Source: Polaromonas sp. (lineage in GTDB: Bacteria; Pseudomonadota; Gammaproteobacteria; Burkholderiales; Burkholderiaceae_C). From it: 64,000 nt of DNA. A program made the position numbers and the translations under genes. Below are positions 1-64,000 of the stretch, piece by piece (the stretch's first letter is position 1; each line of letters begins with the position of its first letter). Below the pieces are notes generated by a model. It ran no database searches, was not told where the DNA came from, and was given only the letters and a program-made list of their open reading frames with translations. The stretch covers positions 62,001 through 126,000 of the forward strand of contig NZ_JAQSDA010000025.1 of NCBI RefSeq assembly GCF_029945685.1, given 5' to 3'.

Positions 1-1052
1 GCCAGCACAGCAATCTGGCCCGGCAACGTCACATTGACGCGCATGTCGGTGTATTCGGCCACGGAATAGACGGCCGCCTCGATGATGGCATTGAGCGACA
101 CCGACCCCAGCTGCGGCGGATCGGGCCGGGCGTAGTCGAGGAATTTGTCGATGATCGCGTCGAGCTGGGTGATGTCGGCGGCCATGTGGGCGCGGGCCTC
201 CGGATCGGCCACGCTCATTTCTGTTTCGAGTCGCAGCCGCGCCAGCGGCGTGCGCAGGTCGTGCGAAATGCCGGCCAGCATGATGACGCGGTCTTCCTCG
301 ATTTTGGAGAGCTGCTCGGCCATACGGTTGAAGCCGATGTTGACTTCGCGGATCTCGCTGGTCGCCACCTGTTCATCAAGCAGGCTGGCGTCAAAGTCAC
401 CGTCACGCATGCGGCTGGCGGCAAAAGACAGTTGCTTGAGCGGCCGGTTGATGAGGCGCGCAATCAGCGCGGCGCCGAGCAGCGACAGGATGGCTGCGGT
501 GATCAGCCAGATCAGCCAGGTGCCGCCCTGCAGGGGCCCCAGCCGCGAGGGGTCGGTCAGCAGCCAGTAGGCGTCGCCGTCAATGTTGAACCCCACCCAC
601 AGACCTTTGACACCGTTGACGGATCGGGCCACCACCGTGCCTTCGCCCATGCGCGCGGTGAGCTCTTCACCGATGCGCTCACTGAAGGGATCGTTGACAA
701 AGCGCTCGAACTTGTCGCGCGGCTCGCGCGGCGAGATGCGCACGCCTTCTTCCTCGGCCAGGGTCTTGATCAGCCAGACCCGGGTGATGGAGTCCGAGTA
801 CTTCAGCGCGGCGCGGCTCAGGTTGACCAACGAGGCAAGTTGCCTGGCGCTTTGCACGGCGCGCGGCTCGAATTCCAGCGCGCGGAAGGTTTGCAGCCAG
901 GCGACGATGCAGCCGATCAGCAGCAGCGACAGGAACAAAAAGGTGCGCCAGAACAGGCTCAGGCCGACGCGCGGCCGCATCTCCAGGGGCGCAGGTGCAG
1001 TTTCAAGCGCCACGGGGGCGGTTTCCAGGTGTTCGGCGCGTGTGCCTTGCAT
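1..1052 (-). CDS. EnvZ-like sensor histidine kinase (3' end outside window)
   Basis: Membrane sensor kinase that would autophosphorylate on a histidine and pass phosphate to the OmpR-type regulator encoded just upstream. Read on the minus strand from the ATG at 1052, the protein has a short cytoplasmic N-terminus, a first membrane segment at about residues 31-52, a periplasmic region of about 100 residues, a second membrane segment, a HAMP-like linker (RLINRPLKQL) and the H-box AGISHDLRTPLARLRLE with the phospho-accepting His at residue 264. The frame stays open to the window edge, so the N-, D- and G-boxes of the ATPase domain lie outside. The start sits 78 bp after the regulator's stop, consistent with a two-gene operon. 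The stimulus cannot be deduced. Confidence 0.9.
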   Translation of the reverse strand, partial: MQGTRAEHLETAPVALETAPAPLEMRPRVGLSLFWRTFLFLSLLLIGCIVAWLQTFRALEFEPRAVQSARQLASLVNLSRAALKYSDSITRVWLIKTLAEEEGVRISPREPRDKFERFVNDPFSERIGEELTARMGEGTVVARSVNGVKGLWVGFNIDGDAYWLLTDPSRLGPLQGGTWLIWLITAAILSLLGAALIARLINRPLKQLSFAASRMRDGDFDASLLDEQVATSEIREVNIGFNRMAEQLSKIEEDRVIMLAGISHDLRTPLARLRLETEMSVADPEARAHMAADITQLDAIIDKFLDYARPDPPQLGSVSLNAIIEAAVYSVAEYTDMRVNVTLPGQIAVL

Positions 1053-1130
1053 TCGGGGACTCGGAAGGCGGAGAGGTGGATCGGCCCGGTCAGCCAGACA
1101 GCAGTCGGGCGTGCGGCAGCATGTGGCTCT

Positions 1131-1868
1131 TTAGCTGGTTCCGTCCGGCACGAAAACGTAGCCTATGCCCCACACGGTCTGGATGTAGCGGGGCGCAGCG
1201 GCGTCCAACTCGATCAGCTTGCGCAGGCGCGAGACCTGTACGTCCAGGCTGCGGTCGAAGGGCTCGAACTCCCGGCCGCGCGCCAGTTGCGCCAGCTTTT
1301 CGCGCGACAGCGGCTGGCGCGGATGCCGCACCAGCGTCTTGAGCATGGCGAATTCGCCGGTGGTCAGAGGCAGCTCCTCGCCATTTTTCTGCAGGGTGCG
1401 CAAGCCCATGTCGAAACTGAAAGGTCCGAAATTGACCACTTCCTGCTCGCTCGACGGCGCGCCCGGCACTTCGACCGCGGGGCGACGGCGCAGCACCGCA
1501 TGAATCCGCGCGAGCAGCTCGCGCGGATTGAAAGGCTTGGCCAGGTAGTCGTCGGCGCCGACTTCGAGGCCGACGATACGGTCCACGTCCTCGCCCTTGG
1601 CGGTCAGCATGATGATGGGGGTGCGGTCGTTGGCGGCGCGCAGGCGGCGGCAGATGGACAGGCCGTCTTCGCCGGGCATCATCAGGTCGAGCACGATCAG
1701 GTCCACGGCATCGCGCATCATGATGCGGTTCAGGGCCTTGCTGTCCTCCGCCAGGATGACCTCGAAGCCTTCCTGCGTCAGGTAGCGCCGCAGCAGGTCG
1801 CGAATGCGGGCATCGTCGTCAAGAATCAGGATCTTGTCAGCACGGGTGGAATTGCTAGCTTGTGTCAT
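1131..1868 (-). CDS. ompR: OmpR-family response regulator
   Basis: DNA-binding response regulator of 245 residues, the usual OmpR length. The receiver domain shows the acidic pocket LDDDARIRD at 16-24 and the phospho-acceptor Asp61 in VLDLMMPGEDG; the C-terminal half is a winged-helix domain ending in the typical RYIQTVWGIGYVFVPDG. The reading frame is open further upstream, but the segment before the ATG at 1868 has no resemblance to the family, so this ATG is chosen. The partner kinase follows on the same strand. The close match of the C-terminus to OmpR supports the symbol, although the regulated genes need not be porins. Confidence 0.93.
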   Translation of the reverse strand: MTQASNSTRADKILILDDDARIRDLLRRYLTQEGFEVILAEDSKALNRIMMRDAVDLIVLDLMMPGEDGLSICRRLRAANDRTPIIMLTAKGEDVDRIVGLEVGADDYLAKPFNPRELLARIHAVLRRRPAVEVPGAPSSEQEVVNFGPFSFDMGLRTLQKNGEELPLTTGEFAMLKTLVRHPRQPLSREKLAQLARGREFEPFDRSLDVQVSRLRKLIELDAAAPRYIQTVWGIGYVFVPDGTS

Positions 1869-1883
1869 AAGGCGATCGTAATT

Positions 1884-1955
1884 TGTAACAGAGCCAATTC
1901 TGCGGGCTAAAAACGCGGATTCCGTATTTTTCGTGCACTTTGACAGACTGTTACA
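1884..1955. promoter_or_regulatory. Inverted TGTAACA pair upstream of ompR
   Basis: TGTAACA at 1884-1890 and its reverse complement TGTTACA at 1949-1955 lie in the 273-bp divergent region between ompR and the SIMPL gene. E. coli OmpR sites contain a GTnACA-type core, so autoregulation is possible. This is inference from two short matches. Confidence 0.3.
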
Positions 1956-2141
1956 GAAGTTGCAGCTGCGGGCAAGCGCGATAAGGTGCAGATGCAAACC
2001 AATGGCAGGCTTGGGCCATTCGATGGCAACCATTGGCGGCCGATGCTGACAAGCCGGTCGCCGCAAATCGTCTATCGTTCCGCCGGCGGTGCAGATTCAC
2101 ACGTGTGCCGGTCTTTTTTTTGTCCAACCGAAAGTGATCCC

Positions 2142-2852
2142 TTGAAAAAAGCCAACCAACTCTTCGCCGCCTGCGCGCTGCTGGCCGCAAGCACCGGCGT
2201 TTTTGCCCAGAACCCACCCCCGTTTGCCCCGCTGCAAAACGTCGCGCAACTATCGGCCAGCGCAGCCGTTGAAGTGCAGCAGGACCTGCTGTCCATCGCG
2301 ATGACCACGACCCGCGACGGCAGCGATGCCGCCACCGTGCAGAACCAGCTCAAGGCGGCCCTGGAGGCGGCACTGGCCGAGGCCAGAAAAAACGCCCAGC
2401 CCGGCCTGATGGATGTGCGCACAGGCAACTTCAGCCTGTACCCGCGTTACGGCAAGGACGGCAAGATCAACGGCTGGCAGGGCAGTACCGAGATGGTGCT
2501 GGAGGGCCGGGATTTCGCGCGTATCACGGCGGCCGCCGGCAAGGTCCAGACCCTGAGTCTGGGCAATGTCGGTTTTGCACTGAGCCGCGAGGCCCGTGCC
2601 CGCGTCGAAGGGGACGCGCAGGCGCAGGCGATCGAGGGGTTCAAGGCCAAGGCCAGCGAGATCGCGCGGGGCTTCGGTTTTTCCGGCTACACGCTGCGTG
2701 AAGTTGCCATCAACGCCAATGACCAGGGCCCCATCCGCCCGCGCATGATGGCTGTGGAAGCCAAGTCCGCGATGTCGGATTCGGCGATACCGGTCGAAGC
2801 CGGCAAGAGCACTGTCATGGTCAACGTGTCGGGCTCCGTGCAGATGAAGTGA
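2142..2852 (+). CDS. SIMPL-domain (DUF541) periplasmic protein
   Basis: Secreted protein of 236 residues. From the TTG at 2142 the product opens with a classic signal peptide (MKKANQLF, then a hydrophobic core ending ASTGVFA-Q, cleavage near residue 22-23), which decides this start over upstream in-frame codons that would add an unrelated non-hydrophobic leader. The mature part begins with the region typical of SIMPL proteins (NVAQLSASAAVEVQQDLLSIAMTT is the family's first strand pair) and contains an internal stretch resembling the YggE/BP26 fold. Family members are periplasmic or outer-membrane associated and often linked to oxidative stress, but the molecular role is unknown. It stands alone, divergent from ompR. 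Confidence 0.8.
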   Translation: MKKANQLFAACALLAASTGVFAQNPPPFAPLQNVAQLSASAAVEVQQDLLSIAMTTTRDGSDAATVQNQLKAALEAALAEARKNAQPGLMDVRTGNFSLYPRYGKDGKINGWQGSTEMVLEGRDFARITAAAGKVQTLSLGNVGFALSREARARVEGDAQAQAIEGFKAKASEIARGFGFSGYTLREVAINANDQGPIRPRMMAVEAKSAMSDSAIPVEAGKSTVMVNVSGSVQMK

Positions 2853-2949
2853 CGACGTGCCCTCGGCGGGTGATCCGGCCGTACCGGACCCTCCCGGAAG
2901 GGCGTTTGCCTGACAGACGCAAGCCACGCCGGACCGTAAGCTGGCGGGC

Positions 2950-3918
2950 ATGAATGTTCATTTTCTGGCGCAGGACGCCGCGCGGCGGGGCCCCCTGCTG
3001 ATTGTCATCAATGCCGGCTCGGGCCGCCACAACACCGACGACGAACAGGCGGTCATGGCTCGCGTGTTCACGCAGGCCGGCCGCGAGTTCGAGTTTTTTC
3101 CGGTCGACGAGCCGGACCAGATCGACGAGGTGGCGCGCCGCGCTGTCCGCCAGGCCCAGGCCCGGGGTGGCGTGGTGGTGGCGGCCGGTGGGGATGGCAC
3201 CATCAACGCCGTGGCCCGCGCCGTGCTGGGCAGCGGCTGCCCCTTCGGCGTCCTGCCGCAAGGCACCTTCAATTATTTCGGCCGTGTCCATGCGATCCCG
3301 CAGGAGACCGAGGCCGCCGCCAACGCCCTGGTCGGCGCGAGCGTGTCGCCGGTCCAGGTCGGGCAGGTCAACGGCAGGCTGTTTCTGGTCAATGCCAGTC
3401 TGGGCCTGTACCCGCGATTGCTGGAGGACAGGGAAGCCTGGAAGCAGCAGTTCGGTCGCAGCCGCCTGGTGGCGTTTGTCTCGGGGCTGGCCTCGCTGCT
3501 GCAGACGCGCCGCCAGTTGCACCTGCAGATCGAATCGGCCGGGCAGGTGGCCGCCTTGCGCACCCCGACGCTGTTTGTCGGCAACAACCACCTGCAACTC
3601 ACGCGTGTGGGTATTGCCGAAAAAGACGCCAATGCGGTGATCAACGGCCAGTTGGCCGGGGTGGTGGTGCGCCCCATCGGCTCGCTGGCGCTGTTTGGCC
3701 TGATGCTGCGCGGCCTGCTGGGGCGGCTCGGCGACGCGGACAACATCCGCAGTTTTTCGTTTCGCCGCCTGACGGTCACGCCGCGGGGGCGCCGGCGCGT
3801 CAAGGTGGCCACCGACGGGGAGGTCTGCTGGATGGAGGCGCCGCTGGTGTTCGAGGTGGCCGACCAAGCCCTGCTCCTGATGGTTCCCGCGCCGGCCGAC
3901 CGGGTGGATGTCGCCTGA
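2950..3918 (+). CDS. Diacylglycerol/lipid kinase family protein
   Basis: Soluble kinase of 322 residues in the DAGK catalytic family (YegS/DgkB-like), which phosphorylates a lipid hydroxyl with ATP. The family signature GGDGTINAVA is at residues 80-89, preceded by the start-of-fold VINAGSGRHN at 19-28; the glycine-rich FGVLPQGTFNYFGR follows, a form of the conserved GT-N-F motif. The C-terminal half carries the second beta-sandwich domain. The ATG at 2950 opens directly into the conserved fold. The stop overlaps the start of the metallophosphoesterase by one base (TGATG), so the two are probably translated together; a kinase-phosphatase couple acting on lipids or lipid-linked groups is an inference. 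Confidence 0.85.
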   Translation: MNVHFLAQDAARRGPLLIVINAGSGRHNTDDEQAVMARVFTQAGREFEFFPVDEPDQIDEVARRAVRQAQARGGVVVAAGGDGTINAVARAVLGSGCPFGVLPQGTFNYFGRVHAIPQETEAAANALVGASVSPVQVGQVNGRLFLVNASLGLYPRLLEDREAWKQQFGRSRLVAFVSGLASLLQTRRQLHLQIESAGQVAALRTPTLFVGNNHLQLTRVGIAEKDANAVINGQLAGVVVRPIGSLALFGLMLRGLLGRLGDADNIRSFSFRRLTVTPRGRRRVKVATDGEVCWMEAPLVFEVADQALLLMVPAPADRVDVA

Positions 3919-4745
3919 TGAAGACGCTGCTGCAGATTTCCGATCCCCATTTCGGCACGGCGCAGCCGCTGGTGATGGAGGCGCTGGTGGCGCTGGCGCG
4001 GCAGCAGCGCCCCGACGTGCTGGTGCTGTCGGGAGACATCACGCAGCGTGCGACGGCGACGCAGTTTCGCGAGGCGAGGGCGTTTTGTGAGCGTCTGCAG
4101 ATTCCGCAGATGCTGGCTTTGCCCGGCAACCACGACATTCCGCTGTTCAATCCCTGGCAGCGCCTGGTGACGCCGTATGCCCGTTACCTGCAGGCCTTCG
4201 GACCCGAACTGGAACCGGTGCTGGACACCGCCTGGCTGCAGCTGAGCACCGTGAAGACCACGCGCCGCTGGAGGCACAAAAACGGCGAGGTGTCGGGCCG
4301 GCAGATTGAACGGGTGAGCGCGCGCCTGCGACAGTCCGCACCGGGGCAACTGCGCGTGGTGGTGGTGCACCAGCCGGTGATGGTGCTGCGTGCTGAGGAC
4401 GAGCACGACCGCCTGCGCGGCTGGGAGGCCGCCGTACGCGCATGGGCGGCTGCCGGTGCGGACATCGTCATGGGGGGGCACATTCACCTGCCTTATGTCT
4501 GCGAGCTGTCGTCCTGCGTGAACGACCTGCCGCGGCGCCTGTGGTGCGTGCAGGCCGGTACCGCCCTGTCCTCGCGCATCCGGCGTGAGGCGCCGAACTC
4601 GGTGAACCTGCTGCTGTGCGACCCGGCCCACCAGCCGTTCCAGGGCCGGCTCGAACGCTGGGACTTCCGCGGCGCCGGCGCAGCGGGCCGTTTCGAATTG
4701 GCGCACACCAGTGAGCTGATGCCGGACCGGGCAGGGGTCCGCTGA
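3918..4745 (+). CDS. Metallophosphoesterase, CpdA-like
   Basis: Calcineurin-type phosphoesterase of 275 residues with all metal-binding motifs in order: ISDPHFG (6-12), LSGDITQRA (near 38), LPGNHD (near 72), VVVHQP and MGGHIHLPY. The arrangement and length match 3',5'-cAMP phosphodiesterase CpdA and close relatives, so cyclic nucleotide hydrolysis is possible, but the family is broad and neighbouring lipid kinase context makes other phosphodiesters equally likely. No signal peptide or membrane segment is seen, so it should be cytoplasmic. Translationally coupled to the preceding gene through TGATG. Confidence 0.85.
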   Translation: MKTLLQISDPHFGTAQPLVMEALVALARQQRPDVLVLSGDITQRATATQFREARAFCERLQIPQMLALPGNHDIPLFNPWQRLVTPYARYLQAFGPELEPVLDTAWLQLSTVKTTRRWRHKNGEVSGRQIERVSARLRQSAPGQLRVVVVHQPVMVLRAEDEHDRLRGWEAAVRAWAAAGADIVMGGHIHLPYVCELSSCVNDLPRRLWCVQAGTALSSRIRREAPNSVNLLLCDPAHQPFQGRLERWDFRGAGAAGRFELAHTSELMPDRAGVR

Positions 4746-4758
4746 ACCTGCGGACCGA

Positions 4759-5211
4759 TCAGGCGGCGGACAGCGCTTTCTTGCGCAATCGCCGGGCCAC
4801 GACGATCTCCCGCAGGTGGTCGTAGGTCCAGTTGAAGGCAAAGGTGTAAGGCAGAAAAAACAGCACGATGCCGATGTCCAGCACAAAGGCTTCCCACAGC
4901 CCGATGTCCAGCCACCAGGCGGCCAGTGGCACCACGGCCAGGATCAGGCCGACCTCGAACAGCACCGAATGCACCGCCCGCGCGCCCAGCGTGCGCCGAA
5001 AACCCAGTCGGCGCTGGGCGCCGTCAAACACCGCATTGAACACCATGTTCCAGGCCATCGCAATCAGCGAAATCATCAGCGTCAGCAGGCCCATGTGGGC
5101 CAGCGAATAACCGAGCAGCCAGGCGCCCAGCGGCGCGCAGAGGGCAATCGCCAGCACCTCGAATCCGAGGGCGTGGAAAAAACGTTCCTTGACAGACTTC
5201 TGCAGGCTCAT
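4759..5211 (-). CDS. PACE-family multidrug exporter
   Basis: Small inner-membrane protein of 150 residues with four predicted helices arranged as a tandem pair of bacterial transmembrane pair domains. All four hallmark motifs of the PACE (AceI-like chlorhexidine exporter) family are visible: RFFHALGFE near the N-terminus, WNMVFNAVFD, RAVHSVLFEVGL and YTFAFNWTYD. PACE proteins export biocides such as chlorhexidine or short diamines using the proton gradient. The ATG at 5211 gives the usual family length; the open frame extends far upstream but that part is unrelated. Divergent from a LysR gene 102 bp away, the arrangement seen for aceI and its regulator aceR. Confidence 0.92.
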   Translation of the reverse strand: MSLQKSVKERFFHALGFEVLAIALCAPLGAWLLGYSLAHMGLLTLMISLIAMAWNMVFNAVFDGAQRRLGFRRTLGARAVHSVLFEVGLILAVVPLAAWWLDIGLWEAFVLDIGIVLFFLPYTFAFNWTYDHLREIVVARRLRKKALSAA

Positions 5212-5313
5212 GGGTGACTTTTGGGGCTTTGAAAAGGGGAATGGCTGTATTTTTATCGCTATTTCCAATACATTAAAGTTGATAATCATCGGAAAAATAG
5301 ATACATAAGCCCC

Positions 5314-6207
5314 ATGCGCCACTCTCCCGAAGCCCTGACCGCCTTCGCCGAAGCCGCCACCCTGGGCTCGTTTTCGGCCGCAGCGCGCAAACTCGGCAAG
5401 AGCCAGTCCACCGTGAGCAGCGCGATTGCCAACCTCGAGATCGACCTGGGCCTCTGCCTGTTCGACCGCAGCCGCCGCAAACCTGCGCTCAGCGAACATG
5501 GCCGGGTGATGCTGGGCAAGGTGCAGGAGATCCTGGCCGCCAGCGACCGGCTCGACTTGTCTGCCAGCCAGCTCGGCGGCGGGCTGGAGGCCAGACTCAG
5601 CGTGGTCTGGTCCGACACCTACCAGTCGGACCGCTTTGAGGACATGCTGACCGCCTTTGAGCAGCGTTTTCCCGACCTGGAGTTCGAATGCCTGATCGCC
5701 GAACACGGCGACCTGGTGTCGCTGGTACAGACCGGCCGCGCTCACATCGGCGTGGTCGGCGCACAAGGCGTGTACCCGCCCGACATCGGCTCGGCCACGA
5801 TTGCCGAGCAGTCGGAGATCGCGCTGTTTGTCGCCACCGGCCATGCGCTGGCTGGCAAAACGGACATCACGCCCGAGCTGTTGGCCCGGCACCGTGAGCT
5901 GCGGCTGGACACCTACCTGGGCCGGGCCGACCAGGTCAGGCCGGCGGCGCGCCGCTCCTGGTCGGCGCCCAGCTACCTGATGCTGCTGGAGATGGCGGTG
6001 CTGGGCTTCGGCTGGGCCGCCATCCCGCGCTGGATGGTCACGCGGTTTGCCGTCGGCAAACTCACCGAGCTGGCCGCGCGCGGCTGGCCGCAGCGCGTGC
6101 CGGTGGACGCCGTCTGGTCGCGCCAGCGGCCACTGGGCCGCGCCGGCACCTGGTTGCTGCAGGAAATGCTGGCGCCGCCGGCGCCGCCCCCTTTACAGGA
6201 AAAATGA
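5314..6207 (+). CDS. LysR-family regulator, probable regulator of the PACE exporter
   Basis: LysR-type transcription factor of 297 residues. The N-terminal winged HTH runs from about residue 4 to 62 (LTAFAEAATLGSFSAAARKLGKSQSTVSSAIANLE), followed by the linker helix and a ligand-binding domain starting near residue 90 (ARLSVVWSDTYQSDR). It is divergent from the PACE gene with a short AT-rich spacer (5212-5313) holding the likely shared operator. By analogy with AceR it may activate the exporter in response to a substrate. Its last codons and stop lie in a ~55-bp repeat shared with the convergent LysR gene. Confidence 0.88.
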   Translation: MRHSPEALTAFAEAATLGSFSAAARKLGKSQSTVSSAIANLEIDLGLCLFDRSRRKPALSEHGRVMLGKVQEILAASDRLDLSASQLGGGLEARLSVVWSDTYQSDRFEDMLTAFEQRFPDLEFECLIAEHGDLVSLVQTGRAHIGVVGAQGVYPPDIGSATIAEQSEIALFVATGHALAGKTDITPELLARHRELRLDTYLGRADQVRPAARRSWSAPSYLMLLEMAVLGFGWAAIPRWMVTRFAVGKLTELAARGWPQRVPVDAVWSRQRPLGRAGTWLLQEMLAPPAPPPLQEK

Positions 6208-6256
6208 GGCTCCAGCCCTTACGGGGTGGGCGCCGGCAGCTCTTTATTTGATAGCG
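6200..6256 (+). repeat. Copy of the ~55-bp GCAGCTAT repeat, between convergent lysR genes
   Basis: AAAATGAGGCTCCAGCCC followed by CGCCGGCAGCTCTTTATT and ATAGCG. It fits the consensus of the other copies in the window. It encodes the last residues and the stop of the minus-strand LysR gene (NKELPAPTP) and overlaps the stop of the plus-strand one, and could serve as a bidirectional terminator. Confidence 0.75.
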
Positions 6257-7172
6257 TCCGGGGCGGCGTTGCGCTGGCGGGTGCGGCCTTGCCGACCTCG
6301 CCCAGCAGCCACTGCCGGAAGACGCCCAGCGGCTTGAGGTGACTGCGCGACTCGGGGTAACACAGGTAGTAACCCATCTCGTCCCGGTAGCCGTCGTCCA
6401 GCGGCGTGGCCACCAGGCCGGCGGCAATGTCGTCCTGCACCAGGCAGTGCGGCACCAGCGCCAGGCCCATGCCGGCCCGCACCGCGCGTATCAGGCTGTG
6501 GTACTGGTCCAGCTGCGGGCCCATCAAGGTGTTGACGCCGCCGACACCGTGCGCCGCGCACCAGTGGGTCCAGGCGTGCGGCACGCTGACATGCTGGAGC
6601 AGGGTGAAACCGGTGATGTCCTGGGCCTGGCGCAGCGGCGGCTGCGCCGGCAGCCCCGGCGGAGCGATCAGCACCACTTCCCGGCCGGTCAGGTAGTCGG
6701 CCCGGGCACCGGGCCAACTGCCGTTGCCGAACAGGATCGCGCAGTCCAGGTCTTCCCGCTGAAAGTCATAACCCTGGGCATAAGGCACATAGTGCAGTTC
6801 GATCTGCGGATGCTGGCGCTGGAAGGCTGGCAAGCGCGGGATCAGCCATTTGGCGCCGAAGGTGGGCAGGGTGGACAGGTGCAGGGCGCCGCCGCCGTCG
6901 CCGCTGGTGATGAGTTCCAGCGTGGCGGCTTCGAGTTGCGCCAGCACCGGCCGCACGGCGGCCTCGTAACGCACACCGGCGGGCGTCAGGGTCAGGCGCT
7001 GGCGGATGCGCTCGAACAGCAACACGCCGGTGAGCTGCTCGAGCTCGCTGATCTGTTTGCTGACGGCGCTTTGCGACAGGTGCAAGGCCTCGCAGGCGCG
7101 CGAGACACTGCCGAAGCGCGCCGTGGTGGTGAACGCGCGCAGCAGGTGAATCGGCGGCTGGAGGCGTTTCAT
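6219..7172 (-). CDS. LysR-family regulator, GcvA-like
   Basis: LysR-type regulator of 317 residues. It opens MKRLQPPIHLLRAFTTTA with the HTH at about 8-66 (FGSVSRACEALHLSQSAVSKQISELE) and the substrate domain from about residue 94 (ALHLSTLPTFGAKWLIPRLP), a signature of the GcvA subgroup. The gene is divergent from the Bug-type receptor gene, so control of that transport gene is the simplest guess. The C-terminal ten residues are encoded by a dispersed repeat, suggesting that the original 3' end was replaced. Confidence 0.88.
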   Translation of the reverse strand: MKRLQPPIHLLRAFTTTARFGSVSRACEALHLSQSAVSKQISELEQLTGVLLFERIRQRLTLTPAGVRYEAAVRPVLAQLEAATLELITSGDGGGALHLSTLPTFGAKWLIPRLPAFQRQHPQIELHYVPYAQGYDFQREDLDCAILFGNGSWPGARADYLTGREVVLIAPPGLPAQPPLRQAQDITGFTLLQHVSVPHAWTHWCAAHGVGGVNTLMGPQLDQYHSLIRAVRAGMGLALVPHCLVQDDIAAGLVATPLDDGYRDEMGYYLCYPESRSHLKPLGVFRQWLLGEVGKAAPASATPPRTLSNKELPAPTP

Positions 7173-7302
7173 GATCCGATTTTACGTGAAGTTCATTCCA
7201 TAATGGACTGAACCCAGTCGAAGACTTCACCGGCGAGTTCCGCAGACTGGCACCTCTCCTGCTTCACAATGGATTCACAAATTCATTTTGAAAAGGATCA
7301 TC

Positions 7303-8262
7303 ATGCAAAGACGTCACCTCATCGCACTCGCAGCTACTTCAGTACTCCCGGGAATGGGTTGGGCGCAGTCGAACAAACCACTGCGCCTGGTCGTGCCCTT
7401 TCCTCCGGGCGGCGCCACCGACATCACCGCGCGGGTGGTGTCAGAGGCGCTGGCGCGCGTTCTGGGCCAGCCGGTGATCGTTGAGAACCGCGGTGGCGCC
7501 GGCGGCTCCATCGGCATGAGCGAGGTGGCCAAGTCCGCGCCTGACGGGCTGACACTCGGCGTGGCGACCCTGTCCACGCACGGCGTCAACCCGGCTGTCT
7601 ACAAAAAATTGCCTTACGACCCGATCAAGGATTTTGTGGCCGTGACCGAGCTCGTCAAGGCTCCGGGGGTGGTGGTGGTCAATGCGGCCCTGCCGGTGAA
7701 GAACTTTGCCGAACTGGTCGCCTACCTCAAGGCCAACCCCGGCAAGCTCAGTTATGCGTCGCCCGGCAACGGCACCATCGGCCACATGTGGGGCGAGCTG
7801 TTCAAGAGCACCACCAACACCTTCATGGTGCACATTCCCTACCGCGGTGCGGGCCCGGCCCTGAACGACGTTGTTGGCGGGCAGGTGATGGTGTACTTCG
7901 ACCAGGTGGCCGCTTCGTTGCCTTTCATCCAGTCGGGCAAGCTGCGCGCCATCGCCGTGTCCTGGGACAAACGCCTGGAGGTCCTGCCCAACACCCCGAC
8001 CTATGCGGAACTTTCGCTGTTTTCCAGTAATGACCCTTCATGGTTCGGTCTGGTGGCACCCGCAGGCACACCGGCGGCCGCGGTGAACCGCATCCAGCAG
8101 GCGGTGGTCAAGGCCCTGCAGGAGCCGGCCGTGCGCACCAAGCTGGCAGCGCAGGGGCTGTTTGCCTCCGGCACCACGCCGGCCGAGTTTGATGCGCAGA
8201 TCAAGAAGGAAATCGACAAGATGAAACGCATCGCCAAGTTCGCCAAAATCAGCATCGAGTAA
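7303..8262 (+). CDS. Bug-family (TctC-like) periplasmic solute-binding receptor
   Basis: Periplasmic binding protein of 319 residues, of the type that captures carboxylates and feeds tripartite tricarboxylate transporters; in this bacterial order most such receptors are orphans, as here. The signal peptide MQRRHLIALAATSV...GWAQ ends near residue 25, followed by the family hallmarks LRLVVPFPPGGATD, VENRGGAGG and the late motif DPSWFGLVAPAGTP. The ATG at 7303 is preceded by AAAAGGA at 7291-7297, which fixes the start; a TTG fifteen bases upstream lacks such a site. No TctA/TctB genes are nearby. The ligand is unknown. Confidence 0.93.
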   Translation: MQRRHLIALAATSVLPGMGWAQSNKPLRLVVPFPPGGATDITARVVSEALARVLGQPVIVENRGGAGGSIGMSEVAKSAPDGLTLGVATLSTHGVNPAVYKKLPYDPIKDFVAVTELVKAPGVVVVNAALPVKNFAELVAYLKANPGKLSYASPGNGTIGHMWGELFKSTTNTFMVHIPYRGAGPALNDVVGGQVMVYFDQVAASLPFIQSGKLRAIAVSWDKRLEVLPNTPTYAELSLFSSNDPSWFGLVAPAGTPAAAVNRIQQAVVKALQEPAVRTKLAAQGLFASGTTPAEFDAQIKKEIDKMKRIAKFAKISIE

Positions 8263-8275
8263 ATCAGCATCGAGT
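8246..8275 (+). repeat. Perfect 15-bp tandem duplication at a stop codon
   Basis: AAATCAGCATCGAGT occurs twice in a row (8246-8260 and 8261-8275). The first copy spans the last sense codons of the Bug receptor; because the unit is a multiple of three, the second copy supplies another in-frame TAA. A recent slippage duplication is the simplest explanation. Confidence 0.9.
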
Positions 8276-8360
8276 AAAGCGGAAGGAGCCGGACCGCAGC
8301 GCCTGCGCGCTGTGGCCGGCCTCCCATGCACCCCCGGCCGCAACATGGCCTTGGCCTCTA

Positions 8361-8521
8361 GTACTGCAACCCAAAAATATCGAAACATGAAAGCGCGCCT
8401 TCGCACCCATGGCGGCGTTGCAATCCTTGCGAAGGCGCACAGCCTTCGCGGCGGCTTGCGTCTTGCCCTGGGCACGAAGTCATCACTTTCATTTTGTTTC
8501 GCTACTTCCGTGCTGCAGTAC
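8361..8521 (+). repeat. 161-bp inverted-repeat element, copy 1
   Basis: The ends are GTACTGCAAC (8361-8370) and GCTGCAGTAC (8512-8521). Inside them a second inverted pair, CGAAACATGAAAGCG at 8381-8395 and ACTTTCATTTTGTTTCG near 8485-8501, encloses a GC-rich core with CATGGCGGCGTTGCAA. A second copy lies at 53056-53218 in the same orientation with matching changes in both arms. It fills most of the 301-bp gap between the Bug receptor and the amidohydrolase; no gene is seen in the gap. Confidence 0.85.
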
Positions 8522-8563
8522 CAGGGCCACCGCAGGGGTGCCGACAGGACCACAATCAACACC

Positions 8564-9412
8564 ATGACCCCATTTCTCCGCTCTCTTCCCGGCAGCACCG
8601 CCCTGGTGCTCGATTTACCCCACAGCGGAACCGACTACCCCGACGACTTTGCCTACGCCTGCGCGCTGCCTGTCCTGCGCCGCGCCGAAGACACCCATGT
8701 GGAAAAACTCTATGACTTCGCCCACGGCCAGGGCGCCGGCTGGGTCGAGGCCTTTTTTCCGCGCAGCTACCTCGACGCCAACCGTGACACCACCGAGATC
8801 GATGTCAGCCTGTTCGACGAACCCTGGCCCGACGCCGTGTCCACCGACACCAAGGTGATGAGCAAGGTGCGGCTGGGCAAGGGCCTGATCTGGCGCACCA
8901 CCGACGACGGCCAGGCCATTTACACGCGCAAGCTCGGCGTGGCCGAAGTGCAGGCGCGTATCGCGCGCTGCTGGGAGCCTTACCATGCGGCGGTGGCCCA
9001 GGCCATCGACAGCGCGCACCAGCGCCACGGCTACAGCATCCACCTGAACTGCCACTCGATGCCGGCCGTTGCGTCCAGCCACGCGACCGAATTTCCAGGC
9101 GAGGCGCATGCCGACTTCGTGGTCGGCAACCGCGATGGTTCCACGTCCAGCGAGCCGCTGGCCCGTCTGGTGTGTGAACACCTCGAGGGCCTGGGCTACA
9201 GCGTGTCGTACAACCACCCCTACAAGGGCGTGGAACTCGTGCGCCGTTATGGCGAGCCGCTGCAGCAGCGCCACAGCCTCCAGCTCGAGGTCAACCGCAA
9301 GCTCTACATGGACGAGCAGACGCTGGCCATGCATGAAGGGGCGGTGCCGCTCAAGGCCAGCCTGCAATCCCTGGTGCAACTGCTGCTGGCCACCGACCCG
9401 CGCAAGCTGTAG
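8564..9412 (+). CDS. N-formylglutamate amidohydrolase family protein
   Basis: Enzyme of 282 residues of the N-formylglutamate deformylase (HutG-type) family, which hydrolyses N-formyl-L-glutamate to formate and glutamate in one route of histidine breakdown. Visible family features are LVLDLPHSGTDYP near the N-terminus (metal-binding His), SYLDANRDTTEIDVSLFD, the HLNCHSMP segment and QLEVNRKLYMDEQT near the C-terminus. The ATG at 8564 begins just outside the repeat element and gives the normal family length. No other hut genes are in the window, so the role may be a stand-alone deformylation reaction. Confidence 0.88.
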   Translation: MTPFLRSLPGSTALVLDLPHSGTDYPDDFAYACALPVLRRAEDTHVEKLYDFAHGQGAGWVEAFFPRSYLDANRDTTEIDVSLFDEPWPDAVSTDTKVMSKVRLGKGLIWRTTDDGQAIYTRKLGVAEVQARIARCWEPYHAAVAQAIDSAHQRHGYSIHLNCHSMPAVASSHATEFPGEAHADFVVGNRDGSTSSEPLARLVCEHLEGLGYSVSYNHPYKGVELVRRYGEPLQQRHSLQLEVNRKLYMDEQTLAMHEGAVPLKASLQSLVQLLLATDPRKL

Positions 9413-9453
9413 CCGCCCGGCGGGGTGGCAGGGCTCGCGGATAATCGTGGGCC

Positions 9454-10494
9454 ATGATCACCCTGTTCAGCGACCAACACGCCCTGCATGCACCCGCCTT
9501 CGAATTTTTCCGGGGCGAGCGTGTGCCCTGTTTTGAAACGCCGGCGCGCGCCGCGTTTGTCCAGCGGCGCCTGCTCCAGCACGGGCACGTGCTGCGCGAA
9601 CCGCATGTCGACAGCCGCGCGGTGCTGGGCCAGGTGCACAGCGCGCGTTACCTCGCGTTTCTCGAGCATGCCTGGGACCATTGGCTGAGCCTGGACCCGG
9701 GCAACGCGGCACGCCAGCCTTTTCCGTCGGTCTGGCCGGTGCGCACCCTGCGCAGCGACGTCGAACCGGCCAACTTCACCGCACGCCTGGGCCTGTATTC
9801 GATGGACAACGGATCGCCGCTGTCGGCTGGCACCTGGCTTGCTGCCAAGGCCGGGGCCGACGCCGCGGCCAGCGCGGCGGTGCTGATCGGGGAGGGCGCA
9901 AGCGCGGTGTTTTGCTGCAGCCGCCCGCCCGGCCACCATGCCGGCGCCGACTTCATGGGCGGCTACTGCTTTCTGAACAACGCCGCGGTTGCGGCGCAGG
10001 CCTTGCGCAACGGCGGCGCGGAGCGCGTGGCCGTGCTCGATGTGGACTACCACCACGGCAACGGCACACAAAGCATTTTTTACGATCGCGCCGACGTGTT
10101 TTTTGTCAGCCTGCACGGCGACCCGCTGACCGAGTACCCGTTTTACCTCGGACATGCCGACGAGGCGGGCGAGGGTGCCGGCCTGGGCTGCAACCTGAAT
10201 CTGCCGCTGCCCGCGGGCTCGCCAGTTAACACCTGGTTCGAGGCGCTGGAGCAGGCTTGCCGGCGCATCTCGCGGTACGGCGCGCGGGCGCTGGTCGTGT
10301 CGCTGGGGCTGGACACCTTCGCGGACGACCCGATCTCGACCTTTGCACTGCAGGCGGCCGACTTCGGCCGGCTCGGCCGGCGCCTGGCGGCGCTCGGCTT
10401 GCCGACGGTGTTTGTGCTCGAAGGCGGTTATGCGGCCGAAGCGCTGGGCAGCAACGCGGTCCAGGTCATCGACGGTTTTGAACAGGAGCATTGA
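9454..10494 (+). CDS. Histone-deacetylase-like amidohydrolase (acetylpolyamine amidohydrolase type)
   Basis: Zinc amidohydrolase of 346 residues with the class II HDAC/acetylpolyamine deacetylase fold. Catalytic motifs are clear: SRPPGHHAG (tandem His of the charge relay), the metal-binding [17 protein letters not shown], and [12 protein letters not shown] with the third metal Asp; LEGGY near the C-terminus carries the glycine-rich turn. The N-terminal hook-like segment and size fit acetylpolyamine aminohydrolases more than true histone deacetylases. It follows the N-formylglutamate hydrolase and is nearly contiguous with the FAD oxidoreductase (start six bases after its stop), suggesting an operon of small-molecule catabolism. 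Confidence 0.88.
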
Positions 10495-10499
10495 ACCTG

Positions 10500-11603
10500 A
10501 TGGACAACGTGGAAGTGGTGGTGATTGGCGCGGGGGTGGTCGGCCTGGCGGTGGCACGTGCGTTGGCGCTGCAGGGGCGCGAGGTGATGGTGCTGGAAGC
10601 GGCGGACGCCATCGGCACCGGCACCAGCTCGCGCAACAGCGAGGTGATCCACGCCGGCATTTATTACCCGCAAGGCTCGCTCAAGGCGCAACTGTGCGTG
10701 GAGGGCAAGGCGCTGCTGTACGACTACTGCGCGCAGCGTGGCATCGGCCACAGCCGCTGCGGCAAGCTGATCGTCGCCACGCATGAATCGCAGATTCCCC
10801 AGTTGCAGGTCATCATCACCAGGGCCGCCTCCAACGGGGTGCACGACCTGACGCTGCTCACGCGCGAGCAGGCGCAGGCGCTGGAGCCCGGGCTGGAGGG
10901 CGTGGCGGCGGTGTTGTCGCCGAGCACCGGCATTGTGGACAGCCACGCGCTCATGCTGGCGCTGCAGGGTGATCTGGAGAACGCCGGCGGCATGGTGGTA
11001 CTCAATTCGCCACTAGCCAAAGCCCACTGTACGCCGTCAGCTATTGTTTTAATAGCAGAAGACGGCACCGAACTGGCCGCGCAAACGGTGGTGAATGCCG
11101 CCGGCCTGCACGCGCAGCTGCTGGCCCGCCGTTTCGAGGGGCTGGACGCCCGGCATGTGCCGCCCAGCCATTACGCCAAGGGCAACTACTTCACGCTCTC
11201 GGGTCGCTCACCCTTCAGCCGCCTGATCTACCCGGTGCCCGAAGCGGCCGGGCTCGGTGTGCACCTGACACTGGACCTGGGCGGTCAGGCCAAGTTCGGC
11301 CCCGACGTGCAGTGGGTGGATTCGCCCGATGACCTGGTGGTGGACCCGCGCCGCGGCGATGCGTTTTACGCCGAGGTGCGCAAGTACTGGCCGGGCCTGC
11401 CCGATGGTGCGCTGCAGGCCGGTTATGCCGGCATACGGCCCAAGATCCAGGCGCCCGACCAGCCGGCCCGTGACTTCCTGATCCAGGGCCCCGGCGAACA
11501 TGGCGTGACTGGCCTGGTCAACCTGTTCGGCATCGAGTCACCGGGTCTGACCAGTTCGCTGGCGATCGGCCGCCATGTCGGAGAACTGCTCTCAAAAAAA
11601 TAG
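10500..11603 (+). CDS. FAD-dependent oxidoreductase, L-2-hydroxyglutarate oxidase-like
   Basis: Flavoprotein of 367 residues in the DAO/LhgO family, which oxidises L-2-hydroxyglutarate or related 2-hydroxyacids. The dinucleotide-binding [16 protein letters not shown] is at residues 6-21, the [18 protein letters not shown] segment follows (flavin contact, typical of LhgO), and GYAGIRPKI plus [20 protein letters not shown] near the end are family signatures. The ATG at 10500 is preferred over a TTG at 10491 inside the upstream stop. Unusual: about residues 170-186 are encoded by a copy of the ~55-bp repeat, and the TAG stop lies in the stem of another copy. Confidence 0.9.
11008..11057 (+). repeat. 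~55-bp repeat copy inside the FAD oxidoreductase gene
   Basis: GCCACTAGCCAAAGCCC...GTCAGCTATTGTTTTAATAGCA fits the repeat consensus, including the CAGCTAT-N6-ATAGC end. It is read in frame as part of the enzyme (peptide near [18 protein letters not shown]). Confidence 0.65.
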
Positions 11604-11644
11604 CTGCCAGCGCCCGGTACACGGGCGCGGCAGCTGTTTTTGAG
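11591..11644. terminator. Long hairpin, bidirectional terminator formed by a repeat copy
   Basis: CTCAAAAA...AGCTGCC.GCGCCCG pairs with CGGGCGC.GGCAGCT...TTTTTGAG around a short loop, giving a stem of over 20 pairs with A- and U-tracts at the two ends. It lies between the convergent FAD oxidoreductase and GlsB genes and contains the stop codon of the former. On the minus strand it reads as a variant of the GCAGCTAT repeat. Confidence 0.8.
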
Positions 11645-11653
11645 TGCGAAGCT

Positions 11654-11905
11654 TTAGCCGCGTTTGCCGCTCACCATGCGGTAGATGAAGAGCAACAGCA
11701 TCGCGCCCAGCACGGCCGCGATGAAACCGGCGGACTCGCCGACCTGGTACAGGCCCAGCGCCCCGCCCAGGTAGCTGGCAAGCACCGAACCGACGATACC
11801 AATCAGCACCGTGATGATGAAGCCGGACGGGTCGCGCCCGGGCATCAGGAACTTGGCAACCACGCCAACGATGAAACCGATAAGAATGGTCCAGAGAATG
11901 CCCAT
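11654..11905 (-). CDS. GlsB/YeaQ/YmgE-family stress membrane protein
   Basis: Small hydrophobic protein of 83 residues with three predicted membrane helices: MGILWTILIGFIVGVVAKFL, then a conserved MPGRDPSG loop, a glycine-rich helix (VLIGIVGSVLASYLGGALG), and a last helix ending LFIYRMVSGKRG. Both the loop and the spacing are typical of transglycosylase-associated (YeaQ) proteins, which are stress-induced and of unknown mechanism. Followed on the same strand by nothing, preceded by the DUF3597 gene 65 bp upstream, so the two could share a transcript. Confidence 0.88.
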   Translation of the reverse strand: MGILWTILIGFIVGVVAKFLMPGRDPSGFIITVLIGIVGSVLASYLGGALGLYQVGESAGFIAAVLGAMLLLFIYRMVSGKRG

Positions 11906-11970
11906 GGAAATACTTTCAAAAATAGGGGAAAGGAATCAGGCCTGCGTGCCGTGGCACTCAAGAGCTTTGC

Positions 11971-12390
11971 TCAGTCGCGCAGATCGGCCGGCACGGTGCC
12001 ACCGTTGGCGGCCAGCTTGTTCATGACCTGGCGGTGCAGCCAGATGTTCATGGCAGCGCTGTCGCTGGTGTCGCCGGTGTAACCCAGTTCTTTCGCCAGT
12101 TCCTTGCGCTCGCCCAGGCTGCTGTCGAGGTCGAGCAGTTTCATCAGGTCAACGATAGAGGTTTTCCAGTTGAGTTTTTGCGGGTTTTTCTGTGCCATGC
12201 CGTCGAGCAGCGATTCGACGTCGACCTGCGCCATCGGGGCCGGTGCGGCGGTGGCGGCACCCGCTCTGGCTGCGCCGGCTGCCGCGGCGGCGGCGGAAAC
12301 GTCATCGCTGCTGGGCGACGCCGGGGTTGGCGCCGGTGCGGCCTGGGCCGACGGAAAAATTTTGCTGAAGATCTTGCCGAGAATGCTCAT
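11971..12390 (-). CDS. DUF3597-domain protein
   Basis: Protein of 139 residues. The start MSILGKIFSKIFPSAQA is typical of the family; an alanine/proline/serine-rich linker covers about 17-52, and the conserved DUF3597 domain occupies about 53-139 (VDVESLLDGMAQKNPQKLNWKTSIVDLMK..., then LDSSLGERKELAKELGYTGD). This domain resembles phage or LysM-associated modules in some proteins but its role is not known. The ATG at 12390 is the first codon giving this N-terminus; upstream in-frame sequence is unrelated. Confidence 0.85.
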   Translation of the reverse strand: MSILGKIFSKIFPSAQAAPAPTPASPSSDDVSAAAAAAGAARAGAATAAPAPMAQVDVESLLDGMAQKNPQKLNWKTSIVDLMKLLDLDSSLGERKELAKELGYTGDTSDSAAMNIWLHRQVMNKLAANGGTVPADLRD

Positions 12391-12525
12391 GGTGGGTTCC
12401 AGTCGATGAAGTAAAGCATTCATGGTGGCGCGGGCGTCCGTCGGGTGACAGAGGACGCCGGCGTATTTGCATGTAGGAAAAGCGGCTGGTGGGGTCGGGC
12501 CGCGAACTCGTGTCCAATAGTGCTT

Positions 12526-12744
12526 ATGCAAACCGTCATCGAGATTGAAAAACGCCTGACCGACCTGGAGATCAAGGCCAGCTTTGGCGAAGACCTGCTC
12601 GACGAGCTCAACCAGGTCATCGTCCGCCAGCAGCAGCAGATCGACCTGCTGATGCGCGAGCTCAGCCAGCTGCGCCAGCAGCTGCCCGAGTCCGGCGCCG
12701 CGCCCCTGACCCGCGCCGGTGACGACCTGCCGCCGCATTACTGA
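12526..12744 (+). CDS. slyX: SlyX-family coiled-coil protein
   Basis: Short coiled-coil protein of 72 residues, the family's standard size. Residues 5-55 form heptads (IEKRLTDLEIKASFGEDLLDELN, then QQQQIDLLMRELSQLRQQL), and the tail ends in DDLPPHY, the family's typical C-terminal PPHY. Function is unknown; in E. coli the gene lies near slyD. The ATG at 12526 gives the conserved length. The next small gene begins ten bases after the stop. Confidence 0.92.
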   Translation: MQTVIEIEKRLTDLEIKASFGEDLLDELNQVIVRQQQQIDLLMRELSQLRQQLPESGAAPLTRAGDDLPPHY

Positions 12745-12754
12745 AGCGCAACCA

Positions 12755-13012
12755 ATGGCCACTGCAAAAAGCATTACCACCGACGAGTACAAGCTTTTCC
12801 CGTCGCCGCGCAACCGGCACCGGAGCATCTTCCTGCACCAGGTGTTTGTGCCTTATCCCTACATGCTGATTGACCTGGACAGCTACAACTTCAAGGGCAA
12901 AGCCAGCCTGTTCGCGGCCTGCCGCAACTCCGACAGCAAGATGGGCCAGCTGGTCACGGTGGAGTTGCCCGAGGACGAGACGCGCTTCAAGCAGCAGTTT
13001 GTGCCGGATTGA
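12755..13012 (+). CDS. Hypothetical small protein
   Basis: A protein of 85 residues I do not recognise. It is hydrophilic with a central aromatic/proline segment (FLHQVFVPYPYMLIDLDSYNF) and no signal peptide or membrane helix. Codon use looks like that of neighbouring genes, and it starts ten bases after slyX, which favours a real, co-transcribed gene. No function can be proposed. Confidence 0.55.
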   Translation: MATAKSITTDEYKLFPSPRNRHRSIFLHQVFVPYPYMLIDLDSYNFKGKASLFAACRNSDSKMGQLVTVELPEDETRFKQQFVPD

Positions 13013-13376
13013 GGCAAGGCGCTGGCCCGCGCCAGGGACGACTGGATGGAATATGTATCTGCACGCCGCAGCGTTGCCGAAGATGGTCCACCGGCCCCGC
13101 TCCTCGGTCGTTGTGGTGCCGCCATTCATGCTCAAATCGAGTTCCAGCCATTGATGGGCTTGCGCAGTCAGCTATTAAATGAATAGCAAGCCTGCGGCTG
13201 CGGGTCCCTCGCATGGCGTGCGCGCCGGGACCAGCCAGCGTCCGCTGGCGCTGGCCGGGCGGGCGTCAGCGCAAGCCCGGGATAGTCCACCCTGCGGCTT
13301 GTCATTCGGGCCTCCTACAATTGCAGGAGAACATTCTCATAGAACTCATCGTTCATCCAGCAAGGAGATTTCCGAC
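13013..13376. other. 364-bp gap without a recognised gene
   Basis: The gap holds a partial copy of the ~55-bp repeat at about 13150-13188 and a GC-rich stretch with short inverted segments (near CGTCCGCTGGCGC). Both strands have short open frames but none with a start site, length or composition that I can defend. The last bases contain the promoter region of the HTH gene. Confidence 0.5.
13150..13188 (+). repeat. Partial copy of the ~55-bp repeat
   Basis: GGGCTTGCGCAGTCAGCTA followed by TTAAATGAATAGCAAG keeps the right half of the consensus (GCGC..CAGCTAT-N6-ATAGCA); the left half is not clear. Confidence 0.6.
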
Positions 13377-13814
13377 GTGCCCAATATCGCTTCTGTTCTC
13401 AAAGCCGAAATTTCCCGGGTTGCCCGCAAGGACGCCCGCGCGGAAACCCAGCCGCTGAAAAAAGCCTCGTCGCAGCACCGCAGCGATATCGCCGCCCTGA
13501 AACGGCGTGTGCTGGCGCTGGAAAAGCAGCTGAGCCGCGTGCTCCGGTCCGGCCGGAAGGCGGCGCCTGAGGAGGCCAAAGAGGGCGCCGGCAGTGGCTT
13601 GCGCTTCAGCGCCAAGGGACTGGCTGCCCAGCGGCGCCGGCTCGGGCTGACCGCCGCCGCGACGGCCAGACTCCTGAACGTGTCGGTACAGTCTGTCTAC
13701 AAGTGGGAGGACGGCAAAACCCGTCCCCGCGCCAGCCAGCTGCCGGCGATTGCGAAGCTGCGGAAAATGGGCAAGCTCGAAGCGGCGAAAATCCTGGATG
13801 GTTTGCCGGAGTAG
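13377..13814 (+). CDS. Helix-turn-helix (XRE-like) DNA-binding protein
   Basis: Protein of 145 residues. The GTG at 13377 is chosen because AAGGAGA lies at 13362-13368, a good ribosome site; the longer open frame upstream has repeat-like, non-protein composition. Residues 20-60 are a basic region with a short coiled coil (DIAALKRRVLALEKQLSRVL), and residues 80-145 form an HTH of the lambda-repressor type (LAAQRRRLGLTAAATARLLNVSVQSVYKWEDGKTRPR). It is presumably a sequence-specific regulator; targets are unknown. It is convergent with pyrD. Confidence 0.82.
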   Translation: MPNIASVLKAEISRVARKDARAETQPLKKASSQHRSDIAALKRRVLALEKQLSRVLRSGRKAAPEEAKEGAGSGLRFSAKGLAAQRRRLGLTAAATARLLNVSVQSVYKWEDGKTRPRASQLPAIAKLRKMGKLEAAKILDGLPE

Positions 13815-13856
13815 GAGCCATCCGTTCATGGGCGTGTTCCGCCCATCTCTCCCTGG

Positions 13857-14909
13857 CTATCGACTCTTTTTGAGGGCCAGTGCAGCCTCGGTAACGAGGC
13901 CAGGTCCCTTGTAGATCAGCCCGGTGTAGATCTGCACCACGTCGGCGCCGGCCTCGATCTTGGACACGGCGTCGGCACCGTTCATGATGCCGCCCACGCC
14001 GATGATGGGAAAACCTTTGCCCAGTGCCGCGCGCAACTGGCGGATCACGCGATTGCTCGCGGCCAGCACCGGCGCGCCGCTGAGGCCGCCGGCTTCTTCG
14101 GCGTGCGGCATGCCGTGGACGGCCTCACGGCTGAGCGTGGTGTTGGTCGCCACCACGCCGTCCATGCCGTGGCGTTTCAGGGTGGCGGCGATCACTTCCA
14201 CCTGCGCCTCGTCGAGGTCGGGCGCAATCTTCACAAAAATCGGCACGCGTTTGCCATGCTGCTTCGCCAGCGTTTCGCGGCGTTCGGCAATGCGGCCCAG
14301 CAGCGCGTCCAGTGCCTCGTCGCTTTGCAGCGCGCGCAGGTTTTTGGTGTTCGGGCTGGAGATGTTGACGGTCACGTAGTCGGCATGCGGGTAGACGCCA
14401 TCGAGGCAGATCAGGTAGTCGTCCACCGCGTTTTCAATGGGCGTGGCAGCGTTCTTGCCGATGTTCAGGCCCAGCAGCAGCGGGCTGGCGCCCCCACGTT
14501 TGCGAAAGGTGGATTGCTGCACGTGGGTGATGAAGGCGTCCAGCCCCTCGTTGTTGAAGCCGAGCCGGTTGATCAGCGCGTTGGCCTGCGGCAGGCGGAA
14601 CATGCGCGGCTTGGGGTTGCCCGGCTGGGCTTTTGGCGTGACCGTGCCGACTTCGACAAAGCCGAAACCCATGGCGGCCAGGCCGTCGATGCAGCGCGCG
14701 TTTTTGTCGAGCCCGGCCGCCAGCCCGACGCGGTTGGGAAACTTCAGGCCGGCCAGCGTGACGGGATCGTCCACCCGGCCCGAACAGTAGGCCAGCGCCA
14801 GCGGCGTACGCTGCGTACCGGCCAGCGAGGCCATGGTCAGTTCATGGGCGGTTTCCGGGTCCAGACCAAATAAAAAGGGGCGGGCAAGGGCGTAGGGGAG
14901 CAGGGACAT
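13857..14909 (-). CDS. pyrD: Dihydroorotate dehydrogenase (quinone), class 2
   Basis: Fourth step of pyrimidine synthesis: oxidises dihydroorotate to orotate using FMN and passes electrons to membrane quinone. The 350-residue product starts [23 protein letters not shown], the amphipathic N-terminal helix pair that marks class 2 enzymes, followed by [11 protein letters not shown], the catalytic-serine region [11 protein letters not shown], the FMN-binding KIAPDL and IIGVGGI stretches, and [13 protein letters not shown] at the end. The ATG at 14909 is the first giving the membrane-association helix. Divergent from rpiA, 85 bp away. Confidence 0.96.
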
Positions 14910-14994
14910 TGGATAATTTGTGTTGTTCTGTGCGGCAGGCCCCATTGTCGCAAACCCCATCCACCCCTTTCCCATCCCTTTTTTCCGGACCGAC

Positions 14995-15666
14995 ATGACC
15001 CAAGACGAACTCAAAACCCTGGTCGGCCAGGCCGCCCTGGCCTATGTCGAACCCGGCAGCATTGTCGGCGTCGGCACCGGCTCCACCGTCAACAAGTTCA
15101 TCGATGCACTGGCCGGCATCAAGGACACGATCATCGGCGCGGTATCCAGCTCGGTGGCCTCCACGGAACGCCTGAAAGCACTGGGCATCCAGGTTTTCGA
15201 GGCGGCCGATGTCGAGGAGCTGGCGGTCTACATCGACGGCGCTGACGAGATCGATCCTGCGGGCTACATGATCAAGGGGGGCGGCGCAGCGCTCACGCGC
15301 GAAAAAATCGTGGCTGCCCAGTCGCGCAAGTTTGTCTGCATCGCCGACGAGTCCAAGCTGGTGCAGACGCTCGGCCAGTTCCCCTTGCCGGTGGAAGTCA
15401 TTCCCATGGCGGCGCAGCGCATCCGGCGCCAGTTTGCCGCGCTCGGTGGCACGGCCACCCTGCGCCTGAAAAACGGCGTGCCGCTGGTCACCGACAACGG
15501 CCAGCACATCCTGGACGTGGCCGGCCTGAAGATCAGCGAGCCGCTGGCCTTCGAGTCCGAGGTCAACCAGTGGCCCGGCGTGGTGACGGTCGGGGTGTTC
15601 GCCTTCCAGAAAGCGCATGTCTGCCTGCTGGGCACGGACGGGGGCGTCAAGACCCTGGTGTTTTAG
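14995..15666 (+). CDS. rpiA: Ribose-5-phosphate isomerase A
   Basis: Interconverts ribose 5-phosphate and ribulose 5-phosphate in the pentose phosphate pathway. The 223-residue protein shows [14 protein letters not shown] (phosphate binding), the active-site [10 protein letters not shown] and [15 protein letters not shown], and ends in a conserved GTDGGVKTL. The ATG at 14995 gives normal length. It is followed after 56 bp by the FadR-type regulator of the tetronate genes; since pathways of four-carbon acids end in triose phosphates, a functional link is possible but not shown. Confidence 0.96.
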
Positions 15667-15696
15667 CCCCGAAATCGGCTGCCGGATGTTGTAGAG

Positions 15697-15707
15697 TTGT
15701 CCGACAA
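15697..15707. promoter_or_regulatory. Palindromic operator-like site before the FadR-type gene
   Basis: TTGTCCGACAA is an 11-bp near-perfect palindrome 16 bp before the regulator's ATG. FadR-subfamily GntR proteins often bind TNGTNNNACNA, which this matches, so autoregulation is likely. Confidence 0.6.
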
Positions 15708-15722
15708 ATTTTCCGGATCCCC

Positions 15723-16496
15723 ATGAGCCACCGTTTCCAGTCCATCACGCCCGGCATTCACCTCTCGGAACAGGTGGCTGAGGCCCTGTCGGCCGAAATT
15801 CACGCCGGCCGGCCGGCGGCGGGCGACAAGCTGCCGACCGAGGCCGCGCTGGTGGAGCAGTTTGCGGTCAGCCGCACGGTGGTGCGCGAGGCCGTGTCGC
15901 GCCTGAAGTCCCTGGGCCTGGTGGAATCGCGCCAGGGCAGCGGCGTGTTTGTCAGGCGCGCCGCCTTTGCGCCGCTGAACTTCGACACCCGTTCTGCAGC
16001 GTCCATGCAGGCGGTCATCCAGATGGTGGAGGTGCGCCGCGCGCTGGAAGCCGAGGTCGCCGCGCTGGCGGCGCAGCGGCGCACGGCGGACGATGTCAAG
16101 CGTATCCGCCAGGCGATGGCGGCGCTCGACAAGGCGGTCAAGGCCGGCGGCGACGGTGCGGAGGAAGACGTGAACTACCACCGCGCGATTGCGGACGCGG
16201 CGCAAAACCCTTTTCTGATCAGCACGCTGGACTACCTGCGCCAGTTCCTGCGCGGCGTCACCCGGGTCACCCGTGCCAACGAGGCGCGCCGGGCCGACTT
16301 TGCCGGGCAGGTGCGCGAGGAGCACGAAGCCATCACCCGGGCCATCGAGGCCGGCGACCCCTTGCCGGCGCGCCAGGCCGCCGCGCGCCACATGGACAAC
16401 GCGATCGAACGCATCCGGCATGCCGACCCCGCGTTCTGGGAACAGGAGGGTGTGCAACTGGCCAGCGCCCTGGTCTCGGGCGCAGTCCGGCCCTGA
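15723..16496 (+). CDS. FadR/FCD-type GntR regulator, likely controls the tetronate operon
   Basis: Transcription factor of 257 residues: N-terminal winged HTH at about 14-75 (VAEALSAEIHAGRPAAGDKLPTE, then VSRTVVREAVSRLKSLGLV), and a C-terminal all-helical FCD ligand domain with metal-ligand type residues (EVRRALE, DVNYHRAIADAAQNP, EEHEAITRAIEAGD, AARHMDNAIERI). Regulators of this class sense sugar acids. It lies directly upstream of and on the same strand as ltnD-otnK-otnC-otnI, which makes it their probable repressor; a likely operator precedes its own start. Confidence 0.9.
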   Translation: MSHRFQSITPGIHLSEQVAEALSAEIHAGRPAAGDKLPTEAALVEQFAVSRTVVREAVSRLKSLGLVESRQGSGVFVRRAAFAPLNFDTRSAASMQAVIQMVEVRRALEAEVAALAAQRRTADDVKRIRQAMAALDKAVKAGGDGAEEDVNYHRAIADAAQNPFLISTLDYLRQFLRGVTRVTRANEARRADFAGQVREEHEAITRAIEAGDPLPARQAAARHMDNAIERIRHADPAFWEQEGVQLASALVSGAVRP

Positions 16497-16588
16497 TACC
16501 GGCTGGAGGCGAAGGGAATACGCGTATGGATTCGCGCTTGTCTTTTGCCTATAATTTGTATGATGACCATATGAATAAAGGGGACGAG

Positions 16589-17479
16589 ATGGATCTTGTG
16601 GCAGGTGTGATCGGTCTCGGTGCCATGGGCGGCGGCATGGCGCAATCGCTGCGCCGCGCCGGCTACCTCGTGCACGTGTTTGACGTGCGACCCGGCGTGG
16701 CCCAGGTTTTTGCCGAAGGCGGCGGTGTCGCCTGTGCCTCGCCGGCCGAGCTGGCGGCGGCCTGCGACGTGATCGTGTCGGTGGTGGTCAATGCGGCGCA
16801 GACTGAGGCCGTGCTGTTCGGCCCCGGCGGCTGTGCGGCGGCCATGAAGCCCGGCAGCGTGTTTGTCATGTGTTCCACGGTCGACGCGAACTGGTCCATG
16901 GCGCTGGAAAAACGGCTCAATGACCTGGGCCTGCTCTACATCGATGCCCCGATTTCCGGCGGCGCAGCCAAAGCCGCCAGCGGCGAGATGACCATGATGA
17001 CCTCCGGTGCGCCGGCGGCCTATGCCAGGGCCGAACCCGTGCTCAACGCCATGGCCGCCAGGGTCTACAAGCTCGGTGACGCGGCCGGCGCCGGCAGCAA
17101 GGTCAAGATCATCAACCAGTTGCTGGCGGGTGTGCATATCGCGGCGGCTGCCGAAGCCATGGCGCTGGGCCTGCGCGAAGGTGTGGACCCGGCCGCGCTC
17201 TACGAAGTCATCACGCACAGCGCGGGCAACAGCTGGATGTTCGAAAACCGCATGGCGCATGTGCTGGCAGCCGACTACACGCCGCTGTCGGCGGTGGACA
17301 TCTTCGTGAAAGACCTCGGCATCGTGCTCGACATGGCGCGCGCCAGCAAATTCCCGCTGCCGCTGTCGTCGACGGCGCACCAGATGTTCATGCAGGCCTC
17401 CACCGCTGGTTTTGCGAAAGAGGACGACAGCGCGGTGATCAAGATTTTTCCGGGCATCGATTTGCCGAAGAAACCATGA
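16589..17479 (+). CDS. ltnD: L-threonate dehydrogenase (LtnD-type)
   Basis: NAD-dependent beta-hydroxyacid dehydrogenase of 296 residues. It begins with the Rossmann motif GVIGLGAMGGGMAQSLRRAG, then carries the substrate-binding DAPISGGAAKAASGEMTMM and the catalytic-lysine segment GAGSKVKIINQLLAGVHIA. LtnD oxidises L-threonate to 2-oxo-tetronate, the first step of the pathway encoded by this gene set. The ATG at 16589 follows AAAGGGGAC; an in-frame ATG at 16571 has a poorer site. A TATAAT at 16550-16555 may be the promoter -10 box. The four-gene order, not this protein alone, supports the name. Confidence 0.86.
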   Translation: MDLVAGVIGLGAMGGGMAQSLRRAGYLVHVFDVRPGVAQVFAEGGGVACASPAELAAACDVIVSVVVNAAQTEAVLFGPGGCAAAMKPGSVFVMCSTVDANWSMALEKRLNDLGLLYIDAPISGGAAKAASGEMTMMTSGAPAAYARAEPVLNAMAARVYKLGDAAGAGSKVKIINQLLAGVHIAAAAEAMALGLREGVDPAALYEVITHSAGNSWMFENRMAHVLAADYTPLSAVDIFVKDLGIVLDMARASKFPLPLSSTAHQMFMQASTAGFAKEDDSAVIKIFPGIDLPKKP

Positions 17480-18867
17480 GCAGCACTGAGCGCAGCGAGG
17501 ACCCTCTCAAACCAGCCGGGGCCGCGGGTCCGGCTTCCCCGGCCCGCAGGCGCAGCGCCCCCTTGGGGGGCAGCGAAGCACACGCAGTGGGGAGCGTGGG
17601 GGCTCTATTTCTAGGTTGTATTGCCGACGACTTCACCGGCGCGACGGATCTGGCCAACAACCTCGTGCGCGCCGGCATGCGGGTGGTGCAGACGATTGGT
17701 GTGCCGTCCGGGCCGCTGGGCGCCGAGGTGGATGCCGTGGTGGTGGCGCTCAAATCGCGCACCGTGCCGCCCGCGCAGGCCGTCGCCGAATCGCTGGCCG
17801 CCCTGGCCTGGCTGCAGGCGCAGGGCGCGCAGCAGATCTATTTCAAGTACTGCTCGACCTTCGACAGCACGGCCCGCGGCAACATCGGCCCGGTGACCGA
17901 GGCGCTGATGGACGCGCTGGCCACCGGCTTCACGATTGCCACGCCGGCCTTTCCCGACAACCAGCGCACGGTGTTCAAGGGTTATCTGTTTGTCGGCGAT
18001 GTGCTGCTTTCCGAAAGCGGCATGCAGAACCACCCGCTGACACCGATGACGGACGCGAACCTGGTGCGGGTGCTGCAGTCGCAGACCACGCGGCGTGTCG
18101 GCCTGATCGATCACAGGGTCGTGGCGCGCGGCGAAGCAGCGGTGCGCGAACGCATGGCGCAACTCCAGGCGGAAGGCGTCGGCGTGGCCATCGTGGATGC
18201 AGTCTCCAACGATGACCTGCTGCGCCTCGGCCCTGCGCTCAAGGACATGCCACTGGTGACGGCCGGTTCCGGCGTGGCCATCGCCCTGCCTGCCAACTTC
18301 GGCATCACGCCTTCGGACCAGGCCAGCCGTCTGCCCGCCGCCATCGGCCTGCAGGCGGTGGTGTCGGGCAGCTGTTCGCTGGCGACGAATCGGCAGGTGC
18401 TGGACTTCATGAAGCAGGGCCATCCCGCGCTGGCGATTGATCCGCTGCGTATTGCGTCGGGTGCCGATGTGGCGGCCGAGGTGCTGGCCTGGGCCCGGCC
18501 GCTGCTGGCGCAGGGGCCGGTGCTGGTCTATTCGACGGCCGACAGCAGCGACGTCAAGTCGGTGCAGGGCCGGCTCGGCGTGGAAGAAGCCGGCGCCCTG
18601 GTCGAACGCACGCTGGCCGCGGTGGCGCGCGGTTTGGTGCAGCTGGGTGTGCGGCAACTGGTGGTGGCCGGCGGTGAAACCTCGGGCGCCTGCGTGCAGG
18701 CGCTGGGCATCACGCAGATGCAAATCGGCCCGCAGATCGATCCCGGTGTGCCCTGGTGTCATGCACTGTGCGAGCTTGCTCCGCAGGAAGGCCTGCACCT
18801 GACGCTGAAGTCGGGCAACTTCGGCACCGACGATTTTTTCAGCAAAGCCTTTACGATGCTGGCATGA
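17476..18867 (+). CDS. otnK: 3-oxo-tetronate kinase (OtnK, DUF1537 family)
   Basis: ATP-dependent four-carbon acid kinase of 463 residues. The conserved domain starts near residue 46 with LGCIADDFTGATDLANNL, continues with KYCSTFDSTARGNIGP and PAFPDNQRTVFKGYLF, and ends with the nucleotide-binding VVAGGETSGACVQAL and LKSGNFGTDDFF. It phosphorylates 3-oxo-tetronate to its 4-phosphate. The ATG overlaps the ltnD stop (ATGA), so translation is coupled. Odd: about residues 12-43 (APLGGSEAHAVGS and neighbours) come from a GC-rich dispersed repeat, giving an N-terminal extension not expected in the family. GTG codons at 17587 and 17596 would give a shorter product without it. Confidence 0.88.
   Translation: MSSTERSEDPLKPAGAAGPASPARRRSAPLGGSEAHAVGSVGALFLGCIADDFTGATDLANNLVRAGMRVVQTIGVPSGPLGAEVDAVVVALKSRTVPPAQAVAESLAALAWLQAQGAQQIYFKYCSTFDSTARGNIGPVTEALMDALATGFTIATPAFPDNQRTVFKGYLFVGDVLLSESGMQNHPLTPMTDANLVRVLQSQTTRRVGLIDHRVVARGEAAVRERMAQLQAEGVGVAIVDAVSNDDLLRLGPALKDMPLVTAGSGVAIALPANFGITPSDQASRLPAAIGLQAVVSGSCSLATNRQVLDFMKQGHPALAIDPLRIASGADVAAEVLAWARPLLAQGPVLVYSTADSSDVKSVQGRLGVEEAGALVERTLAAVARGLVQLGVRQLVVAGGETSGACVQALGITQMQIGPQIDPGVPWCHALCELAPQEGLHLTLKSGNFGTDDFFSKAFTMLA
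17510..17604 (+). repeat. GC-rich repeat exapted into the otnK N-terminus
   Basis: The stretch contains GCGCCCCCTTGGGGGGCAGC and AGTGGGGAGCGTGGGGGC, resembling intergenic repeats I know from Comamonadaceae genomes. Only this one copy is in the window, so the assignment relies on memory of related genomes and on the absence of this segment in the family's conserved domain. Confidence 0.5.
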
Positions 18868-19547
18868 CCCTATTGACCGAAAACCAGGCGCGCGAAGAAA
18901 TCTGCCGCGTTGGCAAAAGCCTGTTCGAGCGCGGCTATGTGCATGCGACCGCCGGCAACATCAGTGTGCGGCTGGATGAATCGGCGGGCGGTGGCTTCCT
19001 GATCACCCCGACCGATGCCTGTCTGGGCTTCCTCGACCCGGCGCGGCTGGCCCGGCTCGATGCCAATGCGAAGCAGATCAGCGGCGACACCGCGAGCAAG
19101 ACCATCGCGCTGCATGCCGGCATTTACGCGGCAGCCTCCGCGTTTGACCCGGCCACGCGCTGCATCATCCACACTCACAGCACCCATTGCGTCGCGCTGA
19201 GCCTGCGTGCGGCGGATGAGGAGTTGCTGCCTGCGCTCACACCCTATTTCGTCATGAAGGTGGGCCATGTGCCTGTCATCGACTACCACCGCCCGGGCGA
19301 CCCGGCGGCGGCGGCGCTGGTGGCCCAGGCCATCACGCGTTACGGCCGGCAGGGCACACCGATACGCGCGGTGATGCTGGCACGGCTGGGGCCCAATGTC
19401 TGGCATGACAGCCCGGCGGCGGCCATGGCTGTGCTGGAAGAACTCGATGAAACCGCCCGACTCCAGTGCCTGTGCGGTGAGCCGGTGCAGCCCTTGAGTG
19501 CCGCGCAGATCGACGAGCTGCGCCAGGCCTTCGGCGCCCGCTGGTGA
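18864..19547 (+). CDS. otnC: 3-oxo-tetronate 4-phosphate decarboxylase (OtnC, class II aldolase)
   Basis: Class II aldolase/adducin-family enzyme of 227 residues that decarboxylates 3-oxo-tetronate 4-phosphate to dihydroxyacetone phosphate. The fold is shown by [20 protein letters not shown], the substrate-phosphate region and ITPTDACLG, the base-containing HAGIYAA and the metal-binding [11 protein letters not shown]. The ATG overlaps the otnK stop (ATGA). The downstream isomerase is separated by 88 bp holding a repeat copy. Confidence 0.88.
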
Positions 19548-19566
19548 GTTTTTTTTACAGTCAAAC

Positions 19567-19617
19567 AGGCCTGCAGCCCTTTCCCTGCAAGCGCGAGCAG
19601 CTATCTATTCCATAGCA
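19567..19617 (+). repeat. ~55-bp repeat copy between otnC and otnI
   Basis: CAGGCCTGCAGCCCTTTCC, then GCAAGCGCGAGCAGCTAT and CTATTCCATAGCA: one of the best matches to the consensus. Being inside an operon it would be transcribed between two genes. Confidence 0.8.
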
Positions 19618-19635
19618 TTTTTCAAAAGAACCAAC

Positions 19636-20469
19636 ATGCCGAAATTCGCCGCCAATCTGTCCATGATGTACCCCGAGTTGCCGTTTCTGGACCGTTTTGA
19701 AGCGGCGGCGAAAGACGGTTTCAGGGCGGTGGAGTTTCTTTTTCCTTACGCCTTCAGCAAGCAGGAACTGGCCGCGCGGCTCAGGGGCAACGGCCTGCAG
19801 CAGGTGCTGTTCAACGCGCCGCCGGGCGGCACCGACGCGGCGTCCATCGCCCAGGCCTGGGACAAAGCCGGGGACAAGGGCACGGCCGCCGTGCCCGGCC
19901 GCGAGGCGGAGTTCCGCGCCGGTGTGTTGCTGGCTCTTGACTATGCCGAAGCGCTGGACTGCCCGCGCATCCATCTGATGGCCGGCCTGGTCGCCGCAGG
20001 GCAGGAGCGCGAGGACCTGCGGCCCTTGTACGTGACCCATCTGCGCTGGGCGGCGGCCGAAGCGGCGAAACACGGGCGTGAGGTCTTGATCGAGCCGATC
20101 AACACGCGTGACGTTCCGCGTTTCTTTTTGAACCGGCAGGACCATGCGCACGAGATCGTGACCGAGGTCGGCGCGCCCAACCTCAAGGTGCAGATGGACC
20201 TGTACCACTGCCAGATCGTCGAGGGGGATGTGGCCACCAAGATCCGCCACTACCTGCCGACTGGGGGCGTCGGCCATTTCCAGATTGCCGGTGTGCCCGA
20301 GCGGCACGAGCCCGACCTCGGGGAGCTCAACTACCCCTATCTGTTCAGTGTGATTGACGAGGTGTCCTCGGCCTGCGGCTGGCAGGGCTGGGTAGGTTGC
20401 GAATACAAGCCGAAGAAAGGCGGTCAGCCGGGCGGCACGTCGGCAGGCCTGGGCTGGTTGGCACGCTGA
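19636..20469 (+). CDS. otnI: 2-oxo-tetronate isomerase (OtnI, hydroxypyruvate-isomerase family)
   Basis: TIM-barrel isomerase of 277 residues from the hydroxypyruvate isomerase family; in this operon type it converts 2-oxo-tetronate to 3-oxo-tetronate. Conserved stretches are [32 protein letters not shown], the metal-binding [35 protein letters not shown] and [10 protein letters not shown]. Start at the ATG at 19636 gives the family N-terminus exactly. With ltnD, otnK and otnC it completes the route to dihydroxyacetone phosphate. Confidence 0.9.
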
Positions 20470-20498
20470 GCGCCAAAGGCGCGGTTTCCGCTGAAAGT

Positions 20499-21155
20499 TT
20501 AAAAACGGATGCCGGCGGGGTTGGCCGGCGGCGGCGTCACCGGGGCCGGGGCGGCTGCCGGTGTGGCGGGCCGCGCGGCCGTGGTGGCGGCCGCCGGTGC
20601 GGGCGCGGGCGCCACCGTCACCAGGGGGGTGGCCGCAGCCTGTCGGTAGCTGGCCGGCAGCACCGACGATTTGGGGTAACCCGCTGCATCGAGAAACTGC
20701 GTCCATTCCGCATCCGAGAAACCCTTGAGTTGCTGGCTGCCTATGGTCAGAAAAGGCAGGGAGCTGTCGCCGCTGATGCGCTGCAAAGCCTGCGCGTCTT
20801 CATTGGTCGCGATGGTTTTTTCTGCAAACGGCACACCGCGCGTGGTCAGCAGCGAACGCGCCGAGGCGCAGGGGCCGCAGTTCTCGCCCGAATAAAGCGT
20901 GACCGGGTACTGGCTCACCACCTTGCGCAACTCAAACGGCAACGACGCCGTGACGACGCCGCGGGCCCCGTCGGCGCCGCCCGCCGTCACCTTGGCATTG
21001 CCGGTCGCAGGGGGCGGCTTGTCGGAATAGGTGACCTTGCCGTCCGGACCGACGATGCGGTAGACCGGCTGAGCCTGGGAAAGAGAAGAAAATGTGCCGC
21101 CCGCCAGCGCCAGCAGGGCGCCAACAGCTGCAAATTTAACAACATTCGAGGTCAT
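20499..21155 (-). CDS. DUF4124-glutaredoxin fusion, exported
   Basis: Protein of 218 residues with a signal peptide (cleavage near SQAQP, residue 28), a DUF4124 module at about 29-50 (VYRIVGPDGKVTYSDKPPP), a glutaredoxin-like domain at about 80-155 with the redox motif CGPC (YSGENCGPCASARSLL) and the cis-proline SLPFLTIG, and an alanine/proline-rich tail of about 50 residues. It should act in the periplasm on thiols or disulfides. The low-complexity tail is unusual and may span the wall or be a linker. Substrate unknown. It is 22 bp downstream of the oligopeptidase gene. Confidence 0.85.
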   Translation of the reverse strand: MTSNVVKFAAVGALLALAGGTFSSLSQAQPVYRIVGPDGKVTYSDKPPPATGNAKVTAGGADGARGVVTASLPFELRKVVSQYPVTLYSGENCGPCASARSLLTTRGVPFAEKTIATNEDAQALQRISGDSSLPFLTIGSQQLKGFSDAEWTQFLDAAGYPKSSVLPASYRQAAATPLVTVAPAPAPAAATTAARPATPAAAPAPVTPPPANPAGIRF

Positions 21156-21177
21156 ACATCACTCCGTTAGAGGTCAC

Positions 21178-23277
21178 TCACGCCATGCCCTGGTGGCGCA
21201 GCAGCGCGTCGATGGAAGGCTCGCGGCCACGGAAGGCCTTGAACGATTCCATGGCCGGGCGGCTGCCACCGGCCTCCAGAATGGCTTGCCGGTATTTTCT
21301 GCCAGTTTCCAGACTAACGGGGCTGGGGCCGGCTTCGGCGTCGGTGTTTACACCTGCAGTTGTGGCGCCCTGTGCACTTTCCTCGAAGGCCGCGTAGGCG
21401 TCGGCCGAGAGGACTTCGGCCCATTTGTAGCTGTAATAACCGGCCGCATACCCACCCGAAAAGATGTGACTGAATGTGTGCGCCGTGCGGCTGTAGGGTG
21501 GCGGGGTGATCACGGCGTATTCCTCGCGCACGCCGGCCAGCAGCGCCATCACGTCGCCGCCCGGTTGCCACTCGGTGTGCAGCAACATGTCGAACAGCGA
21601 AAACTCGATCTGGCGCAGGGTCTGCATGCCGCTCTGGAAGTTTTTCGCAGCCAGCATCTTGTCAAAGAGGGCGCGCGGCAGAGGCTCGCCGGTGTCCACG
21701 TGGGCCGTCATGTGTTTGAGCACATCCCATTCCCAGCAGAAGTTTTCCATGAACTGGCTGGGCAGCTCGACCGCGTCCCATTCAACGCCGCTGATGCCGG
21801 ACACATCGCGCTCGTTGACCTGGGTCAGCATGTGGTGCAGGCCGTGACCGAACTCGTGGAACAGTGTGGTCACGTCGTCATGGGTGAGCAGGGCCGGCTT
21901 GCCGCCGACGCCGTCCGCGAAGTTGCACACCAGGTGCGCCACCGGGGTCTGCAGTTGGCCGGTGTCTGGGCGCAGCCAGCGGGCGCGCACATCGTCCATC
22001 CAGGCGCCGCCGCGTTTGCCGGTGCGCGCCGGCCGGTCCAGGTAGAACTGGCCCACCAGGTGCCCGTCGCGTTCGATGCGGTAGAACTCGACGCCGGAGT
22101 TCCAGACCGGGGCCGTGTCGGGCCGGATCGCCACCTCGAACAGGATCTCGACAATCCTGAACAGGCCGGCCAGCACCTTGGGGGCGGTGAAGTACTGTTT
22201 GACTTCCTGCTCGCTGAAGGCATAACGCGCTTCCTTGAGCTTTTCGGCTATCCAGGTGAAGTCCCAGGCTTGCGGGTCTTTCAGGCCCAGTTTTTCCGCG
22301 GCAAAGGTGCGCAGGTCGGCCACGTCCTTGAGGCCGTAGGGTTTGGCGCGCTGGCCGAGGTCGCGCAGGAAGCTGATCACCTGCTCGGGCGAGTCGGCCA
22401 TCTTGGGGACCACCGAGACCTCGCCAAAATTGCGGTAACCGAGCAACTGCGCTTCCTCCAGCCGCAAGGCAAGAATTTCCTGCATCACGGCGCTGTTGTC
22501 AAAGCGGCTGAACTCCGGCGCCGACTGGTCGCTGGCGCGCGTGCTGTAGGCCCTGTACAGGGTTTCGCGCAGGGCGGAACTGTCGGCAAACTGCATGACC
22601 GGCAGGTAGCAGGGCATCTTCAGCGTGAGCTTGTAGCCCGCTTTGCCCTCGGCTTCGGCCTGCGCGCGCGCCGTCTGGACCACGTCGGCCGGCACCCCGG
22701 CGAGCTCGTCTTCACGGGCGTAGTAGGCGTAAGCGTCGGTGGCGTCGAGCGCGTTTTCGCTGAATTTCTGGCTCAGTTCGGCCTGGCGCTCCTGGATGGC
22801 GGCAAAGCGTTCCTTGGCCGCCCCCACCAGTTCGGCGCCCGACAGCACGAAGTTGCGCACCGCATTCTTGTGCGCCTGGCGCTGTTCGGGGTTCAGCGAT
22901 GCCACGTCAATGACTTTGTATTTGGCGTACAGCCGTTCGTCGGCGCCCAGGCGGGTCCAGAACTCGGTGATGCGGGGCAGGGTGGCGTTGTAGGCGGCGC
23001 GTAGTTCGGGGGTGTCCGCCACGCTGTTGAGGTGGCTGACCGCGCCCCAGGCCCGGCCCAGGTTTTCGGTGGCGACGTCCAGCACGCCGGCAATGTCCGC
23101 CCAGCGCGCCGGAAACGCCGGCGCGGTGACGCGTTCGAGTGCGGCTTCGGCCTGTGCCAGCAACACATCGACTGCAGGGCCGACATGCCCGGGCGCGATG
23201 CGGTCAAACAGGGGAAGGCCGGAAAAATCGAGAAGCGGGTTGGAGGCGTTCAATGGGGTCAAGGTAGTCATGTCCAT
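21178..23277 (-). CDS. prlC: Oligopeptidase A (M3 family)
   Basis: Cytoplasmic zinc metallopeptidase of 699 residues that degrades short peptides, including cleaved signal peptides. The M3 zinc motif HEFGH is at residues 474-478 within TLFHEFGHGLHHMLT, and the downstream glutamate ligand segment is in VELPSQFMENFCWE. The N-terminus NPLLDFSGLPLFDRI is typical of PrlC/OpdA. Starts at 23277 or 23271 (MDM) cannot be distinguished. The following gene on the strand is the glutaredoxin fusion. Confidence 0.95.
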   Translation of the reverse strand: MDMTTLTPLNASNPLLDFSGLPLFDRIAPGHVGPAVDVLLAQAEAALERVTAPAFPARWADIAGVLDVATENLGRAWGAVSHLNSVADTPELRAAYNATLPRITEFWTRLGADERLYAKYKVIDVASLNPEQRQAHKNAVRNFVLSGAELVGAAKERFAAIQERQAELSQKFSENALDATDAYAYYAREDELAGVPADVVQTARAQAEAEGKAGYKLTLKMPCYLPVMQFADSSALRETLYRAYSTRASDQSAPEFSRFDNSAVMQEILALRLEEAQLLGYRNFGEVSVVPKMADSPEQVISFLRDLGQRAKPYGLKDVADLRTFAAEKLGLKDPQAWDFTWIAEKLKEARYAFSEQEVKQYFTAPKVLAGLFRIVEILFEVAIRPDTAPVWNSGVEFYRIERDGHLVGQFYLDRPARTGKRGGAWMDDVRARWLRPDTGQLQTPVAHLVCNFADGVGGKPALLTHDDVTTLFHEFGHGLHHMLTQVNERDVSGISGVEWDAVELPSQFMENFCWEWDVLKHMTAHVDTGEPLPRALFDKMLAAKNFQSGMQTLRQIEFSLFDMLLHTEWQPGGDVMALLAGVREEYAVITPPPYSRTAHTFSHIFSGGYAAGYYSYKWAEVLSADAYAAFEESAQGATTAGVNTDAEAGPSPVSLETGRKYRQAILEAGGSRPAMESFKAFRGREPSIDALLRHQGMA

Positions 23278-23393
23278 CAGTTGTGGGCGCAGGCACCCGA
23301 TCTAAAGGGGGGCGCGCGGGACAAAAGAAGGAAAGTGCCGCGCTGGCCGGGCCAGGGGCCGGGCAGATCACGCCGGCGTGTTGGCTCAGCTTC

Positions 23394-23870
23394 TCAGCCT
23401 TGCGCGCGTTTCTTGGCGCTTTGCTGCTTCTTCGGTTTCGCGCGTTTGACCGTGCCGCCCGGCGTCAGGCGCTGGTTGCCCAGCACGCGCAGGGTCTTGA
23501 CCTCGGGACGCTGGCCGTAACGCGCGCTGTTTTTCAGCACCTTGACGTCGCGCGGGCCGGGCATGCGGTCCTCATTGACCTTTTTTTCCTTTTCAGGCAC
23601 CGGACGCCACAACACCAGCAGCTTGCCGATGTGCTGGATGGGTGCGGCGCCAAGTTCGTCGGCCAGTGCCTGGAACATGGCTTCGCGCGCGGGGCGGTCG
23701 TCCGACTGCACGCGGACCTTGATCAGGCCGTGCGCCTTCAGGGCCAGGTCGATTTCCCTTTTGACGGCGGGGGTCAGGCCGTCGGAGCCGACCATCACGA
23801 CGGGGTCCAGGTGGTGCGCCTCGGCGCGGTGGTCTTTGCGCTGGGCGGGGGTAAGTAGTATTTGAGCCAT
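23394..23870 (-). CDS. yhbY: YhbY-family RNA-binding protein
   Basis: CRS1/YhbY (CRM) domain protein of 158 residues, thought to bind the 23S rRNA during 50S assembly. The domain covers residues 3-95 (LTPAQRKDHRAEAHHLDPVVMVG, DGLTPAVKREIDLALKAHGLIKVRV, and IGKLLVLWRP). The C-terminal ~60 residues are basic and rich in lysine (KRAKPKKQQSAKKRAQ), longer than the ~97-residue E. coli protein, and may add RNA contacts. Divergent from rlmE, a widely conserved arrangement with ftsH downstream. Confidence 0.92.
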   Translation of the reverse strand: MAQILLTPAQRKDHRAEAHHLDPVVMVGSDGLTPAVKREIDLALKAHGLIKVRVQSDDRPAREAMFQALADELGAAPIQHIGKLLVLWRPVPEKEKKVNEDRMPGPRDVKVLKNSARYGQRPEVKTLRVLGNQRLTPGGTVKRAKPKKQQSAKKRAQG

Positions 23871-23958
23871 GCCCCGATTATCCGGGAAGCTGCCGCTGCC
23901 GTTGATTTATCGTTGGGGAAACCGCAGCGCCGCAGGGCGCTAAGAGGACAATAGAGGC

Positions 23959-24645
23959 ATGAAAGTAAAAACCCAAAGCAAAAAGGTCAACAAAGCGTGG
24001 CTGAATGACCACGTCAACGATACCTACGTCAAGCTGGCCAAAAGAGAGGGGTACCGGGCTCGTGCCGCCTACAAGCTCAAGGAAATCGATGACATGCTGG
24101 GCCTGATCAGGCCAGGCCACTGTGTGGTGGACCTGGGCAGCGTACCCGGCGCCTGGAGCCAGTACGCGCGCCGCAAGCTCTCGCCGGCGGGCGCTGCAGC
24201 CGGCGAACTCAACGGCCGCATCGTGGCGCTGGACATCCTGCCGATGGACCCGGTCGAAGGCGTGGTGTTCATCCAGGGGGACTTCCGGGAACCTGAGGTG
24301 CTACAGATTCTGGAGCAGACTCTGGCCGCCGACAAAGGCTTTACCAAGGTCGACGTGGTGATTTCCGACATGGCGCCGAACCTCTCGGGCATCGAATCGG
24401 CCGACGCCGCCCGCATTGCCCACCTGGTGGAACTGGCGGTGGATTTTTCCGTGCAGCACCTCAAACCGGAGGGCGCGCTGGTCGTCAAGTTGTTTCACGG
24501 CGGGGCCTACAGCCCGCTGGTCAAGCTGTTCAAGGAGACCTTCAAGGTCGTCAAGCCCATCAAGCCCAAGGCCTCGCGCTCGGAGTCGTCGGAAACCTTT
24601 CTGGTCGGCATGGGGCTCAAAAACAGGCCGGCCCCAACCATCTGA
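23959..24645 (+). CDS. rlmE: 23S rRNA (uridine-2'-O-)-methyltransferase
   Basis: SAM-dependent methyltransferase of 228 residues (RrmJ/FtsJ) that methylates U2552 of 23S rRNA. The Lys-Asp-Lys-Glu tetrad regions are visible: [13 protein letters not shown]-binding [28 protein letters not shown] and [10 protein letters not shown], with [14 protein letters not shown] at the end. A fold-linking insertion ([10 protein letters not shown]) is slightly longer than in E. coli. Directly upstream of ftsH, as in E. coli. Confidence 0.96.
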
Positions 24646-24778
24646 GCTTGCTCAAACGCAATAAATACCGCAATCCCGCTTCAAACCAAGGGATGTCCCG
24701 GGCTTGTTATGAGGCTTTTGCCCTTGAAACGCCTAAAATCAGGCGCATGTGCCTTGTGTTCCTCTATCGGAGACATCC

Positions 24779-26701
24779 TTGAACAATCAGTGGTTTTCAA
24801 AAATTGCAATCTGGCTGGTGATCGCCATGGTGCTGTTCACCGTTTTCAAGCAATTTGATACACGCGGTGGCGCCGGTACGAATTACCTTGGGTACTCCGA
24901 GTTCCTTGACGAGGTCAAGGGCAAACGCATCAAGTCCGCGACCATCGCGGAAGGCCAGGGCGGCACGGAAATCTCGGCCGTCACCACCGATGACCGCCGC
25001 ATTCGCACCACGGCCACCTACCTGGACCGCGGTCTGGTCGGCGACCTGATCGCCAACGACGTCAAGTTCGACGTGAAGCCGCGCGAAGAAGGCTCGCTCC
25101 TGATGACCCTGCTGGTCAGCTGGGGTCCGATGCTGCTGCTGATTGGTGTCTGGGTCTACTTCATGCGGCAAATGCAGGGCGGCGGCAAGGGCGGGGCCTT
25201 CAGCTTTGGCAAGTCCAAGGCCCGCATGCTCGACGAGTCCACCAATACCGTGACCTTTGCCGACGTTGCAGGCTGCGACGAGGCCAAGGAAGAGGTCAAG
25301 GAAGTGGTCGACTTCCTGAAAGACCCGCAAAAATTCCAGAAGCTGGGTGGACGCATTCCGCGTGGCCTGTTGCTGGTTGGCCCTCCGGGCACCGGCAAGA
25401 CCCTGCTCGCCAAAGGCATCGCCGGTGAAGCCAAGGTTCCGTTTTTCTCGATTTCCGGCTCCGACTTCGTCGAGATGTTCGTCGGCGTGGGCGCGGCCCG
25501 CGTGCGCGACATGTTCGACAACGCCAAGAAAAACGCGCCCTGCATCATCTTCATCGACGAGATCGACGCTGTCGGCCGCCAGCGTGGCGCTGGCCTGGGC
25601 GGTGGCAATGACGAGCGCGAGCAGACCCTGAACCAGATGTTGGTTGAGATGGACGGTTTTGAAACCAATGTCGGCGTGATTGTGGTGGCCGCCACCAACC
25701 GGCCCGACATCCTGGACTCCGCCTTGCTGCGTCCCGGCCGTTTTGACCGTCAGGTCTATGTGACGCTGCCCGACATCCGTGGCCGCGAGCAGATCCTCAA
25801 TGTGCACATGCGCAAGGTCCCGCTCGGCCAGGACGTCAATGCCAGCGTGATCGCCCGCGGCACGCCCGGCATGTCCGGCGCCGACCTGGCCAACCTCTGC
25901 AACGAAGCCGCCCTGATGGCCGCACGCCGCAATGCGCGCACCGTGGAAATGCAGGACTTCGAAAAAGCCAAGGACAAGATCCTGATGGGCCCCGAGCGCA
26001 AGAGCATGGTCATGCCCGAGTCCGAACGCAGGAACACGGCCTATCACGAGTCGGGCCACGCCCTGCTCGGCAAGATGCTGCCCAAGTGTGACCCGGTGCA
26101 CAAGGTCACCATCATTCCGCGCGGCCGTGCGCTGGGCGTCACCATGAGCCTGCCGGCCCAGGACCGCTACAGCTATGACCGCGAGTACATGCTGAGCCAG
26201 ATCAGCATGCTGTTCGGCGGGCGCATCGCCGAAGAAGTCTTCATGAACCAGATGACCACCGGTGCCAGCAACGACTTCGAACGCGCCACCGCGCTGGCCA
26301 GGGACATGGTCACGCGTTACGGCATGAGCGAGGCGCTCGGCCCCATGGTGTACGCCGAGAATGAAGGCGAAGTGTTCCTGGGCCGTTCGGTGACCAAGAC
26401 CAACAACATGAGCGAGTCGACCCTGAAAAAGGTCGACGACGAGGTTCGCCGCATCATCGACCAGCAGTACGCCCAGGCGCGCACGCTGATTGAGGACAAC
26501 CAGGACAAGATTCACGCGATGGCCAAGGCCCTGCTGGAGTGGGAGACCATTGACGTCGAGCAACTCGACGACATCATGGCCGGCCGGGAGCCGCGTCCAC
26601 CGAAAGACTGGACACCGCGCAACCCGTCGGTGGGCGGTAGCGGTGGCCCCAGCGGCGGCACGCCGGCGGTCACGACCGACCCGGCACCCACGGTGGCCTG
26701 A
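24779..26701 (+). CDS. ftsH: ATP-dependent zinc metalloprotease FtsH
   Basis: Membrane-anchored AAA protease of 640 residues that degrades unstable membrane and regulatory proteins. Two membrane helices near residues 5-22 and 102-122 flank a periplasmic domain; Walker A GPPGTGKT is at 201-208, Walker [12 protein letters not shown] and the SRH region follow, and the zinc motif HESGH is at 423-427. The TTG at 24779 is selected because GGAG lies seven bases upstream and the product then begins [11 protein letters not shown], the family's usual start. The C-terminal 40 residues are glycine/proline-rich. A clear terminator follows. Confidence 0.97.
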
Positions 26702-26720
26702 GCGCCTCCATCCACATGAC

Positions 26721-26745
26721 AACCGGGGCAAGTCCCCGGTTTTTC
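26721..26745 (+). terminator. Intrinsic terminator after ftsH
   Basis: AACCGGGG (26721-26728), loop CAAGT, CCCCGGTT (26734-26741) and a run of T. The stem of eight pairs with a U-tract is a standard rho-independent terminator; folP starts 20 bp downstream and so needs read-through or its own promoter. Confidence 0.85.
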
Positions 26746-26764
26746 TTTGGCTCGACAATACCCC

Positions 26765-27658
26765 ATGATCTGGCAAACCTCGCGCTTTCAAATTGACCTC
26801 GGGCAGCCCCGCGTGATGGGCATCGTCAATGTCACGCCTGACTCGTTTTCAGACGGCGGCAAATACTTCTCCGCGGACGGCGCGCAACGCGCCGCGTTTG
26901 CGCATTGCGAGCAGCTGGTCAGGGACGGCGCTGACCTGCTGGACATCGGCGGCGAATCGACCCGCCCCGGCGCACCACCGGTGCCGCTGGACGAAGAGCT
27001 GGCCCGCGTGTTGCCGGTGGTGCGCCATGCGGTCACCCTGGGTGTGCCGGTATCGGTGGACACCTACAAGCCTGAGGTCATGGCCGCCGTGCTGGACCTG
27101 GGGGCCGACATCATCAACGACATCTGGGCGCTGCGCCAGCCCGGTGCAGCCGCTGTCGTGGCAGCGCACCCCGCGTGTGGCGTCTGCCTGATGCACATGC
27201 ACCGTGAACCGCAGACCATGCAGGCCGCGCCCATGGAGGGCGACGTGGTGCCGCAGGTGCTGGATTTCCTGCTTCAGGCGGCGGTCGGGCTGCGCGCGCT
27301 GGGCGTGGCTGCCGGCCGCATTGTGCTGGACCCGGGCATCGGTTTTGGCAAGACCGTGGCGCAGAATTTTGCGTTGCTGGCGCGCCAGAGCGAGCTGCTT
27401 GCGGCTGGTTACCCGCTGCTGGCCGGCTGGTCGCGCAAGTCCTCGCTGGCGGCCGTCAGCAGCAACTCCCTGGCCCAGGTGGCGCAGCTCGACATTCTCG
27501 ACCGCATGGTGCCCAGCGTGACTGCCGCCGTGCTGGCTGCGGACCGCGGTGCGCGGGTCGTGCGTGTGCACGATGTCCGGGAAACCGTGCAGGCCCTGAA
27601 GGTCTGGCTGGCTGCCACGGCGCCACAGCCTACAGGCGGGCCGGTCGGCGCACCTTAG
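26765..27658 (+). CDS. folP: Dihydropteroate synthase
   Basis: Joins 6-hydroxymethyl-dihydropterin diphosphate and p-aminobenzoate in folate synthesis; target of sulfonamides. The 297-residue TIM barrel has [15 protein letters not shown] (first strand and loop 1), [13 protein letters not shown] (loop 2), [30 protein letters not shown] and GWSRKSSL. The ATG at 26765 is preferred, since the few upstream in-frame codons lie in the terminator. Followed by glmM 49 bp on, the same order as in E. coli. Confidence 0.96.
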
Positions 27659-27707
27659 AATTTCCCCCGGCATTGATCGACGCCATCACAACCAGAGACT
27701 CACCGCA

Positions 27708-29039
27708 ATGACAAGAAAATACTTCGGCACCGACGGCATTCGCGGCACGGTGGGCCAGGCGCCCATCACGCCCGATTTTGTGCTGCGCCTGGCGCATGCG
27801 GTCGGCCGCGTGCTGAAGAAGACCGAGGCCCGGCCCACCGTGCTGATCGGCAAGGACACCCGCATTTCCGGCTACATGCTCGAGAGTGCGCTGGAGTCGG
27901 GTTTCAACTCCGCGGGTGTTGATGTGGTGCTGCTCGGGCCCTTGCCGACTCCCGGCGTGGCCTACCTCACGCGCACGCAACGTGCCAGCCTGGGCGTGGT
28001 GATCAGTGCCAGCCACAACGCCTTTCCCGACAACGGCATCAAGTTTTTCAGCGCCCAGGGTGCCAAGCTGTCGGACGCCTGGGAAGAGGAAGTCGAAGCC
28101 GTGCTGGAACAGGCACCGGTGTGGGCAGACTCGCCCAACCTCGGCAAGACGCGCCGGCTCGACGACGCCGCCGGCCGCTACATCGAGTTCTGCAAAAGCA
28201 CCTTTGCCAATGACCTGACGCTCAAGGGCATGAAGATCGTCGTGGATGCGGCGCACGGTGCGGCCTACCACATTGCACCGGAAGTCTTTCATGAGCTCGG
28301 GGCTGAGGTCATTGCCATTGGCTGCGCGCCCGACGGCATGAACATCAACCACGAGGTCGGCGCGACCCATCCCGAGGCGCTGATCAAGGCCGTCAAGGCC
28401 TATGGGGCGGATTACGGCGTGGCGCTGGACGGCGACGCCGACCGGCTGCAACTGGTGGACGCCCAGGGCCGGCTTTTCAATGGCGACGAAGTGCTCTACC
28501 TGATGGTGGCCGAACGCCTGGCGCGCGGCGAAAAGGTGCCGGGCGCGGTCGGTACCCTGATGACCAACATGGCTGTCGAGGTGGCCCTGAAAGCCCGGGG
28601 CGTCGAGTTTGTACGCGCCAAGGTCGGCGACCGTTATGTGCTGGAAGAACTGGAGAAGCACGGCTGGCTGCTCGGCGGCGAAGGCTCCGGCCACCTGCTG
28701 GCGCTGGACAAACACAGCACCGGTGACGGCCTGATCAGCGCGCTGCAGGTCTTGCAGGCCTGCGTGCGCAGCGGCAAGACCTTGGCCCAGCTGTTGTCCG
28801 ATGTGACCCTGTTTCCGCAGACGCTGATCAACGTGCGGCTGCAGCCCGGCCAGGACTGGAAAAGCAGCGCGGCCCTGGCCGACATGAGCCGCAGCGTCGA
28901 AGCCGAGCTGGGTGACAGCGGCCGGCTGCTGATCCGCGCCAGCGGCACCGAGCCGCTGCTGCGCGTCATGGTAGAGGCGCGTGACGCCGCGCAGGCGCTG
29001 GCCTGCGCTGAACGCGTGGCCGACACCATCAGGCGCTGA
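27708..29039 (+). CDS. glmM: Phosphoglucosamine mutase
   Basis: Interconverts glucosamine 6-phosphate and 1-phosphate for UDP-GlcNAc, hence peptidoglycan and LPS. The 443-residue protein starts [14 protein letters not shown], has the phosphoserine loop [16 protein letters not shown] with active Ser102 as in E. coli, the metal loop [13 protein letters not shown] and the sugar/phosphate-binding [13 protein letters not shown]. Last gene of the rlmE-ftsH-folP-glmM series. Confidence 0.97.
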
Positions 29040-29056
29040 CGCCGGCTTTCGGCAAT

Positions 29057-29112
29057 AAAAGTGCCTCTGGCCCAAGGTGGCCGGGCGCGGACAGCTATCA
29101 AAAGCAGAGCAT
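29057..29112 (+). repeat. ~55-bp repeat copy downstream of glmM
   Basis: AAAAGTGCCTCTGGCCC, GGCCGGGCGCGGACAGCTAT and AGCAGAGCA match the consensus. The inner CTGGCCC...GGCCGGG arms can form a hairpin, so it may end glmM transcription. Confidence 0.7.
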
Positions 29113-29233
29113 CCCGACCAGGATGATGGCTCTTCGTGCCGGGGTCTCTGGCGCATGGATTCATGACCTGGATCAAGTTTTTTCCGCGATGGATTGCGTA
29201 AGCTTGCGCATCACCCCTGCCGGAGCCTTGAAC

Positions 29234-29740
29234 ATGCCGAATCTTGAATGGTCTGACGCGCTGGCGTTAGACCTGCCCGCGATGGACGACACCCATCGGG
29301 AATTTGTCGAGCTGCTGGCGCAGGTGGAAAACGCCGCAGACCACGCGCTGCTGGCCCACTGGCGCGTCTTGCTGGACCACACCGATGAACATTTCAGCCG
29401 GGAAGACCGCTGGATGCAGGACACGCGGTTTTCATCGTCCAACTGCCACAGCGTGCAGCACAAGGTCGTGCTGCAGGTCATGCGAGAAGGCCTGGCCGGC
29501 GGCGAAACCGGCAACCTGAAGATGCTGCGCGACATGGCGCGTGAACTCGCGCTCTGGTTTCCCCAGCACGCCCAGACCATGGATGCCGCACTGGCCCTGC
29601 ACCTGCGCGGCATCGGTTACGACCCGGTCACGGGTGTGGTCGCCATGCCCGCGGCCTTGCCCAGGGACATGATTCACGGTTGCGGCGGTGCCAGCTGCAC
29701 CGATACCCAGGCGCCCGCAGCCACCGCCCGGGCGGCATGA
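29234..29740 (+). CDS. Bacteriohemerythrin-like oxygen-binding protein
   Basis: Four-helix-bundle hemerythrin-domain protein of 168 residues, expected to bind O2 at a di-iron centre. Likely iron ligands are His in MDDTHREFVELL, the H...E pair in HTDEHFSREDRWM, His in VQHKVVLQV and His in WFPQHAQTMD with the trailing Asp. The ATG at 29234 gives the usual start (LEWSDALALDLPAMDDTHREF). The C-terminal ~45 residues extend past the domain and include two cysteines (HGCGGASC), which is unusual. Its stop overlaps the YitT start (ATGA). Confidence 0.88.
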   Translation: MPNLEWSDALALDLPAMDDTHREFVELLAQVENAADHALLAHWRVLLDHTDEHFSREDRWMQDTRFSSSNCHSVQHKVVLQVMREGLAGGETGNLKMLRDMARELALWFPQHAQTMDAALALHLRGIGYDPVTGVVAMPAALPRDMIHGCGGASCTDTQAPAATARAA

Positions 29741-30369
29741 GCACCGCACCTGCCGTTGCGGCCGGCGCCATGGGCGTGCCGCGCCACCGCCTGCATGAGG
29801 ATGTGCAGGCCCTGACCACGGGCACCCTGTTTGTGGCGCTGGGCGTGGTCATGTTCGGTCACGCCGGCCTGTTGACGGGCGGCACGGCCGGCATCGCTTT
29901 TCTGATTCACTACGCCACCGGCCTGAGTTTCAGCCTCGCGTTTTTTATGGTGAACCTGCCCTTTTATTTCTTTGCCTGGCGGCGCATGGGGCTGGCCTTC
30001 ACCCTCAAGACCTTTGCGGCCGTGGGCCTGCTGTCGCTGTTCACCTGGGTCCTGCCGCAGGGGCTGGCCTTCGGCTACCTGTCACCCGCGCTGGCGGCGG
30101 TGCTCGGTGGCCTGCTCTGCGGCGCAGGCATGCTCATCGTGTTTCGCCATGGCGCCAGCCTGGGCGGCCTGAACATCGTGGTGCTTTATCTGCAGGATCG
30201 CCTGGGCTGGCGCGCCGGCAAGGTGCAGATGGCCATGGACGGCCTGATCGTGCTGGGTGCGCTGTGGGTCACCGACTGGCAGCGTGTCGCGCTGTCGGTG
30301 CTGGGCGCCGTCGTGCTGAACCTCGCGCTGGCCATCAACCACCGGCCCGGCCGCTACATGGCGATGTAG
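29737..30369 (+). CDS. YitT-family membrane protein
   Basis: Inner-membrane protein of 210 residues with five or six hydrophobic helices. It belongs to the YitT/YczE-type family by TLFVALGVVMFGHAGLLTGGTAGIAFLIHYATG, the PFYFFAWRRMG loop and LGGLNIVVLYLQDRLGWRAGKVQM, close to the family's conserved pattern. It lacks the soluble DUF2179 domain found in long members. Transport of a small solute is presumed but unproven. Start at 29737 overlaps the hemerythrin stop, so the pair is coupled. Confidence 0.83.
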   Translation: MSTAPAVAAGAMGVPRHRLHEDVQALTTGTLFVALGVVMFGHAGLLTGGTAGIAFLIHYATGLSFSLAFFMVNLPFYFFAWRRMGLAFTLKTFAAVGLLSLFTWVLPQGLAFGYLSPALAAVLGGLLCGAGMLIVFRHGASLGGLNIVVLYLQDRLGWRAGKVQMAMDGLIVLGALWVTDWQRVALSVLGAVVLNLALAINHRPGRYMAM

Positions 30370-30405
30370 CTGCTTTTCTTCAGGGCCGGGCCTCGGCCCC
30401 CGGAC

Positions 30406-30549
30406 TTATTTGCCGGCGCGTTTGGCGTCCTGGTCCATCTTGCCCATGAACAGCATGAAGAAAAACACGCCCATCCCAATCATGAAGGCAATGCCGATAA
30501 CGGTCATGATGCCGTAGTCGGTGGAAAACAGGTCAGTCAACAATTTCAT
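30406..30549 (-). CDS. Small membrane protein, DUF3149 family
   Basis: A 47-residue protein, MKLLTDLFSTDYGIMTVIGI then AFMIGMGVFFFMLFMGKMDQ and a basic end. It has one transmembrane helix (about 14-36) and the LFSTDYG and MIGMG patterns of DUF3149, a family of tiny betaproteobacterial/gammaproteobacterial membrane proteins of unknown role. A good ribosome site (AAGGAG) lies just before the ATG at 30549. The upstream region has an FNR-type half-perfect site, hinting at oxygen-dependent expression. Confidence 0.82.
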   Translation of the reverse strand: MKLLTDLFSTDYGIMTVIGIAFMIGMGVFFFMLFMGKMDQDAKRAGK

Positions 30550-30603
30550 GATGGTCGCTCCTTGGTAGTGTTGCCACTATGGCCTGTCTGCCTGAAAGAC
30601 ATA

Positions 30604-30617
30604 CTGACGCAAGTCAA
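30604..30617 (-). promoter_or_regulatory. FNR/Anr-like box before the DUF3149 gene
   Basis: On the minus strand TTGACTTGCGTCAG matches TTGAC-N4-GTCAA at nine of ten conserved positions. A CATAGT at 30576-30581 is a possible -10 box and would place the box centre about 41.5 bases before the transcription start, the class II activator position. Confidence 0.4.
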
Positions 30618-30739
30618 CAATATGTGCCTGAAGCCGCCCTCCAGGCCTGGGACCTGTGTGGAACTGTACAAGATTCAGGCCTGCAGCCCAATGAATACGT
30701 ACGCCGGATGCTACTGAAAACGAAGCATGACCGGCTCGC

Positions 30740-32188
30740 TCAGGGCGACGGCTCCGCCTGCCAGCCGCCACCGAGCGACTGGATCAGCGCCACAGCGGTC
30801 GTCTGGCGGTCTGCCATGGCCTGCACCAGTGCGCGGCGCGCGCTCAGCGCGGTGGCCTGTGCTGAAATGACTTCGGTATAGCCCACCAGGCCGCTGCGGT
30901 AGCGGTTGAGCACCTGCTGCTCGACCTGGTCGGCCGATGCGGAGGCCTGCCGGCGCAGTTCCTGCTGCCTCAAGAGCACGCGGGTGGCGGCCAGCTGGTC
31001 CTCGACATCCTGGAAGGCGGCCAGCACGGTCTGCCGGTAACGCGCCACGGTTTGTGCATGGGCCGCCTCGCTGCCGTCCACGCGGGCGCTGGTGGCTCCG
31101 GCATTGAACAGCACCTGCGCAGCCGACAGGCCCAGCGACCAGGCCATGCTGGACGCGCTGAACAGGTCCGCCACGCGGCTCGCGCCCAGGCCATAGGAGG
31201 CGCTCAGGGACAGTTTGGGGTAATAGGCGCTTTTGGCGATGCCGATCTGCTCATTGGCAGCGGCCACGCGGCGTTCGGCTGCGGCGATGTCTGGCCGACG
31301 CTGCAACAGCGTCGACGGCACACCCACCGGCACCTCAGGCACCGAAGGTTTCCACGCCGCACGGGCGAGCGAGAAATTGCCCGGGGCCTCACCGACCAGC
31401 ACCGCGATCGCATGCTCCAGTTGCGCGCGCTGCCGCCCCAGGCCGGCATCGTCTGCCTGGGCGTTGGCGAGCTGGGTTTGCGCCTGCAGCACATCGGTTT
31501 TTCCGACAATGCCGGCGTTGTAGCGGTTCTGGGCAATTTCCAGTGCGCGTCGGTAGCCGGTGAGGGTGTCCTCGAGCAGGCCCTTTTGCGCGTCCAGCTG
31601 GCGCAGCGAAAAGTAGTTGATGGCCAGTTCGCCTTGCGCAGACAGTCTGGCCGAGGCCAGATCAGCCGCGCTGGCCTGGGCGCCCGCGCTGGCGCCCTCG
31701 ACCGCACGGCCGAGACGGCCCCAGACGTCGGGCTCCCAGCTGCCGCCTATGCTGAGCTGGTAGTTGTTGCTGGTGCGTCCGCCCGTACCGCCTGCCGTGT
31801 TTGTGCTGGTACTGCTGCTGCCATCGCTGCCGGAGCGGGTGGCGCCGCTGCCCAGCGTGACCGCCGGAAAGAGGGACGCGCGTTGCTCGCGCACCAGCGC
31901 ACGGGCCTGGGCGTAGCCGGCCACTGCGGCCGCCACATTCTGGTTGGACACCTCCACCCGCGCGGCCAGCTGGTCAAGCACCGGGTCGCCGAACAGTGAC
32001 CACCAGGGGCCACGTTCCAGTGCATCGGCCGGCGCCGCGGGCACCCAGCCTTCGGCCTCCTTGTAACTGCCGACCTCGGGTGTGAGCGGCCGCTGGTAGG
32101 TGGGGCCGACAGCGCAGCCGCCGAGCAGAACGACAAGCGCGGCGGCGATGGGGTAAAGCGTGAATCTGGATCGCATGGCAGGCCTCAT
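30740..32188 (-). CDS. Outer-membrane efflux lipoprotein (OprM/NodT-type)
   Basis: TolC-like outer-membrane channel of 482 residues that completes the RND pump encoded upstream. It has a lipoprotein signal with lipobox LLGGC (Cys near residue 25), then CAVGPTYQRP as in OprM homologues, two repeated TolC domains with long helices, and a C-terminal AQATALSARRALVQAMADRQ. Its ATG at 32188 overlaps the stop of the upstream RND gene (ATGA), so it is the last gene of the operon. A serine/threonine/glycine-rich insertion lies near residue 130. Confidence 0.92.
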   Translation of the reverse strand: MRPAMRSRFTLYPIAAALVVLLGGCAVGPTYQRPLTPEVGSYKEAEGWVPAAPADALERGPWWSLFGDPVLDQLAARVEVSNQNVAAAVAGYAQARALVREQRASLFPAVTLGSGATRSGSDGSSSTSTNTAGGTGGRTSNNYQLSIGGSWEPDVWGRLGRAVEGASAGAQASAADLASARLSAQGELAINYFSLRQLDAQKGLLEDTLTGYRRALEIAQNRYNAGIVGKTDVLQAQTQLANAQADDAGLGRQRAQLEHAIAVLVGEAPGNFSLARAAWKPSVPEVPVGVPSTLLQRRPDIAAAERRVAAANEQIGIAKSAYYPKLSLSASYGLGASRVADLFSASSMAWSLGLSAAQVLFNAGATSARVDGSEAAHAQTVARYRQTVLAAFQDVEDQLAATRVLLRQQELRRQASASADQVEQQVLNRYRSGLVGYTEVISAQATALSARRALVQAMADRQTTAVALIQSLGGGWQAEPSP

Positions 32189-35100
32189 AACAGTTGCAGC
32201 GGCGCACCGGGCGGTGGCACGCCGGCATCGTCGGGGTGACGGCTCAGGTGGCGCTCGGACGGGCTGCGGCGGCGCAGCTTGTCGAGCAGGATGTAGACCA
32301 CCGGCGTGGTGAGCAGCGTGAGCAACTGGCTGGCAATCAGGCCGCCGATGATGGAAATGCCCAGCGGCCGCCGCAGCTCGGCACCTTCGCCGAAACCGAT
32401 GGCCAGCGGCAGCGCGCCCAGGATGGCGGCCAGCGTGGTCATCAGGATGGGCCGGAAGCGCAGCAGGCAGGCCTCGCGCACCGCGTCGATGGCCGACAGG
32501 CCGCGCGAGCGCTCGGCCTCGATCGCAAAGTCAATGATCAGGATGGCATTTTTCTTGACGATGCCGATCAGCAGAAAGACGCCGATCAGCGCAATGATGG
32601 AAAACTCCATCTTGAACAGCATCAGCGCCAGCACCGCCCCCACGCCGGCCGAGGGCAGGGTGGACAGCACCGTGACTGGGTGCACCAGGCTTTCGTACAG
32701 GATGCCCAGCACGATGTAGATCACGATCAGCGCCGCCAGGATCAGCAGCGGCTGCTCGTTTTGCGACTGCTGCGCGCTGAGCGCAGTCCCTGAAAAACTG
32801 CCACGCACGTTGGTGGGCAGGCGGATCTCGGCTTCAGCCTGCTTGACGGCATCCTGGGCCTGGCTGAGCGGGATCCCCTCGGCCAGGTTGAAGGACACCG
32901 TGGTCGACAGCTCGCCGTCTTCGTGGCTGATCGACGCCGCCGTCGGGTTTTCGCTGAAGCTCGCAATCGCCGAGAGCGGCACCATGGTGGTCACCGCTGC
33001 GCTCAGCGCCTGGCCCGACGATGGGTCGCGCAGCGCCGGATTGACGACGCTGGTGCTGGCAGCCGGGGTTGCGGCTGCGAGTGTCGTGCCGCCACCACCT
33101 TTGGCGGGAACATAAATGTCCTTCAGCGATTCCGGGCTCTGGATGTAACGCGGCGCCACGCCCATGATGACCTTGTACTGGTTCAGGTCGGCATAAATCG
33201 TGGCGACCTGGCGCTGGCCGAAGCCGTTGTACAGCGCGTTGTCCACATCGCGCGAGTTGATGCCCAGTCGCGCGGCGCTGTCCTTGTCCACGGTGACCAT
33301 GGTCTCCACGCCGTTTTCCTGCTGGTCGGTGTCCACGTCGGTCAGCGCCGGCTGCAGCTTCATCTGCTCGGCCAGGCGTGTGGCCCAGACCTTCAGGTCG
33401 GCGGCATTGTCGCTCTTGAGGGTGTACTGGTAGGTGGAGTTGCTGGCCCGTCCGCCGCCGCGCAGGTCCTGCACCGGGTTGAGGAAGATGCTGATGCCGG
33501 TGATCTGCGCCAGTTGCGGACGCAGCCGGGTGATCACCGCCTGGCCCTTGTCCGTGCGCTGGCTCACCGGCTTGAGATTGATGAACATGAAGCCGCCGCC
33601 GGCGCGCGAGCCGCCGGTAAAACCGACCACGGTATCGACCGCCGGGTCGGCGCGGATGATGTCCACGATGGCCTTGAGCTTGGTCTGCATGGCCTGGAAG
33701 GAAATGCTGCGGTCCGCGCGTATGCCGCCACTGATCTGCCCGCTGTCCTGCTGCGGGAAGTAGCCCTTGGGAATGGCGACGAACAGGTAGACATTGAGTG
33801 CAATGACCGCCAGCAGGCTCAGCATCACAATCACGCGGCTGGCCAGTGCCCAGTCGAGGCTGATCTCGTAGCCGCGGTGCAGGCGCCTGAAGGCCGCCTC
33901 GAACCAGCGCGCCACCCGCCCCGGCGGCTTGGTGTGGGCGTCGGGCTTGAGCAACCAGGCGCACATCATGGGGGTGGTGGTCAGCGAGATCAGCAGCGAG
34001 ATCAGCACTGCGGCCGACAGCGTGACCGCAAACTCGCGGAACAGCCGGCCGGTTTGCCCACCCATGAAGAGCAGGGGAATGAACACCGCCACCAGCGACA
34101 GGCTGATGGACAGCACGGTGAAGCCGACCTCGCGCGCGCCGAGCAGCGCGGCCTGGAAACGGTCCATGCCGGCCTCGATGTGCCGGCTGGTGTTTTCCAG
34201 CACCACGATGGCGTCGTCCACCACGAAGCCGGTGGCCACGGTGAGCGCCATCAGGCTCAGGTTGTTCAGGCTGAAGCCCAGGAAATACATCACGCCGAAG
34301 GTGCCCAGCAGCGAGACCGCGGTGGCGACGGCGGGAATCACGGTAGCGCGCGCGCTGCGCAAGAAGGCGCTCACCACCAGCACCACCAGTGCGATCGAGA
34401 TCAGCAGCGTGATCTCGATCTCCTTGAGCGAGGCTCGTATCGAATTGGTGCGGTCCGACGCGACGTGCAGCACCACGTCCTGCGGCAGCTGGGCCTGCAG
34501 CTCGGGCAGCAGGGCGCGCACGCCGTCCACCGTGGCGATCACGTTGGCATCGGGCTGGCGCGTCACCAGCACGATCACGGCCGGCTCGCCATTGAACAGG
34601 CCCAGCGTGTTGACGTTCTCCACGCCATCGACCACCTCGGCCACGTCGCGCAGGCGGATCGCCGCATTGTTGCGCCAGGCCACCACGAGGTCGCGGTAGT
34701 CGGCCGCCTTGCGCCCGCCGCTGGCGGTGCTTGCTCCGGAATAGATCTGCAGGCGCTGGCCGTTGCCTTCAATCGCGCCCTTGGGTCGATTCGCGTTGGA
34801 CGCCTGCAGGGCGGCGCGCACGTCTTCCATGCTGACGCCGTAGCGGTTCAGTGCAAACGGCAGCAGGTCCACCCGCACGGCCGGCAGGGAACCACCGCCA
34901 AGCTCGACGTCGCCGACGCCCTGCACCTGGGCGATTTTCTGCTGCACGAGGTTGGAGACCTCGTCGTAAATCTGGCCAGGTGCGCGGGTTCTGGAGGTCA
35001 GCGCCAGGATGATGACGGGCGCCGCGGCCGGGTTCGCCTTGCGGTAGGTCGGGTTGCTGCGCAAAGTGGCGGGCAGGTCCGCGCGCGAGGCATTGATGGC

Positions 35101-35430
35101 GGCCTGCACCTCGCGCGCGGCCGCATCGATCTTGCGGTTCAGGTCGAACTGCAGGCTGATACGGGTCGAGCCGTTGCTGCTGTTGGACGTCATTTCGTTG
35201 ACGCCGGCGATCGTGCCCAGACGCCGCTCCAGCGGTGTCGCCACACTGCTGGCCATGGTGGACGGGCTGGCGCCGGGCAGCGAGGCGCTGACCGAAATCG
35301 TCGGGAAATCAACCTGCGGTAGGGGCGACACCGGCAGCACGAAAAACGCACCCATGCCGGCCAGGGCCAGGCCTATGGTCAGCAGCACTGTGGCGACTGG
35401 GCGGCGGACGAAGGGTTCGGAGAGGTTCAT
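32185..35430 (-). CDS. mdtC: RND efflux transporter, MdtC-type
   Basis: Inner-membrane resistance-nodulation-division pump of 1081 residues using the proton gradient. The protein begins MNLSEPFVRRPVATVLLTIG, and shows [19 protein letters not shown] in the TM4 region with the proton-relay acidic pair, and two large periplasmic loops. Pump pairs of the MdtBC/MuxBC type work as a heteromultimer, and sequence plus order place this as the C subunit. The ATG at 35430 follows GGCGGAC; the upstream in-frame extension belongs to intergenic repeats. An 814-bp spacer with a big palindrome separates it from mdtB. Confidence 0.92.
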   Translation of the reverse strand: MNLSEPFVRRPVATVLLTIGLALAGMGAFFVLPVSPLPQVDFPTISVSASLPGASPSTMASSVATPLERRLGTIAGVNEMTSNSSNGSTRISLQFDLNRKIDAAAREVQAAINASRADLPATLRSNPTYRKANPAAAPVIILALTSRTRAPGQIYDEVSNLVQQKIAQVQGVGDVELGGGSLPAVRVDLLPFALNRYGVSMEDVRAALQASNANRPKGAIEGNGQRLQIYSGASTASGGRKAADYRDLVVAWRNNAAIRLRDVAEVVDGVENVNTLGLFNGEPAVIVLVTRQPDANVIATVDGVRALLPELQAQLPQDVVLHVASDRTNSIRASLKEIEITLLISIALVVLVVSAFLRSARATVIPAVATAVSLLGTFGVMYFLGFSLNNLSLMALTVATGFVVDDAIVVLENTSRHIEAGMDRFQAALLGAREVGFTVLSISLSLVAVFIPLLFMGGQTGRLFREFAVTLSAAVLISLLISLTTTPMMCAWLLKPDAHTKPPGRVARWFEAAFRRLHRGYEISLDWALASRVIVMLSLLAVIALNVYLFVAIPKGYFPQQDSGQISGGIRADRSISFQAMQTKLKAIVDIIRADPAVDTVVGFTGGSRAGGGFMFINLKPVSQRTDKGQAVITRLRPQLAQITGISIFLNPVQDLRGGGRASNSTYQYTLKSDNAADLKVWATRLAEQMKLQPALTDVDTDQQENGVETMVTVDKDSAARLGINSRDVDNALYNGFGQRQVATIYADLNQYKVIMGVAPRYIQSPESLKDIYVPAKGGGGTTLAAATPAASTSVVNPALRDPSSGQALSAAVTTMVPLSAIASFSENPTAASISHEDGELSTTVSFNLAEGIPLSQAQDAVKQAEAEIRLPTNVRGSFSGTALSAQQSQNEQPLLILAALIVIYIVLGILYESLVHPVTVLSTLPSAGVGAVLALMLFKMEFSIIALIGVFLLIGIVKKNAILIIDFAIEAERSRGLSAIDAVREACLLRFRPILMTTLAAILGALPLAIGFGEGAELRRPLGISIIGGLIASQLLTLLTTPVVYILLDKLRRRSPSERHLSRHPDDAGVPPPGAPLQLL

Positions 35431-35511
35431 TTGTCCGCCTCCGTTGCGTCGGAGGCGGTTTGCCGCTTTACGCATGGTGCTTCAGCCGCTTGGCCGGGAG
35501 GTGTCCCTTCA

Positions 35512-36179
35512 ACCGTTCGGGCTGAGCCTGTCGAAGCCGTCTCTTGATTCCACGGGCGGTGGTTCGCCAGCAAGCCGGGGGTTGCCCGGCGGCAAGTAAC
35601 TTTCTTTTGCGTCGCCAAAAGAAAGTCACCAAAGAAAAGGCGACCCGACAGTCTGGGTCCCTCCGCTTCGCTGCGGGCAACCTGCGGTGCTCGGCAAAAG
35701 CGGGGTCTCGCTCGAACTCGCCTTCGGCTCAGACAATCGCGAGCCCTGATCCGCTTTTGCCTGCGCTCCTCGGCCCAGCCTAACGGGTGGGGGAATGAAT
35801 TCGGGTGCGGGTGCGGGGAGGCGAGGACGCGCAAAGCGCGCCCTCGCTGGAGCCCGATTCCGGTCCCGAATCCGGCTCCGCTTCCGATCCCGTCCCCACC
35901 GCCCTTCTGGCTGCGCCGAGGAGCGGAGGGCCAGACGGACAAGGGCGGGCGATTGTCTGAGCGAAGCGAGTTCGAGCCCGGCCCCGGCTGGACCGAGCAC
36001 CGCAGGTTGCCCCGTAGCGAAGCGAAGGGGTCGCAGACAGCAGGGTCGCCTTTTCTTTTGCTTACTTTTCTTTTGGCGACGCAAAAGAAAAGTGAGTTGC
36101 CGCCGGGCAACCCCCGGCTAGTGGGCACACCTCCAACGCGGGAAGGGAAGGCGGCTTCGACAGGCTCTGCCCGAACGGT
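35512..36179. repeat. 668-bp nested palindromic element between mdtB and mdtC
   Basis: The outer arms ACCGTTCGGGCTGAGCCTGT...GAAGCCG (35512-35539) and its inverse at 36152-36179 differ at one of 28 positions. Inside them, arms of about 200 bp starting AGCCGGGGGTTGCCCGGCGG (35573) and ending at about 36119 pair with each other (shared TTTCTTTTGCGTCGCCAAAA, CAACCTGCGGTGCTCGG, CTCAGACAATCGC), and each arm carries its own small hairpin. The whole spacer 35431-36244 contains no credible gene. Confidence 0.88.
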
Positions 36180-36244
36180 GGTGGTCTTCGAGCATGGTTC
36201 CCGGATCAAGTCAGGGATGACAGCCCGCGGAAGGAGGAGGGCGT

Positions 36245-39200
36245 TCACACAGAACCCCTCCGCCCAAACCTCTGCCCCATCCTGTCAAACGCCAGATAAA
36301 TCACCGGCGTTGTGAACAGCGTGAGCACCTGGCTGACGATCAGGCCGCCGAAGATGGCCAGGCCCAGCGGCCGTCGTAGCTCCGCACCTTCGCCCCAGCC
36401 CAGCATCAGCGGCACGGCGGCAAACAGCGCGGCCAGGGTGGTCATCAGAATGGGGCGAAAGCGCAACAGCGCCGCCTGGTGAATCGCTTCCTGGGGCGAC
36501 TTGCCTTCGCTGCGTTCGGCGTCGATGGCGAAGTCGATCATCATGATCGCGTTCTTTTTCACGATACCGATCAGGAGGATGATGCCGATGATGCCGATCA
36601 CGCCGAGGTCGGAACCGCTGATCATCAGGGCCAGCAGCGCACCAACACCGGCCGAAGGCAGGGTCGAGAGAATCGTCAGCGGGTGGATGTAGCTTTCGTA
36701 CAGCACGCCGAGCACGATGTAGACACAGATCACCGCCGCCAGGATCAGCCACAGCTGGCTGGACAGCGAGGTCTGGTAGGCGCCCGCTGCGCCCAGGAAG
36801 GTCAGGGTCACGCTGGCGGGCAGGGCGATGTCCTTCGCTGCCTGCTTGACCTGGCTCACCGCCTTGCCGAGCGATACGCCCGCTGCCGTGTCGAAGCCCA
36901 GCGTCGTGGCCGGGTACTGGGCCACGCGGGTGATCTGCAGTGGCGCGGGCTGCTCGGTGATGGTGGCGATGCTGGACAGCGGTGTGGTGACGCCCGAGCC
37001 GGTCTTGAGCGGCAGGCTGCCCAGCGAGGCTGCGGTCATCAGGGGGTCGGGCAGGGCCTCGAGGATCACGCGGTACTGGTTGGTCTCGGTGAAAATCGTC
37101 GAGACGATGCGCTGGCCAAAAGCGCTGTAGAGCGCGTCGTCAATCGCCGAGGTCGTCACGCCCACGCGCGAGGCGGTGTCGCGGTCCACCGAGATGTAGG
37201 CCGAGGTGCCGGTGGCGCCGGCGTCCGAGGCGATGTTGCGCAGGGCCGGCAATTCCTGCATGCGCTGCGCCAGCTTGTTGGCCCACAGCGCCACCGTGGC
37301 CGTGTCCGAACCCTCGAGCGAAACACGGAACTGCGTCGGGCCGGTTTCAGCGTCGATGGTCAGGTCCTGCGTGGGCTGAAGGTACATGGTGACGCCGGCC
37401 ACCGCGCCGGCACGGCGTTGCAGCCGGTCCATGGTTTCCTGCTGGCTGGTGCTGCGCGTGCGTTTGAGGTTGATCAGCATGCGGCCGGTGTGCAGCATGG
37501 TGTTGTTGGCGGCATCCACGCCGATGAAGGAACTCAAGGTGTCCACATCGGGGTCTTCCAGAATGGCTTTGGCCGCGGCCTGTTGCAACTCGGCCATGCG
37601 TGCATACGACACCGACTGGGCGGTCTCGATGCGGGCCTGCAGCTGGCCGGTGTCCTGCGTCGGGAACAGGCCCTTGGGAATCAGCACATACAGCAGCACG
37701 GTGAGCAGCAGCGTGGCCAGCGCCACCAGCAGGGTCAGGCCCTGGCGCCTGAGCACCCAGGTCAGCGACAGGTCGTAACGCGTGATCACGCCGTCGAAAA
37801 ACTTCTGCAGTTTCGCGCCGGTCGGGCTGCCGCCGATGTCCGGTTCATGCTTGAGCCATCTGGCCGACATCATGGGCACCAGCGTGAGTGACACCACCGC
37901 CGAGATCAGGATGGTGATGGCCAGCGTCACCGCAAATTCGCGGAACAACCGTCCGACCACATCCCCCATGAAGAGCAGCGGGATGAGCACCGCAATCAGT
38001 GACACCGTCAGCGAAATGATGGTGAAGCCGATCTGCTGCGCGCCCTTGAGCGCGGCGGCCATCGGGGCCTCGCCTTTTTCGATGTAGCGCGAGATGTTTT
38101 CTATCATCACAATCGCGTCGTCCACCACAAACCCGGTGGCAATCGTCAGCGCCATCAGGCTCAGGTTGTTCAGGCTGTACCCCAGCAGGTACATGGCGCC
38201 GCAGGTGCCGATCAGCGAAATCGGCACGGCCAAGCTGGCGATCACGGTGGCGCGCAGGTTTCGCAAGAAGGCAAAAATCACCAGCACCACCATGACCACG
38301 GCCAGCAGCAGTTCGATCTCCACATGCAGCACCGAGGCGCGTATGCCGGTGGTGCGGTCGCTCAGCACATCGACCTTCATGGCTTCTGGCAGGCCGGCCT
38401 GCAGCTCGGGCAGGCGTGCCTTGATCGCGTCCACCGTGGCAATCACGTTGGCGCCGGGCTGGCGCTGCACGTTCAGGATGATGGCGGGCTTCAAGCCACT
38501 CCAGGCGCCCAGCTTGACGTTTTCAGCGCTGTCCACCACCTGCGCCACATCGGCGACACGCACCGCCGCGCCATTGCGAAAGGCAATGATCAGGTTTTTG
38601 TACTCCGTCGCCGCCAGCAGCTGGTCGTTGGAATTGATGGAGTACGAACGTGTCGGGCCGTCGATGCTGCCCTTGGCGCCGTTGGCATTGGCCGCCGCAA
38701 TCGCCGTGCGCAGCGAATCGAGACCGAGACCGTAGGAGGCCAGGGCGCGCGTGTCCGCCTGGATGCGCACGGCGGGCCGCTGGCCGCCGCTGAGCGAGAC
38801 CAGGCCGACGCCGCTGACCTGGCTGATCTTGAGCGCGAGGCGGGTGTTGACGATGTTCTGCACCTCGGTGAGCGGCAGGCTGTCGGAGGTGATGGCCAGC
38901 GTGAGCACCGGCGCGTCGGCCGGGTTGACCTTGGCGTACACCGGTGGCGCCGGCAGGTCGGCCGGTAGCAGCGAACCGCCGGCATTGATGGCCGCCTGCA
39001 CCTGCTGCTCGGCCACGTCCAGGCCCAGGCCCAGGCCAAACTGCAAGGTGACGATGGAGACGCCGGCCGCGCTGGTCGAACTCAGGCGCTGCAGCCCGGC
39101 CATCTGGCCGAACTGGCGCTCCAGCGGCGCGGTGACGGTTTGCGCCATGACCTCGGGGCTGGCGCCGGGGTACAGCGTCTGCACCTGGATGGTCGGGTAG

Positions 39201-39322
39201 TCCACCTGCGGCAGGGCTGACAGCGGCAAAAATTTGAAGCCGACCAGGCCCGCCAGCACGATGGCCACCATCAGCAGCGCGGTGGCAACCGGCCGCTGGA
39301 TGAAGGGACTCGACGGGCTCAT
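36245..39322 (-). CDS. mdtB: RND efflux transporter, MdtB-type
   Basis: RND pump subunit of 1025 residues. It starts [20 protein letters not shown], with [26 protein letters not shown] typical of MdtB/Mux[20 protein letters not shown] in the TM4 region and the C-terminal [29 protein letters not shown]. It follows the adaptor gene by 22 bp. In E. coli mdtB and mdtC are contiguous; here the palindrome lies between them. Substrates of such pumps include novobiocin and bile salts, but the local substrate is unknown. Confidence 0.92.
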
Positions 39323-39344
39323 GCGGGCAGTCGCCTGGGGACCG

Positions 39345-40910
39345 TCATTGTGCCGGCGCAGGGGCGCCCTGGCGTCGCCGTTCCATGATCTGCTGCCAGC
39401 GCGCCAACGCGGCCGGGTCGCCGCGGTCGATTTGCGCGAGCAGCGCCTGGCGACGGGCCAGCGCCTCCGGGTCGTCCTTCACCTGGTCGAGAAAACGCTG
39501 GCGCTGCTGGACGGAAGGCGGGGTGGTCGCAGCGGCCGCTGCGGCCGGCGTTTGCGCTGCCACAGCGGGCGTGCCTGCCGTTGCAGAGGCGCTGGCTTGC
39601 GGCATGGCCGCGCCGGCGGGCGCCCTGGCGTCGCTGAGCGGGGCCGACGCTGCGCCCTGGGGCCGGCGCGCGCCCGCGGCACGACCGCCGCCGCCCGGCG
39701 CATCGCCCGGCAGCACCACGCGTGCGCCGTCCTTGAGCCGGTCGGCGCCTTCGGTGATGACGCGTTCGCCCACCTGCAGGCCGGAGCTGATCACGATTTT
39801 GTCGACCGTGGCCGTTCCGCGTTTGACGGGGCGCAGGCTCACGGTGCGCTCGGCCGCATTGAGCACATACACATAGTCGCCGCTGCTGCCCAGGCGCACG
39901 GCGGTGACCTGCACCACCACGGCGTTGTCGATGGTGCGGACCAGCAACTGCACATTCACGAACTGGCTGGGAAACAGCGTGAGCTTGCTGTTGGCAAAAC
40001 GCGCCTTGGCCTTGACGGTGCCGGTGGTGGTGTCGATCTGGTTGTCCAGCGAGGCGAACACACCGGTGTCCAGCGTGCCCGAGCGGGTACGGTCGAGCGC
40101 GGTGACCTTCATCACGGTGCCGGCGCTGACGGCCTGCTGCAATTCGCCGACCTGGTCCTGCGGGATGGAAAACACCACGTCGATCGGGGTGACCTGGGTG
40201 ATCGTGGCTATGCCGTTGGCATCGCTGGGGTTCACCACATTGCCCACGTCCACGGCGCGCAGGCCGACGCGGCCGCTGACCGGTGCGACCACGCGGGTGT
40301 AGCCCAGGTTCAGGCGGGCCGCGCCTTCGTTGGCCTTGTCGATCACCACCGTGCCCTCGAGCTGCTTGACCAGCGCGGCCTGGGAGTCGACCTCCTGGCG
40401 GGCTATCGAGTCCTGACCCAGCAGGGTCCTGAAACGCTGCAGCGTGACACGTGCGCTGTCGAGTTGGGCCTCGTCGCGCTGGCGCTGGCCGCTGGCCTGC
40501 TGCAGGGCCAGTTCAAACTGGCGCGGGTCGATGGTGGCCATCAGCTCGCCGGCACGCAGCATCTGGCCTTCCTTGAACAGTACTTTCTGCAGCACACCGG
40601 AGACCTGCGGGCGCACCTTCACCGTGGCTTGCGGTGTGACCGTGCCCAGGGCGTCCAGAAGAATGGGAATGCTGGCCCGCTCGGCGGTGGCGACGCCGAC
40701 CGTGGTGGCCGGCGGGCCGCGGCGGGCGCCGCCGCCCGGGGCGGCGGTGCTGGCGTCTGCCGCGGGATGGGTCAGGCGCCAGGCGAGCCAGCCGGTGCCG
40801 GTCAGCGCGACCACCGCGATCAGGCCGCCAATCAGGGTCGCGCGTCGGCTGAGGCGTTTACGGGGGAGGGTCTCGGGGCCGGCGGTCGGCGCCTCGGATT
40901 TCAGGTCCAT
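39345..40910 (-). CDS. mdtA: RND periplasmic adaptor, MdtA-type, with long C-terminal extension
   Basis: Membrane fusion protein of 521 residues linking the pump to the outer-membrane channel. An N-terminal membrane anchor lies at about 25-45; the lipoyl halves ([20 protein letters not shown] and [25 protein letters not shown]), the coiled hairpin and the beta-barrel follow. Family members are about 400 residues, so the last ~110 residues, alanine/proline-rich and then charged ([23 protein letters not shown]), are an addition. First gene of the operon mdtA-mdtB-mdtC-outer-membrane factor. Confidence 0.92.
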
Positions 40911-41300
40911 CAGCTGTCCTTGTTGCCCACCGCACCAGCGGTCTGGCGCGGCACTTTTTTGTGTTTGATGGGTGTTGTCACCAGCGGCGCATTGGCGCTG
41001 CCAGCGTGTATTTTTCAGCTCGCCAAAGAATTATCACTGCAAGGCTTCGCGCTCAGGTGTAGCGCCGGAAAGGGCTTCGTAAATGTCCGGTAAAGAGCGG
41101 TGGCCCGGCACCTGCCGTGGCGGAACGTGCTGGCGACAACTGTCTGGCAGCGCACATTGCTCTGTTTTTGATAGCTGCTGGCGCTTTCCCTGCCTGCGCT
41201 GGAGGCCGATTGGATGCCTGTTTCAGGCGGTGGCGCCGCGCCGGGCGCGTGGATTCGCTGCTTAGAATCACTACATCCACTTGTCCACAGGGCTCCCCGC
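40911..41300. other. 390-bp divergent intergenic region (mdtA / GNAT)
   Basis: No gene is seen. The region must hold the mdtABC promoter on the minus strand and the acetyltransferase promoter on the plus strand, and it contains one minus-strand copy of the ~55-bp repeat. No two-component (BaeR-type) site could be recognised by eye. Confidence 0.5.
41157..41211 (-). repeat. ~55-bp repeat copy, minus orientation
   Basis: On the minus strand AATCGGCCTCCAGCGCAGGC, then AAGCGCCAGCAGCTATCAA and AACAGAGCA: a very good match to the consensus, with GCGC arms able to pair. Confidence 0.8.
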
Positions 41301-41804
41301 ATGACATCTATCGCCGCTTCCGGCCTGCGCATCAGCCGCGCTGACTACCGCAACCCAGTACACGCCGACGCGCTGGTCTTCCTGCTCGACGCCTACGCGC
41401 GTGACAAGGCCGGCGGCGGGCAGCCCCTGAGCGACTTCGCCAAAACCCACCTGGTGGCGGAACTGGCCGCACGGCCCCAGGCCTTCAGCGTGCTGGCCTT
41501 CGACGGCGCGCAGCCGGTCGGGCTGGTCAACTGCATCGAAGGTTTTTCAACCTTTGCCTGCCGCCCGCTGGTCAATGTGCACGACGTGGTGGTGCTGGCC
41601 AGCCACCGCGGCCGGCGGGTCGGTGAGTTGATGCTGGCCGAGGTCGAGGCCATCGCACGCGAGCGTGGCGCCTGCAAACTCACGCTGGAAGTGCTGCAGG
41701 GCAATGCGTCCGCCATCAAACTTTATGAACGCATCGGTTTTGCCGGCTACCAGCTTGACCCGGTGTTGGGCAGCGCGCAGTTTTTGCAGAAGTGGCTGGG
41801 TTGA
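41301..41804 (+). CDS. GNAT-family N-acetyltransferase
   Basis: Acetyl-CoA-dependent transferase of 167 residues. The GNAT core is clear: NVHDVVVLASHRGRRVGELM (acetyl-CoA pyrophosphate loop, Q/RxxGxG/A type) at about 95-115, followed by ALKL-type strand CKLTLEVLQGNASAIKLYERIGF, typical of motif B. The ATG at 41301 gives a normal N-terminus. The acceptor is unknown and neighbours do not help. Confidence 0.87.
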   Translation: MTSIAASGLRISRADYRNPVHADALVFLLDAYARDKAGGGQPLSDFAKTHLVAELAARPQAFSVLAFDGAQPVGLVNCIEGFSTFACRPLVNVHDVVVLASHRGRRVGELMLAEVEAIARERGACKLTLEVLQGNASAIKLYERIGFAGYQLDPVLGSAQFLQKWLG

Positions 41805-41825
41805 GTCGTTTGGCCAGCCGTCAGA

Positions 41826-42356
<531 letters not shown>

Positions 42357-42562
42357 AAGTACTTCCTTTCGCAACACGGTAGTTTCCACATGAGAATGAT
42401 TACAGACTTCCGGGTCCCGCGAGCCAACCACACGCCAGCTGCCTCAAGATCTGGTCGTTCGGTTTAGCCGATCGATTGGGATGGGCACTCCAAGCATCCA
42501 CCAGGGGAGAAAATCCCGGATCAGTTTGAGCACGAAATTTGGTCCATATTCATCAACGCGAT

Positions 42563-43807
42563 TCAGACCTCATCCCGGATTCCTTTGGAAGAAGCATCCC
42601 GCATCGCCATTAGCGCGGCAAAAGCCAGCGCGCCCAGCGCCGCTGAAAACCACAGCGCGCTCGCGCCGAAGCGGTCAATCGCCAGGCCGAACAGCCACGG
42701 CGACAGCGCCTGCGCAAAACGCGCCGGCACCATCAGCAGGCCCTGGCGCGCGCCATAGTTCTTGGCGCCGAACAGCACCAGCGGCAGCGTGCCCTTGGCA
42801 ATCGTCAGCACGCCGTTGCCGGCACCGTGCAGCACGGTGAACACGGCACCCGCCGGCACGCCGACAGCCAGAAACACCAGGGCGCCCAGCGTGTGCATGG
42901 CGCCGGCGACGCGCGCCGAGATCAGCGGATGGATGTTGCGCAGCAGCCCGTATTCGAGCAGCCGCCCGGCCACCTGCGCCGGGCCGACCAGCCCGGCAAA
43001 CACCAGCGCGGTGGCCAGCGGCACGCCGTGCACCTGCAGCAGGCGCGGCAGGTGTGCGGCCATGGCGGTGCTGATGAACCAGGTCGCGGCAAACACAAAG
43101 GCCAGCAGCGCCGCCGTGCGCGCCGGGTTTTGTACGGACGCGGTTTCAGATGCGGAGAGGGTGCCGGCCGGCGCCGGTTCTGCTGGCATGGCCTGCACGG
43201 CCGGCGGCTCAGCTGGCGCTACCGGTGTGGAAGGCAGCATCCAGTTCAGCGGCAGCGCCACCAGCAGGTGCAGGCCGGCCCACACCCCGCAGGCGGCACG
43301 CCAGCCCCATTCGAGTTCCAGCCAGGCCGACAGCGGCCAGCCCACGGTGCTGGCAAAACCGGCCAGCAGTGTGATGCCGGTGATGGCGCCGCGCGCGTCC
43401 TTGCCGTACAGGTGCACCAGCGTGGCAAAAGCGGCTTCATACAGTCCGGCGGCCATGGCCACACCCAGAATGGCCCAGGCCACGAACAGGCCGACCGGCC
43501 CCTGTGCCAGGGCCAGGGCGGCCAGCCCGGCGGCAAAGATGAAGCTGGTGGCGACGAGCACCGGCCGGCCGCCATAACGGTCAATCGTCTTGCCGGCAAA
43601 GGGGCCCAGCAGGGCGGAAACCACCAGCGCCAGCGAAAACCCGAGGAACACGGTGGCTGTGCTGATGCCCAGATCACGCGCCATGGATGTGGCCAGCATG
43701 GCCGGCAGGTAATAGCTGGAAGCCCAGGCCAGCGTCTGCGCGACGCCCAGGCTGCCAACGGTGGCGCTGCGGCGCTGGCCCCCGGTCAGCGCGCCGCGTA
43801 GTTTCAA
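42563..43807 (-). CDS. MFS transporter of the arsenic operon
   Basis: Major facilitator transporter of 414 residues with two six-helix halves separated by a proline/alanine-rich loop (about 196-225). The loop 2-3 motif is present as GKTIDRYGGRPVL. It starts with TTG at 43807, overlapping the aquaporin stop (TTGA), so it is the last gene of the arsR operon. MFS proteins in ars loci include ArsJ, which needs a neighbouring glyceraldehyde-phosphate dehydrogenase gene that is absent here, and ArsK, an arsenite/antimonite/organoarsenical exporter; an ArsK-like role is a guess. No ArsB or Acr3 is present, so this could be the energised arsenite exporter. Confidence 0.83.
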   Translation of the reverse strand: MKLRGALTGGQRRSATVGSLGVAQTLAWASSYYLPAMLATSMARDLGISTATVFLGFSLALVVSALLGPFAGKTIDRYGGRPVLVATSFIFAAGLAALALAQGPVGLFVAWAILGVAMAAGLYEAAFATLVHLYGKDARGAITGITLLAGFASTVGWPLSAWLELEWGWRAACGVWAGLHLLVALPLNWMLPSTPVAPAEPPAVQAMPAEPAPAGTLSASETASVQNPARTAALLAFVFAATWFISTAMAAHLPRLLQVHGVPLATALVFAGLVGPAQVAGRLLEYGLLRNIHPLISARVAGAMHTLGALVFLAVGVPAGAVFTVLHGAGNGVLTIAKGTLPLVLFGAKNYGARQGLLMVPARFAQALSPWLFGLAIDRFGASALWFSAALGALAFAALMAMRDASSKGIRDEV

Positions 43808-44511
43808 GCCTGGCCCGTGTATCTGCGGCCGTCCAGCCCCCGGTCCAGCAGCACACCCAGCGCAGCCCCAGCGACTTCGGCGATCACAAAGCCGGGCGCG
43901 CTGGCTGGTGAAATGCCGGCAAAGCTGTCTGACAACATGCGGCCCAGCACGGCGGCCGGGTTGGCAAACGAGGTGCTGGCTGTGAACCAGTAGGCCGCGC
44001 CTATATAGCAGGCTACCAATGCCGACGCCTTGCCAACAGGTGCGCGAAGAATCACCAGAATCAACCCGGCGGTGGCCACCGCTTCAGCCAGCCACTGGCC
44101 CCAGCCACCGCGCAGCTTGTTGCTGACCTGGAGCACGCTCATGTCGAACATCGCGTTTGCCAGCCAGGCGCCAAGCACTGCGCCTGCGAGTTGAAATGCT
44201 ATGAAAAAGAGAGCTGTCTGCGTACGGCCAGCATGGTCTGAAGGCGTTTTTGACCATAAAACCAGGGTCACCACCGGGTTCAGGTGCGCACCGCTGACCG
44301 GGCCCAGCGTTTCAATCAGCACATACAGCGCAAACACCGTGGCCAGCGTGTTGGCCAGCAGGGCGATGGCGGTGTTGCCGCCGGCCAGGCGCTCGGCCAT
44401 GATGCCCGAGCCAATCACGGCGCAGAGCAGGCCGGCGGTGCCCAGAAATTCGGCGAACAGGCGCTGCGCCATTGGCGGCAGCTTGGCCGCCGTGGAAGCT
44501 GCGCCGCTCAT
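43804..44511 (-). CDS. aqpS: Aquaglyceroporin of the arsenic operon (AqpS-like)
   Basis: Channel of the MIP family, 235 residues, six helices, with both pore motifs: NPV at 78-80 (SGAHLNPVVT) and NPA in TSFANPAAVLGRM. In Sinorhizobium meliloti the AqpS channel sits in the ars operon in place of ArsB and lets arsenite made by ArsC flow out; the gene order here fits that scheme. The start overlaps the arsC stop (ATGA). Odd: residues about 87-105 (SKTPSDHAGRTQTALFFIAF region) are encoded by a copy of the ~55-bp repeat, altering the segment after the first pore loop. Confidence 0.88.
   Translation of the reverse strand: MSGAASTAAKLPPMAQRLFAEFLGTAGLLCAVIGSGIMAERLAGGNTAIALLANTLATVFALYVLIETLGPVSGAHLNPVVTLVLWSKTPSDHAGRTQTALFFIAFQLAGAVLGAWLANAMFDMSVLQVSNKLRGGWGQWLAEAVATAGLILVILRAPVGKASALVACYIGAAYWFTASTSFANPAAVLGRMLSDSFAGISPASAPGFVIAEVAGAALGVLLDRGLDGRRYTGQA
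44197..44252 (-). repeat. ~55-bp repeat copy inside the aquaporin gene
   Basis: On the minus strand CAAAAACGCCTTCAGACC, CGTACGCAGACAGCTCTC and TTTTCATAGCA keep the consensus order. It is read in frame as part of the channel. Confidence 0.65.
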
Positions 44512-45008
44512 GAGCCGGCCAGATCGCGTGCGGTCTGCTGCACCATCGCGCGCTCCAGCTTGTCAGACGGCAAATTGATCAATAGCCCCAGCCGTCTGTG
44601 GATGGCGTGCAGGGTCTGGCGGAAGGCTTCGAGTTTGTGCGCCTCATCGCCGTCGCCCTCGGACGGGTCGGCATAACCCCAGTGCGCGGTGGCGGGCTGG
44701 CCGGGCCAGTAGGGGCAGACCTCTCCCGCTGCGTTATCGCAGACGGTGATGACCAAGTCCATCCGCTCTGAGTCCGGTTTGCCAAATTCGTCCCAGCTTT
44801 TGCTGCGCAAGCCCTCGGTGGATATACCTGCGTTTTGCAAGACCCGCAGGCCCAGCGGATTCGGCTGCTGATTGTCGCGCGGGCTGCTGCCGGCCGAGAA
44901 GGCCTTGAAGCGCCCCTGGCCGATGTGGTTCAGCACCGCTTCGGCCAAAATGCTGCGGGCCGAGTTGTGGGTACACAGAAACAGGACGTTGAGGGGGCGC
45001 TCAGCCAT
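44508..45008 (-). CDS. arsC: Arsenate reductase, thioredoxin-coupled (LMW phosphatase type)
   Basis: Reduces arsenate to arsenite. The 166-residue protein has the phosphatase P-loop CTHNSARS at residues 12-19 and a downstream cysteine pair in TVCDNAAGEVCPYWPG, the pattern of Cys-relay enzymes regenerated by thioredoxin. The start MAERPLNVLFLC at 45008 is chosen; the in-frame extension upstream is repeat sequence. Located between the ATP-grasp-like gene and aqpS, with whose start its stop overlaps. Confidence 0.93.
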   Translation of the reverse strand: MAERPLNVLFLCTHNSARSILAEAVLNHIGQGRFKAFSAGSSPRDNQQPNPLGLRVLQNAGISTEGLRSKSWDEFGKPDSERMDLVITVCDNAAGEVCPYWPGQPATAHWGYADPSEGDGDEAHKLEAFRQTLHAIHRRLGLLINLPSDKLERAMVQQTARDLAGS

Positions 45009-45097
45009 GAAGGTTCTCCGGGGCGATGGTTTGAGGTTGTGATGAATCTGACCTAAGGGCAGTGCTGTTCGTTTAAGCGCTACAACGCGGATCGGGC

Positions 45098-46471
45098 TTA
45101 GCCCTTCGACGGGCTCAGGGCAGGCCCTGTCGAAGCCCCTTGGCATGGAGGCGACCCTTCGACAAGCTCAGGGCGAACGGTCAAACGAGCCTTATCTGGT
45201 CCAACGGGCAACACCACCACCGGCGAAAAGCCGCCACCCGCCGTGCGGAAGTTGGTGGTCTGCCCGGTGTAGGTGCGCGCGGCCAGCAGTTGCACCTGGC
45301 CGCGGTAGGTGTAGGCGCGTATGTCCAGCTTCAGGCGTGTTGCCACGCCATCCACATCCACCAGCCTTTCGCTGGGGGGCACCAGCGCCTGGGCGATAAA
45401 GCCGCCCGCCGTGATGTGCGCCCAGACACTTTTCGTGAGTTTTTCGCCCCGGTACGCGGCCTTGCCGCCGTAACCTGCCACCGGTTTGAAGAACAATTGC
45501 CGCCGCCGCGCCCACAGGGCATCGGCATCTTCGGCTTTGACCAGCTCGGTGCGCGGCACCACCGCCTGCAGCAGGCGCCGGTCTTCAGCAGAGACGCCCC
45601 ATGAGGCCAGCAGGGCGTCGTCACCCAGCGTGATCAGGTTGCGCTTGTCTGCAAACATCGCATGGGCACGCGGATGCGGCGTGACCACCGCCGCGCCTGC
45701 CACATAGGCGGCACGCAAAGCCGCGTGGGTGGGCTCAGACAGGCTGAAGTCGGTCAGGCGGTTGTAGACCAGATCGACCGCCTGGTCTGGCAGGGCGGGG
45801 TGCCACAAGGCGCCGTCTTTCCACTCAAAATCGCGCGCATCCCCCACCGCAGCGCTGAGGCCGTGCGCCAGAAACAGCTGGCGCGCCAGCGCAAACTCTG
45901 GCGCCAGGTACTGGTCATCGGGCGCGTCATCCACAATCAGCACGCTGCGCAGCGGTGCCGTGCCGCGCAGGGCCTGCCACTCGCTGCGAAACATTGCTAC
46001 AAAGGTGTCGTCCAGCCCCGTCAGATCGCTGTTGGCATCCATCAGCCCCTGCATCGGTGCGCAGCAGTCGCGGTGCGCGCGCGCCAGCGCGGCGTTCAGC
46101 AGCGCACCACCGGCGTTGGTGTTGATTTCGATCAAGCGCGGGCCGCCTTCAGCCAGGTGAAAGTCATAACCCATGAAGACACTGGCAGGGCCAAAGTCAA
46201 GCCTGGCAATGTCGGGCGCGGCGGATAACGCGTGCTGCTGGTAGGCGGGCAGGGCGATCACGCGTTCGATCGCGGCAATCGCCTGGCCCAGTGTGGTGTT
46301 GATGGCCGGGTCCAGAAACACAGCGCTTTCCGAAAACAAATGCGGGTGGCTGGCCGCCAACCCGGCCGCCATGCCCTGCAGGCTGGGGTCGGTTTCCAGC
46401 TGCTGGCGCAAACGCTCGGGGCTCAGGGTGCGGCACAGGCAACCCAGGTTCAGTGTTTCGGCAAGGTTCAT
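45098..46471 (-). CDS. ATP-grasp-like enzyme of unknown substrate in the ars operon
   Basis: A 457-residue protein I cannot assign to a characterised family. It has features of ATP-grasp ligases: RLIEINTNAGGALLN (113-126), VDLVYNRLTDF (232-242), a glycine-rich loop FKPVAGYGGKAAYRG (328-342), DIRAYTYRGQVQLLAART (383-400) and GQTTNFRTAGGGFSPV (403-418), somewhat like glutathione or glutathionylspermidine synthetases. It starts 14 bp after arsR and precedes arsC, so it is an integral operon member. Making a thiol or capping a peptide for arsenic handling is conceivable, but only inference. The last ~28 residues (RPELVEGS...ALSPSKG) come from a dispersed repeat, so the native C-terminus ends near 430. 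Confidence 0.7.
   Translation of the reverse strand: MNLAETLNLGCLCRTLSPERLRQQLETDPSLQGMAAGLAASHPHLFSESAVFLDPAINTTLGQAIAAIERVIALPAYQQHALSAAPDIARLDFGPASVFMGYDFHLAEGGPRLIEINTNAGGALLNAALARAHRDCCAPMQGLMDANSDLTGLDDTFVAMFRSEWQALRGTAPLRSVLIVDDAPDDQYLAPEFALARQLFLAHGLSAAVGDARDFEWKDGALWHPALPDQAVDLVYNRLTDFSLSEPTHAALRAAYVAGAAVVTPHPRAHAMFADKRNLITLGDDALLASWGVSAEDRRLLQAVVPRTELVKAEDADALWARRRQLFFKPVAGYGGKAAYRGEKLTKSVWAHITAGGFIAQALVPPSERLVDVDGVATRLKLDIRAYTYRGQVQLLAARTYTGQTTNFRTAGGGFSPVVVLPVGPDKARLTVRPELVEGSPPCQGASTGPALSPSKG
45099..45183. repeat. TTCGAC-AGCTCAGGGC-type repeat at the 3' end of the ATP-grasp gene
   Basis: CCTTCGACAAGCTCAGGGCG (from 45156) plus a second inverted copy CCCTTCGACGGGCTCAGGGC...CCTGTCGAAG (45103-45135). 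The same sequence type forms the outer arms of the 668-bp element at 35512 and 36152. It is translated into the tail of the ATP-grasp protein. Confidence 0.85.
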
Positions 46472-46485
46472 GGTGTGCAGCGGGC

Positions 46486-46815
46486 TCAGCAGTTCACGCC
46501 GCAGCTTTCGCCCTGACAGCAATGTTCGGTCAGGTAGCCCAGCAGGGCCGTCATCTGTTCAAAATTGGCGCGGTAAATCAGGTTGCGGCCACGCGGCTCG
46601 CTGCTGACCAGGCCCGAATGCGCCAGCTCTTTCAGATGAAAAGACAATGCGCTGGGCGCCACTTCCAGCTGTTCGGCAATGGTGCCCGGTGTCAGGCCGG
46701 CAGGCCCGGCCACCACCAGCGCACGGAAAGTGCGCAGGCGCTGGGCCTGCGCCAGGGCGGCCAGTGCCTTGACGGCGGTGGCCTCATCTATCAGCGTTGT
46801 GAGGGTTGATTCCAT
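46486..46815 (-). CDS. arsR: ArsR arsenite-responsive repressor
   Basis: Winged-helix repressor of 109 residues that leaves DNA on binding arsenite. The HTH covers about 26-86 (LRTFRALVVAGPAG, LTPGTIAEQLEVAPSALSFHLKELAHSGLV). The usual alpha-3 CVC motif is absent; instead the C-terminus ends HCCQGESCGVNC with Cys99, Cys100, Cys105 and Cys109, like the Acidithiobacillus ferrooxidans type of ArsR, which binds As(III) through C-terminal cysteines. Start ATG at 46815 lies at the edge of an operator-like palindrome shared with the divergent arsC-arsH operon. Confidence 0.93.
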   Translation of the reverse strand: MESTLTTLIDEATAVKALAALAQAQRLRTFRALVVAGPAGLTPGTIAEQLEVAPSALSFHLKELAHSGLVSSEPRGRNLIYRANFEQMTALLGYLTEHCCQGESCGVNC

Positions 46816-46817
46816 AG

Positions 46818-46833
46818 TTCAAATATAATTGAA
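46818..46833. promoter_or_regulatory. ArsR operator between the divergent ars operons
   Basis: TTCAAATATAATTGAA is an imperfect dyad with perfect TTCAA/TTGAA ends, followed by another TTGAA at 46837-46841. It contains TATAAT at 46824-46829, a candidate -10 box for arsC. Position in the 54-bp gap between the two starts fits an operator controlling both directions. Confidence 0.7.
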
Positions 46834-46869
46834 ATATTGAAGCGAAGCAATTGCAGAAGGAAAAAACCG

Positions 46870-47301
46870 ATGTCCGACATCACGATTTATCACAACCCGC
46901 AGTGCGGCACCTCGCGCAACACCCTGGCGCTGATCCGCAACAGCGGCGCAGAGCCCGAGGTCATTGAGTACCTGAAAACACCGCCCAGCCGAGAGACGCT
47001 GCAGCAACTGATCATCGCCATGGGCCTGCCGGTACGCGACGCAATGCGGCAAAAGGGCACGCCGTATGCGGAACTGAAGCTGGACGACCCGGCGCTGAGC
47101 GACGCGCAACTGATAGACACCATGCTGGCCCACCCCATCCTCATCAACCGCCCCATCGTGGTCACGCCGCTGGGCACCCGCCTGTGCCGGCCGTCCGAAG
47201 CCGTGCTCGACATCCTGCCTGCGCCGCAGCAAGGCGCTTTCACCAAGGAAGATGGCGAGTTGGTGATTAGCGAGAAGGGCCAACGTGTTGCCGGTGCTTG
47301 A
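46870..47301 (+). CDS. arsC: Arsenate reductase, glutaredoxin-coupled
   Basis: Second arsenate reductase, 143 residues, of the plasmid R773 type that uses glutathione and glutaredoxin. The catalytic Cys12 lies in [17 protein letters not shown], followed by [14 protein letters not shown], and the substrate-binding arginines fall in [19 protein letters not shown]. It differs completely in fold from the LMW-type arsC across the promoter. Start at 46870 follows GAAGGAAAAAA. Overlaps arsH by 17 bases. Confidence 0.93.
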
Positions 47302-48007
47302 AAACCTTCCCAACCTCGACACCGCGCTGTTTGCGCCACCGTCTGCCAGCGCGCTGCAGGCCTTTCGCCCCTCGGCCCACGCGCCGCGCATGTTGCTGCT
47401 GTATGGCTCGGTGCGCGAGCGCTCTTACAGCCGCCTGCTGAGCGAAGAAGCCGCGCGCCTGCTACAGGCCATGGGCGCAGAAACAAAAACCTTCGACCCG
47501 CGCGGCCTGCCGCTGCCCGACGACGCGCCCGACAGCCACCCCAAGGTGCAGGAGCTGCGCCAACTGGCGCAGTGGGCCGAGGGCATGGTCTGGACCTCGC
47601 CCGAGCGCCACGGCGCCATGACCGGCATCATGAAATCACAGATCGACTGGATCCCGCTGGCCGACGGCGCGGTGCGGCCGACCCAGGGCAAGACGCTGGC
47701 CCTGATGCAGGTCAGCGGCGGCTCGCAGTCCTTCAACGCCGTGAATCAGCTGCGCGTGCTGGGGCGCTGGATGCGCATGCTGACGATTCCCAACCAGTCC
47801 TCGGTCGCCAAGGCGTTTCTGGAGTTTGACGAAGCCGGTCGCATGAAACCCTCCGCCTATTACGACCGCGTGGTGGACGTGATGGAAGAGCTCGTGAAGT
47901 TCACCCTGCTCACGCGTGATATGTCGCCCTATCTGGTGGACAGGTACAGCGAGCGCAAGGAAAGCGCCGAGGCCTTGTCCAAACGGGTGAATCAGCGGAG
48001 TTTGTGA
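47285..48007 (+). CDS. arsH: ArsH NADPH:FMN oxidoreductase
   Basis: Flavoprotein of 240 residues that oxidises trivalent organoarsenicals or acts as an NADPH-dependent FMN reductase, giving resistance to methylarsenite. It has [16 protein letters not shown] (FMN phosphate), the [20 protein letters not shown] loop and [22 protein letters not shown], all conserved in ArsH. The GTG at 47285 lies inside arsC, implying coupled translation; later starts would cut the conserved N-terminal segment. Confidence 0.93.
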
Positions 48008-48017
48008 GACTTCTCAA

Positions 48018-48075
48018 GAAAAATCGGCCCCCGGTCCTTTAGTAATGGGCGCCGGCAGCTATCAAATTCGTAGCG
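48018..48075 (+). repeat. ~55-bp repeat copy downstream of arsH
   Basis: AAAAATCGGCCCCCGGTCC, GGGCGCCGGCAGCTATCAAA and TTCGTAGCG follow the consensus. It lies between arsH and the convergent DUF2798 gene and may act as a terminator. Confidence 0.75.
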
Positions 48076-48095
48076 TTTGGGGTTGTGCACTGGTT

Positions 48096-48329
48096 TCACT
48101 CTGTGTCCCGGCTTAGCAGGCTGCGAACGATCCTGCGCGCGACGGGCGACACGAGCAACACGGCGGGGAAGGCGAATAACCACGCGGTGAGCCAGGAACC
48201 GGCCCACAGCGACAGAAAGCCCGGCCCCAGCCCGGCGGCGCGCAAGGTGGAGATTCCAGCGACCAGCAGGGACATCAGGCCCGACAGCAGGAAGCCGAAC
48301 AGGATGGGCTCGAATTTCCGGGGAATCAT
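48096..48329 (-). CDS. DUF2798-family small membrane protein
   Basis: Protein of 77 residues with two transmembrane helices (about 8-30 and 42-62). MIPRKFEPILFGFLLSGLMSLLVAGIST and the WLTAWLFAFPAVLLVSPVARRIV end match the DUF2798 pattern. Function unknown. Its start overlaps the stop of the flavodoxin-like gene (ATGA), making it the third gene of a MerR-controlled operon. Confidence 0.85.
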   Translation of the reverse strand: MIPRKFEPILFGFLLSGLMSLLVAGISTLRAAGLGPGFLSLWAGSWLTAWLFAFPAVLLVSPVARRIVRSLLSRDTE

Positions 48330-48919
48330 GGGGTCACCTCCGCTTCCACTTCGGCTCGCATGCGCTGCAGCGCTTCGGCGACATTCGTGCCGAACATCCG
48401 CGCCGTCTTGATGTCTCCGGGGGCAAACGAGTCTGCCGGCTCCGAATGCCCGGCCTGCGCCATCATTCCCGACCACGAGCCCAGGCGGTTGGCGGCTTCC
48501 TCGTAAGGCACGCCGCTGTGCTGCTCCGGCAGGATGGCATTGCCGACCCAGACCATGCCGTGCTGCATGGCGAAGACAAACATCGACAGCAGCGTCGATT
48601 GCTTGTCGCCGGCCGGCAACGACGAGACGGTGAAGGCCGATGCCAGCTTGCCCTTGAGGGCGTGGCTTTTCCAGAGCCGGCCGGTGGCGTCCATGAAGGT
48701 CTTGAAGGTGCCGGAGACCCCGCCCAGGTAGGTGGGTGAGCCGAAGACGAAGCCGTCATAGTCCAGCAGATGTTCGGGTGTGCGGGTCAGGTCTTCGGCC
48801 TTCAGCAGATGCGCGGTGATGCCGGAAACCGAGCGCGCACCCGCCAGGATGTGCCCGGCGATATGGGCCGTGTGGCCGTGGGCGCTGTGATAGATGACGG
48901 CGAGTTGTTTGTTCTTCAT
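48326..48919 (-). CDS. Flavodoxin-fold NAD(P)H:FMN/quinone reductase-like protein
   Basis: Flavoprotein of 197 residues. The FMN phosphate loop is YHSAHGHTAHIAG at about 10-22, and SPTYLGGVSGTFKTFMDATG and SSLPAGDKQSTL are the WrbA/flavodoxin-type FMN loops. Proteins of this kind reduce quinones by two electrons or act in thiol/quinone stress. It lies between the DUF2938 and DUF2798 genes and divergent from a MerR regulator, whose operator has redox-stress character. Confidence 0.87.
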   Translation of the reverse strand: MKNKQLAVIYHSAHGHTAHIAGHILAGARSVSGITAHLLKAEDLTRTPEHLLDYDGFVFGSPTYLGGVSGTFKTFMDATGRLWKSHALKGKLASAFTVSSLPAGDKQSTLLSMFVFAMQHGMVWVGNAILPEQHSGVPYEEAANRLGSWSGMMAQAGHSEPADSFAPGDIKTARMFGTNVAEALQRMRAEVEAEVTP

Positions 48920-48969
48920 GGTGTGTTGTCCTTTTCAAGTTGAGTGAATGAATCTCAGAAAACAGGTCT

Positions 48970-49467
48970 TCATTGCGAGATCCGGGCGAGGAAGACGGCG
49001 GCCAGGTACAGGCCGAATCCAAAAATGCTGTGGTTGGCCAGGCTCCGGAGCTGGTTTTTCACAGGTGTCGCGGTGCGCGACGAGGCGATGCCCGCGCCCA
49101 TGGCGGGCTGCATGACGAGCCAGGGCGCGGCGACGGTGCCGATGCCCAGGCACAAGGCCGGCAGCAGCGTGGGCTGGTGCATCCATTGCATGCCCGCGAT
49201 GCCGGCCAGCAGGGCGGCGAAGGCGATGCCGGTTGCGTAGTGGACCAGCCACCCCAAAGCAAGCTCGCCCCGCACGGGCGCCGCCTTGGCGATGGCGTCG
49301 TGGTGCCACGTGCCGCGGCGCCAGTGGCCGACCCAGCGGCCGATCATCGCGAAGTTGAGCGCGGGCACGCCCAGGCGTTGCAGAAGCAGCAGCCAGGCGT
49401 CCATGACCGCGGTAGCGCCCACGCCAATGAGCAGGATGTGTGCGGCGCCTGAAGTGAGGGTGTTCAT
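48970..49467 (-). CDS. DUF2938-family membrane protein
   Basis: Inner-membrane protein of 165 residues with four helices. The pattern HILLIGVGATAVMDAWLLLLQRLGVP, FAMIGRWVGH, GELALGWLVHYATGIAFAALL and SLANHSIFGFGLYLAA is that of DUF2938, a family usually next to flavodoxin-like or MerR genes but with no known activity. First gene of the operon; the start at 49467 lies about 28 bases from the predicted transcription start. Confidence 0.86.
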   Translation of the reverse strand: MNTLTSGAAHILLIGVGATAVMDAWLLLLQRLGVPALNFAMIGRWVGHWRRGTWHHDAIAKAAPVRGELALGWLVHYATGIAFAALLAGIAGMQWMHQPTLLPALCLGIGTVAAPWLVMQPAMGAGIASSRTATPVKNQLRSLANHSIFGFGLYLAAVFLARISQ

Positions 49468-49501
49468 GGGATTCCTTGTTGACGAAAAGTGAAGTTGGTG
49501 T

Positions 49502-49532
49502 ACTCTACAAGTTCAAGTCAACTTGAAGTCAA
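49502..49532 (-). promoter_or_regulatory. MerR-type promoter with 19-bp spacer
   Basis: On the minus strand TTGACT (49532-49527) and TAGAGT (49507-49502) are separated by exactly 19 bp, and the spacer holds a dyad (CTTCAAGT-TG-ACTTGAAC). Overlong spacers with internal dyads are the mark of MerR-activated promoters. It would drive the DUF2938-flavodoxin-DUF2798 operon. Confidence 0.75.
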
Positions 49533-49543
49533 GGGGTTTTTTC

Positions 49544-49978
49544 ATGGACATCGCCGAAGTCGCCAGAAAATCAGGTTTTCCTGCCTCAACGCTGCGTTAC
49601 TACGAGGAAAAAGGGCTGATCAGCTCGGTCGGCCGCCAGGGTTTGCGCCGCACTTTTGCACCGGGCGTGCTGGACCAGCTGGCGCTGGTTGCGCTCGGGC
49701 AGGCCGCTGGTTTTTCGCTGGACGACATCGGTGCCATGTTCTCGTCCGACGGCCAGGCCAGCATCGACAGGGCGTCGCTCAGCGCCAAGGCCGACGAACT
49801 GGACCAGACGATCAAGCGCCTGAAGGCGATGCGCAACGGGCTCCGGCATGCTGCGGTGTGCCCCGCGCCCAGCCACGCCGAGTGTCCGACCTTTCAGCGG
49901 CTGCTGCGTTCGGCAACAGCCGGCGAACTGAGTCCGCGCGCGAGGAAGCCCGCGCTCCTTGTGCGTTCGGCGGCGTGA
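49544..49978 (+). CDS. MerR-family transcriptional regulator
   Basis: Regulator of 144 residues with the MerR HTH at the N-terminus (MDIAEVARKSGFPASTLRYYEEKGLI) and a dimerisation helix (DELDQTIKRLKAMRNGLRHAA). Two cysteines follow in VCPAPSHAECPTFQRLL, a pattern of several redox- or effector-sensing MerR relatives; they could be sensory. The ATG at 49544 is chosen over an upstream in-frame ATG. The divergent operon with a 19-bp-spacer promoter is its likely target. The last ~14 residues are unlike the family and may come from altered 3' sequence. Confidence 0.88.
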   Translation: MDIAEVARKSGFPASTLRYYEEKGLISSVGRQGLRRTFAPGVLDQLALVALGQAAGFSLDDIGAMFSSDGQASIDRASLSAKADELDQTIKRLKAMRNGLRHAAVCPAPSHAECPTFQRLLRSATAGELSPRARKPALLVRSAA

Positions 49979-50255
49979 GTGCGCTGGCCAGGCCGGAGCG
50001 AACCATGGTTCAATGGTTCTGCTGGTTCTTCACCTTCGTGTTGGGCAGCGAGATTTGCACACCATGCAATGCGCAATCGAAACCAGAGCTGCACGTCAGA
50101 CGGGGTCGCGGCACCAGTAAAAAGGGGATGCTCATGCTGTTTCTGAGTCAGGAAGTTGAGTTCGGCTGGCCCGGCACGGTTGTCATGCCGCTGTTCAATC
50201 GGACAAGGGCGTTCACCAGGGGCACGGCGTTTGCGAACCGGGCGCACCAGGCACC

Positions 50256-50660
50256 ATGATGCGGGTCTTGCTCATCGGCGCGCTCTATCTTGTCGCTGTC
50301 TTCGCTGCGGGCTTCGTGCTGGGCGTGCTGCGCACTCTGGTGGTGGTACCGCTGCTGGGCGCGCTCTGGGCGGTGCTGCTGGAACTGCCGGTGATCCTGG
50401 CCATCGCCTGGCTGGTCTGCTCACGCGTCCTGCGGCGCTGGCCGCTTTCGCCCTCCGCGGCACTGGGGATGGGCCTGGTCGCCTTCTCGCTGCTGATGCT
50501 GGTCGAGGCCGGTCTGTCGAACCTGCTGGCTGGCCGCAGCCTGACAGAACATCTCGCCCTGTACACAGAGTTGCCGCACCAGGTGGGACTGGCTGGGCAG
50601 TTGGTCTTTGCCGTTTTCCCCTGGATTCAGGCGCGGCGCACGCATACGCGCCAGGACTGA
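50256..50660 (+). CDS. Hypothetical four-helix membrane protein
   Basis: Protein of 134 residues with four predicted transmembrane helices (about 2-24, 31-55, 67-88 and 108-125). A conserved-looking segment VEAGLSNLLAGRSLTEHLALY lies before the last helix. I do not recognise it by name. The preceding 277 bp contain no convincing gene. Possibly a stray from the arsenic/redox region; no link to neighbours is evident. Confidence 0.7.
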   Translation: MMRVLLIGALYLVAVFAAGFVLGVLRTLVVVPLLGALWAVLLELPVILAIAWLVCSRVLRRWPLSPSAALGMGLVAFSLLMLVEAGLSNLLAGRSLTEHLALYTELPHQVGLAGQLVFAVFPWIQARRTHTRQD

Positions 50661-50727
50661 GCAGACACATGCAAGACCACAGGCGGCAACTGGAGAAGAA
50701 CCCTCCAGGCACCGGAGAACTTGTGAA

Positions 50728-50784
50728 GAAAATAGGCCGCCGACCCTTGCCTCGTGTACGCGAGCTGCTATCTATATGGTAGCG
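50728..50784 (+). repeat. ~55-bp repeat copy at the truncated amidotransferase gene
   Basis: GAAAATAGGCCGCCGACCC, GAGCTGCTATCTATATGGTA and GCGCC match the consensus. Its right end overlaps the last codons of the truncated gene on the minus strand. Confidence 0.7.
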
Positions 50785-51065
50785 CCTGGTTGCGCGTTCG
50801 AAAAACTCACCGCATCCTGCGTGGCATGGCGGATGTGCGAGATGGCCAGGTGGGTGCTCGGCCCCTGGGTTTCGAGGTAGCGAACCAGTGGGCTGTCGCC
50901 AGCGGCCAGTGGTTCGCGGAACAGCGCCACGTCTTGGCCCCGGTAAAAGGCGACGCCCCAGCCGTCGCGCGAGATGCCGGTCGCGCCGCCGCGCGAAGCC
51001 AGGGTGTGCAGGGAAAATGTCAGCCGGGCCGGCCCGGAAGTTGAGAGGGCCAGGAGCTCACACAT
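50772..51065 (-). pseudogene. Class II glutamine amidotransferase, 3'-truncated (YafJ-like)
   Basis: The 97-residue product opens MCELLALSTSGPARLTFSLH with the N-terminal nucleophile Cys2, followed by LASRGGATGISRDGWGVAFY and LAISHIRHATQDAVS, the first third of YafJ-type class II glutamine amidotransferases, which are about 250-290 residues. The frame ends in repeat sequence at 50772, where the rest should follow; no continuation was found in the next kilobase. It is therefore a remnant, probably inactive. It overlaps the end of the CDF gene by eight bases. Confidence 0.82.
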
Positions 51066-51972
51066 CAGGTGGGGCGCAAGGCGCGGTAAATGCTTGCTGC
51101 ATGACCTGCAGCGTCACATGCGTGATGTCGAATCGGTCGTGCAACTGGTCGGTCGCGTGTTTCAGGAAAGCGTCGTTTGCGTGTCCCTGCGGCATTACCA
51201 GATGCGCGGTCAGTGCAATTTGCGAGGTTCCCATCGCCCAGATGTGCAGGTCGTGCACCCGTGTCACGCCTGGCAGCGCTGCCAGACATGCCTGAACGGC
51301 TTGCGGGTCCACGCTGTCGGGCACACCGTCAAACAGCATGTGAAGCGACTGCTTGAAAAGACTCGCGGTTCCCACCAGGATGACGCCGGCAATCAGCAGG
51401 CTGACCACCGGGTCCAGCCACACCCAGCCCATCCACAATGTCAGCGCCCCGGCGACCACCACCCCGGCGGAGACCAGGGCGTCGGCGGCCATGTGCATGA
51501 AGGCGCCGCGGATATTCAGGTCGTGTTCGCGCCCGCGCATGAACAGCAGGGCGGTGGCGGTGTTGATCACAATGCCGATGCCGGCCACCACCATGATGGT
51601 CACGCCCTCGGCACCCGCCAGCGGCTCGGGCGAGAAGAGGCGGCCCACCGCTTCCCAGGCCAGTGCCCCCATCGCCATCAGAAGCAGCAGGGCATTGGCA
51701 AAAGCCGCCAGAATGGTGCCGCGCTTCCAGCCATAGGTGTGGCGCGGGTTGGGGCGCAGCTTGCTGGCCAGTGCGCCGCCCCATGCCAGAACGAGGCCGG
51801 CTACATCACTCAGGTTGTGGGCCGCGTCGGCCAGCAGGGCCAGCGAGTTGACTCGCCAGCCATAAAACGCTTCGATCGCCACAAAGACGATGTTGAGCAC
51901 GATGCCGATGGCAAAAGCCCGGTTGAAGTTGTCCGGGGCGTGGCCATGGTCATGGTCGTGGTCAGCGCTCAT
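51058..51972 (-). CDS. Cation diffusion facilitator (CzcD/ZitB-like)
   Basis: Inner-membrane metal/proton antiporter of 304 residues, exporting Zn(II), Co(II) or Cd(II). It has a His/Asp-rich N-terminus (DHDHDHGH), six helices, the metal-site motifs SLALLADAAHNLSDVAGLV (HxxxD) and HMAADALVSAGVV, and a cytoplasmic domain with HDLHIWAMG. Its start overlaps the stop of a 59-residue open frame (ATGA), and the amidotransferase remnant overlaps its end. Confidence 0.93.
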   Translation of the reverse strand: MSADHDHDHGHAPDNFNRAFAIGIVLNIVFVAIEAFYGWRVNSLALLADAAHNLSDVAGLVLAWGGALASKLRPNPRHTYGWKRGTILAAFANALLLLMAMGALAWEAVGRLFSPEPLAGAEGVTIMVVAGIGIVINTATALLFMRGREHDLNIRGAFMHMAADALVSAGVVVAGALTLWMGWVWLDPVVSLLIAGVILVGTASLFKQSLHMLFDGVPDSVDPQAVQACLAALPGVTRVHDLHIWAMGTSQIALTAHLVMPQGHANDAFLKHATDQLHDRFDITHVTLQVMQQAFTAPCAPPDV

Positions 51973-52148
51973 GCGGCGAGGTTCTCCGGCATCACCGCGG
52001 AACTGACCGGCGGAAAAGGGGCGGGTGGGTCCGACGCATCGAAGGATTCTTCGAATGCACGGCCCCAGGCGGCCATCATGGACTCGCGTTGGCTGCCGGC
52101 TTCCTCACACACCCACGCCCTGATGTCTTTTGCGTATCCCATGCACAT
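51969..52148 (-). CDS. Small open frame coupled to the CDF gene
   Basis: A 59-residue frame beginning MCMGYAKDIRAWVCEEAGSQ and ending MPENLAA. AGAGGAC lies ten bases before the ATG and the stop overlaps the CDF start, which argues for translation and coupling. The peptide is acidic with two or three cysteines and a proline cluster and matches no family I know. It could be a small metal-binding or regulatory leader peptide; this is a guess. Confidence 0.5.
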   Translation of the reverse strand: MCMGYAKDIRAWVCEEAGSQRESMMAAWGRAFEESFDASDPPAPFPPVSSAVMPENLAA

Positions 52149-52189
52149 GTCGCTTGTCCTCTCGTTGCGATGTCGATGTTGCTTGCGGC

Positions 52190-52609
52190 TCAGCGCCGCC
52201 GCAAGACACCACTCAAGTCAGTTCCCGGCGCAACGGTATTGAACACCGTGCCGTATTTCTTCACATTTTCATGCAGCAAGTCCAGTCGCTGGTCCGACTC
52301 GTCGGTATCCACGATGATTTCGTAACGAATGGACTCCATTCGGGGCGGCACGTCCTGCCGCACGCCATCGACGATGACTTCAACACCGCGCATCTGGAAC
52401 TTCAGAATAGGCGCGACCCGCTCCATGCCCTTGATCATGCAGGCCGACAGCCCTGTCAGCAGCAACTCTGCCGGGTTGAAGGCATCCGGGTTGCCCGCCA
52501 GGTCGGTGTCCAGGGCGATTTCGGCGTTTTTGCAAGTGGAAAGACTGCCGCGCGCGTCGACGCGGCGCGACGCCACGTGAAAAGTCATTTTGGCAGCGGG
52601 CTGGCTCAT
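52190..52609 (-). CDS. OsmC/Ohr-family protein
   Basis: Protein of 139 residues of the OsmC family, thiol peroxidases of organic hydroperoxides. The helix with the reactive cysteine is FNPAELLLTGLSACMIKGMERVA; a second cysteine lies early in STCKNAEIALD. Strand patterns VEVIVDGVRQD and YEIIVDTDESDQRLDLLHENVKKYG are typical. Stands between the CDF and mini-thioredoxin genes on the same strand. Confidence 0.86.
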   Translation of the reverse strand: MSQPAAKMTFHVASRRVDARGSLSTCKNAEIALDTDLAGNPDAFNPAELLLTGLSACMIKGMERVAPILKFQMRGVEVIVDGVRQDVPPRMESIRYEIIVDTDESDQRLDLLHENVKKYGTVFNTVAPGTDLSGVLRRR

Positions 52610-52773
52610 GAGGGGTGATCCTTGTCGGTTGAGTGCGTACTCAGGGCAGACCTGACGCAGGCGTCGAGGCGGCTGCCGATGACAGGGTACCCGTTTTTCC
52701 TTTTGCCTCCAGCAACAGGAACGCGCTCCCGCTGCTCAAGCCGCCAGCCGCGGTGGGGCGTCTGGCCTGTCCT

Positions 52774-53013
52774 TCAAGCGATGGCGGTGAGCCATTGCTC
52801 GATCTTGTCGCGGCTGGGCACGCCGCCCGCATGGACCACTTTGCCATTGATGACAACGCCTGGCGTGCTCATGACGCCGTAGCCCATGATGTCGCGCAAC
52901 TCCTCCACTTTTTCCAGCTTGACGGTGACGCCTTTGGCCTTCGCCACCTGGTCGATGAGGGCAATGGTGTTTTTGCAGTTGGTGCAGCCGGTGCCGAGTA
53001 CCTTGATGTCCAT
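52774..53013 (-). CDS. Mini-thioredoxin (redox-active disulfide protein 2 family)
   Basis: A 79-residue thioredoxin-fold protein (MDIKVLGTGCTNCKNTIALI) with the CTNC motif, Cys10 and Cys13, the cis-proline in MSTPGVVINGKV and a C-terminal helix. This TM0996/MTH895-like family commonly lies beside permeases like the one upstream and may supply electrons or carry metal. The ATG at 53013 gives the family length; an upstream extension is repeat-derived. Confidence 0.92.
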   Translation of the reverse strand: MDIKVLGTGCTNCKNTIALIDQVAKAKGVTVKLEKVEELRDIMGYGVMSTPGVVINGKVVHAGGVPSRDKIEQWLTAIA

Positions 53014-53055
53014 GGTGTTTCCTTGAGAGTGAGGTTGATGAAAAGAGTTTGTGCT

Positions 53056-53218
53056 TGGTGCAGCGTTGCACGCTATCTGGAACATAAAAGCGCGTCTTTT
53101 GCGCCATGGCGGCGTTGCAAATCCGCGCGATACCCTTGGTATCGCTGTGGTTTGCGCCTTGCCTTGACCCAAAAGCCATCACTTTTATTTGTTCCATCAA
53201 GCATGCAACACTGCACTA
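53056..53218 (+). repeat. 163-bp inverted-repeat element, copy 2
   Basis: The ends TGGTGCAG (53056-53063) and CTGCACTA (53211-53218) are inverted, as are GGAACATAAAAGCG and CACTTTTATTTGTTCC inside them. The core shares CATGGCGGCGTTGCAA and CATCACTTT with copy 1. The right end provides the stop codon of the permease gene. Confidence 0.85.
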
Positions 53219-54262
53219 CAGCACCGCGTTGAATACAAAACCCACCAGCAGAATGCCGCCGGCCACCACCGCCACAAAGGTGGCGATCAGCCGCAGCTTG
53301 AGCACCTTGCGCAGGATGATCATCTCGGGCAGGGACAGCGCAATCACGCTCATCATGAAAGCCAGCACGGTGCCCAGGGCCGCGCCCTTGGCCAGCAGCG
53401 CCTGCACGATGGGAATCACGCCGGCTGCATTGGTGTACATCGGCACACCCATCAGCACCGCCAGCGGCACCGACCACCAGGCTTCCTTGCCCATGAAGCT
53501 GGCCATGAACGCTTCCGGCACATAGCCGTGGATCAGGGCGCCCAGTGTTATGCCGCCCAGGATGTAGGGCCAGACCTTGCCCACAATTTCGCGCACCGCT
53601 GAAAAACCGGCTTGAATGCGGTCGGCCAGCGTGGTCTGCGCGTCTTCAAACTGGGCCGAAGTTTTTGGCATGTCGCGCACCCAGTCTTCGAGGTAGGCTT
53701 CCATCTTGAGGCGGCCAATGATCCAGCCCGCGACGATGGCGACCGCGAGCCCCAGGCCCAGGTAGAGCAGCGCCACCTTCCAGCCGAACAGGCCAAACAG
53801 CAGCGTCAGCGCCACTTCGTTGACCATGGGGGCGGAGATCAGGAAGGAGAAGGTCACCCCCAGCGGCACACCCGCCTGCACAAAACCGATGAACAGCGGC
53901 ACCGCCGAGCATGAACAAAACGGCGTGACGATGCCCAGGGACGCGGCCATCACGTTGGCCACACCCTCGCTACGGCCGGCCAGCAGGGCGCGGGTGCGCT
54001 CCGGCGTGAAGTAGCTGTTGACCATGCCCATGACAAACACCACGCCGGTCAGCAGCATCAGGACCTTGGGCGTGTCGTAGAAGAAAAACTGCAGCGCACC
54101 CCCCAGGTGGCTGGCCCGGTCTACCGGCAAGGCGGCGACCAGTGCTTCAGAACCGGGCAGCAGTGTCTGGTAAAGGCCCAGCCAGCCCAGAGCGGCCAGG
54201 ATCAAAAAGATGACGGGCTGGCGCAGGGGCCAGGACTTTTGCGGCGTCGTGACGGTGTTCAT
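53216..54262 (-). CDS. Permease of the ArsP / SO_0444 family
   Basis: Inner-membrane permease of 348 residues with about eight to ten helices in two halves. The key motif TPFCSCSAVPLFIGFVQAGVP is that of ArsP-type (DUF318/UPF0718) permeases, in which a cysteine pair is needed for exporting trivalent organoarsenicals; other members handle copper or zinc. The second half has GVPMYTNAAGVIPIVQALLAKGAA. A mini-thioredoxin follows 200 bp downstream, a common pairing. The TAG stop is contributed by the 163-bp repeat. Confidence 0.87.
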   Translation of the reverse strand: MNTVTTPQKSWPLRQPVIFLILAALGWLGLYQTLLPGSEALVAALPVDRASHLGGALQFFFYDTPKVLMLLTGVVFVMGMVNSYFTPERTRALLAGRSEGVANVMAASLGIVTPFCSCSAVPLFIGFVQAGVPLGVTFSFLISAPMVNEVALTLLFGLFGWKVALLYLGLGLAVAIVAGWIIGRLKMEAYLEDWVRDMPKTSAQFEDAQTTLADRIQAGFSAVREIVGKVWPYILGGITLGALIHGYVPEAFMASFMGKEAWWSVPLAVLMGVPMYTNAAGVIPIVQALLAKGAALGTVLAFMMSVIALSLPEMIILRKVLKLRLIATFVAVVAGGILLVGFVFNAVL

Positions 54263-54318
54263 ATCTGTGAAGACGAAGGAAACCGGCAAAAGACGCACAA
54301 ACCACAAAATTATTGATG

Positions 54319-54373
54319 AAATATGCCTCCAGCCCTTATGCAGAAAGCGCAAGCAGCTATTGAAACTGTAGCA
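54319..54373 (+). repeat. ~55-bp repeat copy between the permease and sigma factor genes
   Basis: AAATATGCCTCCAGCCCTTA, AGCGCAAGCAGCTATTGAAA and CTGTAGCA agree well with the consensus. Confidence 0.8.
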
Positions 54374-54433
54374 AAGAAAGAGGTGTCAGAACGGCTGAGG
54401 GGGCAGTACTCAGCTTTTTTCAGGCTGGCAGCT

Positions 54434-54976
54434 CTACGGGCGCGGCACAAAATCCGCCACGTGCCCCGCATCGTCGATTTGCACCTGGCAAGCCACGGTC
54501 ATGCGCTGCTTCAGGCGCTGGCGCGCGCGTTGCAGGCGCGATTTTGCGGCGCTCAGGTTCAGCCCCCTGGCGGCGGCGAATTCGGCTTGTGGCATGCCCT
54601 GCAGGTCGCATAAGGTGATGACCTCGCGGTCCTCGGCCGTCAACTCGGACAGCACGCGCGGCAGGCAGGCGGTGAGGGTGTCCACCGTGTCGGTTTCATT
54701 GGCAGGTGCGGCCAGGTCGTCGGGCAAGTCCACCGTGGCGCGGGCCACGCGCAGCCGATCGGCCAGGGTGTTGCGCGCCACCTCGAACAGCCAGGCGCGG
54801 GCGTTTTGCACCGAACAAAAGCGTTCACCCTGGCGCAGGGCCTTGATGAACAGGTCCTGCAGCAGGTCATCGGCCTCGGCCGGATTGCCCAGCCGATGGC
54901 GCAGCCAGCCGCGCAACTCGGGCGCGTGGGAGGCCCAGGCGGTGGTCAGACAATTCGGTGCGGCTCCGTTCAACAT
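54434..54976 (-). CDS. sigZ: ECF sigma factor, SigZ-like
   Basis: Extracytoplasmic-function sigma factor of 180 residues. Region 2 runs from about 5-75 (GWLRHRLGNPAEADDLLQDLFIKAL, NARAWLFEVARNTLADRLR), and region 4 from about 104-155 (LSELTAEDREVITLCDLQGMPQAEFAAA). The C-terminal CQVQIDDAGHVADFVPRP is the extra segment of SigZ-type factors. The ATG at 54976 follows GAGGAAACC, a better start than the GTG at 54991. No anti-sigma gene is adjacent; the permease, thioredoxin and OsmC genes downstream are candidate targets. Confidence 0.85.
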   Translation of the reverse strand: MLNGAAPNCLTTAWASHAPELRGWLRHRLGNPAEADDLLQDLFIKALRQGERFCSVQNARAWLFEVARNTLADRLRVARATVDLPDDLAAPANETDTVDTLTACLPRVLSELTAEDREVITLCDLQGMPQAEFAAARGLNLSAAKSRLQRARQRLKQRMTVACQVQIDDAGHVADFVPRP

Positions 54977-55119
54977 GGTTTCCTCAGGCACTGATGGCCG
55001 GTCGCTTCATTTTCCACCAAGGTGCAACTGGGTGGGTGACGTCATTGCTGTTCTTGCTGCAGGGCAGGAGCGAAGCCGGAACTGACGGTTCAGTGAAATC
55101 GCCTGACTTTCAAGTCAGG

Positions 55120-55169
55120 TAAGCCCCAGCCCGGAAAGGACGGACGCAGGCAGCTACGCAATTCATAGT
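55120..55169 (+). repeat. ~55-bp repeat copy upstream of phoX
   Basis: TAAGCCCCAGCCCGGAAAGG, ACGCAGGCAGCTACGC and AATTCATAGTG show the consensus with several changes. It ends 20 bp before the Pho box. Confidence 0.65.
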
Positions 55170-55188
55170 GTGGGAAGTCACCGGCTGA

Positions 55189-55217
55189 CTGTCATCAAAC
55201 TGCCATTAAACCGACAT
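55189..55217 (+). promoter_or_regulatory. Pho box upstream of phoX
   Basis: CTGTCAT CAAA CTGCCAT (55189-55206) gives two seven-base repeats 11 bp apart, the standard PhoB site, followed by a weaker third CCGACAT at 55211-55217. It lies 64 bp before the phoX start. Confidence 0.82.
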
Positions 55218-55280
55218 GAACACGTCACCCTCGACTTCCAGAATCACTCCATCAGTCAAAAACACGATGGAGAGTGATTC

Positions 55281-57242
55281 ATGGGGCAGGGATTCGGCAA
55301 GGATTACGAGCAGGGTGAAGGCGTCAACACGACGTCCAATCCCTTCATACACGAAGTAGACGGCGAGCGCCGCCATGTGCTGCGCTGCACGACGGCGGCG
55401 GTGGCGCTGCTGATGGGATCGCACACGCTGACGGCCAGCGCCGCCACCGTTGCCAAAGGCAAACCCCTGGGTTTTACCGGCGTGCCGGTGTCCAGTGCAG
55501 ACACGCTTGTGGTGCCGCCCGAGTACGACGCCCAGGTGCTGTACCGCTGGGGTGACGCGGCCGGCATTGCGGGGGCTGCAGCGCCAGCCTTCAGTGCGGA
55601 CGCGTCGAACAACTGGCAGGAGCAGTTGCTGCAGTCGGGCATGCACCACGACGGCATGGAGTATTTTCCGCTGGACAAAAATCCACGCCATGGCCTGCTG
55701 GCCATCAACCACGAGTACACCGACGACGGCCTGCTGCACAGCGACGGCATGAAGACCTGGACCGCCGACAAGGTGCGCAAGTCGCAGGCGGCACACGGCG
55801 TCAGCGTGATCGAGGTGGTGGAACGCGCCGGTGTCTGGCGCGTGATGCCCAACTCGCGTTATGCGCGCCGCATCACCGGCAACACACCCATGCTGTTCAG
55901 CGGCCCGGCCGCCGGCCATGCGCTGCTGAAAACTGCGGCCGATCCCGAGGGCCTGCAGCCGCTGGGCACGCTGAACAACTGCGCCGCCGGCCAGACGCCC
56001 TGGGGCACCTTTTTGACCTGCGAGGAAAACTGGAACGGTTACTTCTCGGCGCAGGACAAGCCGAACCCGGACGAGGCACGTTACGGCCTGCGCGCCAAAG
56101 GCTTTGGCTACCGCTGGCACGAGTTTGACGAACGTTTTGACGCAGTGAAACACCCCAACGAGCCGCACCGCTTTGGCTGGGTGGTGGAGATCGACCCGCA
56201 GGACCCGACACAGACCCCGATCAAGCGCACCGCGCTGGGCCGCATCAAGCACGAAGGGGCGACGACGACGCTGTCCCGCGATGGCCGCGCGGTGGTCTAC
56301 ATGGGCGACGACGAGCGTTTTGAGTACATCTACAAGTTTGTCAGCCGCGACAAGGTCAAGCCCGGTGGCTACCGCGCCAACAAGGAGTTGCTCGACCATG
56401 GGACGCTGCATGTGGCCCGTTTTGATGAGCAGGGGTATGGCCGCTGGTTACCGCTGGTGCATGGGCAGGAAAACCTAACCGTCGCCAACGGCTTTGCCAG
56501 CCAGGCCGACGTGGTGGTCAAGTGCCGCCAGGCTGCGGACGTGGCGGGCGCCACCAAGATGGACAGGCCCGAGTGGGTGGCCGTACACCCCAACACCGGT
56601 GAGGTGTTTGTGACGCTGACCAACAACAGCAACCGGGGGCAGGGCAGCCAGCCGGGACGCATGGTCAATGCAGCCAACCCGCGCAACGACAACATCATGG
56701 GTCACATCATTCGCTGGCGCGAAGGCAAGGGCAGCCCGGGCGGCAGCGCCAGCCGCCTGGACGGCGACGCCAGCGCGACGGAGTTTCGCTGGATGCACTT
56801 CGCACTGGCCGGTGACCCGAACGCCGAGAAGGCCGAGTACCGGGGCACGATCAAGGGCGATATGTACGGCAGCCCCGATGGTCTGCAGTTTGATTCGGGC
56901 GGCATGCTCTGGATACAGACCGACATTTCCACATCGGTCATCAACAAGGGCGCCTACAAAAATATAGGCAACAACATGATGCTCTGCGCCGATCCGGCCA
57001 CCGGCGAGACCAAGCGCTTCTTGACCGGCCCGGCGGGCTGCGAGATCACCGGGGTGACGTTCACGCCCGACCGCCGCGCGGTCTTCATCAACATCCAGCA
57101 CCCAGGCGAGACCGCCAGCGAACGCAGCGATCCGGCCCAGCCGAAGGCGGTGAGCCATTGGCCTGACGGCCCGGCGGGCGGACGACCGCGCTCGGCCACT
57201 GTCGTCATCCGGCGCAAGGATGGCGGCGTCGTCGGAACCTAA
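55281..57242 (+). CDS. phoX: PhoX-family alkaline phosphatase
   Basis: Secreted calcium/iron-dependent phosphatase (DUF839) of 653 residues that releases phosphate from organic phosphoesters outside the cytoplasm. Near residue 30 a twin-arginine-type signal occurs (GERRHVLRCTTAAVALLMG), fitting Tat export of PhoX. Conserved segments include LLAINHEYTDDG, GTFLTCEENWNGYF, GWVVEIDPQD, GRAVVYMGDDERFEYIYKF and SPDGLQFDSGGMLWIQTD. GGAGAG sits six bases before the ATG at 55281. A Pho box upstream implies PhoB control. A terminator follows. Confidence 0.93.
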   Translation: MGQGFGKDYEQGEGVNTTSNPFIHEVDGERRHVLRCTTAAVALLMGSHTLTASAATVAKGKPLGFTGVPVSSADTLVVPPEYDAQVLYRWGDAAGIAGAAAPAFSADASNNWQEQLLQSGMHHDGMEYFPLDKNPRHGLLAINHEYTDDGLLHSDGMKTWTADKVRKSQAAHGVSVIEVVERAGVWRVMPNSRYARRITGNTPMLFSGPAAGHALLKTAADPEGLQPLGTLNNCAAGQTPWGTFLTCEENWNGYFSAQDKPNPDEARYGLRAKGFGYRWHEFDERFDAVKHPNEPHRFGWVVEIDPQDPTQTPIKRTALGRIKHEGATTTLSRDGRAVVYMGDDERFEYIYKFVSRDKVKPGGYRANKELLDHGTLHVARFDEQGYGRWLPLVHGQENLTVANGFASQADVVVKCRQAADVAGATKMDRPEWVAVHPNTGEVFVTLTNNSNRGQGSQPGRMVNAANPRNDNIMGHIIRWREGKGSPGGSASRLDGDASATEFRWMHFALAGDPNAEKAEYRGTIKGDMYGSPDGLQFDSGGMLWIQTDISTSVINKGAYKNIGNNMMLCADPATGETKRFLTGPAGCEITGVTFTPDRRAVFINIQHPGETASERSDPAQPKAVSHWPDGPAGGRPRSATVVIRRKDGGVVGT

Positions 57243-57248
57243 AGAGTC

Positions 57249-57273
57249 AAAGCCCCTGCAACGGGGCTTTTTT
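57249..57273 (+). terminator. Intrinsic terminator after phoX
   Basis: AAAGCCCC (57249-57256), loop TGCAAC, GGGGCTTT and a run of six T. It should isolate phoX from olsB. Confidence 0.88.
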
Positions 57274-57285
57274 ACGGAAATTTTC

Positions 57286-57327
57286 GAGAGTCGAGAGTCG
57301 AGAGTTGAGAGTTGAGAGTTGAGAGTC
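57286..57327 (+). repeat. Six-copy heptanucleotide tandem repeat upstream of olsB
   Basis: GAGAGTC or GAGAGTT is repeated six times without gap (order C, C, T, T, T, C). It occupies the leader between the phoX terminator and the olsB ribosome site. Such tracts can change length by slippage and so alter promoter or leader spacing. Confidence 0.9.
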
Positions 57328-57356
57328 ATTTGCGAGAAGACAACCAGGAGTCCATC

Positions 57357-58211
57357 ATGAAAGAACTGCCCAATCCCACCTTTGCATTGTCGCCAGTCGC
57401 AATGCCACGGGGGTCACTTCATCAAAGCTCTCATGCTGCCGATCCGGTCGCTGTTCAAGGGACTGCGCCGGGGAAAATCCAGGTAGGCTGGGCCAGGCAC
57501 CAGGACGAGGTGCGGCAGGCACAGCGGCTGCGGTACCAGGTCTTCGCGCTGGAGATGGGGGCGACGCTGCCCAGCACGGTGCCGGGCCATGACATCGACC
57601 TGTTCGACGATTTCTGCGAACACCTGCTGGTGCGCGACGAAGCCAGCCAGGAAGTCATAGGCACTTACCGCGTGCTCACGCCGACCCAGGCCAAACGCGT
57701 GGGCAGCACCTACAGCGACACCGAGTTCGACCTCACGCGCCTGCGCGCCCTGCGCGAACGCATGGTCGAGCTGGGACGCAGCTGCGTGCATGCCGAGCAC
57801 CGCCACGGCGGTGTGATCCTGGCCTTGTGGGGTGCGCTGGCCGAGTTCATGGCGCGCAACCAGCTCGACACCATGATCGGCTGCGCCAGCATTCCGATGC
57901 AGCACAGCGGCCACCCGGAATACGGCAGCGGGCATGCGGCAGCCAGCATCTGGCGCCAGGTGCGGCAAAGCCACCTGGCAGCCATCGAATACCACGTGAC
58001 GCCGCGCCTGGCCCTGCCGGTCGAGCAGCTCGACGATTCGCTGGACGTCGAGCCGCCGGCGCTGATCAAGGGCTACCTGCGGCTTGGCGCCAAGGTCCTG
58101 GGCGCACCGGCCTGGGACCCGGACTTCAACTCGGCCGACCTGCCCATGATGATGCGCATTGCCGATCTGCCGCCGCGTTATCGCAAGCATTTTTCCAGCA
58201 AGGCGACCTGA
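57357..58211 (+). CDS. olsB: Ornithine lipid N-acyltransferase OlsB-like (GNAT)
   Basis: Acyltransferase of 284 residues that joins a 3-hydroxy fatty acid to the alpha-amino group of ornithine, the first step of ornithine-lipid synthesis. Family features are EVRQAQRLRYQVFALEMGA (about 56-74), HDIDLFDDFCEHLLVRDE, GTYRVLTPTQA and ELGRSCVHAEHRHGGVILALW, then FNSADLPMMMRIADLPPRYRKHF. CAGGAG precedes the ATG at 57357. OlsA is not adjacent. Its stop overlaps the next start (TGATG). Phosphate-free ornithine lipids replace phospholipids in phosphate-starved bacteria. Confidence 0.87.
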   Translation: MKELPNPTFALSPVAMPRGSLHQSSHAADPVAVQGTAPGKIQVGWARHQDEVRQAQRLRYQVFALEMGATLPSTVPGHDIDLFDDFCEHLLVRDEASQEVIGTYRVLTPTQAKRVGSTYSDTEFDLTRLRALRERMVELGRSCVHAEHRHGGVILALWGALAEFMARNQLDTMIGCASIPMQHSGHPEYGSGHAAASIWRQVRQSHLAAIEYHVTPRLALPVEQLDDSLDVEPPALIKGYLRLGAKVLGAPAWDPDFNSADLPMMMRIADLPPRYRKHFSSKAT

Positions 58212-59074
58212 TGCGTACGCTGTTCGACAAGCTCGGCGCGCTCAACCATGGGGGCACGCCGCCGCCCGAAGACGACCATGATGACGCCGCATTGCGCCAG
58301 CGCTACCGCAGCATCTTCATTTCCGACTTGCACCTGGGTACACCGGGCTGCCAGGCCGCGGCACTGCTGGACTTTCTGAGGGCCCACCCCAGCGACCACC
58401 TTTACCTGGTGGGCGATATCGTGGACGGCTGGCAGCTGCGGCGCAAATGGTACTGGCCGCAGTCGCACAACGATGTGGTGCAAAAGCTGCTGCGTCGCGC
58501 GCGCAAGGGCTGCCGGATCGTCTATGTGCCTGGCAACCATGATGAGTTTGCGCGTGAGTTTATCGGCCATCAGTTCGGTGGCATCGAGGTGGTCGAGGAC
58601 GCCGTGCACACCACCGCCGACGGCCGTCAGTTGTGGGTTGTACACGGTGACTATTTCGACGCGGTGGTTCAATGCGCCAGATGGCTGGCCTACGTGGGCG
58701 ACAACCTCTATGAACTCACGCTCAAGCTCAACCGCCACCTCAACAGCCTGCGCGCGCGCATGGGGCTGCCCTACTGGTCGCTCTCGGCCTACCTCAAGCA
58801 CAAGGTCAAGAGTGCGCTGAACTACGTCACCGATTTTGAAGTCGCGGTCGCCAACGAGGCGCGCCGGCGCGGCCACCAGGGGGTGGTCTGCGGCCACATC
58901 CACCGCGCCGAAATGCGCGACATCAACGGCGTGCTTTATTGCAATGACGGCGACTGGGTCGAAAGCCGCACCGCGCTGGTGGAACACTACGACGGCAAGC
59001 TGGAGCTGCTGCACTGGGCGCCGGCCCATGAAACGCAGGGCCGCGGCCATGTGGCGGGCACGGTGGCCGCATGA
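58211..59074 (+). CDS. plcP: PlcP-like metallophosphoesterase (LpxH superfamily)
   Basis: Calcineurin-like phosphoesterase of 287 residues with FISDLHLGTPG, LYLVGDIVDGWQL, YVPGNHDEFAR, WVVHGDYFD and VVCGHIHRAEM. It resembles LpxH but is longer and lacks LpxH context. In alphaproteobacteria PlcP of this family cleaves phospholipid head groups to diacylglycerol during phosphate starvation and sits beside the glycosyltransferase Agt, as here. The assignment depends on that neighbourhood plus the upstream olsB. Start and stop overlap the neighbours (TGATG, ATGA), so the three genes are one operon. Confidence 0.75.
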   Translation: MRTLFDKLGALNHGGTPPPEDDHDDAALRQRYRSIFISDLHLGTPGCQAAALLDFLRAHPSDHLYLVGDIVDGWQLRRKWYWPQSHNDVVQKLLRRARKGCRIVYVPGNHDEFAREFIGHQFGGIEVVEDAVHTTADGRQLWVVHGDYFDAVVQCARWLAYVGDNLYELTLKLNRHLNSLRARMGLPYWSLSAYLKHKVKSALNYVTDFEVAVANEARRRGHQGVVCGHIHRAEMRDINGVLYCNDGDWVESRTALVEHYDGKLELLHWAPAHETQGRGHVAGTVAA

Positions 59075-60138
59075 AAATTGCCCTTGTTACCGACGCCTGG
59101 CAGCCGCAGGTCAATGGCGTGGTCACCACGCTGGTGGAGCTGGTGCGTGAACTGCAGGCCCTGGGCCACACGGTGGAAGTGCTCCACCCCGGCCTGTTCA
59201 GAACGCGGCCTTGTCCGGGTTACGCCGGCATCGATCTGGCCGTGCGTCCCCAAGCCCTGCTGACCGCACGGCTGGATGCTTTCGCGCCCGAAGCCATCCA
59301 CATTGCCACCGAAGGCCCGCTGGGCTGGGCGGCACGCAGCTATTGCGGCAAGCGCGACCTGCGTTTCACCACCGCCTTTCACACCAAGTTTCCGGAGATC
59401 CTCCACGCCGCATTGAAAATTCCGCTGTCCTGGGGTTACGCGCTGTTCCGATATTTCCACAAGGCTTCGTCAGGCGTCATGGTGCCGACCCAGGGCGTGC
59501 TGCGCATGCTGGAGAAACGCGGTTTTCGCCAGCTGCGCAGCTGGACGCACGGGGTGGACACCGCGCTGTTCCCGTTTCATTCCAGTGCGCGGCTCTACCC
59601 GCCCATGGGCACCCTCGCGCGGCCGGTGTCCCTGTTTGTCGGTCGTGTGTCGTATGAGAAAAACATCGAGGCCTTCCTGGCGCTGGACATTCCGGGGACC
59701 AAGGTGGTCTGCGGCGTCGGGCCGCTGGAGGCTTCGCTCAAGGCGCGTTATCCGCAAGTGCGCTGGCTGGGTGTGCTGCCGCGCGACGAATTGGCCAGGG
59801 TCTACGCTGCCGCCGATGTGTTTGTTTTTCCCAGCCGGTCGGAAACCTTCGGCCTGGTGATGCTCGAAGCCATGGCCAGCGGTACACCCGTCGCGGCTTA
59901 CCCGGTTGACGGCCCGCTCGAGGTGCTGGGCAAACCGGATGGCAGCCACCACGGCGGTGTTCTGGATACGGACCTGAAACGCGCCTGTTACAAGGCGATG
60001 GCGGTGCCACGCCATGAGGCCCGCGCCCGTTCGCTGGACTTCAGCTGGACGCATGCTGCAAAACTGTTCGAAGGCCATCTGGTGCCGGTTCGCAGCAAGG
60101 CCAAAAGTGCGTTGGTGACGACCCAGGCCCTGGTTTGA
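59071..60138 (+). CDS. Lipid glycosyltransferase, Agt-like (GT4)
   Basis: GT-B glycosyltransferase of 355 residues. N-terminal MKIALVTDAWQPQVNGVVTT and C-terminal LFVGRVSYEKNIEAFLAL, LPRDELARVYAAADVFVFPSRSETFGLVMLEAMASGTPVAA are of the GT4 type related to sulfoquinovosyl- and glucosyl-diacylglycerol synthases. Together with a PlcP-like partner it would glycosylate the diacylglycerol released from phospholipids, making glycolipids without phosphate. The sugar donor is unknown. The start overlaps the plcP-like stop by four bases. Confidence 0.8.
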   Translation: MKIALVTDAWQPQVNGVVTTLVELVRELQALGHTVEVLHPGLFRTRPCPGYAGIDLAVRPQALLTARLDAFAPEAIHIATEGPLGWAARSYCGKRDLRFTTAFHTKFPEILHAALKIPLSWGYALFRYFHKASSGVMVPTQGVLRMLEKRGFRQLRSWTHGVDTALFPFHSSARLYPPMGTLARPVSLFVGRVSYEKNIEAFLALDIPGTKVVCGVGPLEASLKARYPQVRWLGVLPRDELARVYAAADVFVFPSRSETFGLVMLEAMASGTPVAAYPVDGPLEVLGKPDGSHHGGVLDTDLKRACYKAMAVPRHEARARSLDFSWTHAAKLFEGHLVPVRSKAKSALVTTQALV

Positions 60139-60143
60139 AACAT

Positions 60144-60172
60144 TTGTCATGAGGTTGTCACGTTTTTGTCAT
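60144..60172 (+). promoter_or_regulatory. Triple Pho box upstream of ppk1
   Basis: TTGTCAT (60144-60150), TTGTCAC (60155-60161) and TTGTCAT (60166-60172) recur with an exact 11-bp period, the PhoB direct-repeat pattern. It lies 31-59 bp before the ppk1 ATG. Confidence 0.88.
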
Positions 60173-60202
60173 CAAATCCGCGCACACTGACAAGTCAGAT
60201 TC

Positions 60203-62341
60203 ATGACAATTACCAGTTCGGACGGCATGTTGCAAACTTCTGCCTCTTCACCCTTGCCTGCGGGCCTGCCCGCCGCGGCTGCAGCGGTCCAGTTTCTGGA
60301 CCGGGACCACAGCATCCTGGCGTTCAACGAGCGGGTGCTGGACTGGGCCAAGCGGCCCGACGTGCCCCTGCTGGAGCGGCTGCGCTTCCTGTGTATTGTT
60401 TCGTCCAACCTGGACGAGTTTTTCGAGGTGCGCGCCGCGCTGCACCTGACGGCTGCGCTCAACCAGGAGCAGAAGGCGCCTTACTCGGCCGAGTCTTTCA
60501 AGACCCTGTCTGCCGCTGCCCACGACATGGTGGCCCGCCAGTACGCGCTGTACAACGACGAATTGATGCCGGAGTTTGCGAAGCAGGGCATACGGATTGT
60601 TTCGCACGGCGACCGCAGCGCGGCCCAGCGCCGCTGGGTCAAGGCCTACTTCGAACGCGAGGTCCAGCCGCTGTTGATTCCTGTCGGGCTGGATCCTTCG
60701 CACCCGTTTCCGCAGGTTGCCAACAAGTCGCTCAATTTCATTGTGCGGCTGGGCGGGCGTGACGCCTTCGGCCGCGAAAATGACATTGCCATCGTCAAGG
60801 TGCCGCGCGTACTGCCGCGCCTGATCCACATGCCCGACAAGGGTTCGCGGAAAAAGCTGCTGTTTGTCTCGCTGTCGAGCATCATCCGGGCGCATCTGGC
60901 CGACCTGTTTCCGGGCCGCCAAGTCGGGGAGTTTTCACAGTTTCGCGTGACACGGCACTCTGACCTGGCGGTCGATGAAGACGACGTGAAGAACCTGCGG
61001 ACCGCCTTGCGGCTCGGGCTGGAGCAAAGGCATTACGGGCTGGCAGTGCGCCTGGAGGTGTCGGCGGGTTGTTCCAAACACCTGTCGGATTTTCTGCGTG
61101 GCCAGTTCAGCTTGCCGGAGGAAGCCTTGTACCGGGTGCACGGCCCGGTCAACCTGGTGCGCCTGACCCAGCTGGTGGACCTGGTCAATGACCCGAAGCT
61201 GCTTTTTCCGCCCTACAAGGCCTGTTACCCGACGCAGCTGGTGCCGGGGCAGTCGTTTTTTGAACGCCTCAAGCAGGGCGACGTCTCCATCCACCAGCCC
61301 TTCGAGAGTTTCAATGGTGTGCTCGATTTCCTGCGCGAGGCGGTGAACGATCCGCAGGTGCTGGCCATCCGGCAGACCATCTACCGCACCGGTCCGGACT
61401 CCGAACTCATGGTCCTGCTGCGTGAGGCGGTGCGTCGCGGCAAGGAAGTCACGGTGGTGCTCGAGCTCAAGGCGCGCTTTGACGAGGAAGCCAACATCAA
61501 CTGGGCCGAGATGCTGGAGTCGATCGGGGCGCAGGTGGTGTATGGCGTGGTCGGGCTCAAGACCCATGCCAAGATGCTGCTGGTCACCCGGCGCGAAGGA
61601 CGGCAGCTGGTGCGTTACGCCCATTTGTCCACCGGCAATTACAACCCGAATACCGCGCGCCTGTACACCGATGTGAGCTACCTGACGAGCGACCCGGCGC
61701 TGACCGCAGAAATCGACAGCGTCTTCGGGCATCTGGCAAGCCAGAGCAAATTGCCCCGGTTGCAGCGCCTGCTGGTGGCGCCGTTTCAGTTGCACCGCAA
61801 ACTGATCGAAAAAATCGACGCCCTGGCCGAGGCTGCAACGCTCGGCAAGGACACGCGCCTGGTGGCCAAGATGAACGCCCTGACCGACGAGGGCCTGATG
61901 CTGGCCCTGGTCAGGGCAGGGCAGCGCGGCGTGAAAATTGACCTGGTGGTGCGCGGCGCCTGCATGCTGCCTGCCGGCGTGCCCGGGGTGACGGACAACA
62001 TTCGCGTGCGTTCCATCATCGGGCGTTTTCTGGAGCATTCACGCGTGTTCTATTTTCGTTGTGACGGGGAGGAGACCCTGTACCTGTCCAGCGCCGACTG
62101 GATGAACCGCAACATGCTGCGGCGTGTGGAACTGGCCTGGTCGGTGACCGATCCCGTGATGCGCCAGCGCATCATCGACGAATGCCTGGTCGCCTACCTG
62201 CATGACAGCCAGGACGCCTGGGACCTGCAGCCCGATGGAACTTACCTGCGGGCCGGTGCGTCGCCGCAGGCCGGGCGGCACGGTGCGCAGGCCGCGCTGA
62301 TGGCCCGTTATTCGGCTGGCGGCGCTGCGGTGCAAGGCTAG
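60203..62341 (+). CDS. ppk1: Polyphosphate kinase 1
   Basis: Makes long-chain polyphosphate from ATP. The 712-residue protein has the N-terminal helix domain (FLDRDHSILAFNERVLDWA), the catalytic histidine in VGLKTHAKMLLVTRRE, the second active histidine in IGRFLEHSRVFYF and arginine-rich ATP contacts (GNYNPNTARLYTD). The ATG at 60203 is used although its ribosome site is weak; an ATG at 60227 is an alternative. PhoB control is shown by the triple box. SixA and, convergent on the other strand, Ppx are close by. Confidence 0.95.
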   Translation: MTITSSDGMLQTSASSPLPAGLPAAAAAVQFLDRDHSILAFNERVLDWAKRPDVPLLERLRFLCIVSSNLDEFFEVRAALHLTAALNQEQKAPYSAESFKTLSAAAHDMVARQYALYNDELMPEFAKQGIRIVSHGDRSAAQRRWVKAYFEREVQPLLIPVGLDPSHPFPQVANKSLNFIVRLGGRDAFGRENDIAIVKVPRVLPRLIHMPDKGSRKKLLFVSLSSIIRAHLADLFPGRQVGEFSQFRVTRHSDLAVDEDDVKNLRTALRLGLEQRHYGLAVRLEVSAGCSKHLSDFLRGQFSLPEEALYRVHGPVNLVRLTQLVDLVNDPKLLFPPYKACYPTQLVPGQSFFERLKQGDVSIHQPFESFNGVLDFLREAVNDPQVLAIRQTIYRTGPDSELMVLLREAVRRGKEVTVVLELKARFDEEANINWAEMLESIGAQVVYGVVGLKTHAKMLLVTRREGRQLVRYAHLSTGNYNPNTARLYTDVSYLTSDPALTAEIDSVFGHLASQSKLPRLQRLLVAPFQLHRKLIEKIDALAEAATLGKDTRLVAKMNALTDEGLMLALVRAGQRGVKIDLVVRGACMLPAGVPGVTDNIRVRSIIGRFLEHSRVFYFRCDGEETLYLSSADWMNRNMLRRVELAWSVTDPVMRQRIIDECLVAYLHDSQDAWDLQPDGTYLRAGASPQAGRHGAQAALMARYSAGGAAVQG

Positions 62342-62346
62342 ACGCG

Positions 62347-62817
62347 ATGGACCTGATTCTGTGGCGTCATGCAGAGGCTGAAGAGTCGCCTGTCGACGTG
62401 CAGAGCGCAAGCGACCTCGAACGTTCATTGACGCCGAGAGGCGAGAAGCAGGCGGCACGCATGGCAGGCTGGCTGGACCGGCAGTTGCCGGAGCGGGCGC
62501 GCATCCTGGTGAGTCCGGCGCGCCGCTGCGAGCAGACGGCGCTGGCGCTGGGGCGCAAGTACAAGATCCGTGCAGAACTCGGGCCCGACGCACCGCCTTC
62601 ACAGCTTCTCGAACTGGTGCAATGGCCGGTCAACAAGCTGCCGATTCTGGTGATCGGCCACCAGCCCACCCTGGGCCAGACCATCGCCCAGTTGCTGGGC
62701 CTGCAGGAAAGCGAATGCCCGGTGAAAAAGGGTGCACTCTGGTGGCTGCGCACGCGTGAGCGCGAAGGAGGCTTGCAAACCGTGCTGGTCACCGTGCAAT
62801 CGCCCGAGCTGCTCTGA
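62347..62817 (+). CDS. sixA: Phosphohistidine phosphatase SixA
   Basis: Histidine phosphatase of 156 residues. The catalytic LILWRHAEAEE is at residues 3-13, with arginine in LTPRGEKQA, SPARRCEQTA and the second histidine in VIGHQPTLGQT. SixA dephosphorylates phosphohistidine of HPt or nitrogen-PTS proteins. Six bases after the ppk1 stop, so one transcript. A role in polyphosphate or Pho signalling is inferred from position only. Confidence 0.93.
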   Translation: MDLILWRHAEAEESPVDVQSASDLERSLTPRGEKQAARMAGWLDRQLPERARILVSPARRCEQTALALGRKYKIRAELGPDAPPSQLLELVQWPVNKLPILVIGHQPTLGQTIAQLLGLQESECPVKKGALWWLRTREREGGLQTVLVTVQSPELL

Positions 62818-62846
62818 GCCACGCCCCCCGGCCGCGCGGCGCCGAT

Positions 62847-63266
62847 TCAGGAGGACGCTGCCGGACGGCCGGTTTTGATGGCTGGCACATTGGCCAGCGC
62901 CGTCAGAAAGGCGGCATCGGGCATGGCGGCCAGCGCCTTGATGCCGGCCCGCAGGAGTTCACTTTTTTTGACCGTTTGGTTCAGCCCGCCTGCGCGCTGC
63001 TTGAGTTCGTCGAGCACCCCATATTCCGCCTTGGGGATGGTGAAACTGTCACGTACCAGTTTGGGTTTTTTTGCCTTGGCGGTTTTTTCGGGTGAGGTGG
63101 CGGACACTGGCGCGACGGCCTTTTTCTTGACGGGGCCGGCCGGGACTTTTGCCCTTTTGGCAGGGGCTTTCGTTTTCGTGACGGGGGCTACAGCTCGCCT
63201 GACGGGCGCCTTGCGCGAGGCGGTGCCGGTTTTCGCGGTGACGCTGGTTTTTTTCGAAGTGGCCAT
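62847..63266 (-). CDS. Lysine/alanine-rich protein with C-terminal RHH-like segment
   Basis: A 139-residue protein in two parts: residues 1-70 are a histone-H1-like tail rich in Lys, Ala, Pro and Thr (KTKAPAKRAKVPAGPVKKKA), and residues 71-139 form a compact region (VRDSFTIPKAEYGVLDELKQ, KKSELLRAGIKALAAM) that reads like a ribbon-helix-helix DNA-binding unit. It may be a nucleoid-associated or autoregulatory protein. A perfect inverted repeat lies 13 bp before its start. I do not know a characterised homologue. Confidence 0.72.
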   Translation of the reverse strand: MATSKKTSVTAKTGTASRKAPVRRAVAPVTKTKAPAKRAKVPAGPVKKKAVAPVSATSPEKTAKAKKPKLVRDSFTIPKAEYGVLDELKQRAGGLNQTVKKSELLRAGIKALAAMPDAAFLTALANVPAIKTGRPAASS

Positions 63267-63278
63267 TGGAATGTCTTT

Positions 63279-63308
63279 CGGAATAAACGGTTTATATAGT
63301 TTATTCCG
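63279..63308. promoter_or_regulatory. Perfect 10-10-10 inverted repeat
   Basis: CGGAATAAAC, ten bases (GGTTTATATA), then GTTTATTCCG. The AT-rich spacer includes a possible -10 sequence for the minus-strand gene that starts 13 bp away, so the dyad may be its operator. Confidence 0.7.
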
Positions 63309-63345
63309 TTCCTGGAAAGCCGGTCAAGCCCTCGCCCGCGAGCCT

Positions 63346-64000
63346 TCAGAGTTCTTCGAGTGCCAGGCTCCAGGGGGTTTTCTGCCAGGCCAGCACCTCT
63401 TCACGCAGCAGGTGCGCTGACTGGGGGAAGGCCTCGGCCCAGCCCGGTCGGCAGACCAGCGAAAACTGGCGGTTGCCGGCGCTGGCGATCTGCATGCCCC
63501 GGACGTCGGGGTCGCGGCGCGCATGGCTGAGGATCACCGCCAGCCGCAGGCACAGCAGTTGCAGTACGAAAACCTCGTCGTCGAAATCGGCTTCCAGCTT
63601 GCGCAGCTTGCCTCGGTGGCCCAGCACCAGCAGGCTCAGGCGGTGCAGTTCCTGCAGCGTGAAGCCCGGTGCATCGGCGTTGTCCAGGATGTAGGCGCCG
63701 TGCTTGTGATAGTCGCTGTGCGAGATGTGGCTGCCGATTTCATGCAGCAGGGCGGCCCAGTCTAGTTTGCGCTGGACGCGCCCCAGCTCGGCCACGGACA
63801 GGCCGGTGCTGGCCCGTGCGAAGAGGGCACGGGCGACCCGGCTCACGCGCTGGGCCTGGGCCGTGTCGATGTCGAACTTGCTGGTCAGCCGCTGCACGCT
63901 GTTCGAGCGCAAGTCGGTCGTTTCCTCTTCGCGTTCCAGCAGGTCATACAACACGCCGTGGCGCAGTGCGCCTTGGGCGGTCTGCATCTGCGTGATGCCC
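63346..64000 (-). CDS. ppx: Exopolyphosphatase Ppx, C-terminal part (5' end outside window)
   Basis: The visible 217 residues match the C-terminal HD-like helical domain of Ppx/GppA phosphatases: LRHGVLYDLLEREEETTDLRSNSV, then LHEIGSHISHSDYHKHGAYILDNADAPGFT with the metal-type His/Asp residues, and ELHRLSLLVLGHRGKLRKLE. The ASKHA catalytic domain lies beyond the edge and the frame is open to the last base. Ppx hydrolyses polyphosphate, opposing ppk1 nearby. Confidence 0.93.
   Translation of the reverse strand, partial: GITQMQTAQGALRHGVLYDLLEREEETTDLRSNSVQRLTSKFDIDTAQAQRVSRVARALFARASTGLSVAELGRVQRKLDWAALLHEIGSHISHSDYHKHGAYILDNADAPGFTLQELHRLSLLVLGHRGKLRKLEADFDDEVFVLQLLCLRLAVILSHARRDPDVRGMQIASAGNRQFSLVCRPGWAEAFPQSAHLLREEVLAWQKTPWSLALEEL

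Follow-up and report, generated by a model that had tools for sequence, protein, structure and literature searches.

Gene content and layout

The window considered here is the whole analysed stretch of 64,000 nucleotides from Polaromonas sp., and all features are given in window coordinates on the forward (+) strand. An ORF check places three overlapping genes at 57357-60138, flanked by phoX on the upstream side and by ppk1 on the downstream side. The first, olsB (57357..58211), encodes a homologue of the ornithine N-acyltransferases. The second, plcP (58211..59074), encodes a metallophosphoesterase predicted to be a PlcP-type phospholipase C, and the third, agt (59071..60138), encodes a GT4 glycosyltransferase assigned to the Agt1 clade. 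The olsB stop and plcP start share one base and plcP and agt share four, so that translational coupling of the three genes, as claimed in a preliminary description of this DNA, is plausible; all of its ORFs lie where it had placed them.

The phosphate-related setting given in that description is also borne out. The upstream gene (55281..57242) belongs to the PhoX family of alkaline phosphatases (PF05787, 565.5 bits, 2e-169), and the polyphosphate kinase gene ppk1 (60203..62341; NF003918 and TIGR03705, both over their cut-offs) is a neighbour with a Pho box of its own. It is followed by a sixA-like phosphohistidine phosphatase gene (62347..62817; TIGR00249, 64.1 bits, cut-off 74.5), and genes named by eye as pstSCAB-phoU-phoB-phoR lie a few genes further on. 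No match at gathering score was returned by an Rfam scan of the window. The gene arrangement therefore holds as first described, while the functional interpretation attached to it is partly supported.

Conservation of the arrangement

Gene order was compared across 80 named loci, which are near kin of the window because only the top-ranking plcP hits were retained; matches of less than 44% identity were ignored in this count. The olsB gene lies immediately 5' of plcP in 68 of the 80, and the complete order olsB-plcP-agt-ppk1 occurs in 42. Since agt does not adjoin plcP in 17 of the 68 loci with olsB-plcP, it is not an obligate partner. Polaromonas sp. AET17H-212 shares the gene order, with PlcP, OlsB and Agt 94%, 98% and 92% identical, respectively, and it too carries phoX ahead of the operon.

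A broader view comes from a family sample of 120 genomes, drawn almost one per genus. Both olsB and plcP were present in 80 of these, and lay within 10 kb of each other in 36; the remaining 44 lacked the linkage, some share of which is explained by contig breaks. Across the phylum, 13 of 57 Burkholderiales genomes, representing eight families, showed linkage, as against none of 32 outside the order. It comes in different gene orders, including plcP-agt-olsB. This count took 100 of 105 genomes with olsB (five with E above 1e-10 were excluded) and 70 of 86 with plcP (weak, mostly LpxH-like matches were excluded), and eight Burkholderiales genomes were excluded from the phylum count. The joined arrangement is thus common in Comamonadaceae and is not special to this genome.

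The phoX-olsB junction and possible phosphate control

A terminator-like hairpin, AAAGCCCC-TGCAAC-GGGGCTTT with a T run, lies between phoX and olsB (57249..57273). Its stem is 8 bp long, although another scan scored it as a five-pair stem. The perfect hairpin and T run recur in 18 of the 21 Polaromonas-group loci examined, some of which are the same contig twice. phoX is probably its own transcription unit, and because of the terminator a single phoX-olsB-plcP-agt operon was not accepted, with read-through being possible. Of the earlier proposal that phoX and the lipid genes form one locus, adjacency stands, and membership of phoX in the operon is not supported. The olsB leader also carries a 7-bp tandem repeat, (TCGAGAG)x6.3 (57284..57327; TRF score 67), and RNA folding of this leader gave a stability no greater than that of shuffled sequences (z -0.76).

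The Pho box reported before phoX was found, as three repeats spaced by 11 bp, CTGTCATcaaaCTGCCATtaaaCCGACAT (55189..55217). It matches 13 of 14 consensus bases at 55189-55206 and overlaps a site of 11/14 at 55200. The Pho box of ppk1, TTGTCATgaggTTGTCACgtttTTGTCAT (60144..60172), consists of two overlapping 11/14 sites, and a good Pho box also precedes pstS, beyond the window. Sites of this quality are not rare over 64 kb, so that support for the Pho boxes rests on conservation: eight sites of at least 11/14 occur in the window against 5, 3, 1, 0 and 3 in five Markov sequences, and a second count gave five matches against 2.52 expected, a number reached by 10 of 100 shuffles. Among the named loci, a Pho-type site precedes all five phoX genes of at least 40% identity, and Pho boxes scoring at least 11 lie upstream of ppk1 in 47 of 56 (null 2%) and of olsB in 27 of 67 (null 1.4%). 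These counts exclude three olsB and two plcP rows at contig edges, and matches of less than 40% identity.

In this genome, the 114 bp preceding olsB hold no Pho box (the best site matches 9/14), and none lies within 420 bp. The Pho box that is present precedes phoX, a leader gene with a terminator at its end, so that transcription of the operon would depend on read-through or on a promoter that was not found. With no Pho box directly before olsB, we can only infer phosphate control of the operon, and this is the weakest part of the model. The operon might instead remodel lipids in this lineage constitutively or under another regulator, its setting among Pho genes being inherited. The bare olsB upstream region, the terminator after phoX and the modest share of named loci with an olsB Pho box would all suit such a case. 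Even so, it is rather unlikely: olsB Pho boxes are far over the null in the family, leader-gene Pho boxes occur in several Polaromonas (e.g., loci L015 and L041-L044), and those relatives that have been characterised are either under Pho control or have Pho boxes, according to the available portions of the published accounts.

In other Polaromonas species, a small uncharacterised ORF stands in the place of phoX, and several of these ORFs are preceded by a Pho box. Polaromonas JS666 is one such strain, with the small ORF ahead of its lipid operon. It encodes a protein of 60-93 amino acids, for which no family was found in Pfam, NCBIfam or PHROGs (best PHROG E 0.13). One speculative and rather unlikely idea is that Polaromonas possesses a leader-gene switch, in which a Pho box would drive the leader gene up to the conserved terminator just before olsB, and only under severe starvation would read-through extend expression to the lipid genes. 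OlsB, PlcP or the terminator might then be targets of the small protein itself.

Predicted identity of the three lipid enzymes

The product of the first gene matches Acetyltransf_5 (124.5 bits), and its best NCBIfam models are the OlsB models NF052554 (4.6e-45) and NF052555 (3.5e-43). Its scores of 154.4 and 148.1 bits are under the respective cut-offs of 350 and 320, but both models lie more than 30 orders of magnitude ahead of the next family, OlsF, which is itself an ornithine-lipid enzyme. OlsB is thus the nearest described family, and an OlsB-like gene in one operon with plcP and agt agrees with the preliminary description, which named an ornithine-lipid acyltransferase; as a true OlsB it is a candidate, with scores under the family cut-offs. 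No second olsB copy was found in the genome. OlsA is likely encoded elsewhere: the candidate, L004, is the best of the seven PlsC-type proteins in the genome for both OlsA models, at 128 and 117 bits (below the cut-off of 300). In other genomes, four olsA-like genes that lie close to olsB have L004 as their best match, but L004 was also the query that found them.

The OlsB homologue of the window might conceivably acylate another amino acid or an amine, in which case the second lipid would not be ornithine lipid; the glutamine lipid synthase of marine bacteria is kin of OlsB. The sub-threshold equivalog scores and an identity of 33.6% to the Sinorhizobium meliloti OlsB homologue leave room for this, and glutamine lipids do occur in marine bacteria, according to the available part of the source (PMC6298996). 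The lead of both OlsB models over OlsF, the likely OlsA in the genome and an olsA-like gene that overlaps olsB in locus L133 all argue for ornithine, making another substrate quite unlikely.

The glycosyltransferase appears to be Agt-type, as had been suggested. In a tree of 31 chosen rows from at least 124 loci (one row, L102, is a fragment of 47 amino acids), it falls with Pseudomonas aeruginosa Agt1 in a clade of 19 rows supported at 99/99. This clade also holds other plcP-adjacent enzymes, while a second GT4 clade stands apart. The product is 49% identical to P. aeruginosa Agt1. GT4 families are broad, and an NCBIfam search matched 23 of them, none over its own cut-off; moreover, 17 of the 68 named olsB-plcP loci have no Agt of at least 44% identity beside plcP. 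It is nevertheless very unlikely that the enzyme is an operon passenger serving envelope polysaccharide or some other glycolipid, given its grouping with Agt1 and other plcP-adjacent enzymes, and a 4-bp overlap with plcP that is the same in P. aeruginosa.

For the phosphoesterase, the preliminary description had proposed a PlcP-like enzyme, and the phylogeny agrees. The protein matches Metallophos and Metallophos_2 over their cut-offs, and forms one clade (100/100) with the PlcPs of P. aeruginosa and Sinorhizobium, to which it is 57% (P. aeruginosa) and 54% (S. meliloti) identical, apart from LpxH. This tree comprised 35 chosen rows from at least 124 loci, 23 PlcP-type and 12 LpxH; the split is supported at 100/100 on both sides, with a program warning that the LpxH branches are long. 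The product carries D-x-H, GD, GNHDE, HGD and GHIH, which we take to be the metal-site motifs, and LpxH has GNRD in the place of GNHDE. A separate LpxH is encoded in the same genome (G000:C27:55994-56674), scoring 224.3 bits against NF003743 (cut-off 134) and 179-180.5 against TIGR01854 (cut-off 190.35). By its sequence features, the enzyme is PlcP-type and not LpxH, and the outcome named beforehand as refuting this, a branching inside LpxH in a genome lacking any other lpxH, did not occur. That it might be a second LpxH working in lipid A synthesis is hardly credible against the tree, the motifs and the separate LpxH, even though the solved structures closest to it in sequence are those of LpxH (E 4e-4), LpxH models match it weakly (42-47 bits against cut-offs of 134 and 190), and, among 32 listed plasmid records, 24 call the matched gene UDP-2,3-diacylglucosamine diphosphatase, the LpxH activity. 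Products of plcP are easily misnamed in this way. A single-sequence AlphaFold model of PlcP (mean pLDDT 40) was set aside.

A probable membrane-remodelling operon

Taken together, olsB-plcP-agt is likely a phosphate-starvation membrane-remodelling operon. By analogy with characterised enzymes, PlcP would remove the head group of a phospholipid, giving diacylglycerol and a phosphoalcohol from which phosphate could be recovered. Agt would add a sugar, glucose or glucuronic acid, to the diacylglycerol, yielding a phosphorus-free glycolipid. OlsB would acylate ornithine, and OlsA, encoded elsewhere, would finish an ornithine lipid as a second phosphorus-free substitute. The head group, sugar and amino acid of this predicted pathway are not readable from the sequence. 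With the three genes in one operon, degradation of the old lipid would thus be tied to both replacements. If so, phospholipid breakdown and both phosphorus-free replacements would form one genetic unit in many Comamonadaceae, a family for which a literature search found no paper on plcP, lipid and phosphorus. The order olsB-plcP-agt-ppk1 could serve as a simple marker of lipid remodelling in Comamonadaceae genomes and metagenomes.

Comparison with known systems

The component genes are known; what is new, as far as the literature search went, is their joining in one operon, which was not found described. In the available portions of the published descriptions, ornithine-lipid and plcP/agt genes lie apart, and both glycolipids and ornithine lipids are known within one organism for P. 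aeruginosa, Agrobacterium and Methylosinus. PlcP/Agt pairs, which the preliminary description had placed in alphaproteobacteria, are indeed known there, but according to the same partial sources also occur in P. aeruginosa and some type I methanotrophs.

In S. meliloti, PlcP is 54% and OlsB 34% identical to the window proteins; from their neighbours, we take the compared genes to be the characterised plcP and olsB. Unlike in the window, plcP and olsB of S. meliloti Ak57 are more than 1.6 Mb apart, and no glycosyltransferase is annotated next to plcP. Agrobacterium tumefaciens, in the available excerpts, combines PlcP, Agt and OlsB activities in one organism, with a putative Pho box before olsB, but atu1649, atu2297 and atu0344 are separate genes. 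Methylosinus trichosporium has a plcP-agt operon and increases ornithine lipid under low phosphate; in contrast to the window, the part of the report available gives plcP-agt as its own cluster, with olsA and olsB locus tags apart.

The plcP-agt1 pair of P. aeruginosa (PA3219-PA3218) also resembles the window: across the aligned portions, identity is 57% for PlcP and 49% for Agt1 (the comparison sequence being a plasmid copy, L122), and plcP and agt1 show the same overlap of four bases. The available text on this organism reports a Pho box before the pair and production of both glycolipids and ornithine lipids, with olsBA as a separate operon and agt2 as a separate gene. In the window, by contrast, olsB is the first gene of an operon shared with plcP and agt, after which comes ppk1.

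Organisation and novelty of the locus

The Polaromonas genome from which the window derives (4.74 Mb in 28 contigs) carries phoX (55281-57242), olsB (57357-58211), plcP (58211-59074), and agt (59071-60138) in the same direction, with ppk1 (60203-62341) 3' of agt and a sixA-like gene 3' of ppk1. The olsB and plcP genes overlap by 1 base, and plcP and agt by 4 bases. Past the end of the window, the contig continues with ppx on the reverse strand, two further genes, and ORFs that, named by eye, appear to be pstS, pstC, pstA, pstB, phoU, phoB, and phoR. Genes for an ECF-type sigma factor, an ArsP-type permease, and thioredoxin-like and OsmC-like proteins (52190-54991, minus strand) also adjoin the phosphate locus.

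The component genes are known, and their joint arrangement is new as far as the literature searches reach. Judging from characterised relatives, the operon would function in lipid remodelling. Available passages on known systems describe other arrangements. In Pseudomonas aeruginosa, plcP-agt1 seems to form an operon and is provided with a Pho box; agt2 and olsBA are separate (PMC8528852; PMC9804370). The PlcP, Agt, and OlsB genes of Agrobacterium lie apart (PMC3972451), and in Pseudomonas putida BIRD-1, olsA and olsB are, by locus tag, apart from plcP, all being Pho-dependent (PMC5082522). Methylosinus carries plcP-agt and also produces ornithine lipid (PMC9239053). Marine plcP neighbourhoods form six types in which the commonest neighbour is an agt homologue; the passages describing them mention no olsB (PMC4796936). 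Among the literature matches listed, where subscription papers are poorly covered, no title concerned a joint olsB-plcP-agt operon or plcP in Comamonadaceae.

Identity of the encoded enzymes

In the family search, the plcP product exceeded the cut-off for general metallophosphoesterase models only. A tree of 35 selected rows, which carried a warning about long LpxH branches, split 23 PlcP-type rows from 12 LpxH rows at 100/100. The window protein fell in the clade of the P. aeruginosa and Sinorhizobium meliloti proteins, nearest to that of Polaromonas strain JS666. All 23 PlcP-type rows have the motif GNHDE and all 12 LpxH rows have GNRD. A separate LpxH is encoded elsewhere in the genome (G000:C27:55994-56674), scoring 224.3 bits against NF003743 (above the cut-off of 134) and 179 to 180.5 bits against TIGR01854 (slightly below the cut-off of 190.35). 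By tree, motif, and this separate gene, LpxH identity is rejected, and the phosphoesterase of the operon is, on sequence grounds, PlcP-type. Consequently, the PlcP-like assignment of the preliminary description holds: the outcome set against it, a position inside LpxH with no other lpxH in the genome, was not obtained. A P. aeruginosa plasmid gene is probably a copy of PA3219, given the order plcP, glycosyltransferase, adenylate cyclase; cyaB lies at the PA3219 locus, and plcP of S. meliloti adjoins sinI/sinR.

The glycosyltransferase shares 49% identity with P. aeruginosa Agt1 and groups at 99/99 with Agt1 and other plcP-adjacent enzymes, separately from a second GT4 clade. Members of this second clade (33-38% to Agt) lie inside the plcP loci of 10 records (L131, L133-L136, L076, L078, L092, L101, and L111), none of which yielded an Agt1-type gene, and are possibly a substitute enzyme.

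For the first gene, present in one copy in the genome, OlsB families lead with 154.4 and 148.1 bits, under their cut-offs of 350 and 320, followed by OlsF with 43.5 bits. The OlsA candidate, L004, tops the seven PlsC-type proteins of the genome under each of the two OlsA models, with 128 and 117 bits against a cut-off of 300. Elsewhere in Burkholderiales, four olsA-like genes close to olsB (one overlaps it, and three are within about 3 kb) match L004 best, which is weak support for OlsA because L004 was the query that found them.

Distribution and gene order

The closest named record by PlcP is Polaromonas sp. AET17H-212 (94% identity). Among 80 named loci, those kept as best plcP matches, olsB lies directly upstream of plcP in 68. 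The full order olsB-plcP-agt-ppk1 occurs in 42, olsB-plcP-ppk1 without agt in nine, olsB-plcP-agt without ppk1 directly after in eight, olsB-plcP alone in eight, and olsB-plcP-agt cut by a contig end in one; the remaining 12 are without olsB upstream or beyond judging. The agt-less loci with ppk1 (L066, L070, L081, L086, L093, L100, L114, L117, and L119) come from Limnohabitans, Hydrogenophaga, and uncultured records. In these records, ornithine-lipid synthesis may be the one route that PlcP serves, unless agt is elsewhere in the genome.

The family sample comprised 120 genomes from 119 genera; olsB was detected in 94, plcP in 87, and both in 80. The two genes were at most 10 kb apart in 36 of these 80, and in 32 of the 36, olsB was at most 200 bases upstream of plcP on the same strand. 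Both genes occurred in 57 of 150 genomes of an order sample, within 10 kb in 13, which span eight families and several gene orders, including plcP-agt-olsB. Among 200 genomes sampled across the phylum, and not counting Burkholderiales, linkage was found in 0 of 32. The binomial value for linkage in these order and phylum counts (4.5e-17) assumes independent genomes, which is untrue, and counts the window's own genome. The olsB-plcP-agt arrangement is conserved and recurrent in Burkholderiales. The putative joint lipid-remodelling locus is a sound finding, if less singular than first claimed.

Regulation and the region upstream of olsB

Pho boxes precede phoX and ppk1 in the window, and pstS beyond it. 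Eight window sites score at least 11/14, versus 5, 3, 1, 0, and 3 in five Markov sequences; a motif search gave five matches versus 2.52 expected, a number reached by 10 of 100 shuffles. On their own, these boxes are weak. The named loci were scanned over 300 bases before and the first 45 of each gene (score at least 11 of 14, author-chosen consensus weighting; null rate 1.4 to 2%). Sites were found at ppk1 in 47/56, olsB in 27/67, phoX in 5/5, plcP in 3/78, and agt in 0/57 loci. By these counts, the conserved regulatory points lie at the starts of olsB and ppk1. In the source genome, no Pho site was found before olsB: the preceding 114 bases reach 9/14 at most, and the highest score within 420 bases is 8.8.

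Upstream of olsB, phoX (74-91% identity) is present in five of the 80 named loci. Distant phoX-like genes (32-40%) stand before olsB in L132, from another family, and before plcP in L047, L048, and L050; a phoX neighbour therefore also occurs outside this lineage. The same slot is taken by a small uncharacterised ORF (L045:6751-7023; L043:6863-7042; also L015, L041, L042, L044, and others) in further Polaromonas and in a few records from the rest of the Comamonadaceae or from uncultured beta bacteria. This ORF adjoins olsB on its upstream side in 20 loci, some being the same contig fetched twice. As called, it encodes 60-93 aa, with the consensus QxLR(I/V)LxCTA...SPGGLRFxxGxxPWL (12 aligned). 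Mean differences per 34 codons are 8.5, 4.4, and 16.1 at positions 1, 2, and 3 (16 distinct sequences), and the ORF looks to be selected as a protein. It had no match in Pfam or NCBIfam, and the window's genome gave nothing convincing (lowest E 0.05). In the family sample, it was found in one of the 120 genomes, a Polaromonas in which olsB adjoins it, with at most 47 candidates scored per genome and misses possible.

Among the loci compared, L015 and L041-L044 each have a Pho box scoring at least 12.2 at a distance of 331-417 bases upstream of olsB, and L020 has one scoring 11.2; none was found in L016, L017, or L045. Of 21 Polaromonas-group loci (some contigs twice), 18 have a terminator-like hairpin ahead of olsB, with phoX or the small ORF alike. 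The slot genes, Pho boxes, and conserved hairpin lead to a reading, which we regard as rather unlikely, in which a Pho box would drive phoX or the small ORF up to a terminator, and olsB-plcP-agt would be expressed by read-through. The olsB leader also contains a 7-bp tandem repeat in the window (57284-57327), a 6-bp repeat in L017 (3296-3328), and, by eye, a repeat with fewer copies in L040, and copy-number variation ahead of olsB is possible.
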